64,000 bases of DNA, taken from positions 62,001 to 126,000 of the forward strand of contig JAHHHD010000007.1 of NCBI GenBank assembly GCA_019359505.1. Reading direction: 5' to 3'. The translations under genes and the position numbers were made by a program. The stretch is from Drouetiella hepatica Uher 2000/2452 (GTDB lineage: Bacteria > Cyanobacteriota > Cyanobacteriia > Elainellales > Elainellaceae). This document shows, one piece after another, positions 1 to 64,000 of this stretch; the stretch's first letter is position 1; each line of letters opens with the position of its first letter. The notes beneath the pieces were generated by a model. The model saw nothing but the letters and a program-made list of their open reading frames with translations. It was not told where the DNA came from and did no database searches.

Positions 1-1169
1 GGGGTCTTCAGCTCGTGGCTCACGCAGGCTAAAAATTCATCTTTGAGGCGATTAAGCTGCACCAGATCAGCATTTTTTGCGGTTAGCTCCTTTGCCACCT
101 GATGCTGCTCAGTCATATCTTGAGCCAGCACTAGCCAAAGGGACTCGGTTTGCATGAGCGATCGCCACTCTGGATCAGGATGAAAATTCAGAGTGGCTAG
201 CTTAAATAATGACGGCACTTCTAAAGAGGGCATCTCTGATAAGTGGAGACTTGACGCAGGAACAGTTCCCATAGAAATTTTGACGAACTGCCAAACCTGA
301 TCCTGTCCATCTTTCATGGGGCAAGTACAAACACAGGCTCCTGGCTCAGCGCTGAGACGGCAGGCTCCGTCATAGCGCGATCCCTCCAATAGACTGCTGG
401 CGTGATCCCAACTACCTGTGTAGAATTCGGGCAACTGGGCGCTATCGACCTGCTGCTGCGCTAAGGCAGCATCTAACGCTGAGTATCTGCTGACTGCCGT
501 ATATTGCTCAAGTGGGGCGATCGTCTCCAACAACAGCGCCGCTTCTTGACGAATTTGTCCAGGATCTTGCAGCCCTCCCACCTGTCGCCGCCAAACCAAA
601 TTTTGGGTGATAATGCGCCCTGTGCTGGTTTGCAGCATCAGCGGAATGGGAAGCCGCTCTAATAAGTCAACCAAGGGATCGAGCAGGGGGACAGAAGAGG
701 AGTCTGGCTGTACGCTTGTTGCGGGCTGCACAACCGGGTTGGGCGGTATGACCCAACTTAGATCAGTGGTCAGTCGTTGCAGTAAAGCAAGGCGATCGAG
801 TAATCCGACATATTGACCCTGATGATCCACCAGCACCCAGTTTTGCTGAGCCGCAGTGTCTAGATAGGGCTGAAGCTGCTGTAGCGTTGAGTCAATGGAA
901 AGAGAGGCGATCGGCTCTAGTAAAGTCTGACCTTCAGTCTTCATCTGGTTCAGCAGGCTCTCGGTAGAGATTTGATCGCCAGCACTCTGAGAAATGTACG
1001 GCATGAAGCGATGCAGGGACAAAACACCCAAAGCAACATGCAGCCGATCGGTCACAACAATTTGGGAGCAGCTCGTTTGCAGAAAGGTTTGCCAAACCTG
1101 CGACAGAGATTCTGTTTCAGCGCAAGCCGGAACATCTATCAAAAAATCTCTGAGTGAGAGAATATCCAT
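1..1169 (-). CDS. CBS-PAS sensor histidine kinase, C-terminus cut by window edge
   Basis: This reading frame has no stop from position 1169 down to the window edge, so only the N-terminal ~389 residues are visible. Two CBS-like segments (about residues 15-60 and 85-135) are followed by a PAS-like region (about 155-340). A short helical linker then leads into a HisKA dimerisation box with SHELKT, in which the phospho-acceptor is His385. The ATPase domain must lie left of the window. CBS pairs generally bind adenine nucleotides, so an energy-sensing input is possible but is inference. The ATG at 1169 was chosen because it fits the domain start; no strong ribosome-binding site precedes it. The frame is open to a TAA at 1211-1209. 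The gene is divergent from kaiA with about 415 bp between them. It is not SasA (no KaiB-like domain) and not obviously CikA (no GAF domain in the visible part). Confidence 0.85.
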   Translation of the reverse strand, partial: MDILSLRDFLIDVPACAETESLSQVWQTFLQTSCSQIVVTDRLHVALGVLSLHRFMPYISQSAGDQISTESLLNQMKTEGQTLLEPIASLSIDSTLQQLQPYLDTAAQQNWVLVDHQGQYVGLLDRLALLQRLTTDLSWVIPPNPVVQPATSVQPDSSSVPLLDPLVDLLERLPIPLMLQTSTGRIITQNLVWRRQVGGLQDPGQIRQEAALLLETIAPLEQYTAVSRYSALDAALAQQQVDSAQLPEFYTGSWDHASSLLEGSRYDGACRLSAEPGACVCTCPMKDGQDQVWQFVKISMGTVPASSLHLSEMPSLEVPSLFKLATLNFHPDPEWRSLMQTESLWLVLAQDMTEQHQVAKELTAKNADLVQLNRLKDEFLACVSHELKT

Positions 1170-1584
1170 TCGCAGTACAAAGGGCAAATTCCCAAAGATT
1201 GGAGAGCATTAGACGGATTGGCGGATAAATCTTTCAAAACCTGCCCCTAGAGCGATATCTAGGATGAGGGTTGAGGTCAGTCAACCTAAGAACTTGAATG
1301 GGCAGGTGCCATAGACGCAAATGCAGGAAATGGCAAAATTGCTCTGGGATGAATCTTTAGGATAATCTCTTGAAAATCAGGACAGATTATTGTGGAAATT
1401 GGGTTAGTCAGGGTAGGGGGGATCGATCGCACAGCACTATCTCAATTATGATGACACCCCTACAGAAGCCAAGCCGTTTTCAATTACAATAATCATTAAG
1501 TATTTTTATGAAATTTGACGTTCGTGCAAAGATCTTATCCTTTGCTCCTACTGAATCATCCACATTTAGCAGATATTTAAGGCT
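1170..1584. other. Intergenic region between the histidine kinase and kaiA
   Basis: This 415-bp region separates two divergent genes and must hold both promoters. It is AT-rich towards kaiA. I see no convincing small gene, terminator or repeat. Short open frames in it lack family features and ribosome-binding sites. Confidence 0.5.
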
Positions 1585-2592
1585 TTGCGCTCCCCATTAG
1601 TAATTTGCATCATTGACTTTTCGGGTAACCTGACTCGGTCTGTTGGGCAATATATAAAAAATGATTCGAGTGCTGAAGAGCCAGGTCGATATACGCTAAC
1701 TCAATTCGATTCCGAGGTGCAGTTCTTAGGCTTTGTCAATCAGGAGAATCTGCACATTGATTGCCTTATTTTTCAAAACAGTCCTGTCTTACAGGCGCTG
1801 CTCAACCAGCTTCGGCATCAGGCTGTCTTTCTGCCAGCGGTTGTCCTGAATCTTAGCTTACAAGACCCGATTTCTGAAGGCGCAATTCTAACGAAATTCG
1901 ATACATCTCAAGAATTTGCCTACTCTAAACTGATTTACCACCCGGCTGTGGTAGAACTACCCTTTGAAAAGATTAGTCTGATTGAGTGGGCTATCGAAAC
2001 TGCCATCAGCAAATTTATTCAGCTCTTGCCTATGGGTCAAGCGTGTTCGATTTCGCCAGACTCAGTTTCGCCAGATTTAGTTTCGCCAGACTCAGTTTCG
2101 CCAGATCTAGCTTTACCCGCGTCGGTGCCGCTAGACTCAGTGGATACCCAGATCCCTCACAAATCTCTAGTTGCTCAGCAAATGCGCTTGGCTGAAAAAT
2201 TGAAGGAGCGCCTAGGGTATCTCGGCATTTACTACAAGCGTAGCTCCAAAAACTTCCTTCGTTATATGTCTTTACCTCAGCGGCAAGAGTTGCTGCAACA
2301 GCTTAAGGCTGACTATCGTGAAATCATTCTGTCTTATTTCTCTCAGGAATCCGGCCTCAATCAAAAAATAGACAATTTTGTCAACATTGCTTTCTTCGCA
2401 GATGTGCCGATCGCTCAAATTGTTGAAATTCATATGGGATTGATGGATGAATTTTCAAAACAGCTTAAGTTGGAAGGGCGGAGCGATGAAATTTTGCAGG
2501 ATTACCGTTTAACCTTGATTGATACGATCGCTCATCTATGCGAAATGTATCGTCGTTCCATTCCAAGAGAACCTATCTCTAAAGATCAATGA
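1585..2592 (+). CDS. kaiA: Circadian clock protein KaiA
   Basis: KaiA stimulates KaiC autophosphorylation by binding the KaiC C-terminal tail. The N-terminal part (about residues 5-125) is the pseudo-receiver domain. The C-terminal half (from about 190) is the helical KaiA dimerisation and KaiC-binding domain, with well-conserved stretches such as ERLGYLGIYYKR, FADVP and HLCEMYRRSIPRE at the end. At 335 residues it is longer than the 284-residue Synechococcus elongatus protein. Much of the excess lies in the linker, where four tandem pentapeptides of SPDSV/SPDLV type (residues 156-175) are encoded by a 15-bp DNA repeat. The start is TTG: an in-frame TAG lies at 1567-1569 and no ATG or GTG follows before the conserved sequence begins. 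Transcription is probably separate from kaiBC, as in other cyanobacteria. Confidence 0.95.
   Translation: MRSPLVICIIDFSGNLTRSVGQYIKNDSSAEEPGRYTLTQFDSEVQFLGFVNQENLHIDCLIFQNSPVLQALLNQLRHQAVFLPAVVLNLSLQDPISEGAILTKFDTSQEFAYSKLIYHPAVVELPFEKISLIEWAIETAISKFIQLLPMGQACSISPDSVSPDLVSPDSVSPDLALPASVPLDSVDTQIPHKSLVAQQMRLAEKLKERLGYLGIYYKRSSKNFLRYMSLPQRQELLQQLKADYREIILSYFSQESGLNQKIDNFVNIAFFADVPIAQIVEIHMGLMDEFSKQLKLEGRSDEILQDYRLTLIDTIAHLCEMYRRSIPREPISKDQ
2051..2110. repeat. Four 15-bp tandem repeats inside kaiA
   Basis: Four consecutive 15-bp units begin TTTCGCCAGA and end in CTCAG, TTTAG, CTCAG and CTAG variants. They encode alternating SPDSV and SPDLV/A pentapeptides in the linker between the two KaiA domains. 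The unit length is a multiple of three, so copy-number changes keep the frame. Confidence 0.95.
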
Positions 2593-2699
2593 TTGATTCA
2601 AGCAATTTTTCCTATAGACTGAGCAGCGATTAAACAGCTTGAGTCTGTTTTCAAATCTTCCTTCTTCCTGTAGAACATAAGCTAAGGTGAATTGAGTCT

Positions 2700-3017
2700 A
2701 TGAGTCCTCTAAAAAAAACCTACATTCTTAAGCTCTACGTTGCAGGAAATACGCCAAATTCTGTGCGTGCCCTCAAGACGCTGAACAATATTTTGGAAAA
2801 GGAGTTTCAGGGCGTATACGCCTTGAAAGTGATAGATGTTTTGAAAAACCCTCAGCTCGCAGAAGAAGATAAAATTCTGGCAACGCCGACTCTGGCTAAG
2901 ATTTTGCCACCACCCGTGCGTAAAATTATTGGTGACTTGAGCGATCGAGAACGGGTTCTAATTGGGCTTGATCTTCTCTATGATGAGTTGCAGGAAGACG
3001 AATCTTTGAATCTTTAA
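2700..3017 (+). CDS. kaiB: Circadian clock protein KaiB
   Basis: KaiB is the small thioredoxin-like, fold-switching clock protein. It binds the KaiC CI ring at night, sequesters KaiA and competes with the SasA sensor domain. The 105 residues match the family length. The N-terminus ([16 protein letters not shown]) and the [20 protein letters not shown] region are highly conserved. The gene starts 107 bp after kaiA, which leaves room for a kaiBC promoter, and is followed by kaiC after 69 bp. An AAGGTGA upstream of the ATG could serve as a somewhat distant ribosome-binding site. The C-terminal acidic tail ([11 protein letters not shown]) is typical. Confidence 0.97.
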
Positions 3018-3086
3018 TTCATTTCATTTTCTATCTTTTCTTTTGAATTATTTCTATCTTTTCTCGCTAAATTAAGGTAATGGAGT

Positions 3087-4646
3087 ATGACCCAGGTCAA
3101 TCAGGATGAACTGTTGCAGCGATCGCCTGCTGGGGTTCAAAAAATACGCACTCTGATTGAAGGATTTGATGATATTAGTCATGGTGGAATCCCAATAGGC
3201 AGAAGCACCTTAGTCAGCGGTACCTCTGGAACGGGCAAAACGCTTTTTGCCGTACAGTTTCTCTACCACGGCATCACTCAGTTTGATGAGCCAGGTATCT
3301 TTGTCACCTTTGAAGAATCTCCTGCGGACGTGATTAAAAACGCCCAAAGCTTTGGTTGGGATCTGCAAAAGCTGATTGATGAAGGCACATTGTTTATTCT
3401 GGATGCCTCACCCGACCCAGAAGGTCAGGACGTCATCGGCAATTTTGATCTGTCAGCGCTGATTGAGCGAATTCAGTATGCCATTCGCAAATATAAAGCC
3501 AGACGGGTTTCTATTGATTCCATCACCGCCGTTTTTCAGCAATACGACGCAGTGGGCGTGGTTAGACGCGAGATTTTTCGCTTGGTGGCTCGATTGAAGC
3601 AGGTAGGCGTAACCACTATCATGACAACTGAACGCGTCGAGGAATATGGCCCAGTCGCTCGGTTTGGCGTTGAGGAATTTGTTTCAGATAATGTGGTGAT
3701 TGTGCGTAACGTTCTAGAGGGCGAGCGCCGGAGACGCACTATGGAAATTCTCAAGCTGCGGGGCACAACCCACATGAAGGGCGAATACCCCTTCACCATT
3801 ACCAACCACGGCGTAAATATTTTTCCGCTGGGGGCGATGCAGCTGACGCAGCGATCGTCCAATGTCCGAGTTTCCTCCGGAGTTAAGAAGCTGGACAGTA
3901 TGTGTGGCGGCGGTTTCTTCAAGGACTCCATTATTCTGGTAACGGGCGCAACCGGGACAGGTAAAACGCTGCTAGTCAGCAAATTTCTTCAGGATGCCTG
4001 CAATGTGGGGGAGCGAGCAATTTTGTTTGCCTACGAAGAGTCTCGCGCTCAGTTGTCTCGAAACGCCTATTCCTGGGGTATTGATTTTGAAGATCTGGAG
4101 CAGAAGGGTTTGTTGAAGATTCTCTGCGCTTATCCAGAGTCGGCTGGGTTAGAAGACCATCTGCAAATTATTAAGTCTGAAATTTCAGAATTTAAGCCGT
4201 CCCGAATTGCGATCGACTCTCTTTCGGCGCTGGCGCGGGGAGTTAGCAACAACGCCTTCCGCCAGTTTGTGATTGGGGTGACGGGATTTGCCAAACAGGA
4301 GGAAATCACGGGCTTTTTTACCAATACCACCGATCAGTTTATGGGGTCAAATTCGATTACCGATTCCCATATCTCTACGATCACTGACACGATTCTGATG
4401 CTGCAATATGTTGAGATTCGCGGCGAGATGGCGCGGGCAATTAACGTCTTTAAGATGCGCGGCTCTTGGCATGACAAAGGCATCCGTGAATACACCATCA
4501 GCGACAACGGGCCAGAAATCAAAGAAGCCTTCCGCAACTTTGAAGGCATTATCAGCGGTTCGCCCTCTCGGATTACGGTGGATGAAAAAAATGAGCTATC
4601 CCGCATCGTGCGAGGCTTTCAGGAAAAATCGGAAGATGAGATTTAG
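3087..4646 (+). CDS. kaiC: Circadian clock ATPase/autokinase KaiC
   Basis: KaiC is the core oscillator, a double-RecA-domain hexamer with ATPase activity in CI and autokinase/autophosphatase activity in CII. The 519-residue length is that of the family. The CI Walker A GTSGTGKT is at residues 45-52, with the paired catalytic glutamates shortly after (TFEES). The CII Walker A GATGTGKT is at 287-294. The phosphorylation sites lie in HISTITD as Ser430 and Thr431, equivalent to Ser431/Thr432 of S. elongatus. The C-terminal tail that KaiA binds (about the last 30 residues) is intact. Everything needed for a working three-protein clock is present. I see no clear factor-independent terminator after the gene. 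Confidence 0.98.
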   Translation: MTQVNQDELLQRSPAGVQKIRTLIEGFDDISHGGIPIGRSTLVSGTSGTGKTLFAVQFLYHGITQFDEPGIFVTFEESPADVIKNAQSFGWDLQKLIDEGTLFILDASPDPEGQDVIGNFDLSALIERIQYAIRKYKARRVSIDSITAVFQQYDAVGVVRREIFRLVARLKQVGVTTIMTTERVEEYGPVARFGVEEFVSDNVVIVRNVLEGERRRRTMEILKLRGTTHMKGEYPFTITNHGVNIFPLGAMQLTQRSSNVRVSSGVKKLDSMCGGGFFKDSIILVTGATGTGKTLLVSKFLQDACNVGERAILFAYEESRAQLSRNAYSWGIDFEDLEQKGLLKILCAYPESAGLEDHLQIIKSEISEFKPSRIAIDSLSALARGVSNNAFRQFVIGVTGFAKQEEITGFFTNTTDQFMGSNSITDSHISTITDTILMLQYVEIRGEMARAINVFKMRGSWHDKGIREYTISDNGPEIKEAFRNFEGIISGSPSRITVDEKNELSRIVRGFQEKSEDEI

Positions 4647-4796
4647 TCTACTGATTTCGTAATCTCAACCCTAATCTCAACAGTATTTTCCCCAGTCTTT
4701 GGCGATCTCCTTCCGTAATTTCGGGATGGTGTGACTGTGACTCAAGCACTAGAATTTTGCGTAAGTTGCAAATACTCACTGCTGGGGAAATAACTG

Positions 4797-5090
4797 ATGA
4801 AGATGAAAAGCCTTGTGCTGGCGGCAATTGCCTCTGTAGCCATGACGATCGCCTTAGCGCTGCCTTCTTTAGCGCGCCCCGCCGTGTTGGTTGGTTCACA
4901 GGATGGTTCACGTATTAACGTTCGCTTGGAACCCACAACCGCATCTTCATCTCCCCACTATGGCTTAGTTGGAGACTACATTGAGGTATTGAGCGAAGCT
5001 CGTGGCGAGGACAACTATATCTGGTGCTACATCAGATTTAGCTCAGGAGCAGAAGGCTGGGTGCGAGGTGATTTTGTCAGCTACAGATAA
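4797..5090 (+). CDS. Small secreted SH3b-domain protein
   Basis: This 97-residue protein has an N-terminal signal peptide: positive MKMK, a hydrophobic core, and likely cleavage after the SLARP region near residue 25. A bacterial SH3 (SH3b/YgiM-like) domain follows, with the hallmark INVRLEPTTASS near the start and EGWVRGDFVSY at the end. Such domains usually bind peptidoglycan or other cell-wall material, so a periplasmic location is expected. It lies 150 bp after kaiC on the same strand, and no functional link to the clock can be read from the sequence. The specific role is unknown. Confidence 0.8.
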   Translation: MKMKSLVLAAIASVAMTIALALPSLARPAVLVGSQDGSRINVRLEPTTASSSPHYGLVGDYIEVLSEARGEDNYIWCYIRFSSGAEGWVRGDFVSYR

Positions 5091-5108
5091 GAAATTTTTG
5101 AATCCTTA

Positions 5109-5145
5109 TTGAGAGCACGATGGAAAGTAGCTATCCTGCTCTCAA
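5109..5145 (+). terminator. Possible hairpin after the SH3b gene
   Basis: TTGAGAGCA and its exact complement TGCTCTCAA flank a 19-base middle, starting 18 bp after the stop codon. No T-run follows, so termination is only a guess. Confidence 0.35.
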
Positions 5146-5317
5146 ATCCTAGTCTCAAACCTGTTTGAAATCACAAATTAACGTGATGTGCAACTTGGTC
5201 TAAAAATCTTGTGGGATGGACATCCTGCTCGTCCGAATCTGGTTAGGCAAGATGTCTGCCCCGTAGATCCAGAGCTTTAGGAAAAGAGTCGCACATTGCG
5301 TAAATTAATTAACCAGT

Positions 5318-5361
5318 AATAGTTTTTGAGAGGATCGTGCGCGATCCTCTCAAAAACTATT
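5318..5361. repeat. Perfect 20-bp inverted repeat with 4-base loop
   Basis: Twenty-base arms, each containing the TTTTTGAGAG motif or its complement, flank a TGCG loop. The same motif is the arm of palindromes at 56936, 58915 and 60844, so this belongs to a dispersed family. It lies between the convergent SH3b and PRC-barrel genes and could terminate transcription in both directions. Confidence 0.85.
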
Positions 5362-5390
5362 GGGCTTTATTTTGTATGCGATCCTTACAT

Positions 5391-5469
5391 TAGACCTCTT
5401 GCAAATCAGGTTTAGTAGGGGCACAGCCCACTACACCTGATTCCAAAACTCTAATCTGCAAGAGGTCTA
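5391..5469. repeat. 79-bp dispersed repeat, copy 1 (MITE-like)
   Basis: The ends are inverted repeats (TAGACCTCTTGCA and TGCAAGAGGTCTA), and an inner AATCAGGT/ACCTGATT pair surrounds GGGGCACAGCCCACT. A closely similar element lies in the opposite orientation at 33734-33802. This copy ends exactly at the stop codon of the PRC-barrel gene. No coding sequence is present. Confidence 0.85.
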
Positions 5470-6438
5470 TTAGTAGTCGGTTTCTTCTTCATACTCCACA
5501 ACCCGCTTACGCTCAGGGATATTCACCTCCGGCGCTCGATAGGGAATGGGATTATCATCATCTGCCCAAGCGTCGTTTGTGACATCTTCGTCACCTGCAT
5601 ATGCTGACGCTGGAGACGTACTGGGAATTTCTTGATACTCCACATCATCATAGACATCGGCTTGACCGCCCCAGTTGTCTTCAGGTTCCTCGTTAGGCAA
5701 TTCCTGACGCATCACTTTAGGCTGTTGTCGGGGCTGAACCTCTTGCCAGTGGTCATCATCCCAGGTCTCTTGAGCCACAGGAATCTTGGCTCGCATCGGC
5801 TCGACGGGGGTTTTGATACCAGAGGGCAGCTGGTTTGTGGTTGCTGTCGGGGTCATGTAGGCGGTATCCTCGTCCCGATCCCAGGGAGGTTTGCCAATGC
5901 CTAGCCGCTCTAGTAGACCTACGGTAAGCTGGTTCATTTTTTCTTCTGAACCTTCAAATACAATCAGGCGATCAGGTCCACTACTGACCACCTCGTCCAT
6001 CGACAGCTCATAGGTGCTCAGCACCTGATCGGGAATTTGAGGTAGGCCGATCGAAGCTAGCACGATCGACTCAACACGACCTGAGTTTGCCTCAAACTTG
6101 AAGCCGCGCACTTTGCCCAAAAGTTCGCCTGTCTCGGTAATGACTTCGCTGTTGATCAAATTACTATAGCTGTCTAGAGTAATATCCTCATCTAAAACAG
6201 AATCGTCATCCACCAACACCACGTCGCCAATCTGACGAACGCTCTTCAGCAAGAGCGTCTGCTGCTCTTGAGACATCACGCCAGAGAGGATGTTTTGACG
6301 TACGCCAATTACCACCACTTCTCGGCGATCGACATCCGCCCAAAGCTGGCTCACTACGCCTAGGCGCTTGCCCGTGTTGCGGGTAATCACCTGTGTTCCA
6401 ATCAGATCAGCACGTTGGCAATATTGTTCAGATGTCAT
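5470..6438 (-). CDS. PRC-barrel domain protein
   Basis: The 322-residue protein has two PRC-barrel-type beta modules, at about residues 8-80 (LIGTQVITRNTGKRLGVV) and 95-165 (VITETGELLGKV). From about residue 195 a long, acidic, proline- and glutamine-rich tail is likely to be disordered. PRC barrels occur in photosynthetic reaction-centre H subunits and in RNA-processing proteins. The two-barrel version is a common cyanobacterial protein whose exact role I cannot state. It has no signal peptide or membrane segment, so it is probably cytoplasmic or thylakoid-associated. It follows smc on the same strand after 116 bp and may be co-transcribed with it. Confidence 0.8.
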   Translation of the reverse strand: MTSEQYCQRADLIGTQVITRNTGKRLGVVSQLWADVDRREVVVIGVRQNILSGVMSQEQQTLLLKSVRQIGDVVLVDDDSVLDEDITLDSYSNLINSEVITETGELLGKVRGFKFEANSGRVESIVLASIGLPQIPDQVLSTYELSMDEVVSSGPDRLIVFEGSEEKMNQLTVGLLERLGIGKPPWDRDEDTAYMTPTATTNQLPSGIKTPVEPMRAKIPVAQETWDDDHWQEVQPRQQPKVMRQELPNEEPEDNWGGQADVYDDVEYQEIPSTSPASAYAGDEDVTNDAWADDDNPIPYRAPEVNIPERKRVVEYEEETDY

Positions 6439-6554
6439 TTTCGAGTCCCAATCTCGAAGGAACTTAATGTATCAGCAATCATTTAGCTAACCAAAATATC
6501 TGCGATATCAGGATCGAGCAAGATGACCAAGCTAACTAGATTATACAGACCTGG

Positions 6555-9500
6555 TTAGACAGAAGCGCTCTGGGGCTGCAAGTTTAGCCCCAGAACCTGA
6601 GTATAAGCACCGCGCGCCTGAGTCACCCCGATCGTCCGCTCAGCAGCTTCAATCATAGGTCGGCGGAGGCTAACCACAATAAATTGAGCCTGCTGCGTTT
6701 GATGTTTAATCATTCTAGCTAATCGCTCTACATTTGCCCCATCTAGGAACATATCTACCTCGTCGAAAGCGTAGAACGGCGAAGGGCGGTAGCGCTGGAG
6801 GGCAAAGATAAAGCTGAGGGCTGTCAAAGATTTTTCGCCCCCCGACATAGAGGCTAAGCGTCGGACGGGCTTGCCTTTGGGGTGAGCAACCAGATTGAGT
6901 CCACTACCAAAGGGGTCATGCGGATCATCTAATTGCAGGTAGCCATCGCCATCCGAAAGTTCAGCAAAGATAGTCTGAAAGTTTTCATTAACGGCATCAA
7001 AGGCTTCTTTGAAAGCGCGTTGCCTTAACGTGGTGAAGTTTTCAATTCGCAGCAATAGCTCGGTGCGTTCTTCATCCAATGTACCTAGCTTTTGGCTCAG
7101 TTCCTCTAGACGCGCCTGAGTGCGATCGTATTCTTCCAGCGCCAGCATATTGACCGGCTCCATCGCCTGAAGGCGTTTTTGCAGCGATCGCAATTCATGC
7201 TGCAAGGTGCCTAGATCTTTGACCTCTTCAGGAATTTCGGGCAACGGATCGGGCAGTTCGGCTTGCTGAGCCGTGAGCTGCTCCTGAAGGGCAATTAGCT
7301 CTTGTCGTCGAGTCTGCTGAGTTTCCAAAAGCTTTTGCAGCTGCCACTCTAGCTGTTGTTGCTGGGTTTGCTGCTCTCGTAGCTGCCGCTCGGCGCGATC
7401 GCGCTCCTGCTTTTCGGAGGCGAGAGTTTGCTCTAGGGCAGCGAGACTGACTTGAATCTGGGTAATTTGATGAGTCAGAGCAGAACGCTGATCGCTTAGG
7501 GTTGAGGTCTGGTTGAGCTGTGCGGTCTGCTGGGTGCGATACTCTTTTAACCGCTGCTGAGACTGCTCGACTTTCTCCTGAAACCTTTGCTGCTGATTTT
7601 TCAGATCTTGAAGACGCTGTTCTGCGGACTGAAGGGCAAGCTGGCGATCGCTCAACTGCGACTCCTGCGCCCGAATTGCCGCCTGGATTTGCTGCCATTC
7701 GCTGTGGGTTTGAGACTGCTCCAAGTCTGTCAAAATCTGCCGCTGTCGCTGAAGCTCAGATTCCTGCCGGGGTAAATCTTGCTCTAGAGACTGCAATCGC
7801 TGCTGAGCCGTGGAAAACTCCTGCATATTTTGAGAAAGCTGAGTGCGAAGCTGTCCTTCTTGCGCCGTAAAGCTAACGATCTGGGCCTGAATTTGCTCAG
7901 CACTCATCTGCACTTCTCGATGCTGCTGTCGGGCTTCGATGAGCGCTTGCGATCGCGTCTTTACGGCAACAACTGCGTCCGCAATCGCCTGTTGACAGCG
8001 GGTGAGAATGCGATCGAGTTCATGCAGCCGATCGCGCAGGGCAATGGCTTCAGAAGATTCTCCTGATTCTACGGTGCCGAAGTGCAAGGTGCCTTGCCGG
8101 GTGCTGATGCTGCCGCCCGTCATAGCGCCGCTTGTTTCTAGCAGCTCGCCATCTAGGGTAATGATGCGGTATTGCCCCATTTCCTTGCGGGCAGCTTGCA
8201 GTGAACTAAAAACCACGGTGTTACCAAACACGTAGGAAAATACATCCTGATAGCGATCGTCACACTCGATCAAATTGACGGCGTAGTCTACAAAGCCATC
8301 GGGACGATTCCAGGCGGGAATAGGCGTGAAGTGCGAAGCGCGAATTTTGTTCAGCGGCAGAAAGGTTGCCCGTCCGCCGCGCTGCTGTTTTAGGGTCTGG
8401 ATTCCGGCAGCGGCAACGCGATCGTCTTCTACCACCAAATAACTGAGGCGTGCCCCTGCCGCAATCTCTAGGGCAAGCTGGTACTGCGGCTCAACTCTAC
8501 CTAGCTGTGCCACCAGCCCACAAATGCCAGACAGCTTGGCGCGCTGCAAAACCTCAATGACTCCGGTTCCCTGAGATTCTTGAATTGCCTGAGCTTGAGC
8601 CTCCAACTTGTCGAGCTGCCGCTGCTTGTCTCGCTGCTCTTGCAGCAATCGCGTCTGGGTTTCCTGCTGGATTTGCAGCTCCTGCTCGGCTGAAGTCAGC
8701 GACTTTTGACAGCTATCCACCTGCTGAAGCGAGGCGCTTAGCGTCCCGACCACTTGGGTATACTGCCCCTGCTTGGTCGCAGCTTCTTGGGCGATCGCTT
8801 GGACTCCCTCATTCTGCTCCTGAATTTTTTGCCGCAGCTGCTCGACCCGTTCTTGCAGCTTGGCCTGTTCAGTTCTCTGAGGCTCTAAAGCCTGGAGCAG
8901 AGTTTCCATCTGATGTCGCACTGCCGCCTGTTCCTGCACCCAAGCATCGGAGGCAGCGGCGATCGCGGTGGCAGCTTCGCGCTGTCGATCGAGAGATTGC
9001 TTTGCCTGATCGCGATCGCTCCGCAGTCTAGCCAGATCTTGAGTTTCAACAGACTGACTCTCCTGAGATAGACGCTGCACCTGCTGCACCTGCTCCTGAA
9101 TCTCGCGCTGAGTCCGGTCAATCGCCACCGCGATTTCTGCCTGAGCTGTTGCCAAATCCTGCTCTTGGCGCTGTACCTGGCGCAGTTCGGCTTCGCGGGT
9201 TGCCAGGGTAGACTGAAATGCCAACAGCTCGTCTTCGCCCAGCGCCTTGACTTTAGCGTTGAGCTGCTCTAGCTCGACGATCGCGGCTTGAATCACCTGG
9301 TTCAGCGCGATCAGCTGTGTGTTGAGTTCGGCATGGGTGCGATCGCCTGCCTCAATTTGTGCCTGCATCTGTCGCACCTGCTGCTCCTGTGCCCGCCAGA
9401 GCAGAACCGACTCCCACTGACTCTTAGCCTGTAGCTCCAGTTTAAGGCGCTGATATTTTTCGGCTTTGAGGCGATCTTGGGCAAGGCGATCGCGCTGGGC

Positions 9501-10247
9501 AATCAGCTCTTTTTCAACAATCCGAAACTTCTCTTCCCGCTCTTTGACAGCATCTAGCTTGTCTTTTGCCTGGTGAATTTTGCGATCGAATGCGCCTACG
9601 CCTGCCAATTCATCGATAATCTCGCGTCGCTCTCGCGGATTCATAGAAATAATGCTGGTGACATCTCCCTGCAGCACGACATTGTAGCCTTCGGGATAGA
9701 TTCGCAGCTTGTGAAGCTGTTCGTGCAGCTCAGTTAGAGTACAGGATTGGTCGTTGATAAAATAGTTAGAGGTGTAGGTTCCTTGCTGGGTGACACGCAG
9801 CTTACGGGTGACTGTCCATTCACGCAGGAGTTCAGCGGGCGCTGGAGGAGTTGCGCCATTGCCTGATGCTTGTCGCTCAGCATCTTGATCATGCGTCCAA
9901 TCTGAGCTTTCGGCTGCCTCGTCTTCTGCTCTATTTTGGTCATTCTGATCGTGACCCTCTTGATCCTGGCTATCGATCGCCTCCCCTAGGTCAAACGTCA
10001 CCGTTACGCTAGCTTCAACGGTCGATTTTCCTCGACTCGTTTGGTTCTGGTTCACCAAGTCAGGAAGACGCTCAGCCCGCATTCCTTTGGAGCTGGAAAG
10101 CCCAAGGGCAAACAGCAGCGCATCCAAAATATTGGACTTGCCGGAGCCATTGGGACCGGAAACCACTGTAAACCCTGGCAGCAAGGGAACCTGCGTTGTG
10201 CCGCCAAAGGATTTGAAGTGAGTGAGTTCAACGCGCTTGATGTACAC
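6555..10247 (-). CDS. smc: Chromosome segregation ATPase SMC
   Basis: SMC condenses and segregates the chromosome together with the ScpA and ScpB partners. The architecture is complete over 1230 residues. The N-terminal head has Walker A GPNGSGKSN at residues 31-39. A long Gln/Glu-rich coiled coil leads to a hinge at about 540-690 (including LSGICGLVAQLGRV and RGGRATFLPLNKI). A second coiled coil ends in the C-terminal head with signature SGGEKSL and Walker B FYAFDEVDMFLDG. One oddity is an acidic, hydrophilic insert of roughly 45 residues (about 90-135) in the N-terminal head. Another is the very high glutamine content of the arms. The gene lies downstream of apcE on the same strand but behind a strong terminator, so it should have its own promoter in the 263-bp gap. 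Confidence 0.97.
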   Translation of the reverse strand: MYIKRVELTHFKSFGGTTQVPLLPGFTVVSGPNGSGKSNILDALLFALGLSSSKGMRAERLPDLVNQNQTSRGKSTVEASVTVTFDLGEAIDSQDQEGHDQNDQNRAEDEAAESSDWTHDQDAERQASGNGATPPAPAELLREWTVTRKLRVTQQGTYTSNYFINDQSCTLTELHEQLHKLRIYPEGYNVVLQGDVTSIISMNPRERREIIDELAGVGAFDRKIHQAKDKLDAVKEREEKFRIVEKELIAQRDRLAQDRLKAEKYQRLKLELQAKSQWESVLLWRAQEQQVRQMQAQIEAGDRTHAELNTQLIALNQVIQAAIVELEQLNAKVKALGEDELLAFQSTLATREAELRQVQRQEQDLATAQAEIAVAIDRTQREIQEQVQQVQRLSQESQSVETQDLARLRSDRDQAKQSLDRQREAATAIAAASDAWVQEQAAVRHQMETLLQALEPQRTEQAKLQERVEQLRQKIQEQNEGVQAIAQEAATKQGQYTQVVGTLSASLQQVDSCQKSLTSAEQELQIQQETQTRLLQEQRDKQRQLDKLEAQAQAIQESQGTGVIEVLQRAKLSGICGLVAQLGRVEPQYQLALEIAAGARLSYLVVEDDRVAAAGIQTLKQQRGGRATFLPLNKIRASHFTPIPAWNRPDGFVDYAVNLIECDDRYQDVFSYVFGNTVVFSSLQAARKEMGQYRIITLDGELLETSGAMTGGSISTRQGTLHFGTVESGESSEAIALRDRLHELDRILTRCQQAIADAVVAVKTRSQALIEARQQHREVQMSAEQIQAQIVSFTAQEGQLRTQLSQNMQEFSTAQQRLQSLEQDLPRQESELQRQRQILTDLEQSQTHSEWQQIQAAIRAQESQLSDRQLALQSAEQRLQDLKNQQQRFQEKVEQSQQRLKEYRTQQTAQLNQTSTLSDQRSALTHQITQIQVSLAALEQTLASEKQERDRAERQLREQQTQQQQLEWQLQKLLETQQTRRQELIALQEQLTAQQAELPDPLPEIPEEVKDLGTLQHELRSLQKRLQAMEPVNMLALEEYDRTQARLEELSQKLGTLDEERTELLLRIENFTTLRQRAFKEAFDAVNENFQTIFAELSDGDGYLQLDDPHDPFGSGLNLVAHPKGKPVRRLASMSGGEKSLTALSFIFALQRYRPSPFYAFDEVDMFLDGANVERLARMIKHQTQQAQFIVVSLRRPMIEAAERTIGVTQARGAYTQVLGLNLQPQSASV

Positions 10248-10420
10248 TCGGCTACAACTAAAGTTAGTACAAATATACTGAGTATTTTAAACCTTGGCAA
10301 GCTCAGTGTTTGCTGGGTTCCTAAAATTTTCACAGCTACCCCGGAATCATATAAGCAAATTCAGATTTTGGCGCAGGATTGGAGTAGCGATCGCTTTCCC
10401 AAAACTCCATCCAGATCCTA

Positions 10421-10470
10421 CAAAAAATCCCTCTGATCCGCTTGCAGGTCGCCAGCTAATCAGAGGGATT
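10421..10470 (-). terminator. Rho-independent terminator of apcE
   Basis: On the minus strand, AATCCCTCTGAT and its exact complement ATCAGAGGGATT form a 12-bp stem that is followed directly by a run of Ts. A smaller hairpin (AAGCTGC/GCAGCTT, 10473-10494) lies between it and the apcE stop codon. This should separate the highly expressed apcE from smc. Confidence 0.85.
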
Positions 10471-10510
10471 CAAAGCTGCAATTTGTGGCAGCTTATCCGC
10501 AGCCTATCGT

Positions 10511-14403
<3,893 letters not shown>

Positions 14404-14907
14404 GTGAATTCGCCAGATCCCTCTCTCGAAACCGCAGCCGAATCAAGCTCCAATCCGCAGGTGCCCGTGACAGGTAATACTGCGACAGCGCAACCTGTAG
14501 AAGTGCAGTCTGTAGGGGTGGCGATCGTGCTCTCCCCAGAGCCAGACGCATCCATGGAGGAGTATTTCCAGCTACAGGAAAAGCTGCTGAGTCTGACACT
14601 AATCCTGACAGGGATTATCTTTTTCTCCGTTTGGATTTTTTATTCACTTAATATTGCGCTTAATTACCTGCTTGGAGCGTGCACAGGTGTGGTTTACTTG
14701 AGGATGTTGGCAAGAAATGTTGCGCAGCTTGGTAGGCAAAGAAAGCAGTTGGGCAGCTCCCGACTCGCCGTCCTGATTGGGGTGATTATCGTAGCTTCTC
14801 AATTGCATGAGCTGCAAATCATACCCATTTTTCTAGGATTCCTTACCTACAAGGCAGCGATCATTTTCTATATGCTGCAAACGACAATCTTACCTGATTC
14901 CCAATAG
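14404..14907 (+). CDS. atp1: ATP synthase protein I (Atp1), assembly factor
   Basis: Atp1 is a small membrane protein that heads cyanobacterial atp operons and is thought to help assemble the c-ring. About four hydrophobic segments are visible, for example [21 protein letters not shown] and [14 protein letters not shown]. The family-like part begins near [12 protein letters not shown]. With the GTG at 14404 the protein is 167 residues with a polar, probably disordered, N-terminal extension of 50. Starting at the ATG at 14554 would give 117 residues, closer to a typical size. Neither start has a clear Shine-Dalgarno sequence, so the start is unsure. It precedes the subunit a gene by 49 bp. Confidence 0.85.
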
Positions 14908-14956
14908 TTTCAGGATATCCTAGCACTCCTTTAAGATTCTGGGAATTTTTCTTCGC

Positions 14957-15715
14957 ATGGAAACGTTGAACGCTTTCACTACCTTCAATGCCTTCCCGCT
15001 GGCCGAGCTAGAGGTGGGCAAGCAGTTTTATTGGCACTTGGGCAATCTGGAAATTCATGGTCAGATTTTGCTGACTTCCTGGTTCGTCATTGGGGTGCTG
15101 GTGATTGCCTCCATTTTGGCAACGCGCAAAATCCAGCTAGTTCCGGCGGGTACCCAGAACTTGATGGAGTATGCGCTAGAATTCATCCGGGATTTGACCA
15201 AGACGCAAATTGGTGAAAAGGAATATCGACCTTGGGTTCCTTTCATTGGTACGCTGTTCTTGTTCATTTTCATCAGCAACTGGTCAGGTGCACTGATTCC
15301 CTGGAAGCTGATTCGGATTCCAGAGGGGGAACTGGCTGCTCCTACAGGCGATATCAATACGACGATCGCCTTAGCACTGCTCACCTCCCTGGCATATTTC
15401 TACGCGGGCTTCAAAAAGAAGGGTCTAGGCTACTTTGGCAACTATGTGCAGCCCGTCGCCTTTATGTTGCCGTTCAAAATTATTGAAGATTTCACTAAGC
15501 CGCTTTCCCTAAGCTTTCGTCTGTTTGGCAACATCCTGGCAGATGAACTGGTGGTAGCGGTGCTGGTTCTCCTGGTTCCCCTATTTATTCCGCTGCCCGT
15601 TATGGCGTTGGGCTTGTTTACGAGCGCGATCCAAGCACTGATTTTTGCGACGCTGGCGGCTTCTTACATTGGGGAAGCCATGGAGGATCACGGTGAAGGG
15701 CACGAGGAGCATTAA
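14957..15715 (+). CDS. atpB: ATP synthase subunit a
   Basis: Subunit a of the membrane Fo sector forms the two proton half-channels against the c-ring. The gene is named atpI in cyanobacterial usage. The 252-residue protein has several hydrophobic segments. The essential arginine lies in the conserved [18 protein letters not shown] helix, and the following segment ([15 protein letters not shown]) matches the last helix of the family. A C-terminal [10 protein letters not shown] tail is typical of cyanobacteria. It is second in the operon, with 174 bp before the c-subunit gene, a gap that commonly carries expression signals for the abundant c subunit. Confidence 0.97.
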
Positions 15716-15856
15716 TCTCTTTTGAGATTGGCTTTCGCGGGATAGTATCCCTTGTCCCTGAGTGTTTCGGCTGCTAGATGTGCTCATCCGAGCGTCTGCA
15801 CCCTGAAACTGTATGCAGCGTGAAAACGCTTGCTGACGCTGATAACGTTCGTTTGA

Positions 15857-16135
<279 letters not shown>

Positions 16136-16146
16136 CGATCTTTGGT

Positions 16147-16176
16147 TGTGGAGGTGCTGTACGCAGCGCCTCCACA
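16147..16176 (+). promoter_or_regulatory. Stem-loop after the c-subunit gene
   Basis: TGTGGAGG with CCTCCACA, extended by an inner TGCTG/GCAGC region, forms a near-continuous 14-bp stem 11 bp after the atpE stop. No T-run follows. It is more likely to mark mRNA processing or 3' protection of the c-subunit message than to be a full terminator. This is inference. Confidence 0.6.
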
Positions 16177-16252
16177 GTGCTAAGCGCGATCCCTTATTTT
16201 TGATCCTTCCACTTGTTGTTTAACCCCTCCAGTGTCAAGGGGGTAACTAAAT

Positions 16253-16741
16253 ATGATTCATTCAACAATCCTGCTGGCGGCTGAAGCGGCGGCAGAGGGC
16301 AAGGGTGGGCTGTTCGACATTGATGCGACCCTACCCATCATGGCGATTCAGTTTTTAGTGCTGGTTGCTGTCCTCAACGCTTTGTTCTACAAGCCAATCG
16401 GCAAGGCAATTGACGATCGAGATGCCCTCATCCGCTCCAATCAAGCTGATGCTAAAGAACGGCTTGCTAAGGCTGAAGCCATGGCAAGGCAGTATGAGCA
16501 GGAGCTAGCTGATACCCGTCGTCAGGCGCAAAAGGTGATTGCTGATGCTCAGGCTGATGCGCAGCAAACCGCCTCTCAACAGATGGCGGCTGTGCAGCAA
16601 GAGGCTCAGCTACAGCGTGAGCAAGTGCAGGTGCAGTTAGACCAGCAGAAGCAAGAGGCTATGCAGTCTTTGGAACAGCAGGTAGACGCTCTGAGTCGGC
16701 AAATCTTGGAAAAGCTCTTGGGCGCACAGGCGGTTGGCTAG
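16253..16741 (+). CDS. atpG: ATP synthase subunit b' (second b-type stalk subunit)
   Basis: Subunit b' of the peripheral stalk, found in photosynthetic organisms, pairs with subunit b. The 162-residue protein has one N-terminal membrane helix ([20 protein letters not shown], residues ~25-45), then a long charged coiled coil rich in Ala, Gln and Glu. Its position between the c and b genes is the standard cyanobacterial order. The name atpG follows cyanobacterial usage; in E. coli atpG means gamma. Confidence 0.95.
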
Positions 16742-16803
16742 TTAGGCGAGATAGCTACAGGCAAAGCTACTTTTGAGACGAGAGTTATGGTGAGATAGGA
16801 ATT

Positions 16804-17352
16804 ATGGAGAGCTTCATTTTACTGGCTGCTAAGACGGCAGAAGTTGCTGAAACAGCAGAGAGGGGAGGGTTCGGGCTGAACTTCAATCTTCTTGAATCTA
16901 ACATTATCAACCTGGCTATTATCATTGGTGTGCTGATTTATTTTGGTCGAGGCTTCTTGGGTAAAACCCTTTCGGAGCGGCGATCGAAAATTGAAGAAGC
17001 TATCAAAGATGCTGAGCAGCGGAAGCAGAAGGCGGCGGCGGCATTGGCAGATCAGCAGCAGAAGCTGGCTCAGGCGCAGACCGAGGCGGCTCGAATTCGC
17101 TCTGAAGCTGAAGGACGGGCTGAGGCAGTCAGGGGTGAGGTTCTCGCTCAGGCGCAGACGGACATTGAGCGGATGAGAGCTTCTGCGGCTCAGGATCTGA
17201 ATACGCAGCAGGAGAAAATTATCAGCGAAGTGCGGCAGCGGATTGCGGCACTGGCGGTTCAACGGGCTGAGTCTCAATTGCGATCGGGTCTGGATCCAGA
17301 GACTCAGCAGCAGTTGATTGAGCGCAGCATAGCCACAATAGGAGGAAGCTGA
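16804..17352 (+). CDS. atpF: ATP synthase subunit b
   Basis: The second peripheral-stalk subunit has 182 residues, with a single hydrophobic helix (about 30-50, INLAIIIGVLIYFGRGF). A coiled coil with Ala/Gln/Arg-rich heptads runs to the C-terminus. The N-terminal SFILLAAKTAE resembles the processed leader seen in other cyanobacterial b subunits. Its stop codon overlaps the start of the delta gene by one base, which indicates translational coupling. Confidence 0.95.
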   Translation: MESFILLAAKTAEVAETAERGGFGLNFNLLESNIINLAIIIGVLIYFGRGFLGKTLSERRSKIEEAIKDAEQRKQKAAAALADQQQKLAQAQTEAARIRSEAEGRAEAVRGEVLAQAQTDIERMRASAAQDLNTQQEKIISEVRQRIAALAVQRAESQLRSGLDPETQQQLIERSIATIGGS

Positions 17353-17903
17353 TGAAGTCTAGTCTAGTTTCCGGTGAAATTGCTGAGCCTTATGCTCAGG
17401 CGCTGATGTCATTAGCGCAGTCGAGCAATCAGGTCGATCGCATTGGTGAAGACGTTAGCTCAGTGCTGTCAGTGCTGTCTGAATCTCAGGATCTCAGAAC
17501 CTGCTTGTCTAGCCCCTTGTTTGAAGCGGACGTGAAGAAGCGAGTGATCCGGCAGGTCATGGGCGATCAGCTTCATGCCTACACGCTCAACTTCATTCTG
17601 CTGTTGGTCGATCGCGGTCGCATTGTCTTCGTCGAAGATATCTTCCGGCAGTTTCAGGTGTTGCTACGTCAGCTCCGCAGAGCCGTCCTCGCAGAGGTGA
17701 CTTCAGCGGTCGCGCTGAGCGAAGAGCAGCAAAACGGAATTCGCCAGAAGGTTCTAAGCATGACTCAGTCAGAGCAGGTTGAGCTAGAGCTTACCGTCGA
17801 TCCTGATCTGATGGGTGGAGTCATTATTAAGGTTGGCTCTCAGGTAGTGGATGCCAGTCTGCAGACTCAGCTTCGCCGAATTGGGATGAAGCTAGGGGCT
17901 TAA
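17352..17903 (+). CDS. atpH: ATP synthase subunit delta
   Basis: Delta (atpD in cyanobacterial naming) joins the peripheral stalk to the top of the F1 hexamer. The 183 residues match the family, with an N-terminal helical domain (AEPYAQALMSLAQ) and the C-terminal motif DPDLMGGVIIKVGSQVVDAS. The gene starts on the last base of the b-subunit stop codon, and the alpha gene follows after 63 bp. Confidence 0.96.
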   Translation: MKSSLVSGEIAEPYAQALMSLAQSSNQVDRIGEDVSSVLSVLSESQDLRTCLSSPLFEADVKKRVIRQVMGDQLHAYTLNFILLLVDRGRIVFVEDIFRQFQVLLRQLRRAVLAEVTSAVALSEEQQNGIRQKVLSMTQSEQVELELTVDPDLMGGVIIKVGSQVVDASLQTQLRRIGMKLGA

Positions 17904-17966
17904 TATTCGAGATTTAGCGCTACAGATACTCCTTGTCCTCCATTTTTCAATTAGAGAGAACGACAG

Positions 17967-19487
17967 ATGTCAATCAGTATTAGACCTGACGAAATTAGTA
18001 GCATCATTCGCCAGCAGATCGAGCAATACGATCAGGACGTGAAAACCACGAATGTGGGTACCGTCCTGCAAGTTGGGGACGGGATTGCCCGTGTCTACGG
18101 TCTGGAACAGGCGATGTCTGGAGAGCTGCTGGAATTTGAAGATGGTACAGTCGGAATCGCCCTGAACCTGGAAGAAGACAACGTTGGCGTGGTGCTGATG
18201 GGCACAGGCTTGGGAATTCAGGAAGGTAGTTCTGTGACTTCCACTGGCAAGATTGCCTCGATTCCGGTGGGTGATGCCATGATTGGACGCGTGGTGGATG
18301 CTTTGGCACGTCCGCTAGACGGCAAGGGTGATGTGGTTTCTTCCGAGAGCCGCCTGATTGAGTCTCCGGCTCCTGGAATTATTGAGCGGAAATCGGTCTA
18401 TGAGCCGATGCAGACCGGAATTACGGCGATCGATGCCATGATTCCTATTGGTCGGGGTCAGCGAGAGTTGATCATTGGCGATCGCCAAACGGGCAAGACA
18501 ACGATCGCGGTAGATACGATCCTCAACCAGAAGAGTGAGAACGTTATCTGCGTTTATGTGGCGATTGGTCAGAAGGCTTCTACGGTAGCTCAGGTCGTTG
18601 AAACCCTGCGAGAAAAGGGCGCCTTGGACTACACGATCATTGTCGCGGCAAACGCTAATGACCCGGCAGCTCTTCAGTATTTGGCTCCTTACACGGGTGC
18701 AACCCTGGCTGAGTACTTCATGTATAAGGGTCGGCATACGCTGGTGATTTACGATGACTTGTCGAAGCAGGCGCAGGCGTATCGCCAAATGTCGCTGCTG
18801 CTACGTCGTCCGCCCGGTCGTGAAGCCTATCCCGGCGACGTGTTCTACCTCCACTCTCGCTTGCTAGAGCGGGCAGCAAAGCTTAGCCCTGAGCTGGGTG
18901 AAGGCAGTATGACGGCTCTACCGATCGTCGAAACCCAGGCGGGTGACGTGTCGGCCTATATCCCAACTAACGTCATTTCCATCACTGACGGTCAGATCTT
19001 CTTAACCTCCAGCTTGTTCAACTCAGGTCAGCGTCCGGCGGTTAACCCTGGTATCTCGGTGTCTCGCGTGGGTTCTGCTGCGCAGACCAAGGCAATGAAG
19101 AAAGTTGCGGGTAAGGTAAAGCTGGAGCTAGCGCAGTTTGACGAGCTTCAAGCCTTTGCTCAGTTCGCTTCTGACCTAGATCAAACGACGCGGAATCAGC
19201 TGTCTCGCGGTCAGCGACTGCGGGAGATTCTCAAGCAGCCTCAGTATTCACCGCTGTCAGTGGGTGAACAGGTGGCGATCATTTACTCTGGCATTAATGG
19301 TCACCTTGACGAATTGCCCGTTGAGAAGGTTACGGCGTATACCCAAGAGCTACGCAGCTATCTGAAAAACAGCAAGCCCAAGTACATGGAAATTATGACC
19401 ACTCAGAAGGTTCTGAGTGAAGAAGCGGAGGGTCTGCTGAAGGAAGCGATCGCTGAAGTGAAAAAGACGATGTTGGCTTCTGCCTAA
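17967..19487 (+). CDS. atpA: ATP synthase subunit alpha
   Basis: Alpha is the regulatory nucleotide-binding subunit of F1. The 506-residue sequence has the Walker A motif GDRQTGKT near residue 170. It also has [27 protein letters not shown] and the conserved SRVGSAAQ arginine-finger region near residue 370. Length and motifs are standard. A ribosome-binding site, AGAGAG, precedes the ATG. The beta and epsilon subunits are encoded outside the window, as is normal for cyanobacteria. Confidence 0.98.
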
Positions 19488-19496
19488 GAGAGTCTA

Positions 19497-19531
19497 GGAG
19501 CTAGTGGCGGCATTTGCTGCCCTAGCTCCCT
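19497..19531 (+). promoter_or_regulatory. Stem-loop between the alpha and gamma genes
   Basis: GGAGCTAG and CTAGCTCC, with a further GGC/GCC pairing inside, form a hairpin in the 74-bp gap between atpA and the gamma gene. It sits inside the operon and lacks a long T-run, so RNA processing is more likely than termination. Confidence 0.5.
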
Positions 19532-19561
19532 CGTTTTCCTGTTCTTCTATTCTTTTCATTT

Positions 19562-20512
19562 ATGCCTAACTTAAAGGAAATTCGCGATCGCATTCAGTCG
19601 GTCAAAAATACGCGAAAGATTACGGAAGCAATGCGGCTCGTGGCGGCAGCAAAGGTGCGCCGCGCTCAGGAGCAGGTAACGGCAACGCGTCCCTTTGCCG
19701 ATCGTCTAGCTCAGGTGCTTTACGGCTTGCAGTCTCGCCTCAAGTTTGAGGAAGCCGACTTGCCTCTGCTGAAAAAGCGTCAGGTGAAGACAGTGGGTTT
19801 GCTGGTGGTGTCGGGCGATCGCGGTCTATGCGGTGGCTATAATGCCAGCGTCATCAAGCGCGTGGAAATCCGCATTAAAGAATTAAAGGATGCAGGGCTA
19901 GATTACCAGCTGGTGCTGATTGGGCGGAAGGCGATTCAGTATTTTCAGCGGCGGAATCAGCCGATCGCCGCGACTTTTGCCAATCTTAACCAGATTCCTT
20001 CTGCGGATGAGGCAGGGCAAATTGCGGACGAGCTGTTGTCCTTATTTCTCTCTGAGAAAGTGGACGATGTAGAGCTGATTTACACAAAGTTTGTTTCGTT
20101 GATTAGCTCTCGTCCCGTGATTCAGACTCTTCTGCCACTTGACCCGCAGGGCATTGAAAACGCTGATGACGAAATCTTCCGGTTGACCTCCAGAGATGGC
20201 AGCTTTCAGGTGGAACGGCAGAAAGTGGATGTTTCTGAATCTGACCCGCTGCCAAAAGACATGATTTTTGAGCAAGACCCGGTGCAGATTCTTGATGCGC
20301 TCCTGCCGCTGTACTTGAACAACCAGCTGTTGCGATCGCTGCAAGAAGCCTCTGCTAGCGAACTGGCAGCTCGGATGACAGCAATGAACAACGCTAGTGA
20401 AAATGCGAAAGAGTTGATCAAAACGCTGACGTTGTCTTACAACAAGGCGCGTCAGGCAGCCATTACTCAAGAAATTCTTGAGGTGGTTGGTGGTGCCGAA
20501 GCGCTGGGCTAA
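19562..20512 (+). CDS. atpC: ATP synthase subunit gamma
   Basis: Gamma is the rotating central shaft of F1 (atpC in cyanobacterial naming). The 316 residues include the N-terminal coiled-coil start [20 protein letters not shown] and the C-terminal helix ending in [20 protein letters not shown]. Between about residues 195 and 245 is the extra segment found in photosynthetic gamma subunits. The regulatory cysteine pair of chloroplasts is absent, as in other cyanobacteria. It is the last gene of the operon and is followed by a strong palindromic terminator. Confidence 0.97.
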
Positions 20513-20520
20513 CTCATTTC

Positions 20521-20562
20521 CCACGAAAAAACCGCGCTGCTGGCAGCGCGGTTTTTTCGTGG
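20521..20562. terminator. Bidirectional terminator between atpC and the HlyD gene
   Basis: A perfect 20-bp inverted repeat with a two-base gap contains AAAAAACCGCGCTGC and its complement. GC-rich stem tips are flanked by A/T runs on both sides. It therefore forms a Rho-independent terminator on either strand for the two convergent operons. Confidence 0.93.
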
Positions 20563-20570
20563 AGGGCAGC

Positions 20571-22154
20571 CTAGCGTACGGTGCGGATGCTGTCGATCTT
20601 GCGGGTAAACATATCGGTAAAGATGCTCATGATCGTCCGTTTACGGGTAATGATGTTTGTGGTTACGGACATCCCAGACTGGAGCGGTACTTCCTTCCCG
20701 CTAACCGCTACATATTGTTTTTCCATCTCCACCCTAGCTGGGAAACGGGAGTAGGGATGAATTTGGTCAGGCGGCAAAGCATCAGAGCCAATATTGACCA
20801 GCTTGCCCTGAACATCGCCAAATTCGCTGAAAGGAAACGAATCTACCCGCACATCCACAGGCATTCCGGTCTTCACAAAACCAATATCCTGATTCGTAAT
20901 GTAGACTTCTGCAATTAGGTTGTTAGTTGGCACCACTTTCAGAATCGGCTCCGTGGTCGTTGCCACAAAACCCGGTCCTTTGGCCTGCAAGTCAAAGATT
21001 ACGCCATCGACCGGAGAACGTAGCTCTTGGTATTTAAGGGTTACGCCCGTCTCGCTCAGCCTGCTGTTAATATCAGAAATTTGATTTTCGTTATCGACGA
21101 TCGCCTTGTTTAACTGAGTATCTAGTGAGGCAAGCTGCTTGTCGTTTTCTGCCATTTTATTGCGCAGATCGTTGTCTGATAGCGCCATCGTGTTGGTCAT
21201 CCTTTGCTGAGCTTGGGCGATCGCAAACTCCAAGCGCTGCTTTTCTAAAATTTGCTTATCCACCTCAGCCTGAGACGCGATGACCTGCTGCTGTTGCCGG
21301 GTAACCTGCAGCCGCTGGATACCGCCTTCTTCTAGCAGCGTCGCCAAATCAGCGTAGACGCTTTTATCAATCTCCAACGTCTTTTTTGCAGACTCTAATT
21401 GAGAAATCGTTTGGTTGAGCTGCTCCTGCAACTGAGATGTTTCCAGACGAGCGGCGGCAGCTCTAGAGCTAGACTCCTGCAAGCCTGACTGAACGCGGGC
21501 AACCTGATCCGCCGCTAGCCCTGCGGTGGTGCCATTGAGCTGTGCCGTATACAGACGATTCTCATCAATTAAAGAGGCGCGATTGGCGGTCAACGACAAA
21601 ACTTCCGGCGGCAGCTTGAGCTGCTGTGCTTCAGTTAAGGTAGGAATGCTGGCTCCTGAGAGCTGCGATCGATAAAATCCATTTTGCCTTTGCAGCGAAT
21701 CTTTGACCTGCTGTAAGGACTGCTGCTGCGCCTCGGCTGCGGTGGGATCAAGCCGTGCTAGCAAATCTCCCTGCTTCACGGCTTGACCGTCTTTGACATA
21801 AATTTCTTTAATTACGCCACCTACAGGAGCCTGAACAGGCTGCACTTGCCCTTGGGGCTTCAGCTCTCCTTGTGCTGGAATAGCTTCCTCAATTTCAAAA
21901 ACACAAGCCCAAATAATCACGAAAGAGGTCACGCCCACAATTGCCCAGACAATCCCCTGCGACCATCGGTTTGTCTGCTGCAAAATGATAGGCTGATCAA
22001 AAACCTCTGTCCGATTAATCGGTTCAGGAGGTTCAGAAGGGGCGGAAACAGGCTTTTTGCCTAACGCTAGCTTGACTAAACCGCCAGCCTTAGCCTTGGT
22101 CGCCTTGCCATTAGAACCATTCTGAGCACCATTAGCGCCGTTGTGTCCATTCAT
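20571..22154 (-). CDS. HlyD-family membrane fusion protein
   Basis: This is the periplasmic adaptor of a type I secretion system, linking the inner-membrane ABC transporter to an outer-membrane TolC-type channel. The 527-residue protein has a polar cytoplasmic N-terminus and one membrane helix at about residues 65-90 (IVWAIVGVTSFVIIWACVF). A lipoyl-like half motif (PVGGVIKEIYVKDGQAVKQGDLLARLDP) follows. A long coiled-coil hairpin rich in Gln occupies about 130-380, and the second lipoyl half and beta-barrel come after it (LRSPVDGVIFDLQAKGPG). It is the third gene of a three-gene minus-strand operon, 86 bp after the transporter. No TolC homologue or secreted substrate gene is adjacent. Confidence 0.92.
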   Translation of the reverse strand: MNGHNGANGAQNGSNGKATKAKAGGLVKLALGKKPVSAPSEPPEPINRTEVFDQPIILQQTNRWSQGIVWAIVGVTSFVIIWACVFEIEEAIPAQGELKPQGQVQPVQAPVGGVIKEIYVKDGQAVKQGDLLARLDPTAAEAQQQSLQQVKDSLQRQNGFYRSQLSGASIPTLTEAQQLKLPPEVLSLTANRASLIDENRLYTAQLNGTTAGLAADQVARVQSGLQESSSRAAAARLETSQLQEQLNQTISQLESAKKTLEIDKSVYADLATLLEEGGIQRLQVTRQQQQVIASQAEVDKQILEKQRLEFAIAQAQQRMTNTMALSDNDLRNKMAENDKQLASLDTQLNKAIVDNENQISDINSRLSETGVTLKYQELRSPVDGVIFDLQAKGPGFVATTTEPILKVVPTNNLIAEVYITNQDIGFVKTGMPVDVRVDSFPFSEFGDVQGKLVNIGSDALPPDQIHPYSRFPARVEMEKQYVAVSGKEVPLQSGMSVTTNIITRKRTIMSIFTDMFTRKIDSIRTVR

Positions 22155-22240
22155 AGGGGGGATTCCTTCGTCAGTGAGGATTTTAGCGGAGATTGTTAGG
22201 TTGGATTGAGGTAGAGTGCTGAATGGGGTTCCAGAACAGG

Positions 22241-25219
22241 CTACAGCTCAGCCTCTTGCTGATGATAGAGACAGTAGTACCGTCCTCGGAGTGCCATCAG
22301 TTCTTCGTGGGTGCCCTGCTCAACTGGAGAGCCTTTATCCATCAGGAGAATAATGTCGGCGTTGCGAATAGTCGTGAGGCGGTGGGTGATGAAGAAGACC
22401 GTGCGATCGTCAAAAGCTTCCGCCAAATTGAGGCAAACCCGTCGCTCGGTATCATAGTCTAGGGCGCTCGTCGCTTCATCCAAAATTAGCATTCGCGGGT
22501 TTTGTAACACCGTTCGGGCGAGTGCCACCCGCTGCCGCTGACCGCCAGAGAGCGAAGCCCCTCGTTCCCCTACTCGTGTATTGTAGCCATTGGGCAGCGT
22601 CATGATGAACTCATGGGCAACTGCGATCTTAGCCGCTCGGATAATTTCCTCAGGCGAAGCATCCGGGCAGGTAATAGAAATATTCTCTTGCACCGTGCCC
22701 TCAAACAGCAGCGGGTCTTGCGGCACAATCCCAATCTGGCGGCGCAGAGAATATAGCTCCACCTTGCCAATGTCATAGCCATCGATCAAGATGCGTCCAG
22801 ACTCTAGATCGTAGAGTCGAGGCAAGAGCTTCATCATCGTACTCTTACCGGAACCGCTTTGCCCGACGATGCCCACAAACGCCCCGGCAGGAAACTCCAG
22901 GCTGACGCTGCTGAGCTGGAGTGGCCCGCTAGTGCCAAATCGGAAGGAGACATCGTCGTATCTAACCAGACCCTCAATTGTTGGCATGGGAATATTTTGG
23001 CGATCGAGTTCATCCGCCTCTGGAGCCGAGTCTACAATGTCGCTCAAACGTTCGATCGATAGCCCCACTTCCTGGAAGTTCTGCCAGAGCTGTGCCAAAC
23101 GCAGCAAGGGACTGGTCACATAACCCGCAATAATTCGGAAGGCAATCAGTTGACCTAGGGTTAGCTGATTCTCTAGCACTAGGTAAGCCCCAACCCACAG
23201 CACCAGCAGACCCGAAAGCTGGTTTAGAAAATTACTTGCCGATCCGGCGGTTGTGGAAGTTAGAACGGTCTTGAAGCCAGCGCTGACATATCTGGCGTAG
23301 CGCTGCTGCCACTGCCAGCGCGCCCGTAGTTCCATGTTCTGCGCTTTGACCGTTTGAATACCGCTCACCACCTCTACGAGGTAAGACTGGGTTTCGGCAT
23401 TGCGTTCTGCCTTGACTCGGAGCTGATCACGAATAATCGGTGAAGCCACCATTGCTAGCAGCACGAAGAAGGGAATCGTGACCAGCGAAACCAGTGACAG
23501 CAGCCAGCTATAGATAAACATGACCACAATGTAGATCACCGAGAAAATGGCATCTAGCACCACGGTCAGCGCTGTCCCGGTCAAGAAGGATCGAATATTC
23601 TCCAACTCGTTAATTCGGGTTGCTAGCTCACCCACAGGTCGGCGTTCGTAATAGCGCAGGGGCAGCCGCAGCAGGTGATCAATGATTTCCGACCCTAGGG
23701 TCATGTCAATCCGGTTGGTGGTGTCTACGAACAGGTAAGTTCGCAAACTGCTGAGGATTGCCTCAAATACCGCCAGCACCAGCAGCAAAATCCCCAGAAC
23801 ATGCAGCGTGTCGGCGCTCTTCTGAATAATCACCTTGTCGATGATCACCTGAATCATCAGCGGGTTCGCCAGATTGAAAAGCTGCACAAAGAACGAAGCC
23901 ACAAAGACTTCGATCAGCACCCGGCGATGGCGCTTGATGGAGGGCAGGAACCAGTCTAGCCCAAACCGCTTCTGAGGGGTCTGGCGAGTGGATTTTAGCA
24001 GCAAGACTTCGCCCTGCTCTCCCCAGGTTTCCACAAAATCGGCAGGCTTGCGTCGAACTAGCCCCAGTTCTGGAACTGCAATTACCATCTCACGTTCGGT
24101 AATTTCATACAGCAGGGCAAAAGAGCCTTGCCACTGAACGATCGCCGGAGCTTCTAGCCGACCCACCGCGCTAGAGGGTACTGTCACCAACTGGGCATGC
24201 AGACCCATCATTTCTGAAACTGCGCCGCATAGCTCTAGAGAAATGCTGCCATTGCGCTCCACCTGGTTGACCAGCACCCGTTTGATCACATCCCGACGGA
24301 AGGGCATATTGAGGTGCTGGCAGAGCATTTGCAGACAGGCCATCGCCTCCTCTAGCTGACCTTTGCCTCGGATAAACGGATAATTTTTGGTAGAGCCAGT
24401 TGGGCGGGCAAGGATTGCCGGATCGAGGGCGGGCGGGCGATCGGGCGCAAAGGGAATATCGGCTTCTGTGTGGGGTACTGTCTCTGTAGAGAAATTCTCG
24501 TGGCTTGATGAAACTTCTTCCTCTACAAAACCGGGAAAGCCAATCACACGAGCAGACTTATCTCCCAACACTTCTAGAGAGGTCAAGCCAGCCGTTCCCG
24601 GCTCAATTCGACTTCCTGCCGGATAGCCGCTGATTTCTCCACCGCTGACCAGCCAAACGCGATCGCGCTCTAGTTGGCTAATAGGCGTTTGACCGGGCGG
24701 CAGGTTGCAAACCACGGCTTGGGACTCTGCCTGAAGCGAAACTTCCTTAAGATCGACATCGCCGATCGCCTGCCGATGGAGTTCAGCGCCCAGAAGGTCA
24801 AAGATCTCAATTAGAGGAGCCTGGTTACGAAATGCAGCGGCAAGTTTCGGCTCACGCTCCAGCAGCGCTAGAAAATCTGCGGCTTCTAGGGTTAGACAAA
24901 TCGTCTCTTGAGAAGCGATCGCCGTTTCACAAGGCACTCCCCGCATCAGCCCCACCCAGCCCAGAATTGCTCCTGGCTGCTGTAAGGATAAGGTGACAGG
25001 CTTCTGCGTACGCGGATCGTAGGCTAAGAGCCGCACCTGCCCTTCATAGAGAATCGAAACCTGCGCAGGCATTTTGTCTCGGACGACAACGGCTTGCCCC
25101 ATGCGATAACGCAAGAGCTGGAATTGCTCCGTGAGCTGAGTTAAGGCACTGGAATCTAACTCATTAAAGGGGGCGATCGAGGCTAGAAATTCTTGAACCG
25201 TAGTTTTGGTATAAGTCAT
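22241..25219 (-). CDS. Type I secretion ABC transporter with CNMP-binding-like and C39-like domains
   Basis: This is a full-length exporter half-transporter of 992 residues. In order, it has a cyclic-nucleotide-binding-like domain (about 10-130) and a variable linker. Next comes a degenerate C39 peptidase-like domain (about 290-430), then the six-helix ABC membrane domain (about 450-730). The ATPase has Walker A GQSGSGKST, signature LSGGQRQRVALA, Walker B MLILDEATSALD and the H-loop FFITHRL. In the C39-like domain the DCG and catalytic His motifs are not recognisable (ACLQMLCQH, then GSFALLYEI), so it probably binds substrate without cleaving it, as in HlyB. The ATG at 25219 was preferred because it makes a four-base ATGA overlap with the upstream isomerase gene. 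A longer frame to 25303 adds 28 unlikely residues. Confidence 0.93.
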   Translation of the reverse strand: MTYTKTTVQEFLASIAPFNELDSSALTQLTEQFQLLRYRMGQAVVVRDKMPAQVSILYEGQVRLLAYDPRTQKPVTLSLQQPGAILGWVGLMRGVPCETAIASQETICLTLEAADFLALLEREPKLAAAFRNQAPLIEIFDLLGAELHRQAIGDVDLKEVSLQAESQAVVCNLPPGQTPISQLERDRVWLVSGGEISGYPAGSRIEPGTAGLTSLEVLGDKSARVIGFPGFVEEEVSSSHENFSTETVPHTEADIPFAPDRPPALDPAILARPTGSTKNYPFIRGKGQLEEAMACLQMLCQHLNMPFRRDVIKRVLVNQVERNGSISLELCGAVSEMMGLHAQLVTVPSSAVGRLEAPAIVQWQGSFALLYEITEREMVIAVPELGLVRRKPADFVETWGEQGEVLLLKSTRQTPQKRFGLDWFLPSIKRHRRVLIEVFVASFFVQLFNLANPLMIQVIIDKVIIQKSADTLHVLGILLLVLAVFEAILSSLRTYLFVDTTNRIDMTLGSEIIDHLLRLPLRYYERRPVGELATRINELENIRSFLTGTALTVVLDAIFSVIYIVVMFIYSWLLSLVSLVTIPFFVLLAMVASPIIRDQLRVKAERNAETQSYLVEVVSGIQTVKAQNMELRARWQWQQRYARYVSAGFKTVLTSTTAGSASNFLNQLSGLLVLWVGAYLVLENQLTLGQLIAFRIIAGYVTSPLLRLAQLWQNFQEVGLSIERLSDIVDSAPEADELDRQNIPMPTIEGLVRYDDVSFRFGTSGPLQLSSVSLEFPAGAFVGIVGQSGSGKSTMMKLLPRLYDLESGRILIDGYDIGKVELYSLRRQIGIVPQDPLLFEGTVQENISITCPDASPEEIIRAAKIAVAHEFIMTLPNGYNTRVGERGASLSGGQRQRVALARTVLQNPRMLILDEATSALDYDTERRVCLNLAEAFDDRTVFFITHRLTTIRNADIILLMDKGSPVEQGTHEELMALRGRYYCLYHQQEAEL

Positions 25220-25971
25220 GGGGCAGTAAAAATTGCAGCAGAACCACCGGGAGCTAGAGAACCGATTTGACTTAGCTGTTCTTGCAGCCAAGTATTGAAG
25301 CATTCAGTCAATAGACGGCGACGCATCGCATCGTCCATTTGGGCAGGAATGAATTTTTCTAACCGAACCAAAACTAGCCATTCGCCCACGCGGGTCGGGG
25401 GGTTGATCTGCCCAGGCTGGCTTAACGATAGCAACTGTGCCAGAACAGGATGGGGTACGCTTAGCTCGACAGGCCCAATCAGGCCGTCAGTCTGAGCCTC
25501 TGGGCCTTGAGAGTAAGTCCGAGCCAGCTCTGCAAACGACTGTTCGCCCTCTAGAATGCGGAAGTATAGCTCTTGAGCCGTTCCGACATCTTGAGTGCGA
25601 ATGAGCGAGTAAATCACGCGATCGAGCTGATTTTTACGGCTCAGGAAATAAGACTCTAGCTTAGATCCCCAGGTAGATTGCTTGAACTTTTCAATTCTCA
25701 ATTCACGGGTTGCTAGAGATTCTAGCTGAGCTTTAACCATGCCATATCGCCCTAGCCAGGCTTGCAGTTCCTCGTCATTCGTAATCTGATTTTGGGTATA
25801 GAACTGCTGGGCAGCACTCGTGCTTTCTTCGAGATCGCACTCAATGCTAGCAATAGCCTGATCAATCAAAATCTCTTGCACGAACTGTGGCAGCATTTGA
25901 TAGCCTGCCATCAAGGGCAGCATCTCATCAGCTGTGATCGATCGACCCGCTACTTGTAAAACGACAGACAT
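25216..25971 (-). CDS. Parvulin-like peptidyl-prolyl isomerase
   Basis: The 251-residue protein has a SurA-type N-terminal helical part (about 1-110) and a parvulin rotamase domain at about 115-215 (EGEQSFAELARTYSQGPEAQTDG and VGEWLVLVRLEKF). No signal peptide or membrane segment is visible, so the protein appears cytoplasmic. That is unusual for a SurA relative, and a chaperone role on the unfolded secretion substrate before export is plausible. Its TGA overlaps the transporter start by four bases, so the two are translationally coupled. Confidence 0.88.
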   Translation of the reverse strand: MSVVLQVAGRSITADEMLPLMAGYQMLPQFVQEILIDQAIASIECDLEESTSAAQQFYTQNQITNDEELQAWLGRYGMVKAQLESLATRELRIEKFKQSTWGSKLESYFLSRKNQLDRVIYSLIRTQDVGTAQELYFRILEGEQSFAELARTYSQGPEAQTDGLIGPVELSVPHPVLAQLLSLSQPGQINPPTRVGEWLVLVRLEKFIPAQMDDAMRRRLLTECFNTWLQEQLSQIGSLAPGGSAAIFTAP

Positions 25972-26523
25972 CTTGATAAGGTACCCTCTTAAAACGTATT
26001 CCCCAGCAGTTTAGGTATTAACCACATCACTACTTTGCCCTAATTCTCTGGCAATGAAACAGTTATGGCGATTTGTTTAATCTCAAGATTGAGTTTTGTA
26101 TTTATTTTAAGACCGGGCTTTTCGACCCCCTTTGAAATATTTAGAAAATCTCTGAAATTTGATCAACGATTACATCAGTATTCAGGACTTTGACCCTCAA
26201 TTATGCACAAGCTTTAGAAAGACTTAAGCTATGGGGGCTTCCCCAAACTTAGAATCAGGCGATCGCGGATCACAAGGCAAAATAAACAAACTTCACATCA
26301 ATTGGCTTCTAATTGAGGCTCTCATAGACCTTGTTCTTACCTCTGAAAGGGCGGCTATGTCGACCTTTCTTAAAACAATTGCCCCATATGAAATGTAACT
26401 CTTCGTCTTTGTGAATTTCTCATCTTCATAAATCTACGCGCCAATTGTGTTGTCTGGATGACATATGGCATGGCTGCTTCCTTTGCTAGGCTGAAGTGAC
26501 CGCTCAGGAGAAGACTCAGCGCC
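25972..26523. other. Intergenic region between the secretion operon and the phosphoesterase
   Basis: This 552-bp divergent gap is AT-rich and should hold the promoter of the secretion operon and that of the metallophosphoesterase. A small TGGGG/CCCCA hairpin lies near 26233-26246. I see no gene, dispersed repeat or clear operator. Confidence 0.5.
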
Positions 26524-27438
26524 ATGCATAAACTATTTTCAGGAGCTTTGAGGGTTGATCGCCTCTCTATTGAGATTGCCGGACTACCTGCGGCTCTGGA
26601 TGGAACCACAATCGTTCAACTCTCAGATTTGCATTTTGACGGGCTGCGATTATCGGATCAAATGTTAGAGGCGGCGATCGTTGCTTCTAATCAAGTCATC
26701 CCCGATCTGGTGGTTTTGACCGGAGATTACGTCACAGATGATCCCAGTCCGATCAAGGAGCTAGCGCGGCGACTACAGCAGTTGCAAAGTCGCTTAGGAG
26801 TCTATGCAGTGCTGGGCAACCATGACATTTATCCCAACGGCTCTAAAGAAAAAGTGAGTTTGGCTCTCGACCAAGCAGGAATTCAAGTGCTGTGGAATCA
26901 AATTGCTTATCCCTTCGGTCAAGAGCTGCCGATCGTGGGGCTAGCAGATCTTTGGTCGCGGGAGTTTAATCCGGCGATCGCCATGTCCCAACTTGACCCT
27001 TCTGTTCCTCGAATTGTCCTGTCCCATAATCCCGACAGTGCGGTAAAACTCCAAAACTGGCGGGTAGATTTACAGCTATCTGGACATACCCATGGCGGAC
27101 AAATTGTCATACCTGGATTGGGACCTGTTCCAACCTGGTACCAAACAGTTCGCCGCTCTATACCTAAGCAGCTAAGGAGCTGGATTCCCTATATGCGTGA
27201 AGAACACCACAAGGTTGTTAAGCACTGGGAATGGGCGCAAGGATTTCACTATGTGGGAACCAACGGTCTATACGTTAATCGCGGCTTGGGAACCTATCCA
27301 CCAGGACGGCTATTTTGCCCGCCCGAAGTCACCGTGCTTACCCTAGTAGCACAACCCAACGATCCGGCGATCGCTTCGTCTCGACTAGCAGCTTCGTCTC
27401 GCTTACAGCCTAAGCTGGTCGGTCGTCTATCAATTTAA
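26524..27438 (+). CDS. Calcineurin-like metallophosphoesterase (YaeI type)
   Basis: This is a two-metal phosphoesterase of 304 residues. The metal-binding signatures are in order: QLSDLHFD (about residue 36), LTGDYVTD, LGNHDIYP, then SGHTHGGQI near residue 190. The YaeI/YkuE branch acts on membrane lipid substrates such as lipid A precursors, but the substrate here is unknown. There is no clear signal peptide, although the N-terminal LFSGALRV may lie near the membrane. It stands alone between two minus-strand regions. The start ATG follows CTCAGGAGAAG, which contains a good ribosome-binding site. Confidence 0.9.
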   Translation: MHKLFSGALRVDRLSIEIAGLPAALDGTTIVQLSDLHFDGLRLSDQMLEAAIVASNQVIPDLVVLTGDYVTDDPSPIKELARRLQQLQSRLGVYAVLGNHDIYPNGSKEKVSLALDQAGIQVLWNQIAYPFGQELPIVGLADLWSREFNPAIAMSQLDPSVPRIVLSHNPDSAVKLQNWRVDLQLSGHTHGGQIVIPGLGPVPTWYQTVRRSIPKQLRSWIPYMREEHHKVVKHWEWAQGFHYVGTNGLYVNRGLGTYPPGRLFCPPEVTVLTLVAQPNDPAIASSRLAASSRLQPKLVGRLSI

Positions 27439-27456
27439 GGCGTTATTTTTTAAGTT

Positions 27457-27510
27457 AGGGGGTAATTTTGTGAGAGAAGCGCTCTGCACCTCTCTTACAA
27501 AATTGTCCCT
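27457..27510 (+). terminator. Imperfect inverted repeat after the phosphoesterase gene
   Basis: Arms of about 20 bp (AGGGGGTAATTTTGTGAGAG and its near complement at 27491-27510) form a long hairpin 19 bp after the stop codon. It probably ends transcription of the phosphoesterase, and the next gene is convergent. Confidence 0.6.
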
Positions 27511-27587
27511 AAGACACTAGCAGCGTCTCAATTTGAGGGTGTTGTCAAGGAAGATTCAAGTGAAAGCTTCTAATCTCCTTGAATCTT

Positions 27588-29873
27588 CTAATTTCCTCTG
27601 CGGCTGACATTGGGGTTGTAGCTGCTGTAGACGTTATTTGGGCTGTTGTGTTCCCGAAGATAGTTTGTCACTAAGTTAACTTCAGGAGCACGGAGAGCAA
27701 TCAGTTTATTCAGCACCCGCTCGACAGCAGTGCGGTTTGTCTTGCCCGCTGCAATCACCATCAAGATTTCATCGACATGGGTTGTCAAGAAGCTAGCGTC
27801 TGTCAAGCCAAATAGGTGCGAGGTGTCATAAATCACCAGATCATATTTGGATTGAAACTGCTCCATCAGGAACTGCATCCGATCGCTTCCCAGCAGCCGC
27901 GCCGCACCAGCAACAGAAGGACCAGAGGGCAGCACAAACAGATTCTCAGACAACGTGACTAGCCTCAAATCATCTGGATTGCGATTGCTGGTCAACAGAT
28001 CGCTCAATCCCTCTTTGTTTTGAAGATTCAGCCGAGTGTGGATTTGTGGCGATCGCATGTTGGTATCAATCAGCAGCACCCGCTGATTGGCTCCGGCTGC
28101 GGTTTGAGCCAGGTAGAGGGCGATCGTTGTTTTACCATCTCCTTCCTGAGCCGAACAGACCATGAGCGATCGAATGGGGGGTTCGGCAAGGCGAATATTC
28201 GAGTATAGGTCGCTAAATGCTTCGCGGAAAGAAGCTGTCTCAAGCCGACTCTCCTCCTCTCTAGTGGTATCAAAGCCAACTGGAAAATCAAGAGATTGTT
28301 TTGCCCCTCTAGAGAAGGGGATAATGCCAATTAAAGGCATCTGCACAGCATCTTGAACATCATCAACCGTATAAAAAACGTTGCGTGACTTTTCTCGCAG
28401 CAGCGCCAAAAGCGTCCCCAAGACTAGACCTAATCCAGCACCTGCAATAATTAAGTTAGAGGCTCTGTTGGGTACGGCTTGAGGCGTGCCTTCGGCATTC
28501 CGAGGGATGGAGGGTTTGGAAATCACTTCCCAGGGTTTTTGGGTCTGAGCTGACTCAACCCGCAGCGTTTCCCGTTGAGTTTGCAGGCGATTTAGCGTCT
28601 GAGTTGAAATTTCCAGTTCTCGTGTCAAATCTGCATAGCGACGAGCGACAGCGGGAAATTGCTGGAGCTTACGCTCAGCATCACCTCTAGATTGACTAAT
28701 CTCCTGATTGCGAACTTCCAAAATTTGAAGCTGGTTGGCAGTCGCTACAAGCTGCTGAATTAGCCCTAAGCGAATCTCGTTCTGGTAGGGCGTGACTTTA
28801 TCTTGCGAACCACCGGGCAAATTCTGCCTCAAGATGCCTTTGATTTGCTCATCACGCAATTTTTCTAAATTCTCTTTGCGCTGTAGTAGAGCAGAAACAA
28901 TGGGACTGGCATCATTGAATCTGGCTCTCTCGATCGCTAACTGGGCATCAAGCTCTTGCATGGCTCCCAGTGTGGCTTGATAGTTGGGATCTTGACTCAC
29001 AACAGAGGCGGCAAGAGCTTCAGGTGGAGACAATTGAAGCTGACGCTGGAGGCTATCGTAGAGCGTTCTCTGCTCCTTCAACTCTCGCTGGCTGGCTAAC
29101 TGCTCCGTAGAAATATCGTTAATTTGCCCTGAGAGCTGCCCGCCTTGAGCCACGGGATCAATCACAGCATACTGCTGCTGAAGGCGTTGCAACTCATCTT
29201 GAACCTTACTGACGCGCTGCTGAATTTCAGGGAGTTGATCCTCGATGAACTTAATCCCTTGGCTGTAGCTGTCTTTCCGATTGTTCAAACTGTATTGCAA
29301 GTATTGATCAGCCGTGATTTGTAAGACTTCCTGCACTCGACCCGGATCACCACCTCTATAGGTAACCTCAATAATTTTGGTCGGATCAGGCGCATCTGGA
29401 TCTACCAACCGTCCTACAGTTAACCCCGTGCGCAGCTCTTCAACAGAGAAGTCTGGATATTTCTTCTGAACTTCTTGGGTAATGGTATCTAGCTGCTGGG
29501 GGCTTTGCAAAATTTGAAGCTGGGTAGGGTAGTCCAACGTGAAGGCATCACGACCCGGAACAGCGCCATCTGTGCGAGTCACCGTCAGAGGATCAACGCT
29601 TCTAGCGGCATTGGTCACAGGTTCAACAAGAAGCTGAAAATCGCCTTGATAAGCAGGCGGCATATTGATGGCATTGAGCGCAGCCGCACCTGCGACGACA
29701 GTTGCCACTCCTGCAATCAGCAAAGACTGACGCTGCATTGTTCTGCCTAGCGATCGCAGATTAAGCCCTTTATTTGGTGGATTGTCCAAATCATCCGATT
29801 CACTTTGCGGCGACTGGATAGGCGATCGGCTCCGCTTAGGAGCTAGGGCTTGAGATGTCTGTTCTGTCTCCAT
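27588..29873 (-). CDS. Polysaccharide co-polymerase / bacterial tyrosine autokinase (Wzc type)
   Basis: Proteins of this kind control chain length and export of exopolysaccharide, cycling between tyrosine-phosphorylated states. The N-terminal Wzz domain has a first membrane helix (LLIAGVATVVAGAAALNAI). A long coiled coil and a second helix (IIAGAGLGLVLGTLLALL, about residue 475) follow. The BY-kinase domain has Walker A SAQEGDGKTT, Walker A' VLLIDTNMRSP and Walker B DLVIYDTSHLFG. The C-terminus carries only two closely spaced tyrosines (NNVYSSYNPN), a short tyrosine cluster. The ATG at 29873 is preferred because AGAGG lies five bases before it; a GTG at 29903 would add ten residues. It partners with the Wza-like gene upstream. 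Confidence 0.92.
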   Translation of the reverse strand: METEQTSQALAPKRSRSPIQSPQSESDDLDNPPNKGLNLRSLGRTMQRQSLLIAGVATVVAGAAALNAINMPPAYQGDFQLLVEPVTNAARSVDPLTVTRTDGAVPGRDAFTLDYPTQLQILQSPQQLDTITQEVQKKYPDFSVEELRTGLTVGRLVDPDAPDPTKIIEVTYRGGDPGRVQEVLQITADQYLQYSLNNRKDSYSQGIKFIEDQLPEIQQRVSKVQDELQRLQQQYAVIDPVAQGGQLSGQINDISTEQLASQRELKEQRTLYDSLQRQLQLSPPEALAASVVSQDPNYQATLGAMQELDAQLAIERARFNDASPIVSALLQRKENLEKLRDEQIKGILRQNLPGGSQDKVTPYQNEIRLGLIQQLVATANQLQILEVRNQEISQSRGDAERKLQQFPAVARRYADLTRELEISTQTLNRLQTQRETLRVESAQTQKPWEVISKPSIPRNAEGTPQAVPNRASNLIIAGAGLGLVLGTLLALLREKSRNVFYTVDDVQDAVQMPLIGIIPFSRGAKQSLDFPVGFDTTREEESRLETASFREAFSDLYSNIRLAEPPIRSLMVCSAQEGDGKTTIALYLAQTAAGANQRVLLIDTNMRSPQIHTRLNLQNKEGLSDLLTSNRNPDDLRLVTLSENLFVLPSGPSVAGAARLLGSDRMQFLMEQFQSKYDLVIYDTSHLFGLTDASFLTTHVDEILMVIAAGKTNRTAVERVLNKLIALRAPEVNLVTNYLREHNSPNNVYSSYNPNVSRRGN

Positions 29874-30288
29874 GTTGACCTCTGTGTCGCTTAAGTAACC
29901 CACTCCAAGAAAATACGAGTTGCTATTACCAACTCAGGCTTAACGTCCGGAAAGTGGCGTGGACTCTCCCTAAGCCTTCAACTCTTAAGCCTCTAACCCC
30001 TTGAGCTAATTAAAGTAAACCACTCTCTGGGATGGAAAAGCTAAATGCTGTGTCTCCAAAATTATGACTAAATCTTCAGTAGTGGTTTCATACCTGTTCA
30101 GCATGCACTTCAGCAGTTTCTCTTCATGTTTCCAATTTGCTGAACTTTAGAGACTCGCTGGCAGTTTGACCCTGTTTCTAAACTGTAACCTGTACGACAA
30201 CTACCACTTCATTAAAATTGACATTTACTCAACTTGATACAGGAGCATCGCTTTAAGTTCCGGCAACTCTACCAATGGCAAATATTCC
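29874..30288. other. Gap between the wza-like and wzc-like genes
   Basis: This 415-bp stretch on the same transcriptional axis is large enough for an independent promoter for the kinase gene. It is AT-rich in the middle. I see no gene, repeat or strong terminator. Confidence 0.45.
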
Positions 30289-31581
30289 CTAATCACCAAT
30301 ATTGAAGATATCGAAAATCCTCCCTACAACGCCATCGAAAGGTCCAAACACATCATCTAGGAAATCTCTCACCCCAGTGAGTCCAGAGCGTCCCACAATG
30401 ATAGTGTCACCATCTCGGAGTGAAGGATTGGTTTCCTCGCTAATGCCAGATGCCAAGTCAATTTTGACGGTTCGCCTTACGGCTGTCCCGTCTGTGTTCA
30501 GGCGAACTAAGTCAACTCGGCTAGTTCTGGCTCTGCGCTTGTCAAACCCCCCGGCAGATAGCAATGCCTGATTTAGGGAGGTATTGGGCGATACCTCAAC
30601 AATACCAGGGGTCGCAACCTCTCCCACCACGCTGATTCGCATGGTTTCTGGTGCAAAACTCGCAGAACCGATCAGCAGCGCCTCATCGGGGCTAATTGTC
30701 TCAGCCTTAGGGATAATGAGTGTGTCTCGGTCTCTCAGGGTAATGTCTTGACCAATGCGACCTGTCCGCAGCAGTTCCCACAGATTTAAGTCGATGAGCT
30801 GCTCTGAACCATTGGGGACGGGGCGACGAATTTGGATCTGACGGAGATTGGCAAGCTGCGTAATTCCGCCTGCCGACTGAATGGCTTGGGTTACGGTGGG
30901 CCATTGGCTGGCGGCTCCACCTCCTGCAACTCCTGCTTCTCCCACTAAAATCTGATTCGTTGTTCCGGCTGGGCTAATGATATAGGAGCCTGGACGCTTC
31001 ACTTCGCCGACAACGCTAATTCTCAGCGTCCGAGCGGTCAGAAGATTTACCGTAATTTGCGGATCTCGAATATAGGGAGCATAGGCAGTCGCCAGCCTGC
31101 TAGAAGCTTGTTCAAGACTTAACCCCTGAAGTGAAATTCTGCCTACCCAGGGAAGATTAATTGAGCCATCTACTAAAATTGTGTAGGTTCCATCTGCGCC
31201 GCTTAACTCAGGAACATCGAAAATATTGATGCCAATTTGGTCACCCGCTCCCAACAGATAAGTGTCTTCACCAGAGGTTGTACCCGCTTGGGAGGGAGGA
31301 ATTAATGTCCGGTTGGGCACAGCATTTGGTGCAAGTCCGGGGACTGGAACTGGGCTTACAGCCGAGTTGGGAATAATTTCCGAGGAGGGTAGGGTTGTTT
31401 CGGGTTGCGATGGGGAAGGCGAATTAGCGGGAGCAACGGGAGCAGGCGTGACAGGTATCTGGGTTGTGCCTGAAGGGGTTGGGGTCTGAGAAAATCCTGG
31501 TGAAACACAGACAGCTGAGGTTAAGGTGGCGATCGCCAAACCAATGAGGGGTTGGAGCGATTTCCCTAGTTGAATGGACAT
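30289..31581 (-). CDS. Outer-membrane polysaccharide export protein (Wza type, SLBB domains)
   Basis: This is a periplasmic/outer-membrane component for exopolysaccharide export. The likely 430-residue form begins at MSIQLGKSLQ with a signal peptide whose hydrophobic core is LIGLAIATLTSAVCVS. A Pro/Thr/Ser-rich spacer follows. The polysaccharide-export domain is at about 120-210 (YLLGAGDQIGINIFDVPEL). Two SLBB domains start with almost identical LRISVVGEVKRPGSY and MRISVVGEVATPGIV. A longer frame to 31677 would put 32 polar residues before the signal peptide and is less likely. No lipobox cysteine follows the signal peptide convincingly. It precedes the Wzc-type kinase. Confidence 0.88.
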   Translation of the reverse strand: MSIQLGKSLQPLIGLAIATLTSAVCVSPGFSQTPTPSGTTQIPVTPAPVAPANSPSPSQPETTLPSSEIIPNSAVSPVPVPGLAPNAVPNRTLIPPSQAGTTSGEDTYLLGAGDQIGINIFDVPELSGADGTYTILVDGSINLPWVGRISLQGLSLEQASSRLATAYAPYIRDPQITVNLLTARTLRISVVGEVKRPGSYIISPAGTTNQILVGEAGVAGGGAASQWPTVTQAIQSAGGITQLANLRQIQIRRPVPNGSEQLIDLNLWELLRTGRIGQDITLRDRDTLIIPKAETISPDEALLIGSASFAPETMRISVVGEVATPGIVEVSPNTSLNQALLSAGGFDKRRARTSRVDLVRLNTDGTAVRRTVKIDLASGISEETNPSLRDGDTIIVGRSGLTGVRDFLDDVFGPFDGVVGRIFDIFNIGD

Positions 31582-32141
31582 GATGGAATTGCAGGTAGAG
31601 GAAGATTCTTGAAACCTAGGGTGGGCATGATTTTTCCCCTTCGAGATGGTTTGAACCCTGTTCACCGTGGCTCTCATATGTTGATAGAAATCTAGATGTA
31701 AAATTTTGATGGTAACTTCTGGAGTTGATCGGGCATGAGGTAGCTTATGCCAGTTGTGTCAGCTTTCAACCCTTATATGATCTTTTGTTCCCTGTCCTAA
31801 ATTGAAAAATCCGGAACTTTCCAGAACTTTTAGGACAGGGTGCTGAAGACAACTTTGCGGCGCCCTGCATCCAAATTATCCGTTCAAGCTATCACATAAT
31901 TTTTGCATTTATGGCAAAAATGCCCTGTAACACCGTGTTTTCATCAAGTTCAAGCTCTTTCTTCGCGAAAACTTTGTACTCGATCTTTTTCAAATCTTCT
32001 TAGAAGCGATCGGTCTATTGAGTAAGCTTTTATAATTTTTCTCTGAGATTCTGATTAGTCTAGATAGCAGAGGTGTAGACATTTATCTTTGATATTGATG
32101 TTTTACTGACCCTTGAGCTTCTGAACAGGTAGAGAGGATTT
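31582..32141. other. Divergent promoter region of exopolysaccharide genes
   Basis: This 560-bp gap separates the wza-like gene and the divergent GT2 gene. It holds a 51-bp inverted-repeat site at 31790-31840 (listed separately). The rest is AT-rich leader and promoter sequence with no gene that I can support. Confidence 0.5.
31790..31840. promoter_or_regulatory. Long inverted repeat, possible operator
   Basis: Perfect 12-base arms CCCTGTCCTAAA and TTTAGGACAGGG flank a 27-base centre that contains the near-direct repeat CCGGAACTTT-CCAGAACTTT. It is about 210 bp before the wza-like start and 300 bp before the glycosyltransferase. It could be an operator for a dimeric regulator or a hairpin; no T-run makes it a clear terminator. 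Confidence 0.5.
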
Positions 32142-33131
32142 ATGTCTGACGAAACTCAGCCCATTTCAGCCCATCTTGAGATCGTTGTACTCAACTACCG
32201 TACGCCTGAATTGACGATCGATTGCCTCCATTCTTTAACAGATGAAGTGCAGGCGTTGGCGGGAACGCATGTCACTGTTGTAGATAATGCTTCTGGCGAT
32301 GGGTCAGTTGAAAAAATTCAGGGGGCGATCACCGCTAACAACTGGGGCCGTTGGGCAACCTTCATGCCGCTGGAAAAGAACGGAGGCTATGCTTCTGGCA
32401 ACAATGCTGCCATTCGTCCTGTTCTAGCATCCCTCAACCCACCACCCTATGTCTTACTGCTCAATCCTGATACGATCGTCCGACCCAATGCCATCCAGAC
32501 TTTGGTGGACTTCATGAATGCAAACCCTACCGTGGGTATTGCTGGAAGTCGATTGGAAGACCCGGACGGCACACCTCAGCGATCGGCTTTCCGGTTTCCA
32601 TCTGTTTGGAGTGAGTTAGATGAGGGATTGCGGTTAGGGCTTGTGTCTAATCTACTTTCTCGTTGGGTTGTTGCACCGCCTGTGTCTGAGGTGAATTGCC
32701 AGACGGATTGGGTGGCAGGAGCCAGCATGATTGTCCGGCGAGAGGTGTTTCAAGCTGCGGGGTTGATGGACGAGAAGTATTTTCTCTATTTCGAGGAGCT
32801 GGATTTTTGTCTGGCGGCAAATCGGGCAGGTTGGCCTTGCTGGTACGTACCCGCTAGTCGAGTCGTGCATTTTGTGGGACAGAGTTCGGGTGTGACCGAC
32901 ACCAAGCGCCAGCCCAAGCGCAGACCCACCTACTGGTTTGACTCGCGGCGACGATTTTTTGTCAAAAACTATGGCTGGGCTTATGCCATTCTGACAGAAA
33001 TCGCTTGGTCGCTAAGCTTTGCGATTTGGCGATTGCGGCGCTCTCTACAGCAAAAGCCTGATACCGATCCCCCCCAAATGCTGACCGACTTTTTGCTCAA
33101 TAGCGTAATTGTAAAGGGGGCAGAAATTTGA
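32142..33131 (+). CDS. Family 2 glycosyltransferase
   Basis: The 329-residue protein has the GT-A fold typical of rhamnosyl- and related transferases. The nucleotide-sugar pocket starts at IVVLNYRTPELTIDCL and VVDNASGDGSV (about residues 10-50). A metal-binding DxD-like LLNPDT lies near 110, and a catalytic ED-type FEELDFCLAANRAGW lies near 225. It has no clear membrane domain. The last four bases overlap the following acetyltransferase gene, so the pair is co-translated. Context suggests addition of a sugar to an extracellular polysaccharide repeat unit; donor and acceptor are unknown. Confidence 0.9.
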   Translation: MSDETQPISAHLEIVVLNYRTPELTIDCLHSLTDEVQALAGTHVTVVDNASGDGSVEKIQGAITANNWGRWATFMPLEKNGGYASGNNAAIRPVLASLNPPPYVLLLNPDTIVRPNAIQTLVDFMNANPTVGIAGSRLEDPDGTPQRSAFRFPSVWSELDEGLRLGLVSNLLSRWVVAPPVSEVNCQTDWVAGASMIVRREVFQAAGLMDEKYFLYFEELDFCLAANRAGWPCWYVPASRVVHFVGQSSGVTDTKRQPKRRPTYWFDSRRRFFVKNYGWAYAILTEIAWSLSFAIWRLRRSLQQKPDTDPPQMLTDFLLNSVIVKGAEI

Positions 33132-33730
33132 GTATTCTCAAGGCTTTGGCGACGGATCAGCCTCCTCTACCAGACGCAGTATCTTCCTCAGAAGAAGCCG
33201 CATTAACGCTCTGGCAGCAAATTCAAGAAGATTGGGAAGCTCATGGGCGCGACTGGACAAAGCCCGGATTTAGGGCAGTTGCGGTGTATCGATTTGGCGT
33301 TTGGCGAATGCAGGTGCAGCCTAAGCTGTTGCGTGTACCCCTCAGCCTTCTCTATAAATCGCTCTATCGTAAAGTTCGTAATGGCTATGGTATTGATCTG
33401 CCTTACACCGTCAAGCTGGGACGGCGGGTGGTGATTGAGCATCAAAACGGCATCATTATTCACGGCTACAGCGAAATTGGCGATGACAGCATTATTCGGC
33501 AAGGCGTGACGTTGGGGAATCGCTATCTCGATCGCCCTTTTGATGCGCCAAAGCTGGGCGATCGGGTAAACGTTGGAGCGGGAGCTAAGATTTTGGGTAA
33601 GGTGACGCTGGGAGATGGAGCCAGCGTGGGTGCAAATGCGGTTGTGCTGTGCGACATTCCTGCGGGGCAGACGGCGGTGGGCATTCCGGCTAAGATTTTG
33701 AAGCCTAAAGCTACACCTGACGAAAGCTAA
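33128..33730 (+). CDS. Hexapeptide-repeat serine acetyltransferase-like protein
   Basis: The 200-residue protein has an N-terminal helical part and a left-handed beta-helix of hexapeptide repeats (IIHGYSEIGDDSIIRQGVTLGN, VNVGAGAKILGKVTLGDGASVGAN). It ends in the AVGIPAKILK cap. It resembles CysE family acetyltransferases, but these also occur in polysaccharide clusters where they O-acetylate sugars. With a GT2 partner that is the more likely role here. The start is TTG in a TTGA overlap with the GT2 stop codon, and no ATG is available nearby. Confidence 0.85.
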   Translation: MSILKALATDQPPLPDAVSSSEEAALTLWQQIQEDWEAHGRDWTKPGFRAVAVYRFGVWRMQVQPKLLRVPLSLLYKSLYRKVRNGYGIDLPYTVKLGRRVVIEHQNGIIIHGYSEIGDDSIIRQGVTLGNRYLDRPFDAPKLGDRVNVGAGAKILGKVTLGDGASVGANAVVLCDIPAGQTAVGIPAKILKPKATPDES

Positions 33731-33733
33731 CTT

Positions 33734-33802
33734 CTTGCAGATTAAAGTTTTGGGATTAGGTTTAGTGGGGGCTGTGTCCCCACTAAACCTAATTTGCAAG
33801 AG
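33734..33802. repeat. Dispersed repeat, copy 2 (MITE-like, inverted)
   Basis: Its reverse complement matches the element at 5391-5469 over almost the whole length. Shared parts include CTCTTGCAAAT-AGGTTTAGT, the central CACAGCCC, CCAAAACT-TAATCTGCAAG and the overall inverted-repeat structure. It begins four bases after the acetyltransferase stop codon. Confidence 0.85.
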
Positions 33803-33824
33803 ACTTAGCAAAAGTCTGGGAAAA

Positions 33825-33990
33825 CCAACAGCCTTGGGAGTCTCCCCCACACCCCGGCAGGGGACGGGCACGTCCCCCACACCCCCTCGGCACGAAATGG
33901 GGGTTGAGCGGGAGAGGTCGCTTTGCGTTGAGGGGAGGCAAGGGGGTTCATTGAGTCAGGGCTTTGAGGGAGGGAATCCATCCCTTGATT
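33825..33990. repeat. C- and G-run-rich intergenic stretch
   Basis: Short motifs such as CTCCCCCACACCCC recur (CGTCCCCCACACCCCC), and later parts contain G-runs (GGGGGTT, GAGGGGAGG) and AGGGA/TCCCT pairing. The composition differs sharply from neighbouring genes. It looks like decayed dispersed repeat material; no protein can be supported. Confidence 0.5.
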
Positions 33991-34022
33991 CTTACAATTG
34001 AAGTGTAGTATACGCCTTGTTT

Positions 34023-36422
34023 ATGACTGAACCGATCCAGTGGGAGATTCTGCCTAGTGTGGCGTTGCCGGAGTGGTTTGTTGAATCGGTGAGTCAATAT
34101 TTGGGCAGCGCTTCGGATCAGACTTCAGGACAATATGCGGCGCAGTTGCTTTGGCAGAGAGGTATACGCGATCGCCATCAGCTTAAGGGCTTTGTGAATC
34201 CTGCGGAGTATCAGCCTACCAGTCCGTTTGCCTTTGGACAGGAAATGGTGATGGCAATCGATCGTCTGGTACTGGCGCGTCGGCAGGGCGAAAAGGTCGC
34301 TGTTTGGGGAGATTTCGATGCGGATGGGATTACGGCAACAGCGGTGCTATGGGAAGGTTTGGGGCAGTTTTTTCCGCTAGAGCAGCTTAGTCACTACATT
34401 CCTAATCGTTTGACGGAGTCGCATGGGTTGTCGATCGCGGGTCTGGATGCTCTTGCTGACTGGGGGTGTAGCCTGATCATTACTTGCGATACGGGTAGTA
34501 CCAGCACTGCTGAAATTCTCTATGCTCAGGGTTTGGGGATGGATGTGATTGTTACGGATCACCACACGTTGGCGATCGATCGTCCTCCTGTCGCGGCAAT
34601 TGTGAATCCGCGCTACCTACCTTCAGAACACCCTTTGTTTCATTTGTCTGGTGTGGCGGTGGCTTTTAAGCTGGTTGAGGCGCTGTACCAAACTCTGCCA
34701 GATGTGCCAGAGCGTCCTTTGGAGCATTTGCTGGATTTGGTGGCGATCGGGCTAATTGCTGATCTGGTTCAGCTCAAAGGAGACTGCCGCTATTTGGCAC
34801 AGCTCGGCATTGCTCAGCTTCAGAAGAATCGAGGGGATGCTGCGCCTCGTCCGGGGGTAGCTAGACTGCTGGAGCTGTGCCGCAAGAGTGGCGATCGCCC
34901 TACGGATATCTCTTTTGGCTTGGGTCCGCGCATTAACGCCATTAGCCGCATTCAGGGAGATGCCCGATTTTGTGTGGAGCTGCTGACGAGCCGGGATAAA
35001 AGCCGCTGCTATCATCTCGCGACAGACACGGAGCTAGCTAACGCCCGTCGTAAGATTTTGCAGCGTGATCTCTTACGACAGGTGAAGGCAAGGCTGGCGC
35101 ATCTGGATTTATCGACGACTCACGCGATCGTTCTGGCGGATTCTCAGTGGGCGATCGGAGTCTTGGGATTGGTGGCAGGGCAAGTTGCCCAAGAGTATGG
35201 TCGCCCCACCATTTTGCTGAGTTTTGAAGAGAGGCTGAGCGTCGAAGAAAGTGAGGATGAAGGGCGTGAAGATGAAGAAAGCGAGGGTAAAGTGCATCTG
35301 GCTAGGGGTTCTGCCCGATCGACTCATCAAATCGATCTGTATCAACTTGTCCAGCAGCAAGCTCATCTTTTGCACAGCTTTGGCGGACATCCTTTTGCCG
35401 CAGGATTGAGCCTGCCCGTCAAAAATATTCCTCTGTTTGCTGAAGCCTTGAATCGGCAGTTGCGTCAGCAGGCGGCGATCGCGTCCACAACCCTTCAGGC
35501 TGACCTAACTGTCACGGTAGCAGATCTAATCCAGGAGGAGGGCAAAGCCCTATTTGCTGAGCTGAGTCTTTTAGAACCCTGCGGTATGGGCAATCCGATG
35601 CCGAGGCTGCTGATTCACAACTGCTGGTTTACGCGACTCTGGCATCGCAAAATCAAAGCTGCACTAGGCGATCCGGATGGGTATATCAAAACAGAGTTTG
35701 AGATTTGGGATGAGTCGAGCGATCGCGGCTTTCCAGGCATTTGGTGGGGTCACTACAAAGACGAAATTCCTAGCGGGCGGTGTGATGCGATCGTTGAGCT
35801 AGATTTCAATAGCTATCAGGATGCAAAGCGTCAGATGCATTATGAAGTTCGATTAGTGGCAGTGCGATCGCAACAGACAATGCAGCCAAAACCTTCAGGG
35901 GATTGGCTTTTGGACTGGCGACAGACAGAAGCTAGGAGCAGTGAGGCTGACATCTTGCGTTTGACCCAGTGCCCAAGCAGCTGGGCAGAACTGCATGGAT
36001 GGATGAATCGAGCGAGACAATCGCAGAGAAAGCTGGCGATCGCTTACGATCCCCCCTCTGAGAAATCCCCAACTGAAGTCTGGCAGAATCTTGTGGGGGT
36101 TGCTAAGTATCTGAGCCGCACAGGTCAAACTACGTCTCAAGCTCAACTCTGCGAGAAATTGGGAGTGGGCGATCGCACTTTGCGAATTGGCTTGCAAGGT
36201 CTTTCTAGACTGGGTTTTGTAGTTGCCGAGGATGAGAACTTGAGCATGAAGCGGCAAGACGCATGGCAAGAATTAGCGCAGCCCCTGGAAAGTGCGGCGA
36301 ACTCTAAAGTAGAGCAGGAAGTACAGTTTGCGATCGCTCTGCAAGAAGAGAACTTCAACCGTCGCTACTTTTACGAAGCCTCCTTAGAAACTTTGAGAAC
36401 TGGTGCTGAAATCTATGGGTAA
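34023..36422 (+). CDS. recJ: Single-stranded-DNA-specific exonuclease RecJ
   Basis: RecJ is a 5'-3' exonuclease used in recombination and mismatch repair. The DHH-family motifs are DFDADGITATA (near residue 102), CDTGSTS and VTDHHTLA. The DHHA1 part contains GSARSTHQIDLYQLV and the SFGGHPFAAGL signature. The ATG at 34023 is preferred to the TTG two codons upstream. Between PTILLSF and the GSARS motif, an acidic insert of about 25 residues (Glu/Asp/Ser-rich) is unusual. The 799-residue length includes a C-terminal extension of about 200 residues beyond the OB fold. It ends in a region resembling a winged helix (LCEKLGVGDRTLRIGLQGLS). Confidence 0.93.
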   Translation: MTEPIQWEILPSVALPEWFVESVSQYLGSASDQTSGQYAAQLLWQRGIRDRHQLKGFVNPAEYQPTSPFAFGQEMVMAIDRLVLARRQGEKVAVWGDFDADGITATAVLWEGLGQFFPLEQLSHYIPNRLTESHGLSIAGLDALADWGCSLIITCDTGSTSTAEILYAQGLGMDVIVTDHHTLAIDRPPVAAIVNPRYLPSEHPLFHLSGVAVAFKLVEALYQTLPDVPERPLEHLLDLVAIGLIADLVQLKGDCRYLAQLGIAQLQKNRGDAAPRPGVARLLELCRKSGDRPTDISFGLGPRINAISRIQGDARFCVELLTSRDKSRCYHLATDTELANARRKILQRDLLRQVKARLAHLDLSTTHAIVLADSQWAIGVLGLVAGQVAQEYGRPTILLSFEERLSVEESEDEGREDEESEGKVHLARGSARSTHQIDLYQLVQQQAHLLHSFGGHPFAAGLSLPVKNIPLFAEALNRQLRQQAAIASTTLQADLTVTVADLIQEEGKALFAELSLLEPCGMGNPMPRLLIHNCWFTRLWHRKIKAALGDPDGYIKTEFEIWDESSDRGFPGIWWGHYKDEIPSGRCDAIVELDFNSYQDAKRQMHYEVRLVAVRSQQTMQPKPSGDWLLDWRQTEARSSEADILRLTQCPSSWAELHGWMNRARQSQRKLAIAYDPPSEKSPTEVWQNLVGVAKYLSRTGQTTSQAQLCEKLGVGDRTLRIGLQGLSRLGFVVAEDENLSMKRQDAWQELAQPLESAANSKVEQEVQFAIALQEENFNRRYFYEASLETLRTGAEIYG

Positions 36423-36475
36423 GCTCAGTAAGTTCATACTTCTCGCATAAATCTCTAGCCCCGTTCTCTGCCACC

Positions 36476-37936
36476 CTAAAGCTGTGGGCTGCGCTTGTGC
36501 CAATCCATCGATTGCTCATAGGCGTAGGCTGCCTGAAGCACCAGATCCTCTCGCAGAACGTTTCCAATAATTTGCAGACCGATCGGCAATCCTTGGGCAT
36601 CAAAGCCGCAGGGCAAGCTCAGACCGGGCAATCCTGCCAAATTTACCGGAATCGTCATCAAGTCAGACAGATACATGCTGAGCGGATCGTCAGTTTTCTC
36701 ACCTGCCTTGAATGCCGTCGTGGGCGATGTAGGCGAAATTAAAACATCAACCTCTGCAAAAGCCCGTTCAAAATCTTGCTTGATTAACGTCCTCACCTTT
36801 TGGGCTTTCAGGTAGTAGGCATCGTAATAGCCTGCTGAAAGAGTATAGGTGCCAATCATAATCCGGCGCTTCACCTCAGCTCCAAAGCCCTGAGCACGGG
36901 TCTGGGTATACATCGTCATTAGGTTATCGGGCGACTCACTGCGATAGCCAAATTTCACGCCATCATAGCGGGCTAAATTGGCTGAGGCTTCCGAGGGCGC
37001 AATGATGTAGTAGGTAGGCAATCCGTAGCGAAACTGCGGACAGGAAATTTCTTGAATTTCGGCACCTAGAGCTTTAAATTGCTCGACGGCTGCCATGACT
37101 GACTCTTCAACCACAGCATCCAACCCTTCGCCAAAGGTTTCTTTGATCACGCCAACGCGAAATTTGCCTTTGGACTGCTTCAAGTCAGGCTTTAGAAGGC
37201 TTGTATAGTTGGGAATCTCAACCTTGAGGCTAGTAGAGTCCTTGGGATCATAGCCCGCGATCGCCTCCAGCAGAATTGCCGCATCTTCAACCGATCGCCC
37301 AAAGGGGCCAATTTGGTCAAGCGATGAAGCATAGGCAACCAATCCGTAGCGAGATACCAGTCCGTAAGTGGGCTTCATGCCGACAACGCCGCACAGAGCC
37401 GCTGGCTGACGAATCGAGCCGCCTGTGTCTGATCCCAAAGCCACTGTACATTCCGCTGCCGCTACCGCCGCCGCTGAGCCGCCCGACGACCCACCCGGCA
37501 CACGCTCTAGATCCCAAGGATTGGCGGTGACCTGATAGGCTGAATTTTCGGTGGAGCTGCCCATGGCAAACTCATCCAGGTTAGTTTTGCCCACCATCAC
37601 GGCACCTGCTATTGCCAGTTTCTCAGTGACCGTAGACTCATAAGGCGGCACAAAGTTTTGCAGAATGCGGGAGCCACAGGTCGTTGGAATGCCTTTGGTG
37701 CACATATTATCTTTAATGCCGATCGGGATTCCGGCAAGCAAACCAATTTCCTGCCCTGAGGCAAGTTGGGCATCCACCTGCTGGGCTTGCTCTAAGGCGC
37801 GATCGGCAGTGATATGCAGAAAACTGCGAATTCTTGGCTCTAGAGCCTGAATGCGATCGAGTGCGGCTTGAGCAATCTCAACAGCGGATCTTTCCTTACA
37901 GATCAGCTGTTGATGCAACTCGCGGATGGATGCCAT
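36476..37936 (-). CDS. gatA: Asp/Glu-tRNA amidotransferase subunit A
   Basis: GatA is the amidase subunit that releases ammonia from glutamine to convert Glu-tRNA(Gln), or Asp-tRNA(Asn), to the correct aminoacyl-tRNA. The Ser-cisSer-Lys amidase triad is visible: Lys in [10 protein letters not shown] (about residue 75), the glycine/serine signature [15 protein letters not shown], and the nucleophile region [13 protein letters not shown]. The 486-residue length is normal. It is convergent with recJ, and gatB and gatC are elsewhere, as is usual in cyanobacteria. Confidence 0.97.
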
Positions 37937-38060
37937 GGGAAAACCTCTAGATTAAGCAATTACAAACAACTTAAATCACAAACAATCTAGCAGTATAAGG
38001 CCTTCTGGCAATGGGGTTGCATTTAACTGGCTTTTGTCAGAGGTCAACTGCTGCCGTCCG

Positions 38061-38807
38061 TTACAGCGTATCTGGATCAATTCCAGCAGCTCGCAGCCTC
38101 TCTGCCAATTGTTCTGCTCGTAGCTCCGCCTGATCTGCTCGTAGCTCCGCCTGATCTGCTCGTAGCTCCGCCTGATCTGCTCGTAGCTCCGCCTGCCCCG
38201 CTTGCTCAGCAATTTCCACATAGCTCAAAAACCTTTTTCCATCAGGGCGAAAGATTTGCAGCTCAGTCTCAGACCATTCAAATCGAATACCTAATCTAGG
38301 GCTGACCCAATTGTGCATCGGATCAATCACGTCTAGCTTTTGATCGACCTGAAGCCAGCCACTCAAGTCATGATCATCTGGATCGTAAAGGTAGTATTCT
38401 TCGACTCCGTAGCGATCGTAGAACACCAGCTTTTTGTTCATCTCCGTCTGGGTGTTGCCTGGAGAGAGTATCTCAAACACAACCTGCGGTGTAATTCCGT
38501 TCTCTTCCCATTGCTTGTAGGAGCCGCGATCGCCCTTGGGTCTGCCCAAGGCAACCATCACATCAGGCGCAGTGCGAATCTTGGGTTCACCTTGAACCGG
38601 ATACCACAGCAGATCGCCCGCAACAAAAATATTGGGATCATGGGCAAATAGCCACTCTAAGTTCTGTTGAATTGTCACAATCCAGCGAAACTGCTTTGTA
38701 TTGTCTGACATGGGGTTCCCGTCACAGTCGGGATATACAGTTTCCTGGGCTGGCTGGACTTTTTCAGGCTGAACTTTTTCAGGCGGGACTTGCGGTTGGG
38801 CTACCAT
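38061..38807 (-). CDS. Uma2-family protein (PD-(D/E)XK-like fold)
   Basis: The 248-residue protein belongs to a family greatly expanded in cyanobacteria and structurally related to restriction endonucleases. The family core is visible: FVAGDLLWY, TAPDVMVALG, PQVVFEILSPGNT, MNKKLVFYDRYGVEEYYLYDP and the C-terminal WSETELQIFRPDGKRF. The Asp, Glu and Lys positions expected for the nuclease site seem present (PDVMV, FEILS, then MNKK). The C-terminus carries nearly four ADQAELR heptads, predicted to be a coiled coil. The ATG at 38807 fits GAGG eight bases upstream better than the GTG at 38813. Biological function is not known for the family. Confidence 0.85.
   Translation of the reverse strand: MVAQPQVPPEKVQPEKVQPAQETVYPDCDGNPMSDNTKQFRWIVTIQQNLEWLFAHDPNIFVAGDLLWYPVQGEPKIRTAPDVMVALGRPKGDRGSYKQWEENGITPQVVFEILSPGNTQTEMNKKLVFYDRYGVEEYYLYDPDDHDLSGWLQVDQKLDVIDPMHNWVSPRLGIRFEWSETELQIFRPDGKRFLSYVEIAEQAGQAELRADQAELRADQAELRADQAELRAEQLAERLRAAGIDPDTL
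38114..38195. repeat. 21-bp tandem repeats inside the Uma2 gene
   Basis: About 3.9 near-identical 21-bp units (CTGCTCGTAGCTCCGCCTGAT) encode the ADQAELR heptad. The exact identity between copies suggests recent expansion or continued homogenisation. Confidence 0.95.
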
Positions 38808-38907
38808 CTGCACGACCTCATAAACGCAAAGGCTCTAAACCTAGTCTATCAATGGGTTCGTTATGATAAGCGAATGAATCTTTAGATTGTAAAAGCTCGA
38901 AAATCCC

Positions 38908-39765
38908 ATGCCAGAGTCTCAGGCTTTCCCGCTAACTGTACAGGCGAAGGGGCGAGGGTACCCTATTTTGTGTTTGCATGGGCATCCGGGATCGGCACAG
39001 TCTATGAGTGTGTTTACCGATCACTTAAGCAGTGCCGATCGCCCTCATCAGTTCCGTACCCTTACGCCTGACCTACGTGGCTATGGCAAAAGTCAGACTC
39101 GCCAAGCGTTTGAGATGGAAGATCACTTGACTGATCTAGAGGCATTAGTCGATCGCCTTCAGCTCGATCAGTTCATAATTTTGGGTTGGTCGCTGGGCGG
39201 GATATTGGCGATCGAGCTAGCGCTAAGAATGCCCGATCGCGTCAGTGGACTCATTCTAGTGGCCACGGCGGCTCGACCCCAAGGCAGCCATCCGCCTGTA
39301 AACTGGCAGGATAACCTGTATACCGGAATCGCCTCTGTATTGAACTTACTCAAGCCTGCCTGGCAGTGGAATATAGACATGTTTGGCAAGCGATCGCTCT
39401 ACCGTTACCTAGTGCAGCAGCATACCACCAGCGTTTACCAACATTTGGCAAAAGAAGGCGTTTCAGCCTATTTACAAACCTCTCAGTTGGCTCACAAAGC
39501 GCTTTGGAATGCCCAGGCACAAAGAACTCGCTACGATCGCCTTCCTGATCTTGCCCTGATCAAGTGCCCTGCTCTAATGCTGGCAGGAGAGAGCGATCGG
39601 CACATCACAGCACAATCAAGCCGCGAGACTGCTCAACATCTACACGCATGCGAAATGCGTTGCTATGCCAACACGGCTCATCTTTTCCCCTGGGAAATCA
39701 GCGGGAAAGTTCTTCAAGACATTGATCGTTGGCTGGAAAAAGTTGGCTTAACTGAAAAACTCTAG
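38908..39765 (+). CDS. Alpha/beta hydrolase
   Basis: The 285-residue protein has the standard alpha/beta-hydrolase fold. The oxyanion-hole motif CLHGHPGS is at about residue 24 and the nucleophile elbow GWSLGG near residue 94. An acid residue follows the MLAGESDRH strand (about 225). The catalytic His is probably in the NTAHLFPWE segment near the end. Substrate is unknown; similarity to haloperoxidase- and esterase-type hydrolases is general. It has no signal peptide. It is divergent from the Uma2 gene with 100 bp between them. Confidence 0.88.
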   Translation: MPESQAFPLTVQAKGRGYPILCLHGHPGSAQSMSVFTDHLSSADRPHQFRTLTPDLRGYGKSQTRQAFEMEDHLTDLEALVDRLQLDQFIILGWSLGGILAIELALRMPDRVSGLILVATAARPQGSHPPVNWQDNLYTGIASVLNLLKPAWQWNIDMFGKRSLYRYLVQQHTTSVYQHLAKEGVSAYLQTSQLAHKALWNAQAQRTRYDRLPDLALIKCPALMLAGESDRHITAQSSRETAQHLHACEMRCYANTAHLFPWEISGKVLQDIDRWLEKVGLTEKL

Positions 39766-39865
39766 GCGAGTTCCCTGATCAGCAGTGCCAGAACTTACTT
39801 CAGCTGACGAACGGTTCACAAAAATAACTTAGGATCGTGGATTAAATAACCTGTACAACTGACCT

Positions 39866-39892
39866 GGGTAAGGGCTTGGCTAAGCCCCTACC
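39866..39892. terminator. Hairpin between convergent genes
   Basis: GGGTAAGGGCTT pairs with AAGCCCCTACCC across a four-base loop, about 100 bp after the hydrolase stop and 40 bp before the DUF1816 stop. It may serve both genes. Confidence 0.5.
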
Positions 39893-39929
39893 CCAAGGAT
39901 TACATATTGTTAAATCCATACTCCTCAGA

Positions 39930-40211
39930 TCACTTACTCAAGCTGGGAGCAGTGGTGAGCTGACTAAATCTTAATTCAGCAGATTCATCAAAGACTGTTA
40001 GCTTATCGGGCTTACAACGTTTTACAACGGCTGCTATACCTCTAGCGCCTTCTCGTTCCAAATCCTCAACATATCCAGATTCGTTAGCTTTTGCATCTCT
40101 CGCGTTTGCGAAAGGGCCAAAGTAGTAGGCACAGTCCGGCGATTTCGTCGAAATCTCTACCCACCAAGCTAGACCCCAGGAAACAAGTAGATCGATCCAA
40201 AGTTCTTTCAT
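39930..40211 (-). CDS. DUF1816 protein
   Basis: This 93-residue protein resembles the cyanobacterial DUF1816 family. Recognisable parts are WWVEISTKSPDCAYYFGPF, FANARDAKANESGYVEDLEREGA and KRCKPDKLTV. Some family members are annotated near phycobilisome or stress genes, but no biochemical role is established that I can name. It has no signal peptide or membrane helix. It stands upstream of nothing on its strand and downstream of a gap from rlmB, so it is probably monocistronic. Confidence 0.75.
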   Translation of the reverse strand: MKELWIDLLVSWGLAWWVEISTKSPDCAYYFGPFANARDAKANESGYVEDLEREGARGIAAVVKRCKPDKLTVFDESAELRFSQLTTAPSLSK

Positions 40212-40298
40212 AGATTCTTATTCACCTGCCAAGGTCATCCGCAAATACGCGAAGCAATCCTTCGAGAAAGCTGAAATTTTGAGAAAAAACTTCTGTTT

Positions 40299-41837
40299 TT
40301 ACACTTCGGTTATACCGTTTTGTGCCGATTTTTGCAAAGCTTCTTTGGGGCGACTTCCTAGATGATGAGCTTGACCACGACGCTGCCGATACACTTCATA
40401 GAGCACCATGCCAGTCGCAACTGATGCATTGAGGCTTGGAGTATTTCCTTGAAGTGGAATAGAAACTAAAACATCACAACTGCGCTGAGTCAAAAGGCTC
40501 AGCCCTTCTCCTTCAGAGCCAACAACTAAGACCGTTGCTCCGCTAAACTCGACTGTATCGGCAGGCTGACTGGCATTTGCAGCCGCACCATAAATCCAGA
40601 AGTTGGCGCTCTTCAGCTCCTCTAATGCTCTGCTGAGATTGATGACCCTTGCCACTGGAAAAGTTTCTAGCGCACCCGCTGCAACCTTAGCAACGGCAGA
40701 GGTTACTCCTACAGCACGACGCTGTGGGATCACGATCCCCTGTGCGCCCAATGCTTCTGCGGTACGAATAATTGCCCCTAAGTTATGGGGATCAGTAATC
40801 CCATCGGCAACAATCAAAACTGGACGATCGCTTGCGGCTTTGGCTTGTGCAATCAGTTCGCCTAGCTCAAGGTATGCATAGGGAGCAACCTGCGCCACAA
40901 TGCCTTGATGGCTTGCACCTTGAGTCATTTGCTCTAAGCGACGGTAATCTACTTCATCAATTACCGTGCCATCTGCTTTAGCCTGCGACAAGAGCTGATG
41001 GAAACGGGGATCATAGCGCAACTTCGACAAAATCCAGATGCGGTTAAGGTACCGCTTGCCCTCTAACGCCGCTAAAACACTGTGCCGACCGTAGATCAAA
41101 TCGGTCTCGGTATCCGCATCAACGGTAGTTTGTTCAATATCTTGAGACAAACTTGAGCTGTTGAAACGATCGCGCGAGCCTGAGACCGGGGATCGATCAG
41201 AAGCAGGTCTGTGAGCAGAAAATCGATCAGAGGCAGGTCTATCAGGGGCGAATCTGTCCGAAGTAGATCTACCCGAAAAAGCGCTGCGCCTAGCGGGAAA
41301 GCCTTCAGCGTTAGCACTATTGCCATCAGGACGGGCTGATCTGGAGAAGGGGCGATCGCCGCGACGCTGCTTTAACTTGGGCTGGTCTGTCGAATCCTGA
41401 CGATGACGCGATGGCTGTTCCTCACGACTGCTATAGCGTTTGCCTCTTGTGGGCTGGTCTGAACTGTAGCGATCGCGCGTCGGCTGATCGCTACTTTCTC
41501 GGTTGCCCTCAGAATTGCTGTAGCGCTTTACCCTAATGGGTTTCGACTGATTACTGTCCTGATTCCCATAGCGTCTAGGTCTGGGTTGAGCCTCATCTTC
41601 TCTTGACCCATAGCCGTCTTCTCTGGGCTTATAGCCATCTTCTCTAGGCGTATAACCATCTCTAGGAGCATAACGCTGCTTGCTCAAAGCGTTTCTCTGA
41701 GGTCGGGCAGGTCGCTCAGATTGAGAGTCAGATCGGTTCCCCTCAAATTTAGTCGAACCCTTAGCAGGACGACTGACTCTTTTAGGTGCGCTGTGCGATC
41801 GCCCAGACGCATTAGAATTTCTAGGTTTACCCGCCAT
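40299..41837 (-). CDS. rlmB: 23S rRNA 2'-O-methyltransferase RlmB with long charged N-terminal extension
   Basis: The C-terminal ~270 residues are a SPOUT (TrmH/RlmB) methyltransferase. An L30e-like substrate-binding part starts at [14 protein letters not shown]. The knot motifs follow: [34 protein letters not shown] and [17 protein letters not shown]. RlmB methylates the ribose of a 23S rRNA guanosine in the peptidyl-transferase loop. The first ~240 residues are unlike the catalytic part. They are rich in Arg, Ser, Asp, Pro and Gly, with recurrent DRF, DRPAS, YxxREDGY and QPTR units, and are probably disordered and RNA-binding. Cyanobacterial RlmB often has a basic extension, but this one is nearly half the protein. 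Confidence 0.92.
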
Positions 41838-42227
41838 GATGTCTTTCTCCTGAATTTGATGCTAAAAACTCGATCAACCGTAGTCTAAAAACTTGGTCTA
41901 ATTCCTATCTATATCGCTCTCACCATTTCATCACAGCCTAAAAGCTTCTAGAGGCTGAATCCTAATAAGCGACTGTAATTCTATTCAGTTGAGTATCACC
42001 AGTCAGACCGACCATTGCTTTGAGTCAACCTGGTATTAGAAGCGACAAGAAGACTCGTGCATTGAAGGTGGAATACAGCTGAAACTTAAAACTTATGAAG
42101 AACAGCAGTTTTGCTGCCGCACTGAACCCTAAAGAATTTATCTTATCAGCTTGGTATGTAAAACAGGCTGAATGGGCGATCGCCGGTTCAGCTCTAACGT
42201 AAATTATTTCCGGCTTCCCTAGAAAAA
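41838..42227. other. Intergenic region upstream of rlmB
   Basis: This 390-bp gap between mrnC and rlmB, both on the minus strand, probably holds the rlmB promoter. Open frames in it are short, with no family features. I see no repeat or terminator. Confidence 0.45.
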
Positions 42228-42716
42228 TCAATTAACAATGGTTTGCTTGCCCGAAATATGTTGAAGAAGCTCAGTCAATCTGTCTGAGTCGGTTAAGTAT
42301 AAATATCCCAGCAATGTCTCCAAACTTGTCGCCTGCTGATAAATCTGCGGATCTAGACGCTTTGGCCCTCTCGGCGACGCATTACGACCTCGCTTAAGAA
42401 CCTCCTTTTCAGAGTCCGTTAGGCGAGGTTGTAGCGAATTTAGATAACCTGCCTGCGCCTCAGCTCGAACCTCAGCAACGACCTGGTCGTGATAAAGCTG
42501 TATTCGCTTGGGCGGGAGTAGATGGTGTCGTCTGATGTGCAGCTCATATACGGCATCTCCTAAGTACGCTAGGGATGCGGGTGAAATCTGGCGCAACACA
42601 CCATCAGACCCTCCTAAGAAATCTTCGGATGACGAATTAGCTTCTGCGCTCCTATTCGAACCGGACAGAAGCTCATCTCTTGAAGCTCCGAAGTCGCCTT
42701 CCTCCTGAAAATTCAT
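42228..42716 (-). CDS. mrnC: Mini-ribonuclease III
   Basis: This is a double-strand-specific RNase made only of the RNase III catalytic domain, which in Bacillus matures 23S rRNA ends. The 162-residue protein has a variable Ser-rich N-terminus (about 1-38). The catalytic helices follow: LAYLGDAVYELHIRRHHL, with the Asp of the signature, then RGRNAS and ATSLETLLGYLYL with the second acidic cluster. It lacks a dsRNA-binding domain, as expected. It is followed on the same strand by rlmB, another 23S rRNA enzyme, an association seen in other bacteria. Confidence 0.92.
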   Translation of the reverse strand: MNFQEEGDFGASRDELLSGSNRSAEANSSSEDFLGGSDGVLRQISPASLAYLGDAVYELHIRRHHLLPPKRIQLYHDQVVAEVRAEAQAGYLNSLQPRLTDSEKEVLKRGRNASPRGPKRLDPQIYQQATSLETLLGYLYLTDSDRLTELLQHISGKQTIVN

Positions 42717-42772
42717 CTTTTAAGGATCAACCTGCTAAGGCAGTTCAGTGCGAGTCAAACTAGCCAAGTTAT

Positions 42773-43141
42773 TCAGACTTTTTTGAGGTTTTCTAGGGCA
42801 ACCGTCACCGATTCTTGAAGCGATAGAAACTTGTCCAAACGCACAAGTTTGACTGTCTGAGTCACACGAGGATTGGTTACAATTTGTAAAGAACCTGCCG
42901 CGCCTTGCACCTTCTTAACAAGCTGAACCAAAGCGCCTAGTCCGGAGCTATCTACAAAATCAATTTGGGAAAGATCAAGAATTAAATTCTTAGGTCCTTC
43001 TTCAATATGCTTTTCTAGAACCTTACGAAATGTAGGCTCAGAAAATGCATCTAGCAAGCCTGCGAGGCGGAAGAGCTGACAGTTATCTCTAACTTCGCGT
43101 GTGCCTCTTAAACTAACGGTTAGGGGAAGTGAATCAGGAAT
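42773..43141 (-). CDS. STAS-domain anti-sigma-factor-antagonist-like protein with apparent ATT start
   Basis: The protein has one STAS domain. The phosphorylatable serine region is DLSQIDFVDSSGLGALVQL, and conserved strands follow (LQIVTNPRVTQTVKLVRLDKFL). Such proteins are antagonists or adaptors in partner-switching control by RsbW-type kinases. A TTG at 43057 would give 94 residues but would cut off the first strand and helix of the fold. Upstream the frame continues as PLTVSLRGTREVRDNCQLFRLAG, which fits the STAS N-terminus. The only likely initiator between the upstream TAG (43180-43178) and this sequence is ATT at 43141. It lies five bases after a perfect AGGAGG. That gives 122 residues; an assembly error is the alternative. 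Confidence 0.8.
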   Translation of the reverse strand: MPDSLPLTVSLRGTREVRDNCQLFRLAGLLDAFSEPTFRKVLEKHIEEGPKNLILDLSQIDFVDSSGLGALVQLVKKVQGAAGSLQIVTNPRVTQTVKLVRLDKFLSLQESVTVALENLKKV

Positions 43142-43277
43142 AAATTCCTCCTGGCTGGACGTTTCGTAGCCGCATAACTATTATCCGAGGTTTAAGTATA
43201 GGGCAGGGTAAGGTAGAATGCAACCTACTTTTAAGTCTTGCGCTATTGGGTTGGGGCACTTAGTCGCCTTAGGACAC

Positions 43278-44009
43278 TTAATCGCCTTGGGGATGTTCTT
43301 GCCACAGACCCGTGGTTTGACGCAAGCTCAGATGTCCTCCGTTGCCCAGAATTAAGTGGTCTAAGACAGGAATGCCTAACAATCGTCCCCCCTCTAGCAG
43401 TTGACGAGTGAGAGCCATGTCTTCGGCGCTGGCTTCCAAATTGCCTGACGGATGATTATGTGCCACGATGACTCGAACAGCTCCGTGCCGTACGGCGGCT
43501 CTGAAAATATCTCTAGGGTGAGCGATCGTCTCTGTAGCAGTGCCCATACTGAGAACCTCAGTTCCCATCAGCCGATGCTTGACATCTAGCAGCAAGACTG
43601 CAAAACGCTCGTTGGGTTGCCACATCAGATCATGGCTGAATGCGGCAGCCGCTATGGCAGGGTCATCGACAATGGTGCGATCGAGCGGACGAGAACATAG
43701 CACACGCTTGCCTAACTCGATCGCCGCCAAAATAGTCGTAGCTTTCGCGTTGCCAACGCCGTGAATCTCGGTTAACTCTGGAATGCTAATGTCTCGTAAA
43801 GCTGCCAGGGGATCACGCTGATGAGCGCTCAAAACGTTCAAAATATGCTGCCCCAGCCCGATCGCTGAGAGTTTTCCAGCTCCCTGCCCCGTACCCAGCA
43901 AAATTGCAATCAGCTCTGAAGTTGCCAAGACCTTGGAGCCATGGGTAATTAAGCGTTCGCGGGGTCGATCGGTGGTGGGAATGTCAGAGATTCTGACGCT
44001 GTAGGTCAT
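43278..44009 (-). CDS. radC: RadC/JAB-domain protein
   Basis: The 243-residue protein has an N-terminal helix-hairpin-helix-type region ([24 protein letters not shown]). The C-terminal JAMM/JAB metalloprotease-like domain has the metal ligands of [18 protein letters not shown]. The family was named for a DNA-repair phenotype later traced to another gene, so its real function is open. A metal-dependent hydrolase role is suggested by the intact motif. It is divergent from the next gene with about 190 bp between them. Confidence 0.92.
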
Positions 44010-44122
44010 GATAGAAAAATCGGCGGTTCAAAGGTGTGCCAATTTCAGTAATCCCAAATTGGCGACGCTCCTTACCTGCGACTCCCGCACTTCCTACTCC
44101 GGTAGCCCTCAAGGCGGGATGA

Positions 44123-44159
44123 TTTTTTGTTGGGTAGGCGAAGCCTACCCAACAAAAAA
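44123..44159. repeat. Perfect 17-bp palindrome with GAA triloop
   Basis: The arms TTTTTTGTTGGGTAGGC and GCCTACCCAACAAAAAA flank a three-base loop GAA. It lies in the divergent gap between radC and the unknown gene. The loop GAA between GC and GC is shared with the palindrome at 52340-52388. Confidence 0.9.
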
Positions 44160-44201
44160 CTATTCTATTGAGTCCCCCTACTCCCATGCTTCCCTCTCCC
44201 A

Positions 44202-44675
44202 GTGATACACTCATCTGTGCGAAGAATGGGTTTTGTAGACGGTTCTGTAGATAGCCATGATACTCAAACAGCTATGCGACTAGAGTTTGTTCCGGTTGAA
44301 GAATTTTATTTTGCGCTGACGTTGGCGGTCAAAACGCTAGATGAGACGCTCGATTCAGAGTTGGTGGAGAAAGCGCGATCGCACCTTCAGGAAAAGCTGG
44401 GACAACCCTCTACTGTCGCGCCAGGGAAGCAGAATACCTTCAATTACGTGTTTAAAGTGCAGGATTATGACAATAGCCCTGCCCCTCAGCTGATTCTCTC
44501 GGTTTCAGATTGGCAGGACAAGCTGAGACTCAGCAGCGACTACGGCTGGATGTTGGATCAGGAGCGCAAGCCGAAGCGCACCGATCGCTTTGACCAGCGG
44601 GACGCGTTTGCCAGAGCGGCGCGATCGTATCTTAAAGAACAGATGGGTCTTGTCTTCAATCGAGACGAGATCTGA
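44202..44675 (+). CDS. Conserved-looking protein of unknown function
   Basis: The 157-residue frame reads RLEFVPVEEFYFALTLAVKTLDETL near the N-terminus, followed by a polar soluble sequence ending in RAARSYLKEQMGLVFNRDEI. The composition, codon pattern and HIP1-containing text (GCGATCGC near 44377) are like those of neighbouring genes, so it is probably a real gene. I do not recognise the family. The start is uncertain: GTG at 44202, ATG at 44226 or ATG at 44274 (MRLEFVPVEE) are all possible, and the last would fit a compact domain. No membrane segment or signal peptide is present. Confidence 0.65.
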   Translation: MIHSSVRRMGFVDGSVDSHDTQTAMRLEFVPVEEFYFALTLAVKTLDETLDSELVEKARSHLQEKLGQPSTVAPGKQNTFNYVFKVQDYDNSPAPQLILSVSDWQDKLRLSSDYGWMLDQERKPKRTDRFDQRDAFARAARSYLKEQMGLVFNRDEI

Positions 44676-44723
44676 GCCTTAACTAACATCCTTAACTAAC
44701 AAATTGATGACTCGGCTAAATTG

Positions 44724-46445
44724 ATGACTCAGCCTCTCTTTCGGATCGAAAATTTACGAGTCGCCTATCCGCACCAAGGGGATAGGGGGGTAAACGGGAC
44801 GGCGATCGCCCCTACAGCCTGGGCAGTAGATGATGTGTCGATCGATCTGGCGGCAGGAGAACGGTTGGGTTTAGTGGGCGAATCGGGCTGTGGCAAATCG
44901 ACTTTGGGACGGGCCGCCATGCGCCTGATGTCTGCCTCCACTCAGATTGAGGGAAAAGTCTGGTTTAATGGCGAGTCGGTCTTTGATTTTTCTGCGGAGC
45001 AGCTCCGGCGGTTTCGGGGCGAGGCAGTGGCGCTGATTTTTCAAGATCCCATGACCCGCCTCGACCCGCTAATGACAATCGGTGAACATTGCGTCGAGAC
45101 TCTCCGTGCCCACGAGCCTCAGTCTCGTCAGCAGGCAAAAGATCGGGCGATCGCCACCTTGGAGGCAGTCAAAATTCCGGCAAGCCGCTGGTCGCAATTT
45201 CCCCATGAGTTTAGCGGTGGTATGCGGCAGCGGGTAGCGATCGCCTTGGCGCTGTTGCTCAATCCTCAGCTGATTGTTGCCGATGAGCCGACGACAAGTC
45301 TGGATGTCACCGTTTCAGCCCAAATCTTGCAGGAGCTAACCCGCCTTTGCCAAGAGCGACAGATGGGCTTGCTGCTGATTTCCCACGATCTAGCAATGGT
45401 GGGAGAATACTGCGATCGGATTGCCGTCATGTATGGCGGCAAGGTCGTAGAAACAGGCGAAACTCAAACGGTCTTCACCCAGCCGCAGCATGACTATACA
45501 AAATCTCTGCTAAAGTCGGCGCTGCATCTTCAGTCGGGTGGGGGACAGCTTAAAGTAGAGCGAGCAATTGAGAGAGCCGCTTTGGAGAGAGACAAAATTC
45601 CGCTGCTCAGTATTCAAAACCTCTATCAGCACTACACGCTGGAACAAAACTTTGCAGCAAGGCTACTGTCACCAGGAGCAAAGCAGAGCGATCGCACAAT
45701 CAAAGCCGTGGATGGCATCACGCTTGATCTCTACCCTGGGGAAATTCTTGGGCTAGTGGGAGAATCGGGCTGCGGCAAAAGCACCCTATCTCGGACTTTG
45801 CTACATCTGATTCGCCCCACTTCAGGCAAAGTCGAGTTTTTGGGGCAAGACCTAACTTGCCTATCGTTTCAAGCCCTGCGGCAACAGAGGCGGCAGATGC
45901 AGATGGTGTTTCAAGATCCTCACGCCTGCCTTAATCCGCTGATGACGGTGGGTAAAAGCGTTGCCGATCCGCTACTGATTCACCATCTTGCCGATGCCGC
46001 AGAGGCAAAAGTCCAAGCAAAGCAGATGCTAGAGCGCGTAGGGCTGACTCCCGCCGAAGATTTTTACGATCGCTATCCCAAAGAACTTTCTGGCGGACAG
46101 CAGCAGCGAGTGGCGATCGCCCGTGCCCTAATTACGCGACCCAAGCTGCTGATCTGCGATGAGCCCGTCAGTATGCTGGATGCCAGCGTTCAAGCACAGG
46201 TATTGGACTTAATGCTGGAACTGAAGCAGGAGTTTGAGCTAACTTATTTGTTCATTACCCATGATTTGGGAGTGGCAAGATTTTTGTGCGATCGCATCGC
46301 GGTTATGCAAAGCGGCAAAATTGTAGAGCTAGGAAATACGGAGGAAATCTTCACCCGTCCGCAACATTCTTATACTCGGACTCTTTTAGCCGCTGCTCCG
46401 CTGCTGTCCCATTTCCCCAAGAGGCTTGAAATAAAGGAATCTTGA
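44724..46445 (+). CDS. Dipeptide/oligopeptide-type ABC transporter, two fused ATPase domains
   Basis: The 573-residue protein contains two ATP-binding cassettes of the oligopeptide/nickel type. The first has Walker A GESGCGKSTLGRA, signature FSGGMRQRVAIA and Walker B LIVADEPTTSLD. The second has GESGCGKSTLSRT, LSGGQQQRVAIARA and LLICDEPVSMLD. Each cassette ends with the HDYTKSLL or HSYTRTLL motif characteristic of this family. It resembles GsiA/YejF-type fused ATPases. No permease or binding protein is next to it, so it must work with components encoded elsewhere. The ATG at 44724 is preferred to the TTG one codon earlier. Confidence 0.92.
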   Translation: MTQPLFRIENLRVAYPHQGDRGVNGTAIAPTAWAVDDVSIDLAAGERLGLVGESGCGKSTLGRAAMRLMSASTQIEGKVWFNGESVFDFSAEQLRRFRGEAVALIFQDPMTRLDPLMTIGEHCVETLRAHEPQSRQQAKDRAIATLEAVKIPASRWSQFPHEFSGGMRQRVAIALALLLNPQLIVADEPTTSLDVTVSAQILQELTRLCQERQMGLLLISHDLAMVGEYCDRIAVMYGGKVVETGETQTVFTQPQHDYTKSLLKSALHLQSGGGQLKVERAIERAALERDKIPLLSIQNLYQHYTLEQNFAARLLSPGAKQSDRTIKAVDGITLDLYPGEILGLVGESGCGKSTLSRTLLHLIRPTSGKVEFLGQDLTCLSFQALRQQRRQMQMVFQDPHACLNPLMTVGKSVADPLLIHHLADAAEAKVQAKQMLERVGLTPAEDFYDRYPKELSGGQQQRVAIARALITRPKLLICDEPVSMLDASVQAQVLDLMLELKQEFELTYLFITHDLGVARFLCDRIAVMQSGKIVELGNTEEIFTRPQHSYTRTLLAAAPLLSHFPKRLEIKES

Positions 46446-46611
46446 AACTACAGTGTTGAAATTCTCGTAAATATCCTCAGATACTGTCGAGAAGTCTCCT
46501 AAAGGCGCAAACTTTGGAGACTAATTTTGTGTACCATTCATTAAAGGGCGCATGATGTGGGCTGGCTCCACTTCATCGCTACTCGACTTAGCAGGCTTAT
46601 ACAGGCTGTCC

Positions 46612-47640
46612 ATGTTTGGTTTAATTGGTCATCTCACGAGTTTAGAACACGCTCAATCTGTTGCAAAAGAACTTGGCTATCCCGAATACGCAGATCAGGG
46701 GCTTGATTTTTGGTGTAGCGCCCCGCCCCAAATTGTTGACACCATCAAGGTGACAAGTGCTACAGGGCAGCAGATTGAAGGACGATACGTAGAGTCTTGC
46801 TTTCTGCCAGAAATGCTGGCAGCTCGACGCATCAAAGCCGCCACGCGAAAAATCATCAACGCGATGGCTCATGCCCAGAAAAATGGTATTAACATCACGG
46901 CTCTAGGCGGATTTTCATCCATTATTTTTGAGAATTTCAACCTGAATCAAATTCAGCAGGTGCGTAACATCAAGCTAGAGTTCGATCGCTTCACTACTGG
47001 GAATACCCACACGGCCTATATCATCTGTCGTCAGGTCGAACAGGCTTCTCAGCAAGTTGGCATTGATCTCTCCAAGGCCACGGTTGCTGTGTGTGGGGCG
47101 ACGGGTGACATCGGCAGCGCTGTCTGTCGCTGGCTCAACTCTCGTGCCGATGTGGCTGATTTGCTGCTGGTGGCTCGTAATCCCGATCGCCTTCAGCTCC
47201 TGCAAGAGGAGCTAGGTAGAGGCAAAATTCTGCCCCTAGAGGAAGCTCTACCCCAGGCAGATATTGTGGTCTGGGTTGCCAGTATGCCTAAGGGCGTAGA
47301 AATCGATTATCAAAAGCTCAAGCAGCCTTGTCTGATGATTGATGGTGGCTATCCCAAAAATATGGCAAAGCAGATTCAGCAGCCAGGGGTGCATATTTTG
47401 AACGGCGGCATTGTTGAGCATTCCCTCGACATTGACTGGAAGATTATGAGCATCGTCAACATGGATGTCCCAGCACGGCAACTCTTTGCTTGTTTCGCAG
47501 AATCCATGCTGTTGGAATTTGAGAAGCTTTACACCAATTTTTCCTGGGGTCGGAATCAAATTACGCTAGAAAAAATGGATTTGATTGGTCAAGTTTCGAT
47601 CAAGCATGGGTTTCGTCCTCTGCTAACAGTAGGTAGCTAG
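46612..47640 (+). CDS. aar: Long-chain acyl-ACP reductase
   Basis: AAR reduces fatty acyl-ACP to fatty aldehyde with NADPH, the first step of cyanobacterial alkane synthesis. From the ATG at 46612 the protein is 342 residues and begins [14 protein letters not shown], as in known AARs; the open frame 20 codons longer is not supported. The Rossmann motif [11 protein letters not shown] is at about residue 162. The active-site cysteine is conserved as Cys294 in [10 protein letters not shown]. The ado gene (aldehyde-deformylating oxygenase), which usually lies directly upstream, is not here: upstream is an ABC ATPase. A GC-rich hairpin with a T-run follows at 47702. Confidence 0.96.
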
Positions 47641-47701
47641 AGGGTAACAGTAGGCATCTATAGGGCTGATGGGATTTTGAGCTTGAAATTTTGAGTTGTG
47701 G

Positions 47702-47722
47702 AAGCCCTTGGTGCGGGCTTTT
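47702..47722 (+). terminator. Probable terminator after aar
   Basis: AAGCCC pairs with GGGCTT across a short loop and is followed by Ts. It is 62 bp after the aar stop codon. Confidence 0.65.
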
Positions 47723-48141
47723 GCAGCAGATATTTGATGACCCTTAGATATTCTCCACAGGGTTGGAGGAGCTGTTGAGCAGCTGGAGGTCAGGAGCCAG
47801 GGTACTTTTCTTCCAAATCCTGACTCTTGACCTCTCCATGAATTCAGACAAAAACATCCTAGTCTTTGCTAGGAATTGTTAATTTTTTGTTGCAAAATGA
47901 CGAAATATTCTGAGTGCTTACTCACAAAGTTGTGAATAAGTGTAAACAAATATCTCATTATTTTTATCAAATTGTGTCAGATATTCGCCTCAATGCTCAC
48001 TGGGCATAGGTTTTCTGCTACAAACAATATGTGAAGAATTAGATAACAAAAGCTGATTAATGGCTAAGCTTCAAAGCTTTAATTTGCTTTTGCGAGTTCT
48101 TTACCCCGTCTAGATGCCTTAATCCTGAGGAGCAGAACCGC
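47723..48141. other. Leader and promoter region of chlH
   Basis: This region of about 420 bp before chlH is AT-rich over its second half. An imperfect inverted repeat (GGAGGTCAGGAG with a near complement TCTTGACCTCTCC, 47783-47836) may belong to aar termination. I see no gene here. A purine-rich CCTGAGGAGCAG precedes the chlH start. Confidence 0.5.
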
Positions 48142-51100
48142 ATGTTTACCCACGTCAAGCCCACAGTCAGACATATCGCACCCGATCATATCAACGGGCG
48201 ATCGCTGGTCAAGGTGGTCTATGTCGTGCTTGAGCCGCAGTACCAAAGCACTCTTTCTGCGGCAGTCCGATCGATTAACCAAAATAATCCCGCTCTAGCG
48301 ATCGAAATCAGCGGCTATCTCCTGGAAGAGTTGCGTAGTTCAGAAAATTACGAAGCCTTCAAACGAGATGTCGCCGAAGCCAATGTATTTATCGCCTCTC
48401 TGATCTTTATTGAAGAACTCGCTGATAAGGTTGTTGCTGCTGTCGAACCGCACCGCGATCGCTTAGACGTGTCGGTAGTCTTTCCCTCAATGCCGCAGGT
48501 GATGCGCCTCAACAAAATGGGCACCTTCTCCATGGCGCAGTTGGGGCAGTCGAAGGGGGCGATCGCTCAGTTCATGCGGAAGCGCAAAGAGAAATCTGGC
48601 TCTTCGTTCCAAGACGGCATGTTGAAGCTGCTGCAAACCCTGCCAAAGGTGCTGAAGTTTTTGCCGATCGACAAGGCGCAGGATGCCCGCAACTTCATGC
48701 TCAGCTTCCAGTATTGGCTGGGTGGCTCGGCTGAGAACCTGGAGAACTTTCTGCTGATGCTGGCGGGGAAGTACATTATCAACAATGTCAAGGCAGATGG
48801 CTCCAAGGGTAATGAGGCTTTGCAGTTCTGCGATCCCGTCACCTATCCCGACATGGGCATCTGGCATCCCCTCGCGCCACAGATGTTTGAGGATTTGAAG
48901 GAGTACCTCAACTGGCACGCCTCACGCAAGGATATTCCTGAGAGCTTGAAAGATCCGCTAGCGCCCACTGTGGGATTGGTGCTGCAACGAACGCACCTAG
49001 TCACAAGCGATGATGCGCATTACGTGGCAATGGTGCAGGAGCTGGAATGCATGGGCGCAAGGGTCATTCCAGTATTCGCAGGTGGCTTGGATTTCTCCAA
49101 ACCTGTCGATGTTTATTTCTATGACCCAATCCATAAAGAGCAAACGATCGTCGATGTCGTTGTCTCCCTCACAGGCTTTGCGCTGGTGGGCGGTCCGGCT
49201 CGGCAAGATCATCCCAAGGCGATCGCTTCGCTTCAGCGTCTCAACCGTCCCTACATGGTGGCGCTGCCTTTAGTGTTTCAAACCACTGAGGAATGGCAGG
49301 ACAGCGATCTGGGGCTGCACCCAATTCAGGTGGCGCTGCAAATTGCCATCCCTGAGCTGGATGGGGCGATCGAGCCGATCGTCATGTCGGGTCGAGATGG
49401 GGCAACGGGCAAGGCGATCGCCCTGCAAGACCGGGTAGAGGCGATCGCACAGCGGGCGATGAAGTGGGCAAATCTGCGCCGTAAGCCAAAGCTGCATAAA
49501 AAGGTTGCCATCACGGTCTTCAGCTTCCCGCCGGATAAGGGCAATGTGGGGACGGCGGCTTACCTAGATGTGTTTGGCTCTATTTATCAGGTGATTCACG
49601 CCCTGAAGCAAAACGGCTACGACATTCAGGACTTGCCCGAATCGGCAGAGGCACTGATGCAGGAGGTGATTCACGACGCTCAGGCGCAATACAACAGCCC
49701 TGAACTCAACATTGCCTATCGCATGTCTGTACCGGAATACGAGAGCCTCACGCCCTACTACAAGCGGCTAGAGGAATCCTGGGGCGCGGCTCCGGGGCAT
49801 CTGAATACGGACGGACAAAATCTGCTGGTGTTCGGCAAGCACTTTGGCAATGTCTTCATCGGCATTCAGCCCACTTTCGGCTATGAAGGCGACCCAATGC
49901 GGCTGCTGTTCTCCCGATCGGCAAGTCCCCATCACGGCTTTGCCGCCTACTACACTTATCTAGAGCATGTCTGGCAAGCCGATGCCGTGCTGCACTTCGG
50001 CACCCACGGTTCGCTAGAATTTATGCCCGGAAAGCAGATGGGTATGTCGGTGGAGTGCTATCCAGACAGCCTGATCGGCAAGATCCCCAACCTCTACTAC
50101 TACGCGGCAAACAATCCTTCGGAAGCGACGATCGCCAAACGCCGCAGCTATGCCGAAACCATCAGCTACCTGACTCCTCCCGCAGAAAATGCCGGACTCT
50201 ACAAGGGCTTGAAGGAGCTAAGCGAATTGATCGCCTCCTACCAAACCCTGAAGGACTCTGGACGTGCTATGCCCATCATCAACGCCATTGTCGATAAGTG
50301 CCGTTTGGTGAATCTTGACAAAGATATCGATATGCCGGAGGACGGTGTAGAGCTGCCTGCCGAGGAGCGCGATGCGCTGGTGGGCAAGGTTTACATTAAG
50401 CTGATGGAAATTGAGTCGCGGCTGCTGCCCTGTGGTCTACACATCATTGGCAAGGCTCCCACGGCAGAAGAGGCGATCGCCACCCTGGTTAATATTTCTG
50501 CCCTCGATCGTCCTGAAGACAATCTGCTTAGCCTCCCCCGGATTATTGCCAACAGCTTGGGGCGTGACATGGATGAGTTGTACAAGAGCAGCGATCGCGG
50601 TGTCCTGGAAGACGTGCAGCTATTGTTTGACATTAACGAAGCTGTGAGAACTGCGGTTGCGGCAATGGTGAAAGAACAGGTAGATGCGGAAGGTCGCGTT
50701 TCCAAAGTCACCAAGCTGAATTTCTTCAATCTGGGCAGAAAAGAACCTTGGATCGAGGCACTGCACCAATCGGGCTATCCCAAGGTGGATGCCGAAGCCA
50801 TTAAGCCGCTGTTTGAATATCTGGAGTTTTGCCTCAAGCAGGTGACGGCAGATAACGAGCTAGGCGCCATGATCAAAGCCCTGGAGGGCGAATACATCCT
50901 GCCAGGACCCGGCGGCGATCCGATTCGCAACCCGGATGTGCTGCCCACTGGCAAGAATATTCATGCCCTCGATCCGCAGTCGATTCCCACAACGGCTGCT
51001 GTCCAGTCGGCTCAGATCGTGGTCGATCGCCTCCTTGCCCGTCAGCGTGCTGAGAACAACGGGCAATATCCTGAGACGATCGCCTTTGTCCTCTGGGGTA

Positions 51101-52137
51101 CAGACAATATCAAGACCTACGGCGAATCTCTAGCGCAGGTGATGCTGCTGGTGGGCGTGCGTCCTGTAGCCGATGCCCTGGGTCGGGTCAACAAGGTGGA
51201 GCTGATTCCCCTGGAAGAGCTGGGTCGTCCGCGCGTGGATGTGGTGGTCAACTGCTCCGGCGTGTTCCGCGACTTATTCATTAACCAGATGAATCTGCTC
51301 GATCGCGCCGTCAAAATGGCAGCCGAAGCCGATGAGCCACTGGAAATGAACTTTGTCCGCAAGCACGCCCTGAAGCAAGCTGAAGAAATGGGAGTCAATC
51401 TGCGTCAGGCTGCCACTCGCGTCTTTTCTAACGCCTCTGGCTCCTACTCCTCCAACGTCAACCTGGCGGTGGAAAACAGCACCTGGGAAAGCGAGGCAGA
51501 GCTTCAGGACATGTTCCTGGCGCGGAAGTCGTTTTCGTTTAACTCTGACAATCCCGGCATGATGGATCAGTCGCGGGATATCTTTGAGTCGGCGTTAAAA
51601 ACCGTGGAAGTGACCTTCCAGAATCTTGACTCCTCCGAGATTTCCCTCACAGATGTCTCCCACTACTTTGATTCTGACCCTACCAAAGTCGTTTCTAAGC
51701 TACGTGGCGACGGCAAAACCCCGGCTTCTTTCATCGCCGACACCACGACGGCAAATGCTCAGGTGCGATCGCTCTCTGAAACCGTGCGGCTGGATGCCCG
51801 TACCAAGATGCTCAACCCTAAATGGTACGAGGGGATGCTGTCCCACGGCTACGAAGGCGTGCGCGAACTCTCAAAGCGTCTGGTTAACACAATGGGCTGG
51901 TCGGCAACGGCGGGCGCGGTGGATAACTGGATCTACGAAGATGCCAACAGCACCTTCATTCAAGACGAAGCCATGCGCGATCGCCTCATGAACCTCAACC
52001 CTCACTCGTTCCGCAAAATCGTGACGACGCTGCTAGAGGTAAATGGTCGTGGCTATTGGGAGACCAGTGAAGAGAACCTAGACAAGCTACGCGAACTCTA
52101 TCAAGAGGTGGAAGACCGGATTGAGGGAGTTGAGTAA
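48142..52137 (+). CDS. chlH: Magnesium chelatase subunit H
   Basis: ChlH is the large porphyrin-binding subunit of Mg-chelatase, which inserts magnesium into protoporphyrin IX with ChlI and ChlD at the entry to chlorophyll synthesis. The 1331 residues match the family. Conserved segments include [24 protein letters not shown] near residue 620 and [22 protein letters not shown] near 920. The C-terminal [18 protein letters not shown] and [15 protein letters not shown] regions are also present. The AGGAGCAG ribosome-binding site fits the ATG. It is monocistronic and followed by a strong terminator. Confidence 0.98.
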
Positions 52138-52282
52138 TTCGCTTGCCCAATCCGGTGAGTCTAGAGAGCGCTACCCGTTTAGGCTCACTCTATCAGGTGA
52201 ACCGACCTGGTGAGCTAGTTAGGTGAAGTCTGTTAGGGCCAGCTCACCGTACATTAGTGAAGATAAGTGACGTTCATTGATT

Positions 52283-52312
52283 GACCTGGCAGGGGGCTGC
52301 CAGGTCTTTTAT
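52283..52312 (+). terminator. Rho-independent terminator of chlH
   Basis: GACCTGGCAG and CTGCCAGGTC form a perfect 10-bp GC-rich stem with a G4 loop, followed by TTTTATT. Confidence 0.9.
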
Positions 52313-52314
52313 TG

Positions 52315-52419
52315 TTAGTAGATCGCAACCCAAAAACCCAAAGAGTTGATTTTCAAAGGCGCGAAGCGCCTTTGAAAATCAACTCTTTAGAGAATCAACG
52401 AGCATTTGCGATCTGCTAA
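52315..52419. repeat. 105-bp MITE-like element with nested palindrome
   Basis: Outer arms TTAGTAGATCGCAA and TTGCGATCTGCTAA pair with one mismatch. Inside is a perfect 23-bp inverted repeat (52340-52362 and 52366-52388) with a GAA triloop. No coding sequence fits. The structure resembles a small non-autonomous transposable element. Confidence 0.8.
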
Positions 52420-52629
52420 TTATTATGGCTATTTCTTTTGAATGGCTAAATCTTTACAAAGCTCTGGGCTACTCTGTGAAGATTCGTCCCATCAGCTGCC
52501 CAACATCTAGCCGATCGAATCTCTAGCACAGGACAATTTAGTTGCATAACTCTAGCTTGCATAACTGCATGTCCAGTGGGAACGTTAGTGAATATCGCTG
52601 CTGACCCCAATTGAGCGAGGAATCAGGTT
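52420..52629. other. Upstream region of the GT2 gene
   Basis: About 210 bp between the MITE-like element and the glycosyltransferase gene. Nothing else is seen except a GCGAGGAATCAGG ribosome-binding region before the TTG start. Confidence 0.4.
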
Positions 52630-53850
52630 TTGTCAATCCATTCATCTGGAGTTCTGCTAACTCAGATCGTGCTGCTGGCGATCGCCCTGCTTCTACTGAT
52701 CCCAATTGCTGTCTTGCTTGTAGAATGCCTTGCGGCTCTGCTCCCTAGCCGTCGCCAAACGGTTAGTCCCATCTCCCGCCCCAGAACCGCTATCTTGGTT
52801 CCAGCCCACAACGAGGCGATCGGGATTCAGCCTGTCTTGGCTGGACTCATGGCGCAATTGACAGAGCGCGATCGCCTTGTCGTTGTTGCCGATAACTGCA
52901 CAGACGAAACGGCAGCTATTGCCCGTTCGACCGGAGCGATCGTCATTGAGCGTCAGGATGGCGATCGCCGGGGCAAAGGCTATGCCCTGGACTATGGCAT
53001 CAATTATCTCGCTGCCGATCCGCCAGATATCGTGACGATTGCCGATGCTGACTGCCTAGTGCAACCCGGCAGTTTGGCTAAGATCGCAGATTGGGCAATG
53101 GCAACCAATCGCCCAGTTCAGGCACTTTACCTGATGGAACGCCCGGCACAGCCTCAGCCCAAGGATGCAGTTTCGGCGTTTGCCTTCAGGGTCAAAAACC
53201 TAGTGCGTCCTAGAGGACTCGATCGTCTGGGTTTCCCCTGCTTGCTGACAGGGACAGGCATGGCGTTTCCCTGGGCGCTGCTGCGCGACGTGAAGCTGGC
53301 AAGCAGCAACATTGTTGAAGATATGCAGCTTGGAATTGATTTGGCGATCGCGGGCACCCCACCTCTCTTTTGTGGAGAGGCACAAGTCACAGGGCTGCTG
53401 CCTCAGCAAAACAAAGCCGCCACCAGCCAGAGAACTCGCTGGGAGCATGGGCATCTCCAAACGTTGCTCACTCAAGTGCCCCGCTTAGTTAAACTCGCGC
53501 TTCAGCAAAGGCGGCTGGATGTGTTGGCGATCGCCCTTGATCTATCGGTGCCGCCGCTTTCGCTCTTAGTCATGTTCTGGCTTGCAACCGCTTGCCTAAC
53601 TGCGCTAGTGGGTTTCGTAGGAATCACCTGGCTCCCAGCGCTAGCTCTAGGGGGCGAAGGCATCTTGCTACTGACGGCAATTTTGGTTGCCTGGGCAAAG
53701 TTTGGTCGCGCCGAGTTGCCTATTCAAACCTTGCTCGCAGTTCCGCTGTATGTGCTGTGGAAAATTCCGCTCTATTTCGCATTTCTGGTTCGTCCCCAAA
53801 CAAAGTGGGTTCGCACCGATCGTGATCCCGTAGATGCTCCAAAACTCTAA
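52630..53850 (+). CDS. Membrane-bound family 2 glycosyltransferase
   Basis: The 406-residue protein has an N-terminal membrane helix (VLLTQIVLLAIALLLLIPIAV), a GT-A catalytic domain and two or three C-terminal helices. The catalytic domain shows AILVPAHNEA, VVADNCTDETA, ADADCLVQPG, EDMQLGIDLA and a QRTRWEHGH motif like the Q(R/Q)xRW of processive synthases. The C-terminal helices lie near residues 300-400 (LSLLVMFWLATACLTALV). It is therefore related to cellulose synthase- and hyaluronan synthase-like enzymes. The product is unknown. The start is TTG at 52630; no nearby ATG would keep the first helix. Confidence 0.88.
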   Translation: MSIHSSGVLLTQIVLLAIALLLLIPIAVLLVECLAALLPSRRQTVSPISRPRTAILVPAHNEAIGIQPVLAGLMAQLTERDRLVVVADNCTDETAAIARSTGAIVIERQDGDRRGKGYALDYGINYLAADPPDIVTIADADCLVQPGSLAKIADWAMATNRPVQALYLMERPAQPQPKDAVSAFAFRVKNLVRPRGLDRLGFPCLLTGTGMAFPWALLRDVKLASSNIVEDMQLGIDLAIAGTPPLFCGEAQVTGLLPQQNKAATSQRTRWEHGHLQTLLTQVPRLVKLALQQRRLDVLAIALDLSVPPLSLLVMFWLATACLTALVGFVGITWLPALALGGEGILLLTAILVAWAKFGRAELPIQTLLAVPLYVLWKIPLYFAFLVRPQTKWVRTDRDPVDAPKL

Positions 53851-54054
53851 TTGGGGTCTTTACAGCCTCCCTAACAATACTGGAATAAATGTGAAGGCTA
53901 AATAAAAGCTTTGTCCTTATCTAGGTATTGTGTCTAAGAGATTAGCTAGGATGTCTGGGACTCGTCTGAGTTTGATGACTTGTCTATCTGACAGCCCGAT
54001 GAGTTTAGAATGACCTATCTTGTTGGTTCGTTTGCTATCAAATAGAGGATTGCG
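53851..54054. other. Upstream region of the rfb genes
   Basis: A 204-bp AT-rich gap before rfbC that probably contains its promoter. No repeat or gene is visible. Confidence 0.4.
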
Positions 54055-54600
54055 ATGAATATTACCCCAACTGAGATTTCTGAAGTTTTAATCATTGAAC
54101 CCCGTGTTTTTTCAGATCATCGAGGTTTCTTTTTTGAAAGCTTCAATGAGCAACTCTTTAGGGATAAAACAGAGCTAGACGTTCGTTTTGTTCAAGACAA
54201 TCACTCTTGTTCAGCGCGCCATGTGCTGCGGGGTTTGCACTATCAGATTCAGCAGCCGCAAGGCAAGTTGGTGCGCGTGGTTTCAGGGGCTATCTTTGAT
54301 GTCGCCGTAGATTTACGAAAAAGTTCTCCTACGTTTGGACAGTGGGTTGGCTATGAGCTAAGTGCTGAAAACAAACGTCAGCTCTGGGTTCCAGCTGGGT
54401 TTGCCCACGGATTCCTGGCGCTGGACGATCGCACCGAGGTGTTGTACAAAACAACCGATTATTACGCCCCCGCCCATGAACGGTGCCTGCTATGGAATGA
54501 TCCAGAATTGGCGATCGCCTGGCCACTTGACGCTGAACCTGTGCTAACGGCTAAAGATCAGGCAGGTCAACCCTTGAAAACAGCTGACATTTTTGAGTAA
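54055..54600 (+). CDS. rfbC: dTDP-4-dehydrorhamnose 3,5-epimerase
   Basis: RfbC/RmlC performs the third step of dTDP-L-rhamnose synthesis. The 181-residue cupin protein begins IEPRVFSDHRGFFFESF. The catalytic His is in VLRGLHYQIQ (near residue 62) and the conserved tyrosine is in TDYYAP. PAGFAHGFLAL is the other hallmark. The GT2 and rfbD genes surround it, consistent with supply of rhamnose to a surface polysaccharide. The gap to rfbD is 207 bp and carries tandem repeats. Confidence 0.96.
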   Translation: MNITPTEISEVLIIEPRVFSDHRGFFFESFNEQLFRDKTELDVRFVQDNHSCSARHVLRGLHYQIQQPQGKLVRVVSGAIFDVAVDLRKSSPTFGQWVGYELSAENKRQLWVPAGFAHGFLALDDRTEVLYKTTDYYAPAHERCLLWNDPELAIAWPLDAEPVLTAKDQAGQPLKTADIFE

Positions 54601-54706
54601 TCCGCTTACCGGGTTAGCGCGAAACCCTCCCAGGACGAACATGGCGACGTTTAGAAAGATGTTTAGAAAAATGAAGTGCTAAGTCGAGAACTCTAGACGG
54701 CATGGT

Positions 54707-54754
54707 TTTCTACACTTCAAGATTTCTACACTTCAAGATTTCTACACTCCAAGA
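54707..54754. repeat. Three 16-bp tandem repeats between rfbC and rfbD
   Basis: Three consecutive copies of TTTCTACACTTCAAGA (the third with one change) lie 54 bp before the rfbD start. The region may be a repeat-length polymorphism or a regulatory array. No known binding-site class is recognised. Confidence 0.85.
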
Positions 54755-54807
54755 AATATCAGATTTAGGGCTTACTAAATGATTTGTGAATAGGGGAGGG
54801 AATAAGC

Positions 54808-55716
54808 ATGAGGCGCATCTTATTAATAGGCGGAGGAGGGCAAGTTGGGCAAGAGCTGCAAACATCGCTGATGCCCCTAGGCAAAGTGATCAGCGTCACC
54901 CGTGATGACCTAGATCTAACTCAAAGCGATCGCATTCGCCAGGTGATTCAAACCGCCCAGCCTGACCTGATTGTGAATGCTGCTGCCTACACGGCAGTAG
55001 ACAAAGCCGAATCAGAGATGGATTTGGCAAAATCGATCAACGCCGCAGCGCCCACCGTTATGGCGGAAACAGCTCAACAGCTTGGCGCTAGCCTCATCCA
55101 TATTTCTACAGACTACGTGTTCGACGGTCGCAAAAACACGCCTTACACCGAATTGGATACCCCTAATCCAATCGGCGCTTACGGCAAGTCCAAGCTGTTG
55201 GGCGAGGAGGGCATTCGGCAGGTGGGCGATCGCTCTCCTAATTTCCGCTATGCGATTCTGCGCACCGCCTGGGTCTACGGCTCTCAAGGCAAGGGCAACT
55301 TTGCCAAAACCATGCTGCGGCTTGGAGCCGATCGCCCAGAAGTGCGGGTGGTTGCCGATCAGGTGGGCACACCGACCTGGTCAACTGAAATTGCTAAAGC
55401 GATCGCCGCTCTCTCACCGCATTTTCTAGACGCTGCTGCCCCCAGCGGCATTTATCACTTTACGAACAGCGGCATTACAAGCTGGTATGACTTTGCGGTT
55501 GCCATCTTTGAAGAAGCTGAGGCGATCGGCTTTCCGCTGAAGCTAGAACGCGTGGTGCCTATCACCACTGCCGAATATCCCACCCCGACTCAGCGCCCAG
55601 CCTATTCGGCACTAGCCTGCCAGAAAATATCTGCGATCTTGCAGACCTCTCCGCCCCAATGGCGACAGAGCCTCCGTCAAATGCTCACTGAACTTTATTC
55701 ATTGACCTACTTATGA
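54808..55716 (+). CDS. rfbD: dTDP-4-dehydrorhamnose reductase
   Basis: RfbD/RmlD catalyses the last step, NAD(P)H-dependent reduction to dTDP-L-rhamnose. The 302-residue short-chain dehydrogenase has the nucleotide motif LIGGGGQVGQEL, NAAAYTAVDKAES, the catalytic ISTDYVFDG and the Tyr-Lys pair in PIGAYGKSKLLGE. The ATG follows AGGGGAGGGA, a strong ribosome-binding site. Its stop codon overlaps the start of rfbA by four bases. Confidence 0.96.
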   Translation: MRRILLIGGGGQVGQELQTSLMPLGKVISVTRDDLDLTQSDRIRQVIQTAQPDLIVNAAAYTAVDKAESEMDLAKSINAAAPTVMAETAQQLGASLIHISTDYVFDGRKNTPYTELDTPNPIGAYGKSKLLGEEGIRQVGDRSPNFRYAILRTAWVYGSQGKGNFAKTMLRLGADRPEVRVVADQVGTPTWSTEIAKAIAALSPHFLDAAAPSGIYHFTNSGITSWYDFAVAIFEEAEAIGFPLKLERVVPITTAEYPTPTQRPAYSALACQKISAILQTSPPQWRQSLRQMLTELYSLTYL

Positions 55717-56786
55717 AAGCAATCATCCTCTCTGGCGGTAAGGGAACTCGTCTCCGCCCGTTGACCCATACTGGCGCAAAGCAGCTTGTTCCGGTCGCTA
55801 ACAAGCCGATTCTTTGGTATGGTATCGAATCGATCGTGGAAGCCGGAATTACCGATATTGGCATCATTATTAGCCCCGAAACGGGTGAAGAGGTACAGGC
55901 AAAAACGGGAGATGGCAGTCAATTTGGCGCGAATATCACCTACATTCTTCAAGAAAAGCCTGCGGGTCTGGCTCATGCCGTCAAAGTAGCACAGCCATTC
56001 TTAGAAGATTCATCTTTTGTGATGTATCTAGGCGATAACTTGGTGCAAAGTGAACTGGCGCTGTTTCTAGAACAGTTTTCTACCCGCAGCCTTGATGCCC
56101 TTACCTTGCTCTGTCCCGTGCCCAATCCCAGCGCTTTTGGGGTTGCCAAAGTGGATGAAAATGGCAAACTGCTCCAGCTTGTGGAAAAACCTAAAGATCC
56201 GCCCTCTAACCTGGCGTTGGTCGGTATCTATATCTTTACGCCCGTAATTCATGATGCGATCGCCGCTATTCAGCCCTCTGCCAGAGGTGAGCTAGAAATC
56301 ACAGATGCCATCCAAACGCTGATCGATTGGCAAAAACCTGTGGAAGCCCGCCAGATTCGCGGCTGGTGGCTAGACACCGGAAAGAAAGATGATCTGTTGG
56401 AAGCCAATCGGGTAATTCTGGACACCTGCCTAGAGTCTTCTATTCAGGGCGATGTTGATGCCGACAGCCAGATTATCGGGCGAGTGCAAATCGGTGAAGG
56501 TTCCAAAGTCTTGAACTGCACGATTCGAGGTCCTGTAACGATCGGCAAAAACTGCTATCTAGAAAACTGTTTCATTGGACCTTACAGCAGCGTTGCCGAC
56601 GAAGTAACTCTGATTGAAACAGATTTAGAACATAGCGTAATTTTGAAGGGCGCTAAAGTCGAAGGCATTCATAAGCGGATTGTGGATAGCGTCATTGGAC
56701 AGCGTGCCTATCTCAAAGAAGCACCCAGACGACCCAAAGCGTTTCGGTTCATGATTGGGGATGATTGCCAGATAGAGGTAGTGTAG
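55713..56786 (+). CDS. rfbA: Glucose-1-phosphate thymidylyltransferase, long form
   Basis: RfbA makes dTDP-glucose, the first step of the pathway. The 357-residue protein has the nucleotidyltransferase signature ILSGGKGTRLRPLTH at the N-terminus. A left-handed beta-helix occupies about residues 240-350 (VDADSQIIGRVQIGEGSKV). This makes it the long type rather than the 290-residue E. coli form. The four-base overlap with rfbD means coupled translation. The rfbB dehydratase (second step) is not in the window. Confidence 0.94.
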   Translation: MKAIILSGGKGTRLRPLTHTGAKQLVPVANKPILWYGIESIVEAGITDIGIIISPETGEEVQAKTGDGSQFGANITYILQEKPAGLAHAVKVAQPFLEDSSFVMYLGDNLVQSELALFLEQFSTRSLDALTLLCPVPNPSAFGVAKVDENGKLLQLVEKPKDPPSNLALVGIYIFTPVIHDAIAAIQPSARGELEITDAIQTLIDWQKPVEARQIRGWWLDTGKKDDLLEANRVILDTCLESSIQGDVDADSQIIGRVQIGEGSKVLNCTIRGPVTIGKNCYLENCFIGPYSSVADEVTLIETDLEHSVILKGAKVEGIHKRIVDSVIGQRAYLKEAPRRPKAFRFMIGDDCQIEVV

Positions 56787-56828
56787 CCACAATTCAAATC
56801 GCCTGTTTTTTAGAGAGAAGGAGTCTTT

Positions 56829-56858
56829 AAAGAGAGGAAGCGATCGCTTCCTCTCTTT
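56829..56858. terminator. Perfect 30-bp palindrome after rfbA
   Basis: Arms AAAGAGAGGAAGCGA and TCGCTTCCTCTCTTT meet without a spacer around a GCGATCGC (HIP1) centre. In RNA it would form a strong hairpin, 43 bp after the rfbA stop. Confidence 0.7.
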
Positions 56859-56907
56859 GCTTCAGTGTTTTACCCACTTCCCGCTTTTTTAGAAAAGTAA
56901 TCGCACT

Positions 56908-57000
56908 GTGGCTGTAGTCGCAGCGGTTAAGACCGGGACATTTTTGAGGGCGCGCAGAGCGCGCCCTCAAAAATGTCCTAAGCTCCATGATTACAGCCAT
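56908..57000. repeat. MITE-like element A1 with palindromic core
   Basis: Outer arms GTGGCTGTA and TACAGCCAT flank a core with a perfect 20-bp palindrome (56936-56955 and 56959-56978, loop AGA). Inner flanks read CGGTTAAGACCGGGACA on the left and TGTCCTAAGC on the right. The flanks resemble those of the element at 60724-60818, so both seem to belong to one family. Confidence 0.8.
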
Positions 57001-57042
57001 ACCATAATGAAATAAAGATCCAGCGCTGAAATCTCTTGACCT

Positions 57043-57624
57043 ATGACTTACACCCCAAAAATCATCGCCTTCGCAGGCAGCACTCGCACCGATTCCTACA
57101 ACAAAAAGCTGGTTCAGGTTGCCGCAACCGGAGCCAGAGCCGCAGGTGCCGAGGTGACCTACGTTGATCTACGAGACTTGCCCATGCCGCTATTTGATGA
57201 AGATTTGGAGGCTGAAGCTGGAATACCTGCCAACGCACGCGAGTTCAAGAAGCTGCTCAAGTCCCATGATGGGATACTAATCGCCTCACCAGAGTACAAC
57301 AGCTCCATCACCCCTGTTTTGAAAAATGCGATCGACTGGGCTTCTCGACCCGAACCCAATGAATCTGGACTAGCGGCATTTGTGGACAAAGTAGCCGCCA
57401 TCATGAGTACCTCTCCCGGAGCGCTGGGCGGTCTGCGGGGGCTGGTGCCGCTACGGATGCTGCTAGGAAACATCAGAGTTTTAGTGCTGCCTGATCAGGT
57501 CGCAATCCCAAAAGCCCATGAAGCATTTGATGCAGACGGCAGGCTGAACGATCCTAAACAGCAGGAGTCAGTCGAGCTTTTGGGCAGAAGAGTCGCGACC
57601 ATTCTGGCGAAGCTCAATGCCTAG
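57043..57624 (+). CDS. NAD(P)H-dependent FMN reductase
   Basis: The 193-residue flavoprotein belongs to the NADPH-dependent FMN reductase family. The FMN-phosphate loop AFAGSTRTDSYNKKLVQ is at the N-terminus and the conserved SPEYNSSITPVLKNAIDW lies near residue 85. It transfers electrons from NAD(P)H to flavin or quinone-type acceptors. Adjacent genes give no clue to its partner. It is convergent with the aldolase gene. Confidence 0.9.
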   Translation: MTYTPKIIAFAGSTRTDSYNKKLVQVAATGARAAGAEVTYVDLRDLPMPLFDEDLEAEAGIPANAREFKKLLKSHDGILIASPEYNSSITPVLKNAIDWASRPEPNESGLAAFVDKVAAIMSTSPGALGGLRGLVPLRMLLGNIRVLVLPDQVAIPKAHEAFDADGRLNDPKQQESVELLGRRVATILAKLNA

Positions 57625-57654
57625 GAACCGAAAAAATAGCGCTTGGCTCAAGTC

Positions 57655-57698
57655 AAATTTTCGGGAAGAGGTAAGGAGAACCCCTCCCCGAAAAATTT
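57655..57698. terminator. Hairpin between FMN reductase and aldolase genes
   Basis: AAATTTTCGGGAAGAGG pairs with its near complement ending in CCCCGAAAAATTT across the 95-bp convergent gap. It could stop transcription from either side. Confidence 0.65.
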
Positions 57699-57718
57699 AT
57701 ACCTAGACTAAGTCCTCC

Positions 57719-58738
57719 CTACTTCTCCATGCCACTGTCATATTGACCTAACGCAGCCGCACTATTACACTGCGCCCGATGATAGAGAGCTTTCTGGGCA
57801 GCAGCAACGTTGGCATCCTCACCCATCCAGGTCTGCATTGCCGCCTGCTGAAGTGCCCGACCGTAGGAAAAAGTCAGCGCCCAGGGCAACTCTCCCGCAA
57901 AGATCTGATTCATGGCATTGAGGTGAGCGGTTGCCGTCTCGTCAGCCTGACCGCCCGACAGGAAGGCACAGCCCGGAACCGATGCCGGAACAGCGTCTAG
58001 CAAGCACTTCACAGTTGCCTTGGCTACCGCTTCAATGCTTCCCTGTTCAGGGCAGTCAACTCCAGAGATCACCATACTCGGCTTCAAGATCATCTGATCT
58101 AGGTCAATCCCAGCACGATAGAGCTGCTCAAACACAACGTTGAGAACTTCCTGATGCACCTCGAAGCTGCGCTCCAAGGTGTGATCCCCATCCATCAGCA
58201 CTTCCGGCTCAACGATCGGCACTAGCCCTCCGTCCTGACACAGCGCCGCATACCGAGCCAGCGCATGGGCATTGGCTTCAATACAGCGACTAGAGGGAAT
58301 CTGCTGACCGATCGTGATCACCGCCCGCCACTTGGCAAACCGTGCGCCCATTTTGTAATACTCGGTGATGCGATCGCGCAGTCCGTCTAAGCCTTCCGTC
58401 ACTAGCTCATGGGGCGACTTTGCTAAAGGCTTTGCGCCTTCATCCAGCTTGATCCCCGGCAAAATTCCGGCATCGGTCAACAGCTGAGGAAAAGGAATTC
58501 CCGATTTTGTCGATTGCCGAATAGTTTCATCAAACAAAATCACGCCGCTGAAAAACTGATTAATACCGGGTGCCGTGAATAGCATCTCCCGATAAGCCCG
58601 CCGCATCTCTTCTGTAGTAGGAATCCCTAACTGCTGAAATCGCTTGTTGGCGGTGCTAAAACTTTCATCCGCCGCCAAAATTCCTTTGCCTTGAGCGATC
58701 ATTGCCTGTGCGGTAGCCTTAAGCTCGTTTGCGTCCAT
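57719..58738 (-). CDS. Class I fructose-bisphosphate aldolase
   Basis: This is a Schiff-base aldolase of glycolysis and the Calvin cycle, 339 residues. The family motifs are clear: GKGILAADESFSTANKRF at the N-terminus, GARFAKWRAVI, VEPEVLMDGDH, the Schiff-base Lys in MILKPSMVISG, and FLSGGQADE. The C-terminal region LYHRAQCNSAA matches plant-like class I enzymes. Cyanobacteria usually also have the class II enzyme, so this is likely the second isoform. The start ATG is followed at once by conserved sequence. Confidence 0.96.
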   Translation of the reverse strand: MDANELKATAQAMIAQGKGILAADESFSTANKRFQQLGIPTTEEMRRAYREMLFTAPGINQFFSGVILFDETIRQSTKSGIPFPQLLTDAGILPGIKLDEGAKPLAKSPHELVTEGLDGLRDRITEYYKMGARFAKWRAVITIGQQIPSSRCIEANAHALARYAALCQDGGLVPIVEPEVLMDGDHTLERSFEVHQEVLNVVFEQLYRAGIDLDQMILKPSMVISGVDCPEQGSIEAVAKATVKCLLDAVPASVPGCAFLSGGQADETATAHLNAMNQIFAGELPWALTFSYGRALQQAAMQTWMGEDANVAAAQKALYHRAQCNSAAALGQYDSGMEK

Positions 58739-59089
58739 GACCCAAATATCTCCTTGGCGTGATTAATACGGGACTTTTTCTACCCGAATGCGGCTGTACT
58801 GGTTTTACTTTACTTGAAGCCTCTACTTTCTTGAGACCCCTACTTTAAGGCAGTGTAGCCGTTTCTCAAGAGCTGCCTGCTCAAGTATGGTGCTACGCGC
58901 TTAGATCCAATGAGGTATTTTTTGAGAGCCGCGCGGAGCGAGGCTCTCAAAAAATACTTTGTCCTAACTCAATTACATAGCGCTAGGCATGGGTGTTCAA
59001 GTAGGGCTGCTGCTTGAGAGCATCGCTGCTCATACTTCCTATAATGAGAGACTAGGGTTAATGAGAGATTAGAGTCAAAAATTTTAAGC
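58739..59089. other. Divergent region between the aldolase and prfC
   Basis: This 351-bp gap carries a palindrome at 58915-58957 and an imperfect CGGCTGTACTG/CAGTGTAGCCG pair (about 58791-58862). These may be remnants of repeats. Promoters for both genes must lie here. Confidence 0.5.
58915..58957. repeat. Perfect 16-bp palindrome with TTTTTTGAGAG arms
   Basis: Arms GTATTTTTTGAGAGCC and GGCTCTCAAAAAATAC flank an 11-base GC-rich loop. It is identical over the TATTTTTTGAGAG part to the palindrome at 60844-60900. Confidence 0.9.
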
Positions 59090-60718
59090 ATGTCTATAGA
59101 ACTCCAGGAAGATTTGGCGATCGCCGTTGAGAAACGCCGCAACTTTGCAATTATTTCTCACCCCGATGCCGGAAAAACCACGCTGACGGAAAAGCTGCTG
59201 CTATATGGGGGTGCCATCCATGAGGCAGGAGCCGTCAAGGCGCGGCGGGCACAGCGGCATGTCACCTCGGACTGGATGGCAATGGAGCAGCAGCGGGGCA
59301 TCTCCATTACCTCAACCGTGCTGCAATTTCAATACGATGGCTATTGGATTAATTTGCTAGATACCCCCGGACACCAGGACTTTAGTGAAGACACCTACCG
59401 TACCCTCGCCGCTGCCGACAATGCGGTCATGCTGGAAGATGCGGCAAAAGGGCTAGAGCCACAAACGCGCAAGCTGTTTGAGGTCTGCCGGATGCGCGGT
59501 ATTCCCATCTTCACCTTTTTCAATAAGCTCGATCGCCCCGGACGTGACCCCTTTGATCTGATGGATGAGATTGAAAAGGAGCTAGACCTGAAGACCTATG
59601 CGGTCAACTGGCCAATTGGCATAGGCGATCGCTTCAAGGGTGTGTTCGATCGGCGCACGCAGCAAATTCACCTGTTTGAACGTAGCGCTCACGGCAGTCG
59701 GGAGGCAATCGATACAGTCGTAGATCTGGGCGATCCCCGGATTGAGGACTTATTAGAGCAAGATCTCTACTACAAGCTGAAGGAAGATCTGGAGCTGCTG
59801 GATGGTGTGTGCGATGAATTTGACGCCGATTTAGTCCATCAGGGCAAAATGACCCCGGTATTTTTTGGCAGCGCCATGACCAACTTTGGGGTAGAGCCTT
59901 TCCTCAACTCGTTTCTAGACTACGCGCTAAAGCCCGGTTCACGACGCAGTACCCTAGGTGAAATTGAGCCGACGAATCCTGAGTTCTCAGGCTTTGTGTT
60001 CAAGCTGCAAGCTAACATGGACCCCAAGCACCGCGATCGCATTGCCTTTATTCGGGTCTGCTCTGGCAAATTCGAGAAAGACATGGTGGTCAGCCATGCG
60101 CGATCGGGCAAAACTGTACGGCTGTCCCATCCCCAAAAGCTGTTTGGGCAAGATCGAGAGTCTCTGTCGGAAGCCTATCCGGGTGACGTGATTGGCTTGA
60201 ATAATCCGGGGGTGTTTGCGATCGGAGACACCATTTATAACGGCAAAAAGCTGGAATTTGACGGCATTCCCATGTTTTCACCGGAGATATTTGCCTTCCT
60301 CAAGAATCCTAACCCCTCTAAGTTCAAGCAGTTCCGCAAAGGCGTGAGCGAGCTTCGAGAAGAGGGAGCCGTACAAATCATGTACTCGGCAGATGAAGCA
60401 AAGCGCGACCCGATTTTGGCGGCGGTGGGGCAGCTTCAGTTCGAGGTCGTGCAGTTTCGGCTGCTGAATGAATATGGCGTAGAAACGCTGCTTGACCCCC
60501 TCCCCTACAGCGTGGCGCGTTGGGTGGGAGGCGGCTGGGATGCTTTGCAAAAGGTAGGTCGCCTGTTCAACACCACGACCGCCAAAGATAGCTGGGGTCG
60601 CCCAGTACTGCTATTCCGCAATGAGTGGAACTGTCGGCAGGTAGAGGGCGAACATCCATCGCTTCAGCTCAAAACCAGTGCACCCGTCATTTCGGGTCAA
60701 GAGCCGGAATCGATTTAG
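59090..60718 (+). CDS. prfC: Peptide chain release factor 3
   Basis: RF3 is the GTPase that recycles RF1 and RF2 after stop-codon hydrolysis. The 542-residue protein has the GTP-binding P-loop [14 protein letters not shown] (residue ~25), the switch region [27 protein letters not shown] and [10 protein letters not shown]. An EF-Tu-like domain 2 and an RF3-type C-terminal domain ([19 protein letters not shown]) follow. All parts are intact. Confidence 0.97.
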
Positions 60719-60723
60719 CGATC

Positions 60724-60818
60724 TATAGCAGCCGCCAAGGCGCTTAAGACGGGGATGCTTTGGGTGGGAGGCTTCATGCTCCACCCAAAACATCCTAAGC
60801 AAGCTGGCGACAGCCATA
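60724..60818. repeat. MITE-like element A2
   Basis: Ends TATAGCAGCCGCCAAGGCGCTTAAGAC and a near complement (CTAAGC-AAGCTGGCGACAGCCATA) flank an imperfect palindrome (GGATGCTTTGGGTGGGAG with CTCCACCCAAAACATCC). The flanking parts resemble those at 56908-57000 while the core is different. It lies a few bases after prfC. Confidence 0.8.
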
Positions 60819-60843
60819 TCTCATGCCGTTTTAAAGTCTAAGC

Positions 60844-60900
60844 GGGGAGGGTATTTTTTGAGAGCCGCACTTTGCGCAGCTCTCAAAAAATACCCTCCCC
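60844..60900. repeat. Perfect 22-bp palindrome between prfC and ntcA
   Basis: Two exact 22-base arms, starting GGGGAGGG and containing TATTTTTTGAGAGC, flank a 13-base loop. It lies between the convergent prfC and ntcA genes and shares its TTTTTGAGAG part with the palindromes at 5318, 56936 and 58915. Confidence 0.9.
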
Positions 60901-60957
60901 ATAGCTAATTTCAATGAGTATCCTGCAGAAGGGAACTCACTGTCCCCTCTCTGAAGT

Positions 60958-61629
60958 TTAAGTAAACTGCTGGCTTAAGGTGACTGGATTATGAACAGTG
61001 ATTTTTTTCTTGTGAATAGAAATCATGCTGTCCTGGCGCAAGTCGCCCAATAGGCGTGTCACTGTAACCCTCGTGGAGCCGATCGCTTCGGCGATCGCCT
61101 GATGCGATAGCTTCAAATCAATGGTGATGCCATCCACGGTAGGTATGCCAAAATCGCGGCAGAGAATCAGTAAAAAGCTGACTAGGCGCGATCCCATATC
61201 TCGATGCGCCAAAGTTTCAATCATCATCTCAGTCTGTAAGATGCGGGACGAAAGCCCTTGGAGCATCAGCATTGATAGCTCTGGGTTATCTTTGAGCGCT
61301 TTCTCCACATGTTCAATCGGGATAGACAGTAGCTCTGCCTGTGTAAAAGCAACCGCATGGTAAAACCGATCGGCTCGTTGCCCTGTGATCAAAGACAGCA
61401 CGCCAAAAACGCTGTTTTCCCTCAGTAGGGCTACGGTAATTTCCTCACCTGCCTCGTAGACCCTGGAGAGCTTAACCGCCCCTTTAACTAGAAAGTAGAC
61501 GCGTTCGGCTGGATCGCCTGGAAAAAAAATAGTCTTGCCACGCTCATAGGTTTCGACAACGGGTGGAAAGGCACTACCACTAATTTGCCTAAACACGTTT
61601 GCTAATGGTCTATCCTGTGCCACTACCAT
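60958..61629 (-). CDS. ntcA: Global nitrogen regulator NtcA
   Basis: NtcA is the CRP-family activator that responds to 2-oxoglutarate and controls nitrogen assimilation and heterocyst genes. The 223-residue protein has the effector-binding beta-barrel ([22 protein letters not shown]). It also has a dimerisation helix and a C-terminal helix-turn-helix with [25 protein letters not shown]. It is close to identical in style to known NtcA proteins. A matching NtcA-binding site with a -10 element lies about 200 bp upstream on the same strand, so it is probably autoregulated. Confidence 0.97.
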
Positions 61630-62095
61630 ACCTCTATTCCCAGCCTATGCCTTTTAGATGTCCTGGAGCATTTGTCAGTTCGCAAGATTTTTGTCTCTTT
61701 GCTAACGTGTATCTTTCCCGCAGATGCGTGAGACTTTTATCTCAACACGCCTTAATATTACTGCGATTCATTGTCTGTGATAAGACTCTGACTTTAAAAG
61801 AATAAACTTAACTTTGCAATGTTTTTTTGTAGTATGGGCTACATTGTCGTTCTTGCCTTCCTACAATCGGGTGATCTTCATTGATGGCATCAAAGTTTAT
61901 GCTCTGTTTGATAAAAAGTCTTCATTAACTCTTCATCAAGTTTTTGCTCTAAACTCGATCGAGCCTTCATTGCTTGCGCCTACTTTAACGTACCGACCTC
62001 TATCCCCCTGCACCCATTTTTCAGTATTCTCCTAATTGCGCTTTCCCACACATCAGTGAATTGAGTATCTCAGTAAGTTACATAAACAAAACATC
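61630..62095. other. Divergent region between ntcA and fabI
   Basis: This 466-bp AT-rich gap contains the NtcA-activated promoter of ntcA (61799-61842) and presumably the promoter of fabI. I cannot support any of the short open frames here as a gene. Confidence 0.5.
61799..61842 (-). promoter_or_regulatory. NtcA-activated promoter of ntcA
   Basis: The NtcA consensus GTA-N8-TAC is present exactly at 61829-61842 (GTAGTATGGGCTAC). Reading the minus strand, 24 bases later comes TATTCT (61804-61799), which fits the TAN3T -10 box. The usual spacing in class II NtcA promoters is 20-24 bases. It lies about 170 bp before the ntcA start codon. Confidence 0.8.
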
Positions 62096-62872
62096 ATGCT
62101 AGACCTGACCAGAAAAAACGCTCTCGTTACAGGAATCGCCAACAATCGATCGATTGCTTGGGGAATCGCACAGCAGCTCCATGCGGCAGGAGCTAACATT
62201 GGAATCACCTATTTGCCCGATGACAAGGGTAGATTTGAGAAAAAAGTCGCAGAACTGGTTGAACCGCTCCAGCCCACACTGTTTCTTCCTTGCAATGTTC
62301 AGGATGAGTCCCAAGTTGAGGCAACATTTAGAACGGTGCAAGAAAAATGGGGCAAGCTAGATATCTTGATCCACTGTCTTGCCTTTGCCAGCAAAGAATC
62401 GCTGAGTGGCGACTTTAGCAGCGTCTCTCTTCAAGACTTTGCCCAAGCGATCGAGATTAGCGCCTATTCTCTCATCAGCCTCAGCAGAGCAGCCAAGCCG
62501 CTTATGACTGAGGGTGGCAGCATTGTAACATTAACTTACGTAGGTGGCGCACGCGTAATTCCCAACTACAACACCATGGGCATTGCGAAGGCGGCGCTGG
62601 AGATGAATGTCCGCTACCTTGCCGCTGAGTTGGGAGAGCACAATATTCGAGTCAACGCCATTTCTGCCGGTCCCATTCGCACCCTGGCATCGTCAGCCAT
62701 AGGCGGCATCCTAGATGCGATTCATCATGTTGAGAAGATTGCACCCCTCAAGCGCACCGTGACTCAGATTGAGGTAGGTAATGCGGCTGCATTCTTGTGT
62801 AGCGATTTATCGAGCGGCATCACAGGGCAAATTCTCTATGTCGATGCAGGTTACGAGATCATGGGAATGTAG
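62096..62872 (+). CDS. fabI: Enoyl-ACP reductase FabI
   Basis: FabI catalyses the last, NADH-dependent reduction of fatty-acid elongation. The 258-residue SDR-type protein has ALVTGIANNRSIAWGIAQ at the N-terminus, YVGGARVIPNYNTMGIAKAALE with the catalytic Tyr and Lys, and the C-terminal SGITGQILYVDAGYEIMG. Length and motifs are standard. It is divergent from ntcA and four bases short of the convergent flippase stop codon. Confidence 0.97.
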   Translation: MLDLTRKNALVTGIANNRSIAWGIAQQLHAAGANIGITYLPDDKGRFEKKVAELVEPLQPTLFLPCNVQDESQVEATFRTVQEKWGKLDILIHCLAFASKESLSGDFSSVSLQDFAQAIEISAYSLISLSRAAKPLMTEGGSIVTLTYVGGARVIPNYNTMGIAKAALEMNVRYLAAELGEHNIRVNAISAGPIRTLASSAIGGILDAIHHVEKIAPLKRTVTQIEVGNAAAFLCSDLSSGITGQILYVDAGYEIMGM

Positions 62873-62875
62873 TGC

Positions 62876-64000
62876 TCAGGCATCTTGAGCAGGTTTAACC
62901 TGTTGGTAGTACAAGTAAGCGACCACCAGACAGAGGCTAACCAGCCTCATTGTCTCAGAAGCTAGCGTTGCCCAAGCTGATCCTTTCCAGGCATAGAGAG
63001 GAATCAGCCAAAAGTTGAGCGCAACGTTGAGCAGCGCCGATGACACCTGAACAATGCTGCGGATGCCTTGAAACCCAGAACCCGTTAAGGTGTCTGCGGC
63101 TAGATATTGGAGGCACATCAGCAAGGGCACGGGGGCAAGCCAGCGCACGGCTTCTACTGAGTTAGCGTATTCAGCTCCCAGCAGTCGGGGGATCACTGGA
63201 GCGCATAGAAAAAATCCGACACAGACGATCGCTCCATAGGCGCTAACGACCGGAAAGAGGCGTTTGGCAAAGCCCAAGCTGCCTTTGATGCCCTTAGCGC
63301 CCTGCTGAAAAAACTTGGCATAGGCAGCTCCAGAAATTGCCTGTAGCCCCAAATAGCCCGCATCAATACAGCGATAGGCAGCGGCATAGAGACCCGTAGC
63401 CTCAGCGGTAGAGAGACTAGCTAGCATTGTTTTGTCAATGCCTGCGTTGATGCTGTCTGCTGAAAGCCCGATCGAAAAATAAACGCCTTGAATAATTTCT
63501 GAATCTAGTTTTGGAATAATGAGCTGAGGTGGAGCGATGAGCTTGGCAATTAGCAGCAAAGATCCGATTGCGGCGATCGCCGTTGCGGATAAATATAAAA
63601 CTGTCCAGGTACCAATGCTGGGATCTTTGAAACAGAAGAGCAACACAGCTGCTGCGATCAGTTTATTAAAGTTCAGAAATAGCTTAACTTTTGCGGCCAA
63701 GCCCACTAAATCAACACACATAAAAGCCCGAACGGAAACTTCCCAGAGCTTGAGGAAAAACAGGTCAGACAACAAAATTAGAAAGATCAGTAGCGGAGAA
63801 GTTCTGGAAGGAATGATGGCGTTAATCGTAAAAAAAGAGATGCCAACCAGCAGCGCCCCAGAAGCCAAAACCGTAAACAGCGTCTCTCCCCAATAGCGAT
63901 CGAACAGACTGCGATCCCTTGCCACCTGCTTCACCAGAATCTCGCCACTGCCTACGCCCACAAAAGGCACTAAAATGGCGGCAAATGCAGTGATCCCAAT
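62876..64000 (-). CDS. Polysaccharide flippase (Wzx/MATE-like), N-terminus cut by window edge
   Basis: The frame is open to the right window edge, so at least 375 C-terminal residues are visible and the start lies outside. A series of hydrophobic helices is evident (for example VLASGALLVGISFFTINAII and ALLNVALNFWLIPLYAW). Conserved-type stretches such as LGLQAISGAAYAKFFQQG and LGAEYANSVEAVRWLAPVPLLMCLQYLA fit the oligosaccharide flippase family. These proteins flip lipid-linked repeat units across the inner membrane. It would complement the export, glycosyltransferase and rhamnose genes elsewhere in the window. A GTG at 63970 is only an internal codon. Confidence 0.85.
   Translation of the reverse strand: MGITAFAAILVPFVGVGSGEILVKQVARDRSLFDRYWGETLFTVLASGALLVGISFFTINAIIPSRTSPLLIFLILLSDLFFLKLWEVSVRAFMCVDLVGLAAKVKLFLNFNKLIAAAVLLFCFKDPSIGTWTVLYLSATAIAAIGSLLLIAKLIAPPQLIIPKLDSEIIQGVYFSIGLSADSINAGIDKTMLASLSTAEATGLYAAAYRCIDAGYLGLQAISGAAYAKFFQQGAKGIKGSLGFAKRLFPVVSAYGAIVCVGFFLCAPVIPRLLGAEYANSVEAVRWLAPVPLLMCLQYLAADTLTGSGFQGIRSIVQVSSALLNVALNFWLIPLYAWKGSAWATLASETMRLVSLCLVVAYLYYQQVKPAQDA

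Follow-up and report, generated by a model that had tools for sequence, protein, structure and literature searches.

Where does translation of a small STAS-domain gene of Drouetiella hepatica Uher 2000/2452 begin, and why would a weak start codon be kept there? The gene lies in a stretch of 64,000 nucleotides (contig JAHHHD010000007.1, positions 62,001 to 126,000 of the forward strand), which we call the window. An earlier note, made from the letters of the window, had proposed that the gene starts at ATT behind a perfect AGGAGG. Our joint reading, to which we give a probability of roughly 80%, is that the gene encodes an antagonist of the Ssr1600 type initiated at AUU, that selection keeps the weak codon, and that the protein is scarce and its synthesis sensitive to IF3.

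The gene and its start site in the window

Read from ATT, the gene comprises this codon and 121 further codons ahead of the stop codon (42775-42773, reverse strand; Table 1). The product carries a STAS domain at the family level (Pfam PF01740, 5.9e-19), scores above the cut-off of the NCBIfam model TIGR00377 ant_ant_sig (63.5 bits against 53.45) and matches by sequence the SpoIIAA chains 1th8_B and 1auz_A. The DSSG loop (D64 S65 S66 G67) is invariant in 24 aligned proteins; the phosphorylatable serine is therefore present, and it corresponds to S59 of Ssr1600 as numbered in PMC12329169. The fold of the product was taken from a structure model with a mean pLDDT of 78.5.

Table 1. Features of the STAS locus, in positions of the window
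Feature	Position	Strand	Remark
STAS-domain anti-sigma factor antagonist gene (Ssr1600 orthologue)	42773..43141	-	122 codons and stop, from ATT
ATT start codon (putative)	43139..43141	-	ATT/ATC/ATA here in 358/388 class genomes and 251/255 non-identical loci
TT dipyrimidine directly 5' of the start codon	43142..43143	-	
Perfect Shine-Dalgarno sequence AGGAGG	43147..43152	-	5-nt spacer (AATTT)
In-frame TAG stop upstream	43178..43180	-	closes the frame
TTG, codon 29	43055..43057	-	rejected as start; 3' of predicted strands 11-17 and 21-28
TATACT, possible -10 element	43195..43200	-	would belong to the gene's own promoter
RNase III-domain gene, next downstream	42228..42716	-	Pfam Ribonuclease_3, 3.5e-23

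The earlier note described the site correctly. The ATT stands five bases behind an ideal Shine-Dalgarno sequence, and no ATG, GTG or TTG occurs in frame between the upstream TAG and the N-terminus of the domain, the first canonical codon being the TTG at codon 29. AGGAGG is found 4-9 nt before a canonical start in only one of the 50 long open reading frames of the window, and the motif of the STAS gene is therefore exceptional for this genome region. When both strands of the window were scanned for GGAGG-N4-7-ATH, three places had at least 60 open codons; the STAS site is the only one of them with at least 100 open codons and without an upstream canonical codon. The arrangement of ATT and AGGAGG at this gene exceeds chance.

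Conservation of codon 1 in the class

The first 110 loci by protein similarity (L001-L110, from two sources that overlap) all have ATT, ATA or ATC at codon 1, with ATT in 105. A pattern with ATT, ATC or ATA at this place matched in 358 of 388 genomes of one class-level sample. This figure counts pattern matches, inspection by eye having been confined to the first places listed, and some of the extra places are chance matches (for example the second places in G019, G183, G246 and G274). The reversed pattern, used as a control, matched in 18 of the 388 genomes. A pattern with ATG, GTG or TTG at codon 1 matched in 24, among which inspection left a single true orthologue (G177), where the N-terminus of the gene is encoded and ATG stands at the same codon.

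For counting we started from 332 loci, left out 30 infC loci and kept the 288 with the gene and at least 45 nt upstream; two other STAS genes (L241, L242) were dropped and identical copies merged, which gave 255 non-identical loci. Codon 1 is ATT in 181 of these, ATC in 40, ATA in 30, CTG in two, TTG in one and ATG in one. Weighting at 90% protein identity reduces the set to an effective 138 sequences and gives the same picture. The exceptions are the ATG of G177, a TTG in G422 and the CTG of G359 and G447. The pattern-derived part of the set required T at the second base and an LTV-LRG motif, and some patterns also A, G or T at the first base; ATG, GTG and TTG are admitted by these patterns, and ACG-type codons would be missed. 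L001-L110 and some later loci were found by protein alone, with no codon pattern.

The picture holds within families. Family f2, which its small genomes suggest to be Cyanobiaceae-like, has the match in 65 of 81 genomes, and the listed orthologues all have ATA, ATC or ATT (G397 and the second place in G215 are chance places). Family f36 matches in 11 of 15 genomes, its orthologues all having ATT, and two genomes missed by the pattern have CTG. In family f26 the match is found in 16 of 29 genomes, with ATT or ATC, and the genus missed by the pattern has ATT. A protein search of 50 genomes left 25 without a match at 1e-14, many of these incomplete. Among the other 25 one (G099) is cut before codon 1, and the rest have ATT (18), ATC (3), CTG (2) or TTG (1).

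Judged from these sequences, a near-cognate start and a strong Shine-Dalgarno sequence are kept in almost every cyanobacterium examined. The earlier note had left it to the orthologues whether an ATG or the ATT is shared, and the answer is ATT, ATC or ATA. Its proposal that the gene starts at ATT gains from this shared codon, and also from the sole ATG orthologue, which has its ATG at exactly that place. Since independent genomes carry the near-cognate codon too, a sequencing error at the ATT is ruled out. The conservation of the codon is unusually deep compared with known conserved near-cognate starts. Such starts are few and, to our knowledge, which does not come from a survey, none outside infC extends over so wide a group.

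Some lineages vary in other ways. The two CTG loci (L220 and L221, from G447 and G359) belong to one genus and have this other near-cognate codon at the start position behind AAGGAGG. In family f2 (for example L141-L170) the Shine-Dalgarno sequence is degenerate, with G runs and a spacer of 8-9 nt, and the codon shifts to ATA or ATC; the strength of the motif and the start codon seem to change together in this family. Three genomes that are 95-99% complete (G392 and G431 of family f2, and G295) gave no match to the STAS gene at 1e-9 and may represent lineage losses of the antagonist.

Relation to Ssr1600

The protein Ssr1600 of Synechocystis sp. PCC 6803 has been described as an anti-SigC antagonist (PMC12329169). 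Its residues L24, G43 and S59/S60, as numbered in that paper, are L30, G49 and S65/S66 here. Because these mutated or phosphorylated residues align with one constant offset of six, we take the STAS protein, like Ssr1600 an anti-anti-sigma protein, as its orthologue. According to the same paper, an RsbW/SpoIIAB-type kinase, which keeps SigC bound, binds and phosphorylates Ssr1600; in its unphosphorylated form Ssr1600 binds the anti-sigma kinase Slr1861, so that SigC is freed and growth slows down (PMC12329169). Overexpression of Ssr1600 slowed growth in high CO2, suppressor mutants contained only traces of the protein, and the authors call the ratio of anti-SigC to antagonist critical (PMC12329169). 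Ssr1600 was readily detected by antiserum and hence is not vanishingly rare (PMC12329169). The genome of D. hepatica has seven HATPase_c_2 matches over the cut-off among 21, which are possible kinase partners. Its best match to an RsbW/SpoIIAB-type kinase (G000:C43:137685-137969) is a candidate partner; it shares the contig with the STAS gene, at a distance of about 32 kb and thus beyond the window.

Because the published residue numbers are offset by six, the annotation of Ssr1600 seems to begin at codon 7 and to be six codons too short, its start lying downstream of the conserved ATT (PMC12329169). The main text of that paper never mentions the start codon. In open-licence full text we found no description of the start of ssr1600 or its orthologues, and an earlier notice elsewhere is possible. 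Eight genes of Nostoc have been revised to ATA or ATT starts (PMC8557916). The codon from which this model anti-SigC antagonist is annotated is probably wrong, and a construct for overexpression in which another leader takes the place of the native one would leave out an element kept by evolution. Developers of gene finders would have in the STAS gene an unambiguous example of a start that is misplaced systematically throughout a bacterial class.

Probable reasons for the retention of the weak codon

Whichever letters it has, a start codon is translated as methionine, and the protein itself therefore does not require isoleucine at codon 1. On the gene tree codon 1 has changed 26 times; 23 of these changes stay within ATT, ATC and ATA, and the remaining three lead to one ATG, one TTG and one CTG. 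Three fourfold sites of the same gene served as control; 49 of their 206 changes lead into G, compared with 3 of 26 at codon 1. The binomial probability is low for a single change to ATG in 26 (about 0.008) and not significant for three in 26 that end in G (about 0.10), the statistic being a rough one from a single-gene tree. As a paralogue control we took 20 other STAS genes of these genomes, and canonical starts are available in all 20. Tandem duplicates in G008 and G026 have ATG and GTG near the matching place, with a weak Shine-Dalgarno sequence. These duplicates (G008:C23:141771-142106 and G026:C4:651620-651964, at L088 and L091) lie directly downstream and share 54% and 46% identity with the query; the first copy retains AGGAGG and ATT, unlike the duplicate. 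Since the pairing of a weak codon with a strong Shine-Dalgarno sequence is so widely kept, the low output of the regulator is probably regulated.

Formyl-methionine would be inserted at the AUU by the initiator tRNA, and the near-perfect Shine-Dalgarno sequence together with the dipyrimidine at -1/-2 would make initiation at this codon possible. Selection would keep the codon weak, so that Ssr1600 stays scarce relative to its kinase/anti-sigma partner. IF3 destabilises initiation at non-canonical codons. In E. coli, infC and pcnB are limited in expression by an AUU start, and infC is under IF3 control. As near-cognate starts are rejected by IF3, a relaxed discrimination by this factor would be expected to raise the synthesis of Ssr1600. 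The conserved codon, the conserved Shine-Dalgarno sequence and the closed upstream frame are observed; initiation at the AUU itself is inferred, and low output of Ssr1600 and its control by IF3 are suggested by analogy with known genes such as sigR and infC.

The closest parallel is the Streptomyces sigR gene, which starts with GTC and is repressed by IF3, and where IF3 is needed for the correct ratio of sigma to anti-sigma factor (PMC5472188). Both genes encode a component of a sigma switch and combine a non-canonical start with an extended Shine-Dalgarno sequence (AGGAGGTG in sigR); a stoichiometry set by the weak codon would be a further shared feature, which for the STAS gene we infer (PMC5472188). 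There are also differences. SigR is a sigma factor with GTC or GTT as start codon, while here the product is an anti-anti-sigma factor, and conservation of the sigR start was reported for 34 Streptomyces genomes, compared with a whole bacterial class here (PMC5472188). In S. aureus, AUU and AUA starts with an extended Shine-Dalgarno sequence gave about 10% of the AUG output in poor medium (PMC13009471). The S. aureus genes cvfC1 (AUU), ccpN (AUA) and infC (AUA) resemble the STAS gene in that a regulator has a conserved start of this kind behind an unusually strong motif (PMC13009471). However, they encode different proteins and are conserved among staphylococci, ccpN also in B. subtilis, and their starts were shown by ribosome profiling, whereas the start here is proposed from sequence conservation (PMC13009471). 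An infC-like regulation, at which the earlier note had hinted, is consistent with the long retention of the weak codon and with these published cases (PMC5472188, PMC13009471).

The strongest competing explanation accepts the ATT start and sees in it a dose limit only. The weak codon and the strong Shine-Dalgarno sequence would then set a low and constant level, with no signal through IF3. We place this a little below even odds. It agrees with cvfC1 of S. aureus, where AUU cuts the output to about 10% without any effect of the medium (PMC13009471), and with sigR, for which the authors could not show a stress-dependent derepression (PMC5472188). Yet a weaker Shine-Dalgarno sequence in front of an ordinary codon could set the dose just as well, which is an argument and not a test, and the near-cognate codon is kept in nearly all sampled lineages, mostly with a strong motif.

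A more far-reaching version of the AUU-initiated, IF3-sensitive reading, which we consider unlikely, is that the AUU start makes Ssr1600 a class-wide read-out of the state of translation initiation and couples ribosome state to SigC. If free IF3 fell relative to 30S subunits, or if fidelity dropped, more Ssr1600 would be made; the extra protein would titrate the anti-sigma factor, SigC would be freed and growth slowed. Such a start-codon sensor would tie the state of the ribosome to a growth-limiting sigma factor throughout the class.

Other possible starts

Conservation by codon position amounts to 1.10, 1.27 and 0.32 bits downstream of codon 1, versus 0.08, 0.07 and 0.07 bits upstream (-45 to -25); coding periodicity begins at codon 1. 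AGGAGG is present in 176 of the 255 loci, with the 5-nt spacer in 164 of those. Both -1 and -2 are pyrimidines in 237 of the 255 loci, compared with a background of 2140 dipyrimidines in 7395 dinucleotide places (29%), and a dipyrimidine before the start codon has been reported as a cyanobacterial initiation signal (PMC5622118). These features together point to initiation at the ATT, AUU in the message.

A start further downstream, at the TTG of codon 29 in the window and at GTG or TTG codons 4-11 elsewhere, would correspond to the database annotation. The numbering in PMC12329169 implies such a start at codon 7, which is TTG in 40 of the 255 loci. We nevertheless hold it very unlikely. The first downstream canonical codon is scattered among the loci (codon 9 in 35, codon 7 in 34, codon 29 in 32, codon 11 in 22, others in the remainder), and none of these codons shares the conserved Shine-Dalgarno spacing. 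Codons 5-13 are among the most constrained stretches of the gene, and a start at codon 29 would remove the first two long strands of the predicted fold. It counts against the ATT start that only 128 of 255 loci are free of canonical codons within codons 2-21, the other 127 offering alternative starts on paper.

The window also contains a leader reading frame of 13 codons (ATG 43175 to TGA 43134) from which ribosomes might enter the STAS frame, either through re-initiation or through a +1 shift like that of prfB. Its end overlaps the ATT, an SD-like AGGAGG lies ahead, and the same ATG is found in L001, L002 and L008. We judge this route highly improbable, and reject the +1 frameshift, since in most relatives the ATG is absent or in another frame (L021, L035, for example), while AGGAGG and ATT are kept. 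An upstream in-frame ATG, with the ATT as an ordinary internal isoleucine codon, has next to no chance: 79 of the 255 loci do have some in-frame canonical codon further upstream, but the other 176 have none between the upstream in-frame stop and codon 1, 60 have a stop four codons upstream that overlaps the Shine-Dalgarno sequence (typically within TAGGAGG), no codon periodicity precedes codon 1, and in the window the TAG contradicts it.

Leader, infC and neighbouring genes

A structured leader or riboswitch was rejected. Rfam gave no match in the window between 42000 and 45000, and the leader folds no better than shuffled sequences (z 1.03, -0.17, 0.89 and 0.62 for two stretches of the window and two relatives). 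Of the 255 loci, 160 have a -10-like hexamer in the 130 nt before the gene, most often between -36 and -63, a count made without a shuffled control.

Control through an ATT shared with infC was likewise rejected. We found infC in 57 of 60 genomes, and 26 of the 30 fetched loci could be read by motif. In all 26 a canonical codon precedes the INERIR motif, at scattered places, the true infC starts not being proven by this, and unlike in E. coli infC no conserved ATT position was seen in them. With canonical codons scattered in this way, infC is not the bearer of the conserved ATT in these genomes; the STAS gene is. Their sequences give no sign that IF3 regulates its own synthesis as it does in E. 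coli.

Among the 191 loci where 700 nt or more were available downstream, the next gene on the same strand is an RNase III-domain homologue in 177. The protein in the window is presumably of the Mini-III (mrnC) type, judged by its size and domain, and in the window a gene for an rlmB-type 23S rRNA methylase comes after it. These neighbours in rRNA maturation give the locus a ribosome theme, which is suggestive only. RadC upstream of the gene turned out not to be a conserved neighbour, being present in only 23 of the 181 loci where 1200 nt or more were available on that side. At 44123-44159 of the window, two divergent genes are separated by a perfect inverted repeat (17 bp, loop of 3 nt) that resembles a terminator or a small mobile repeat.
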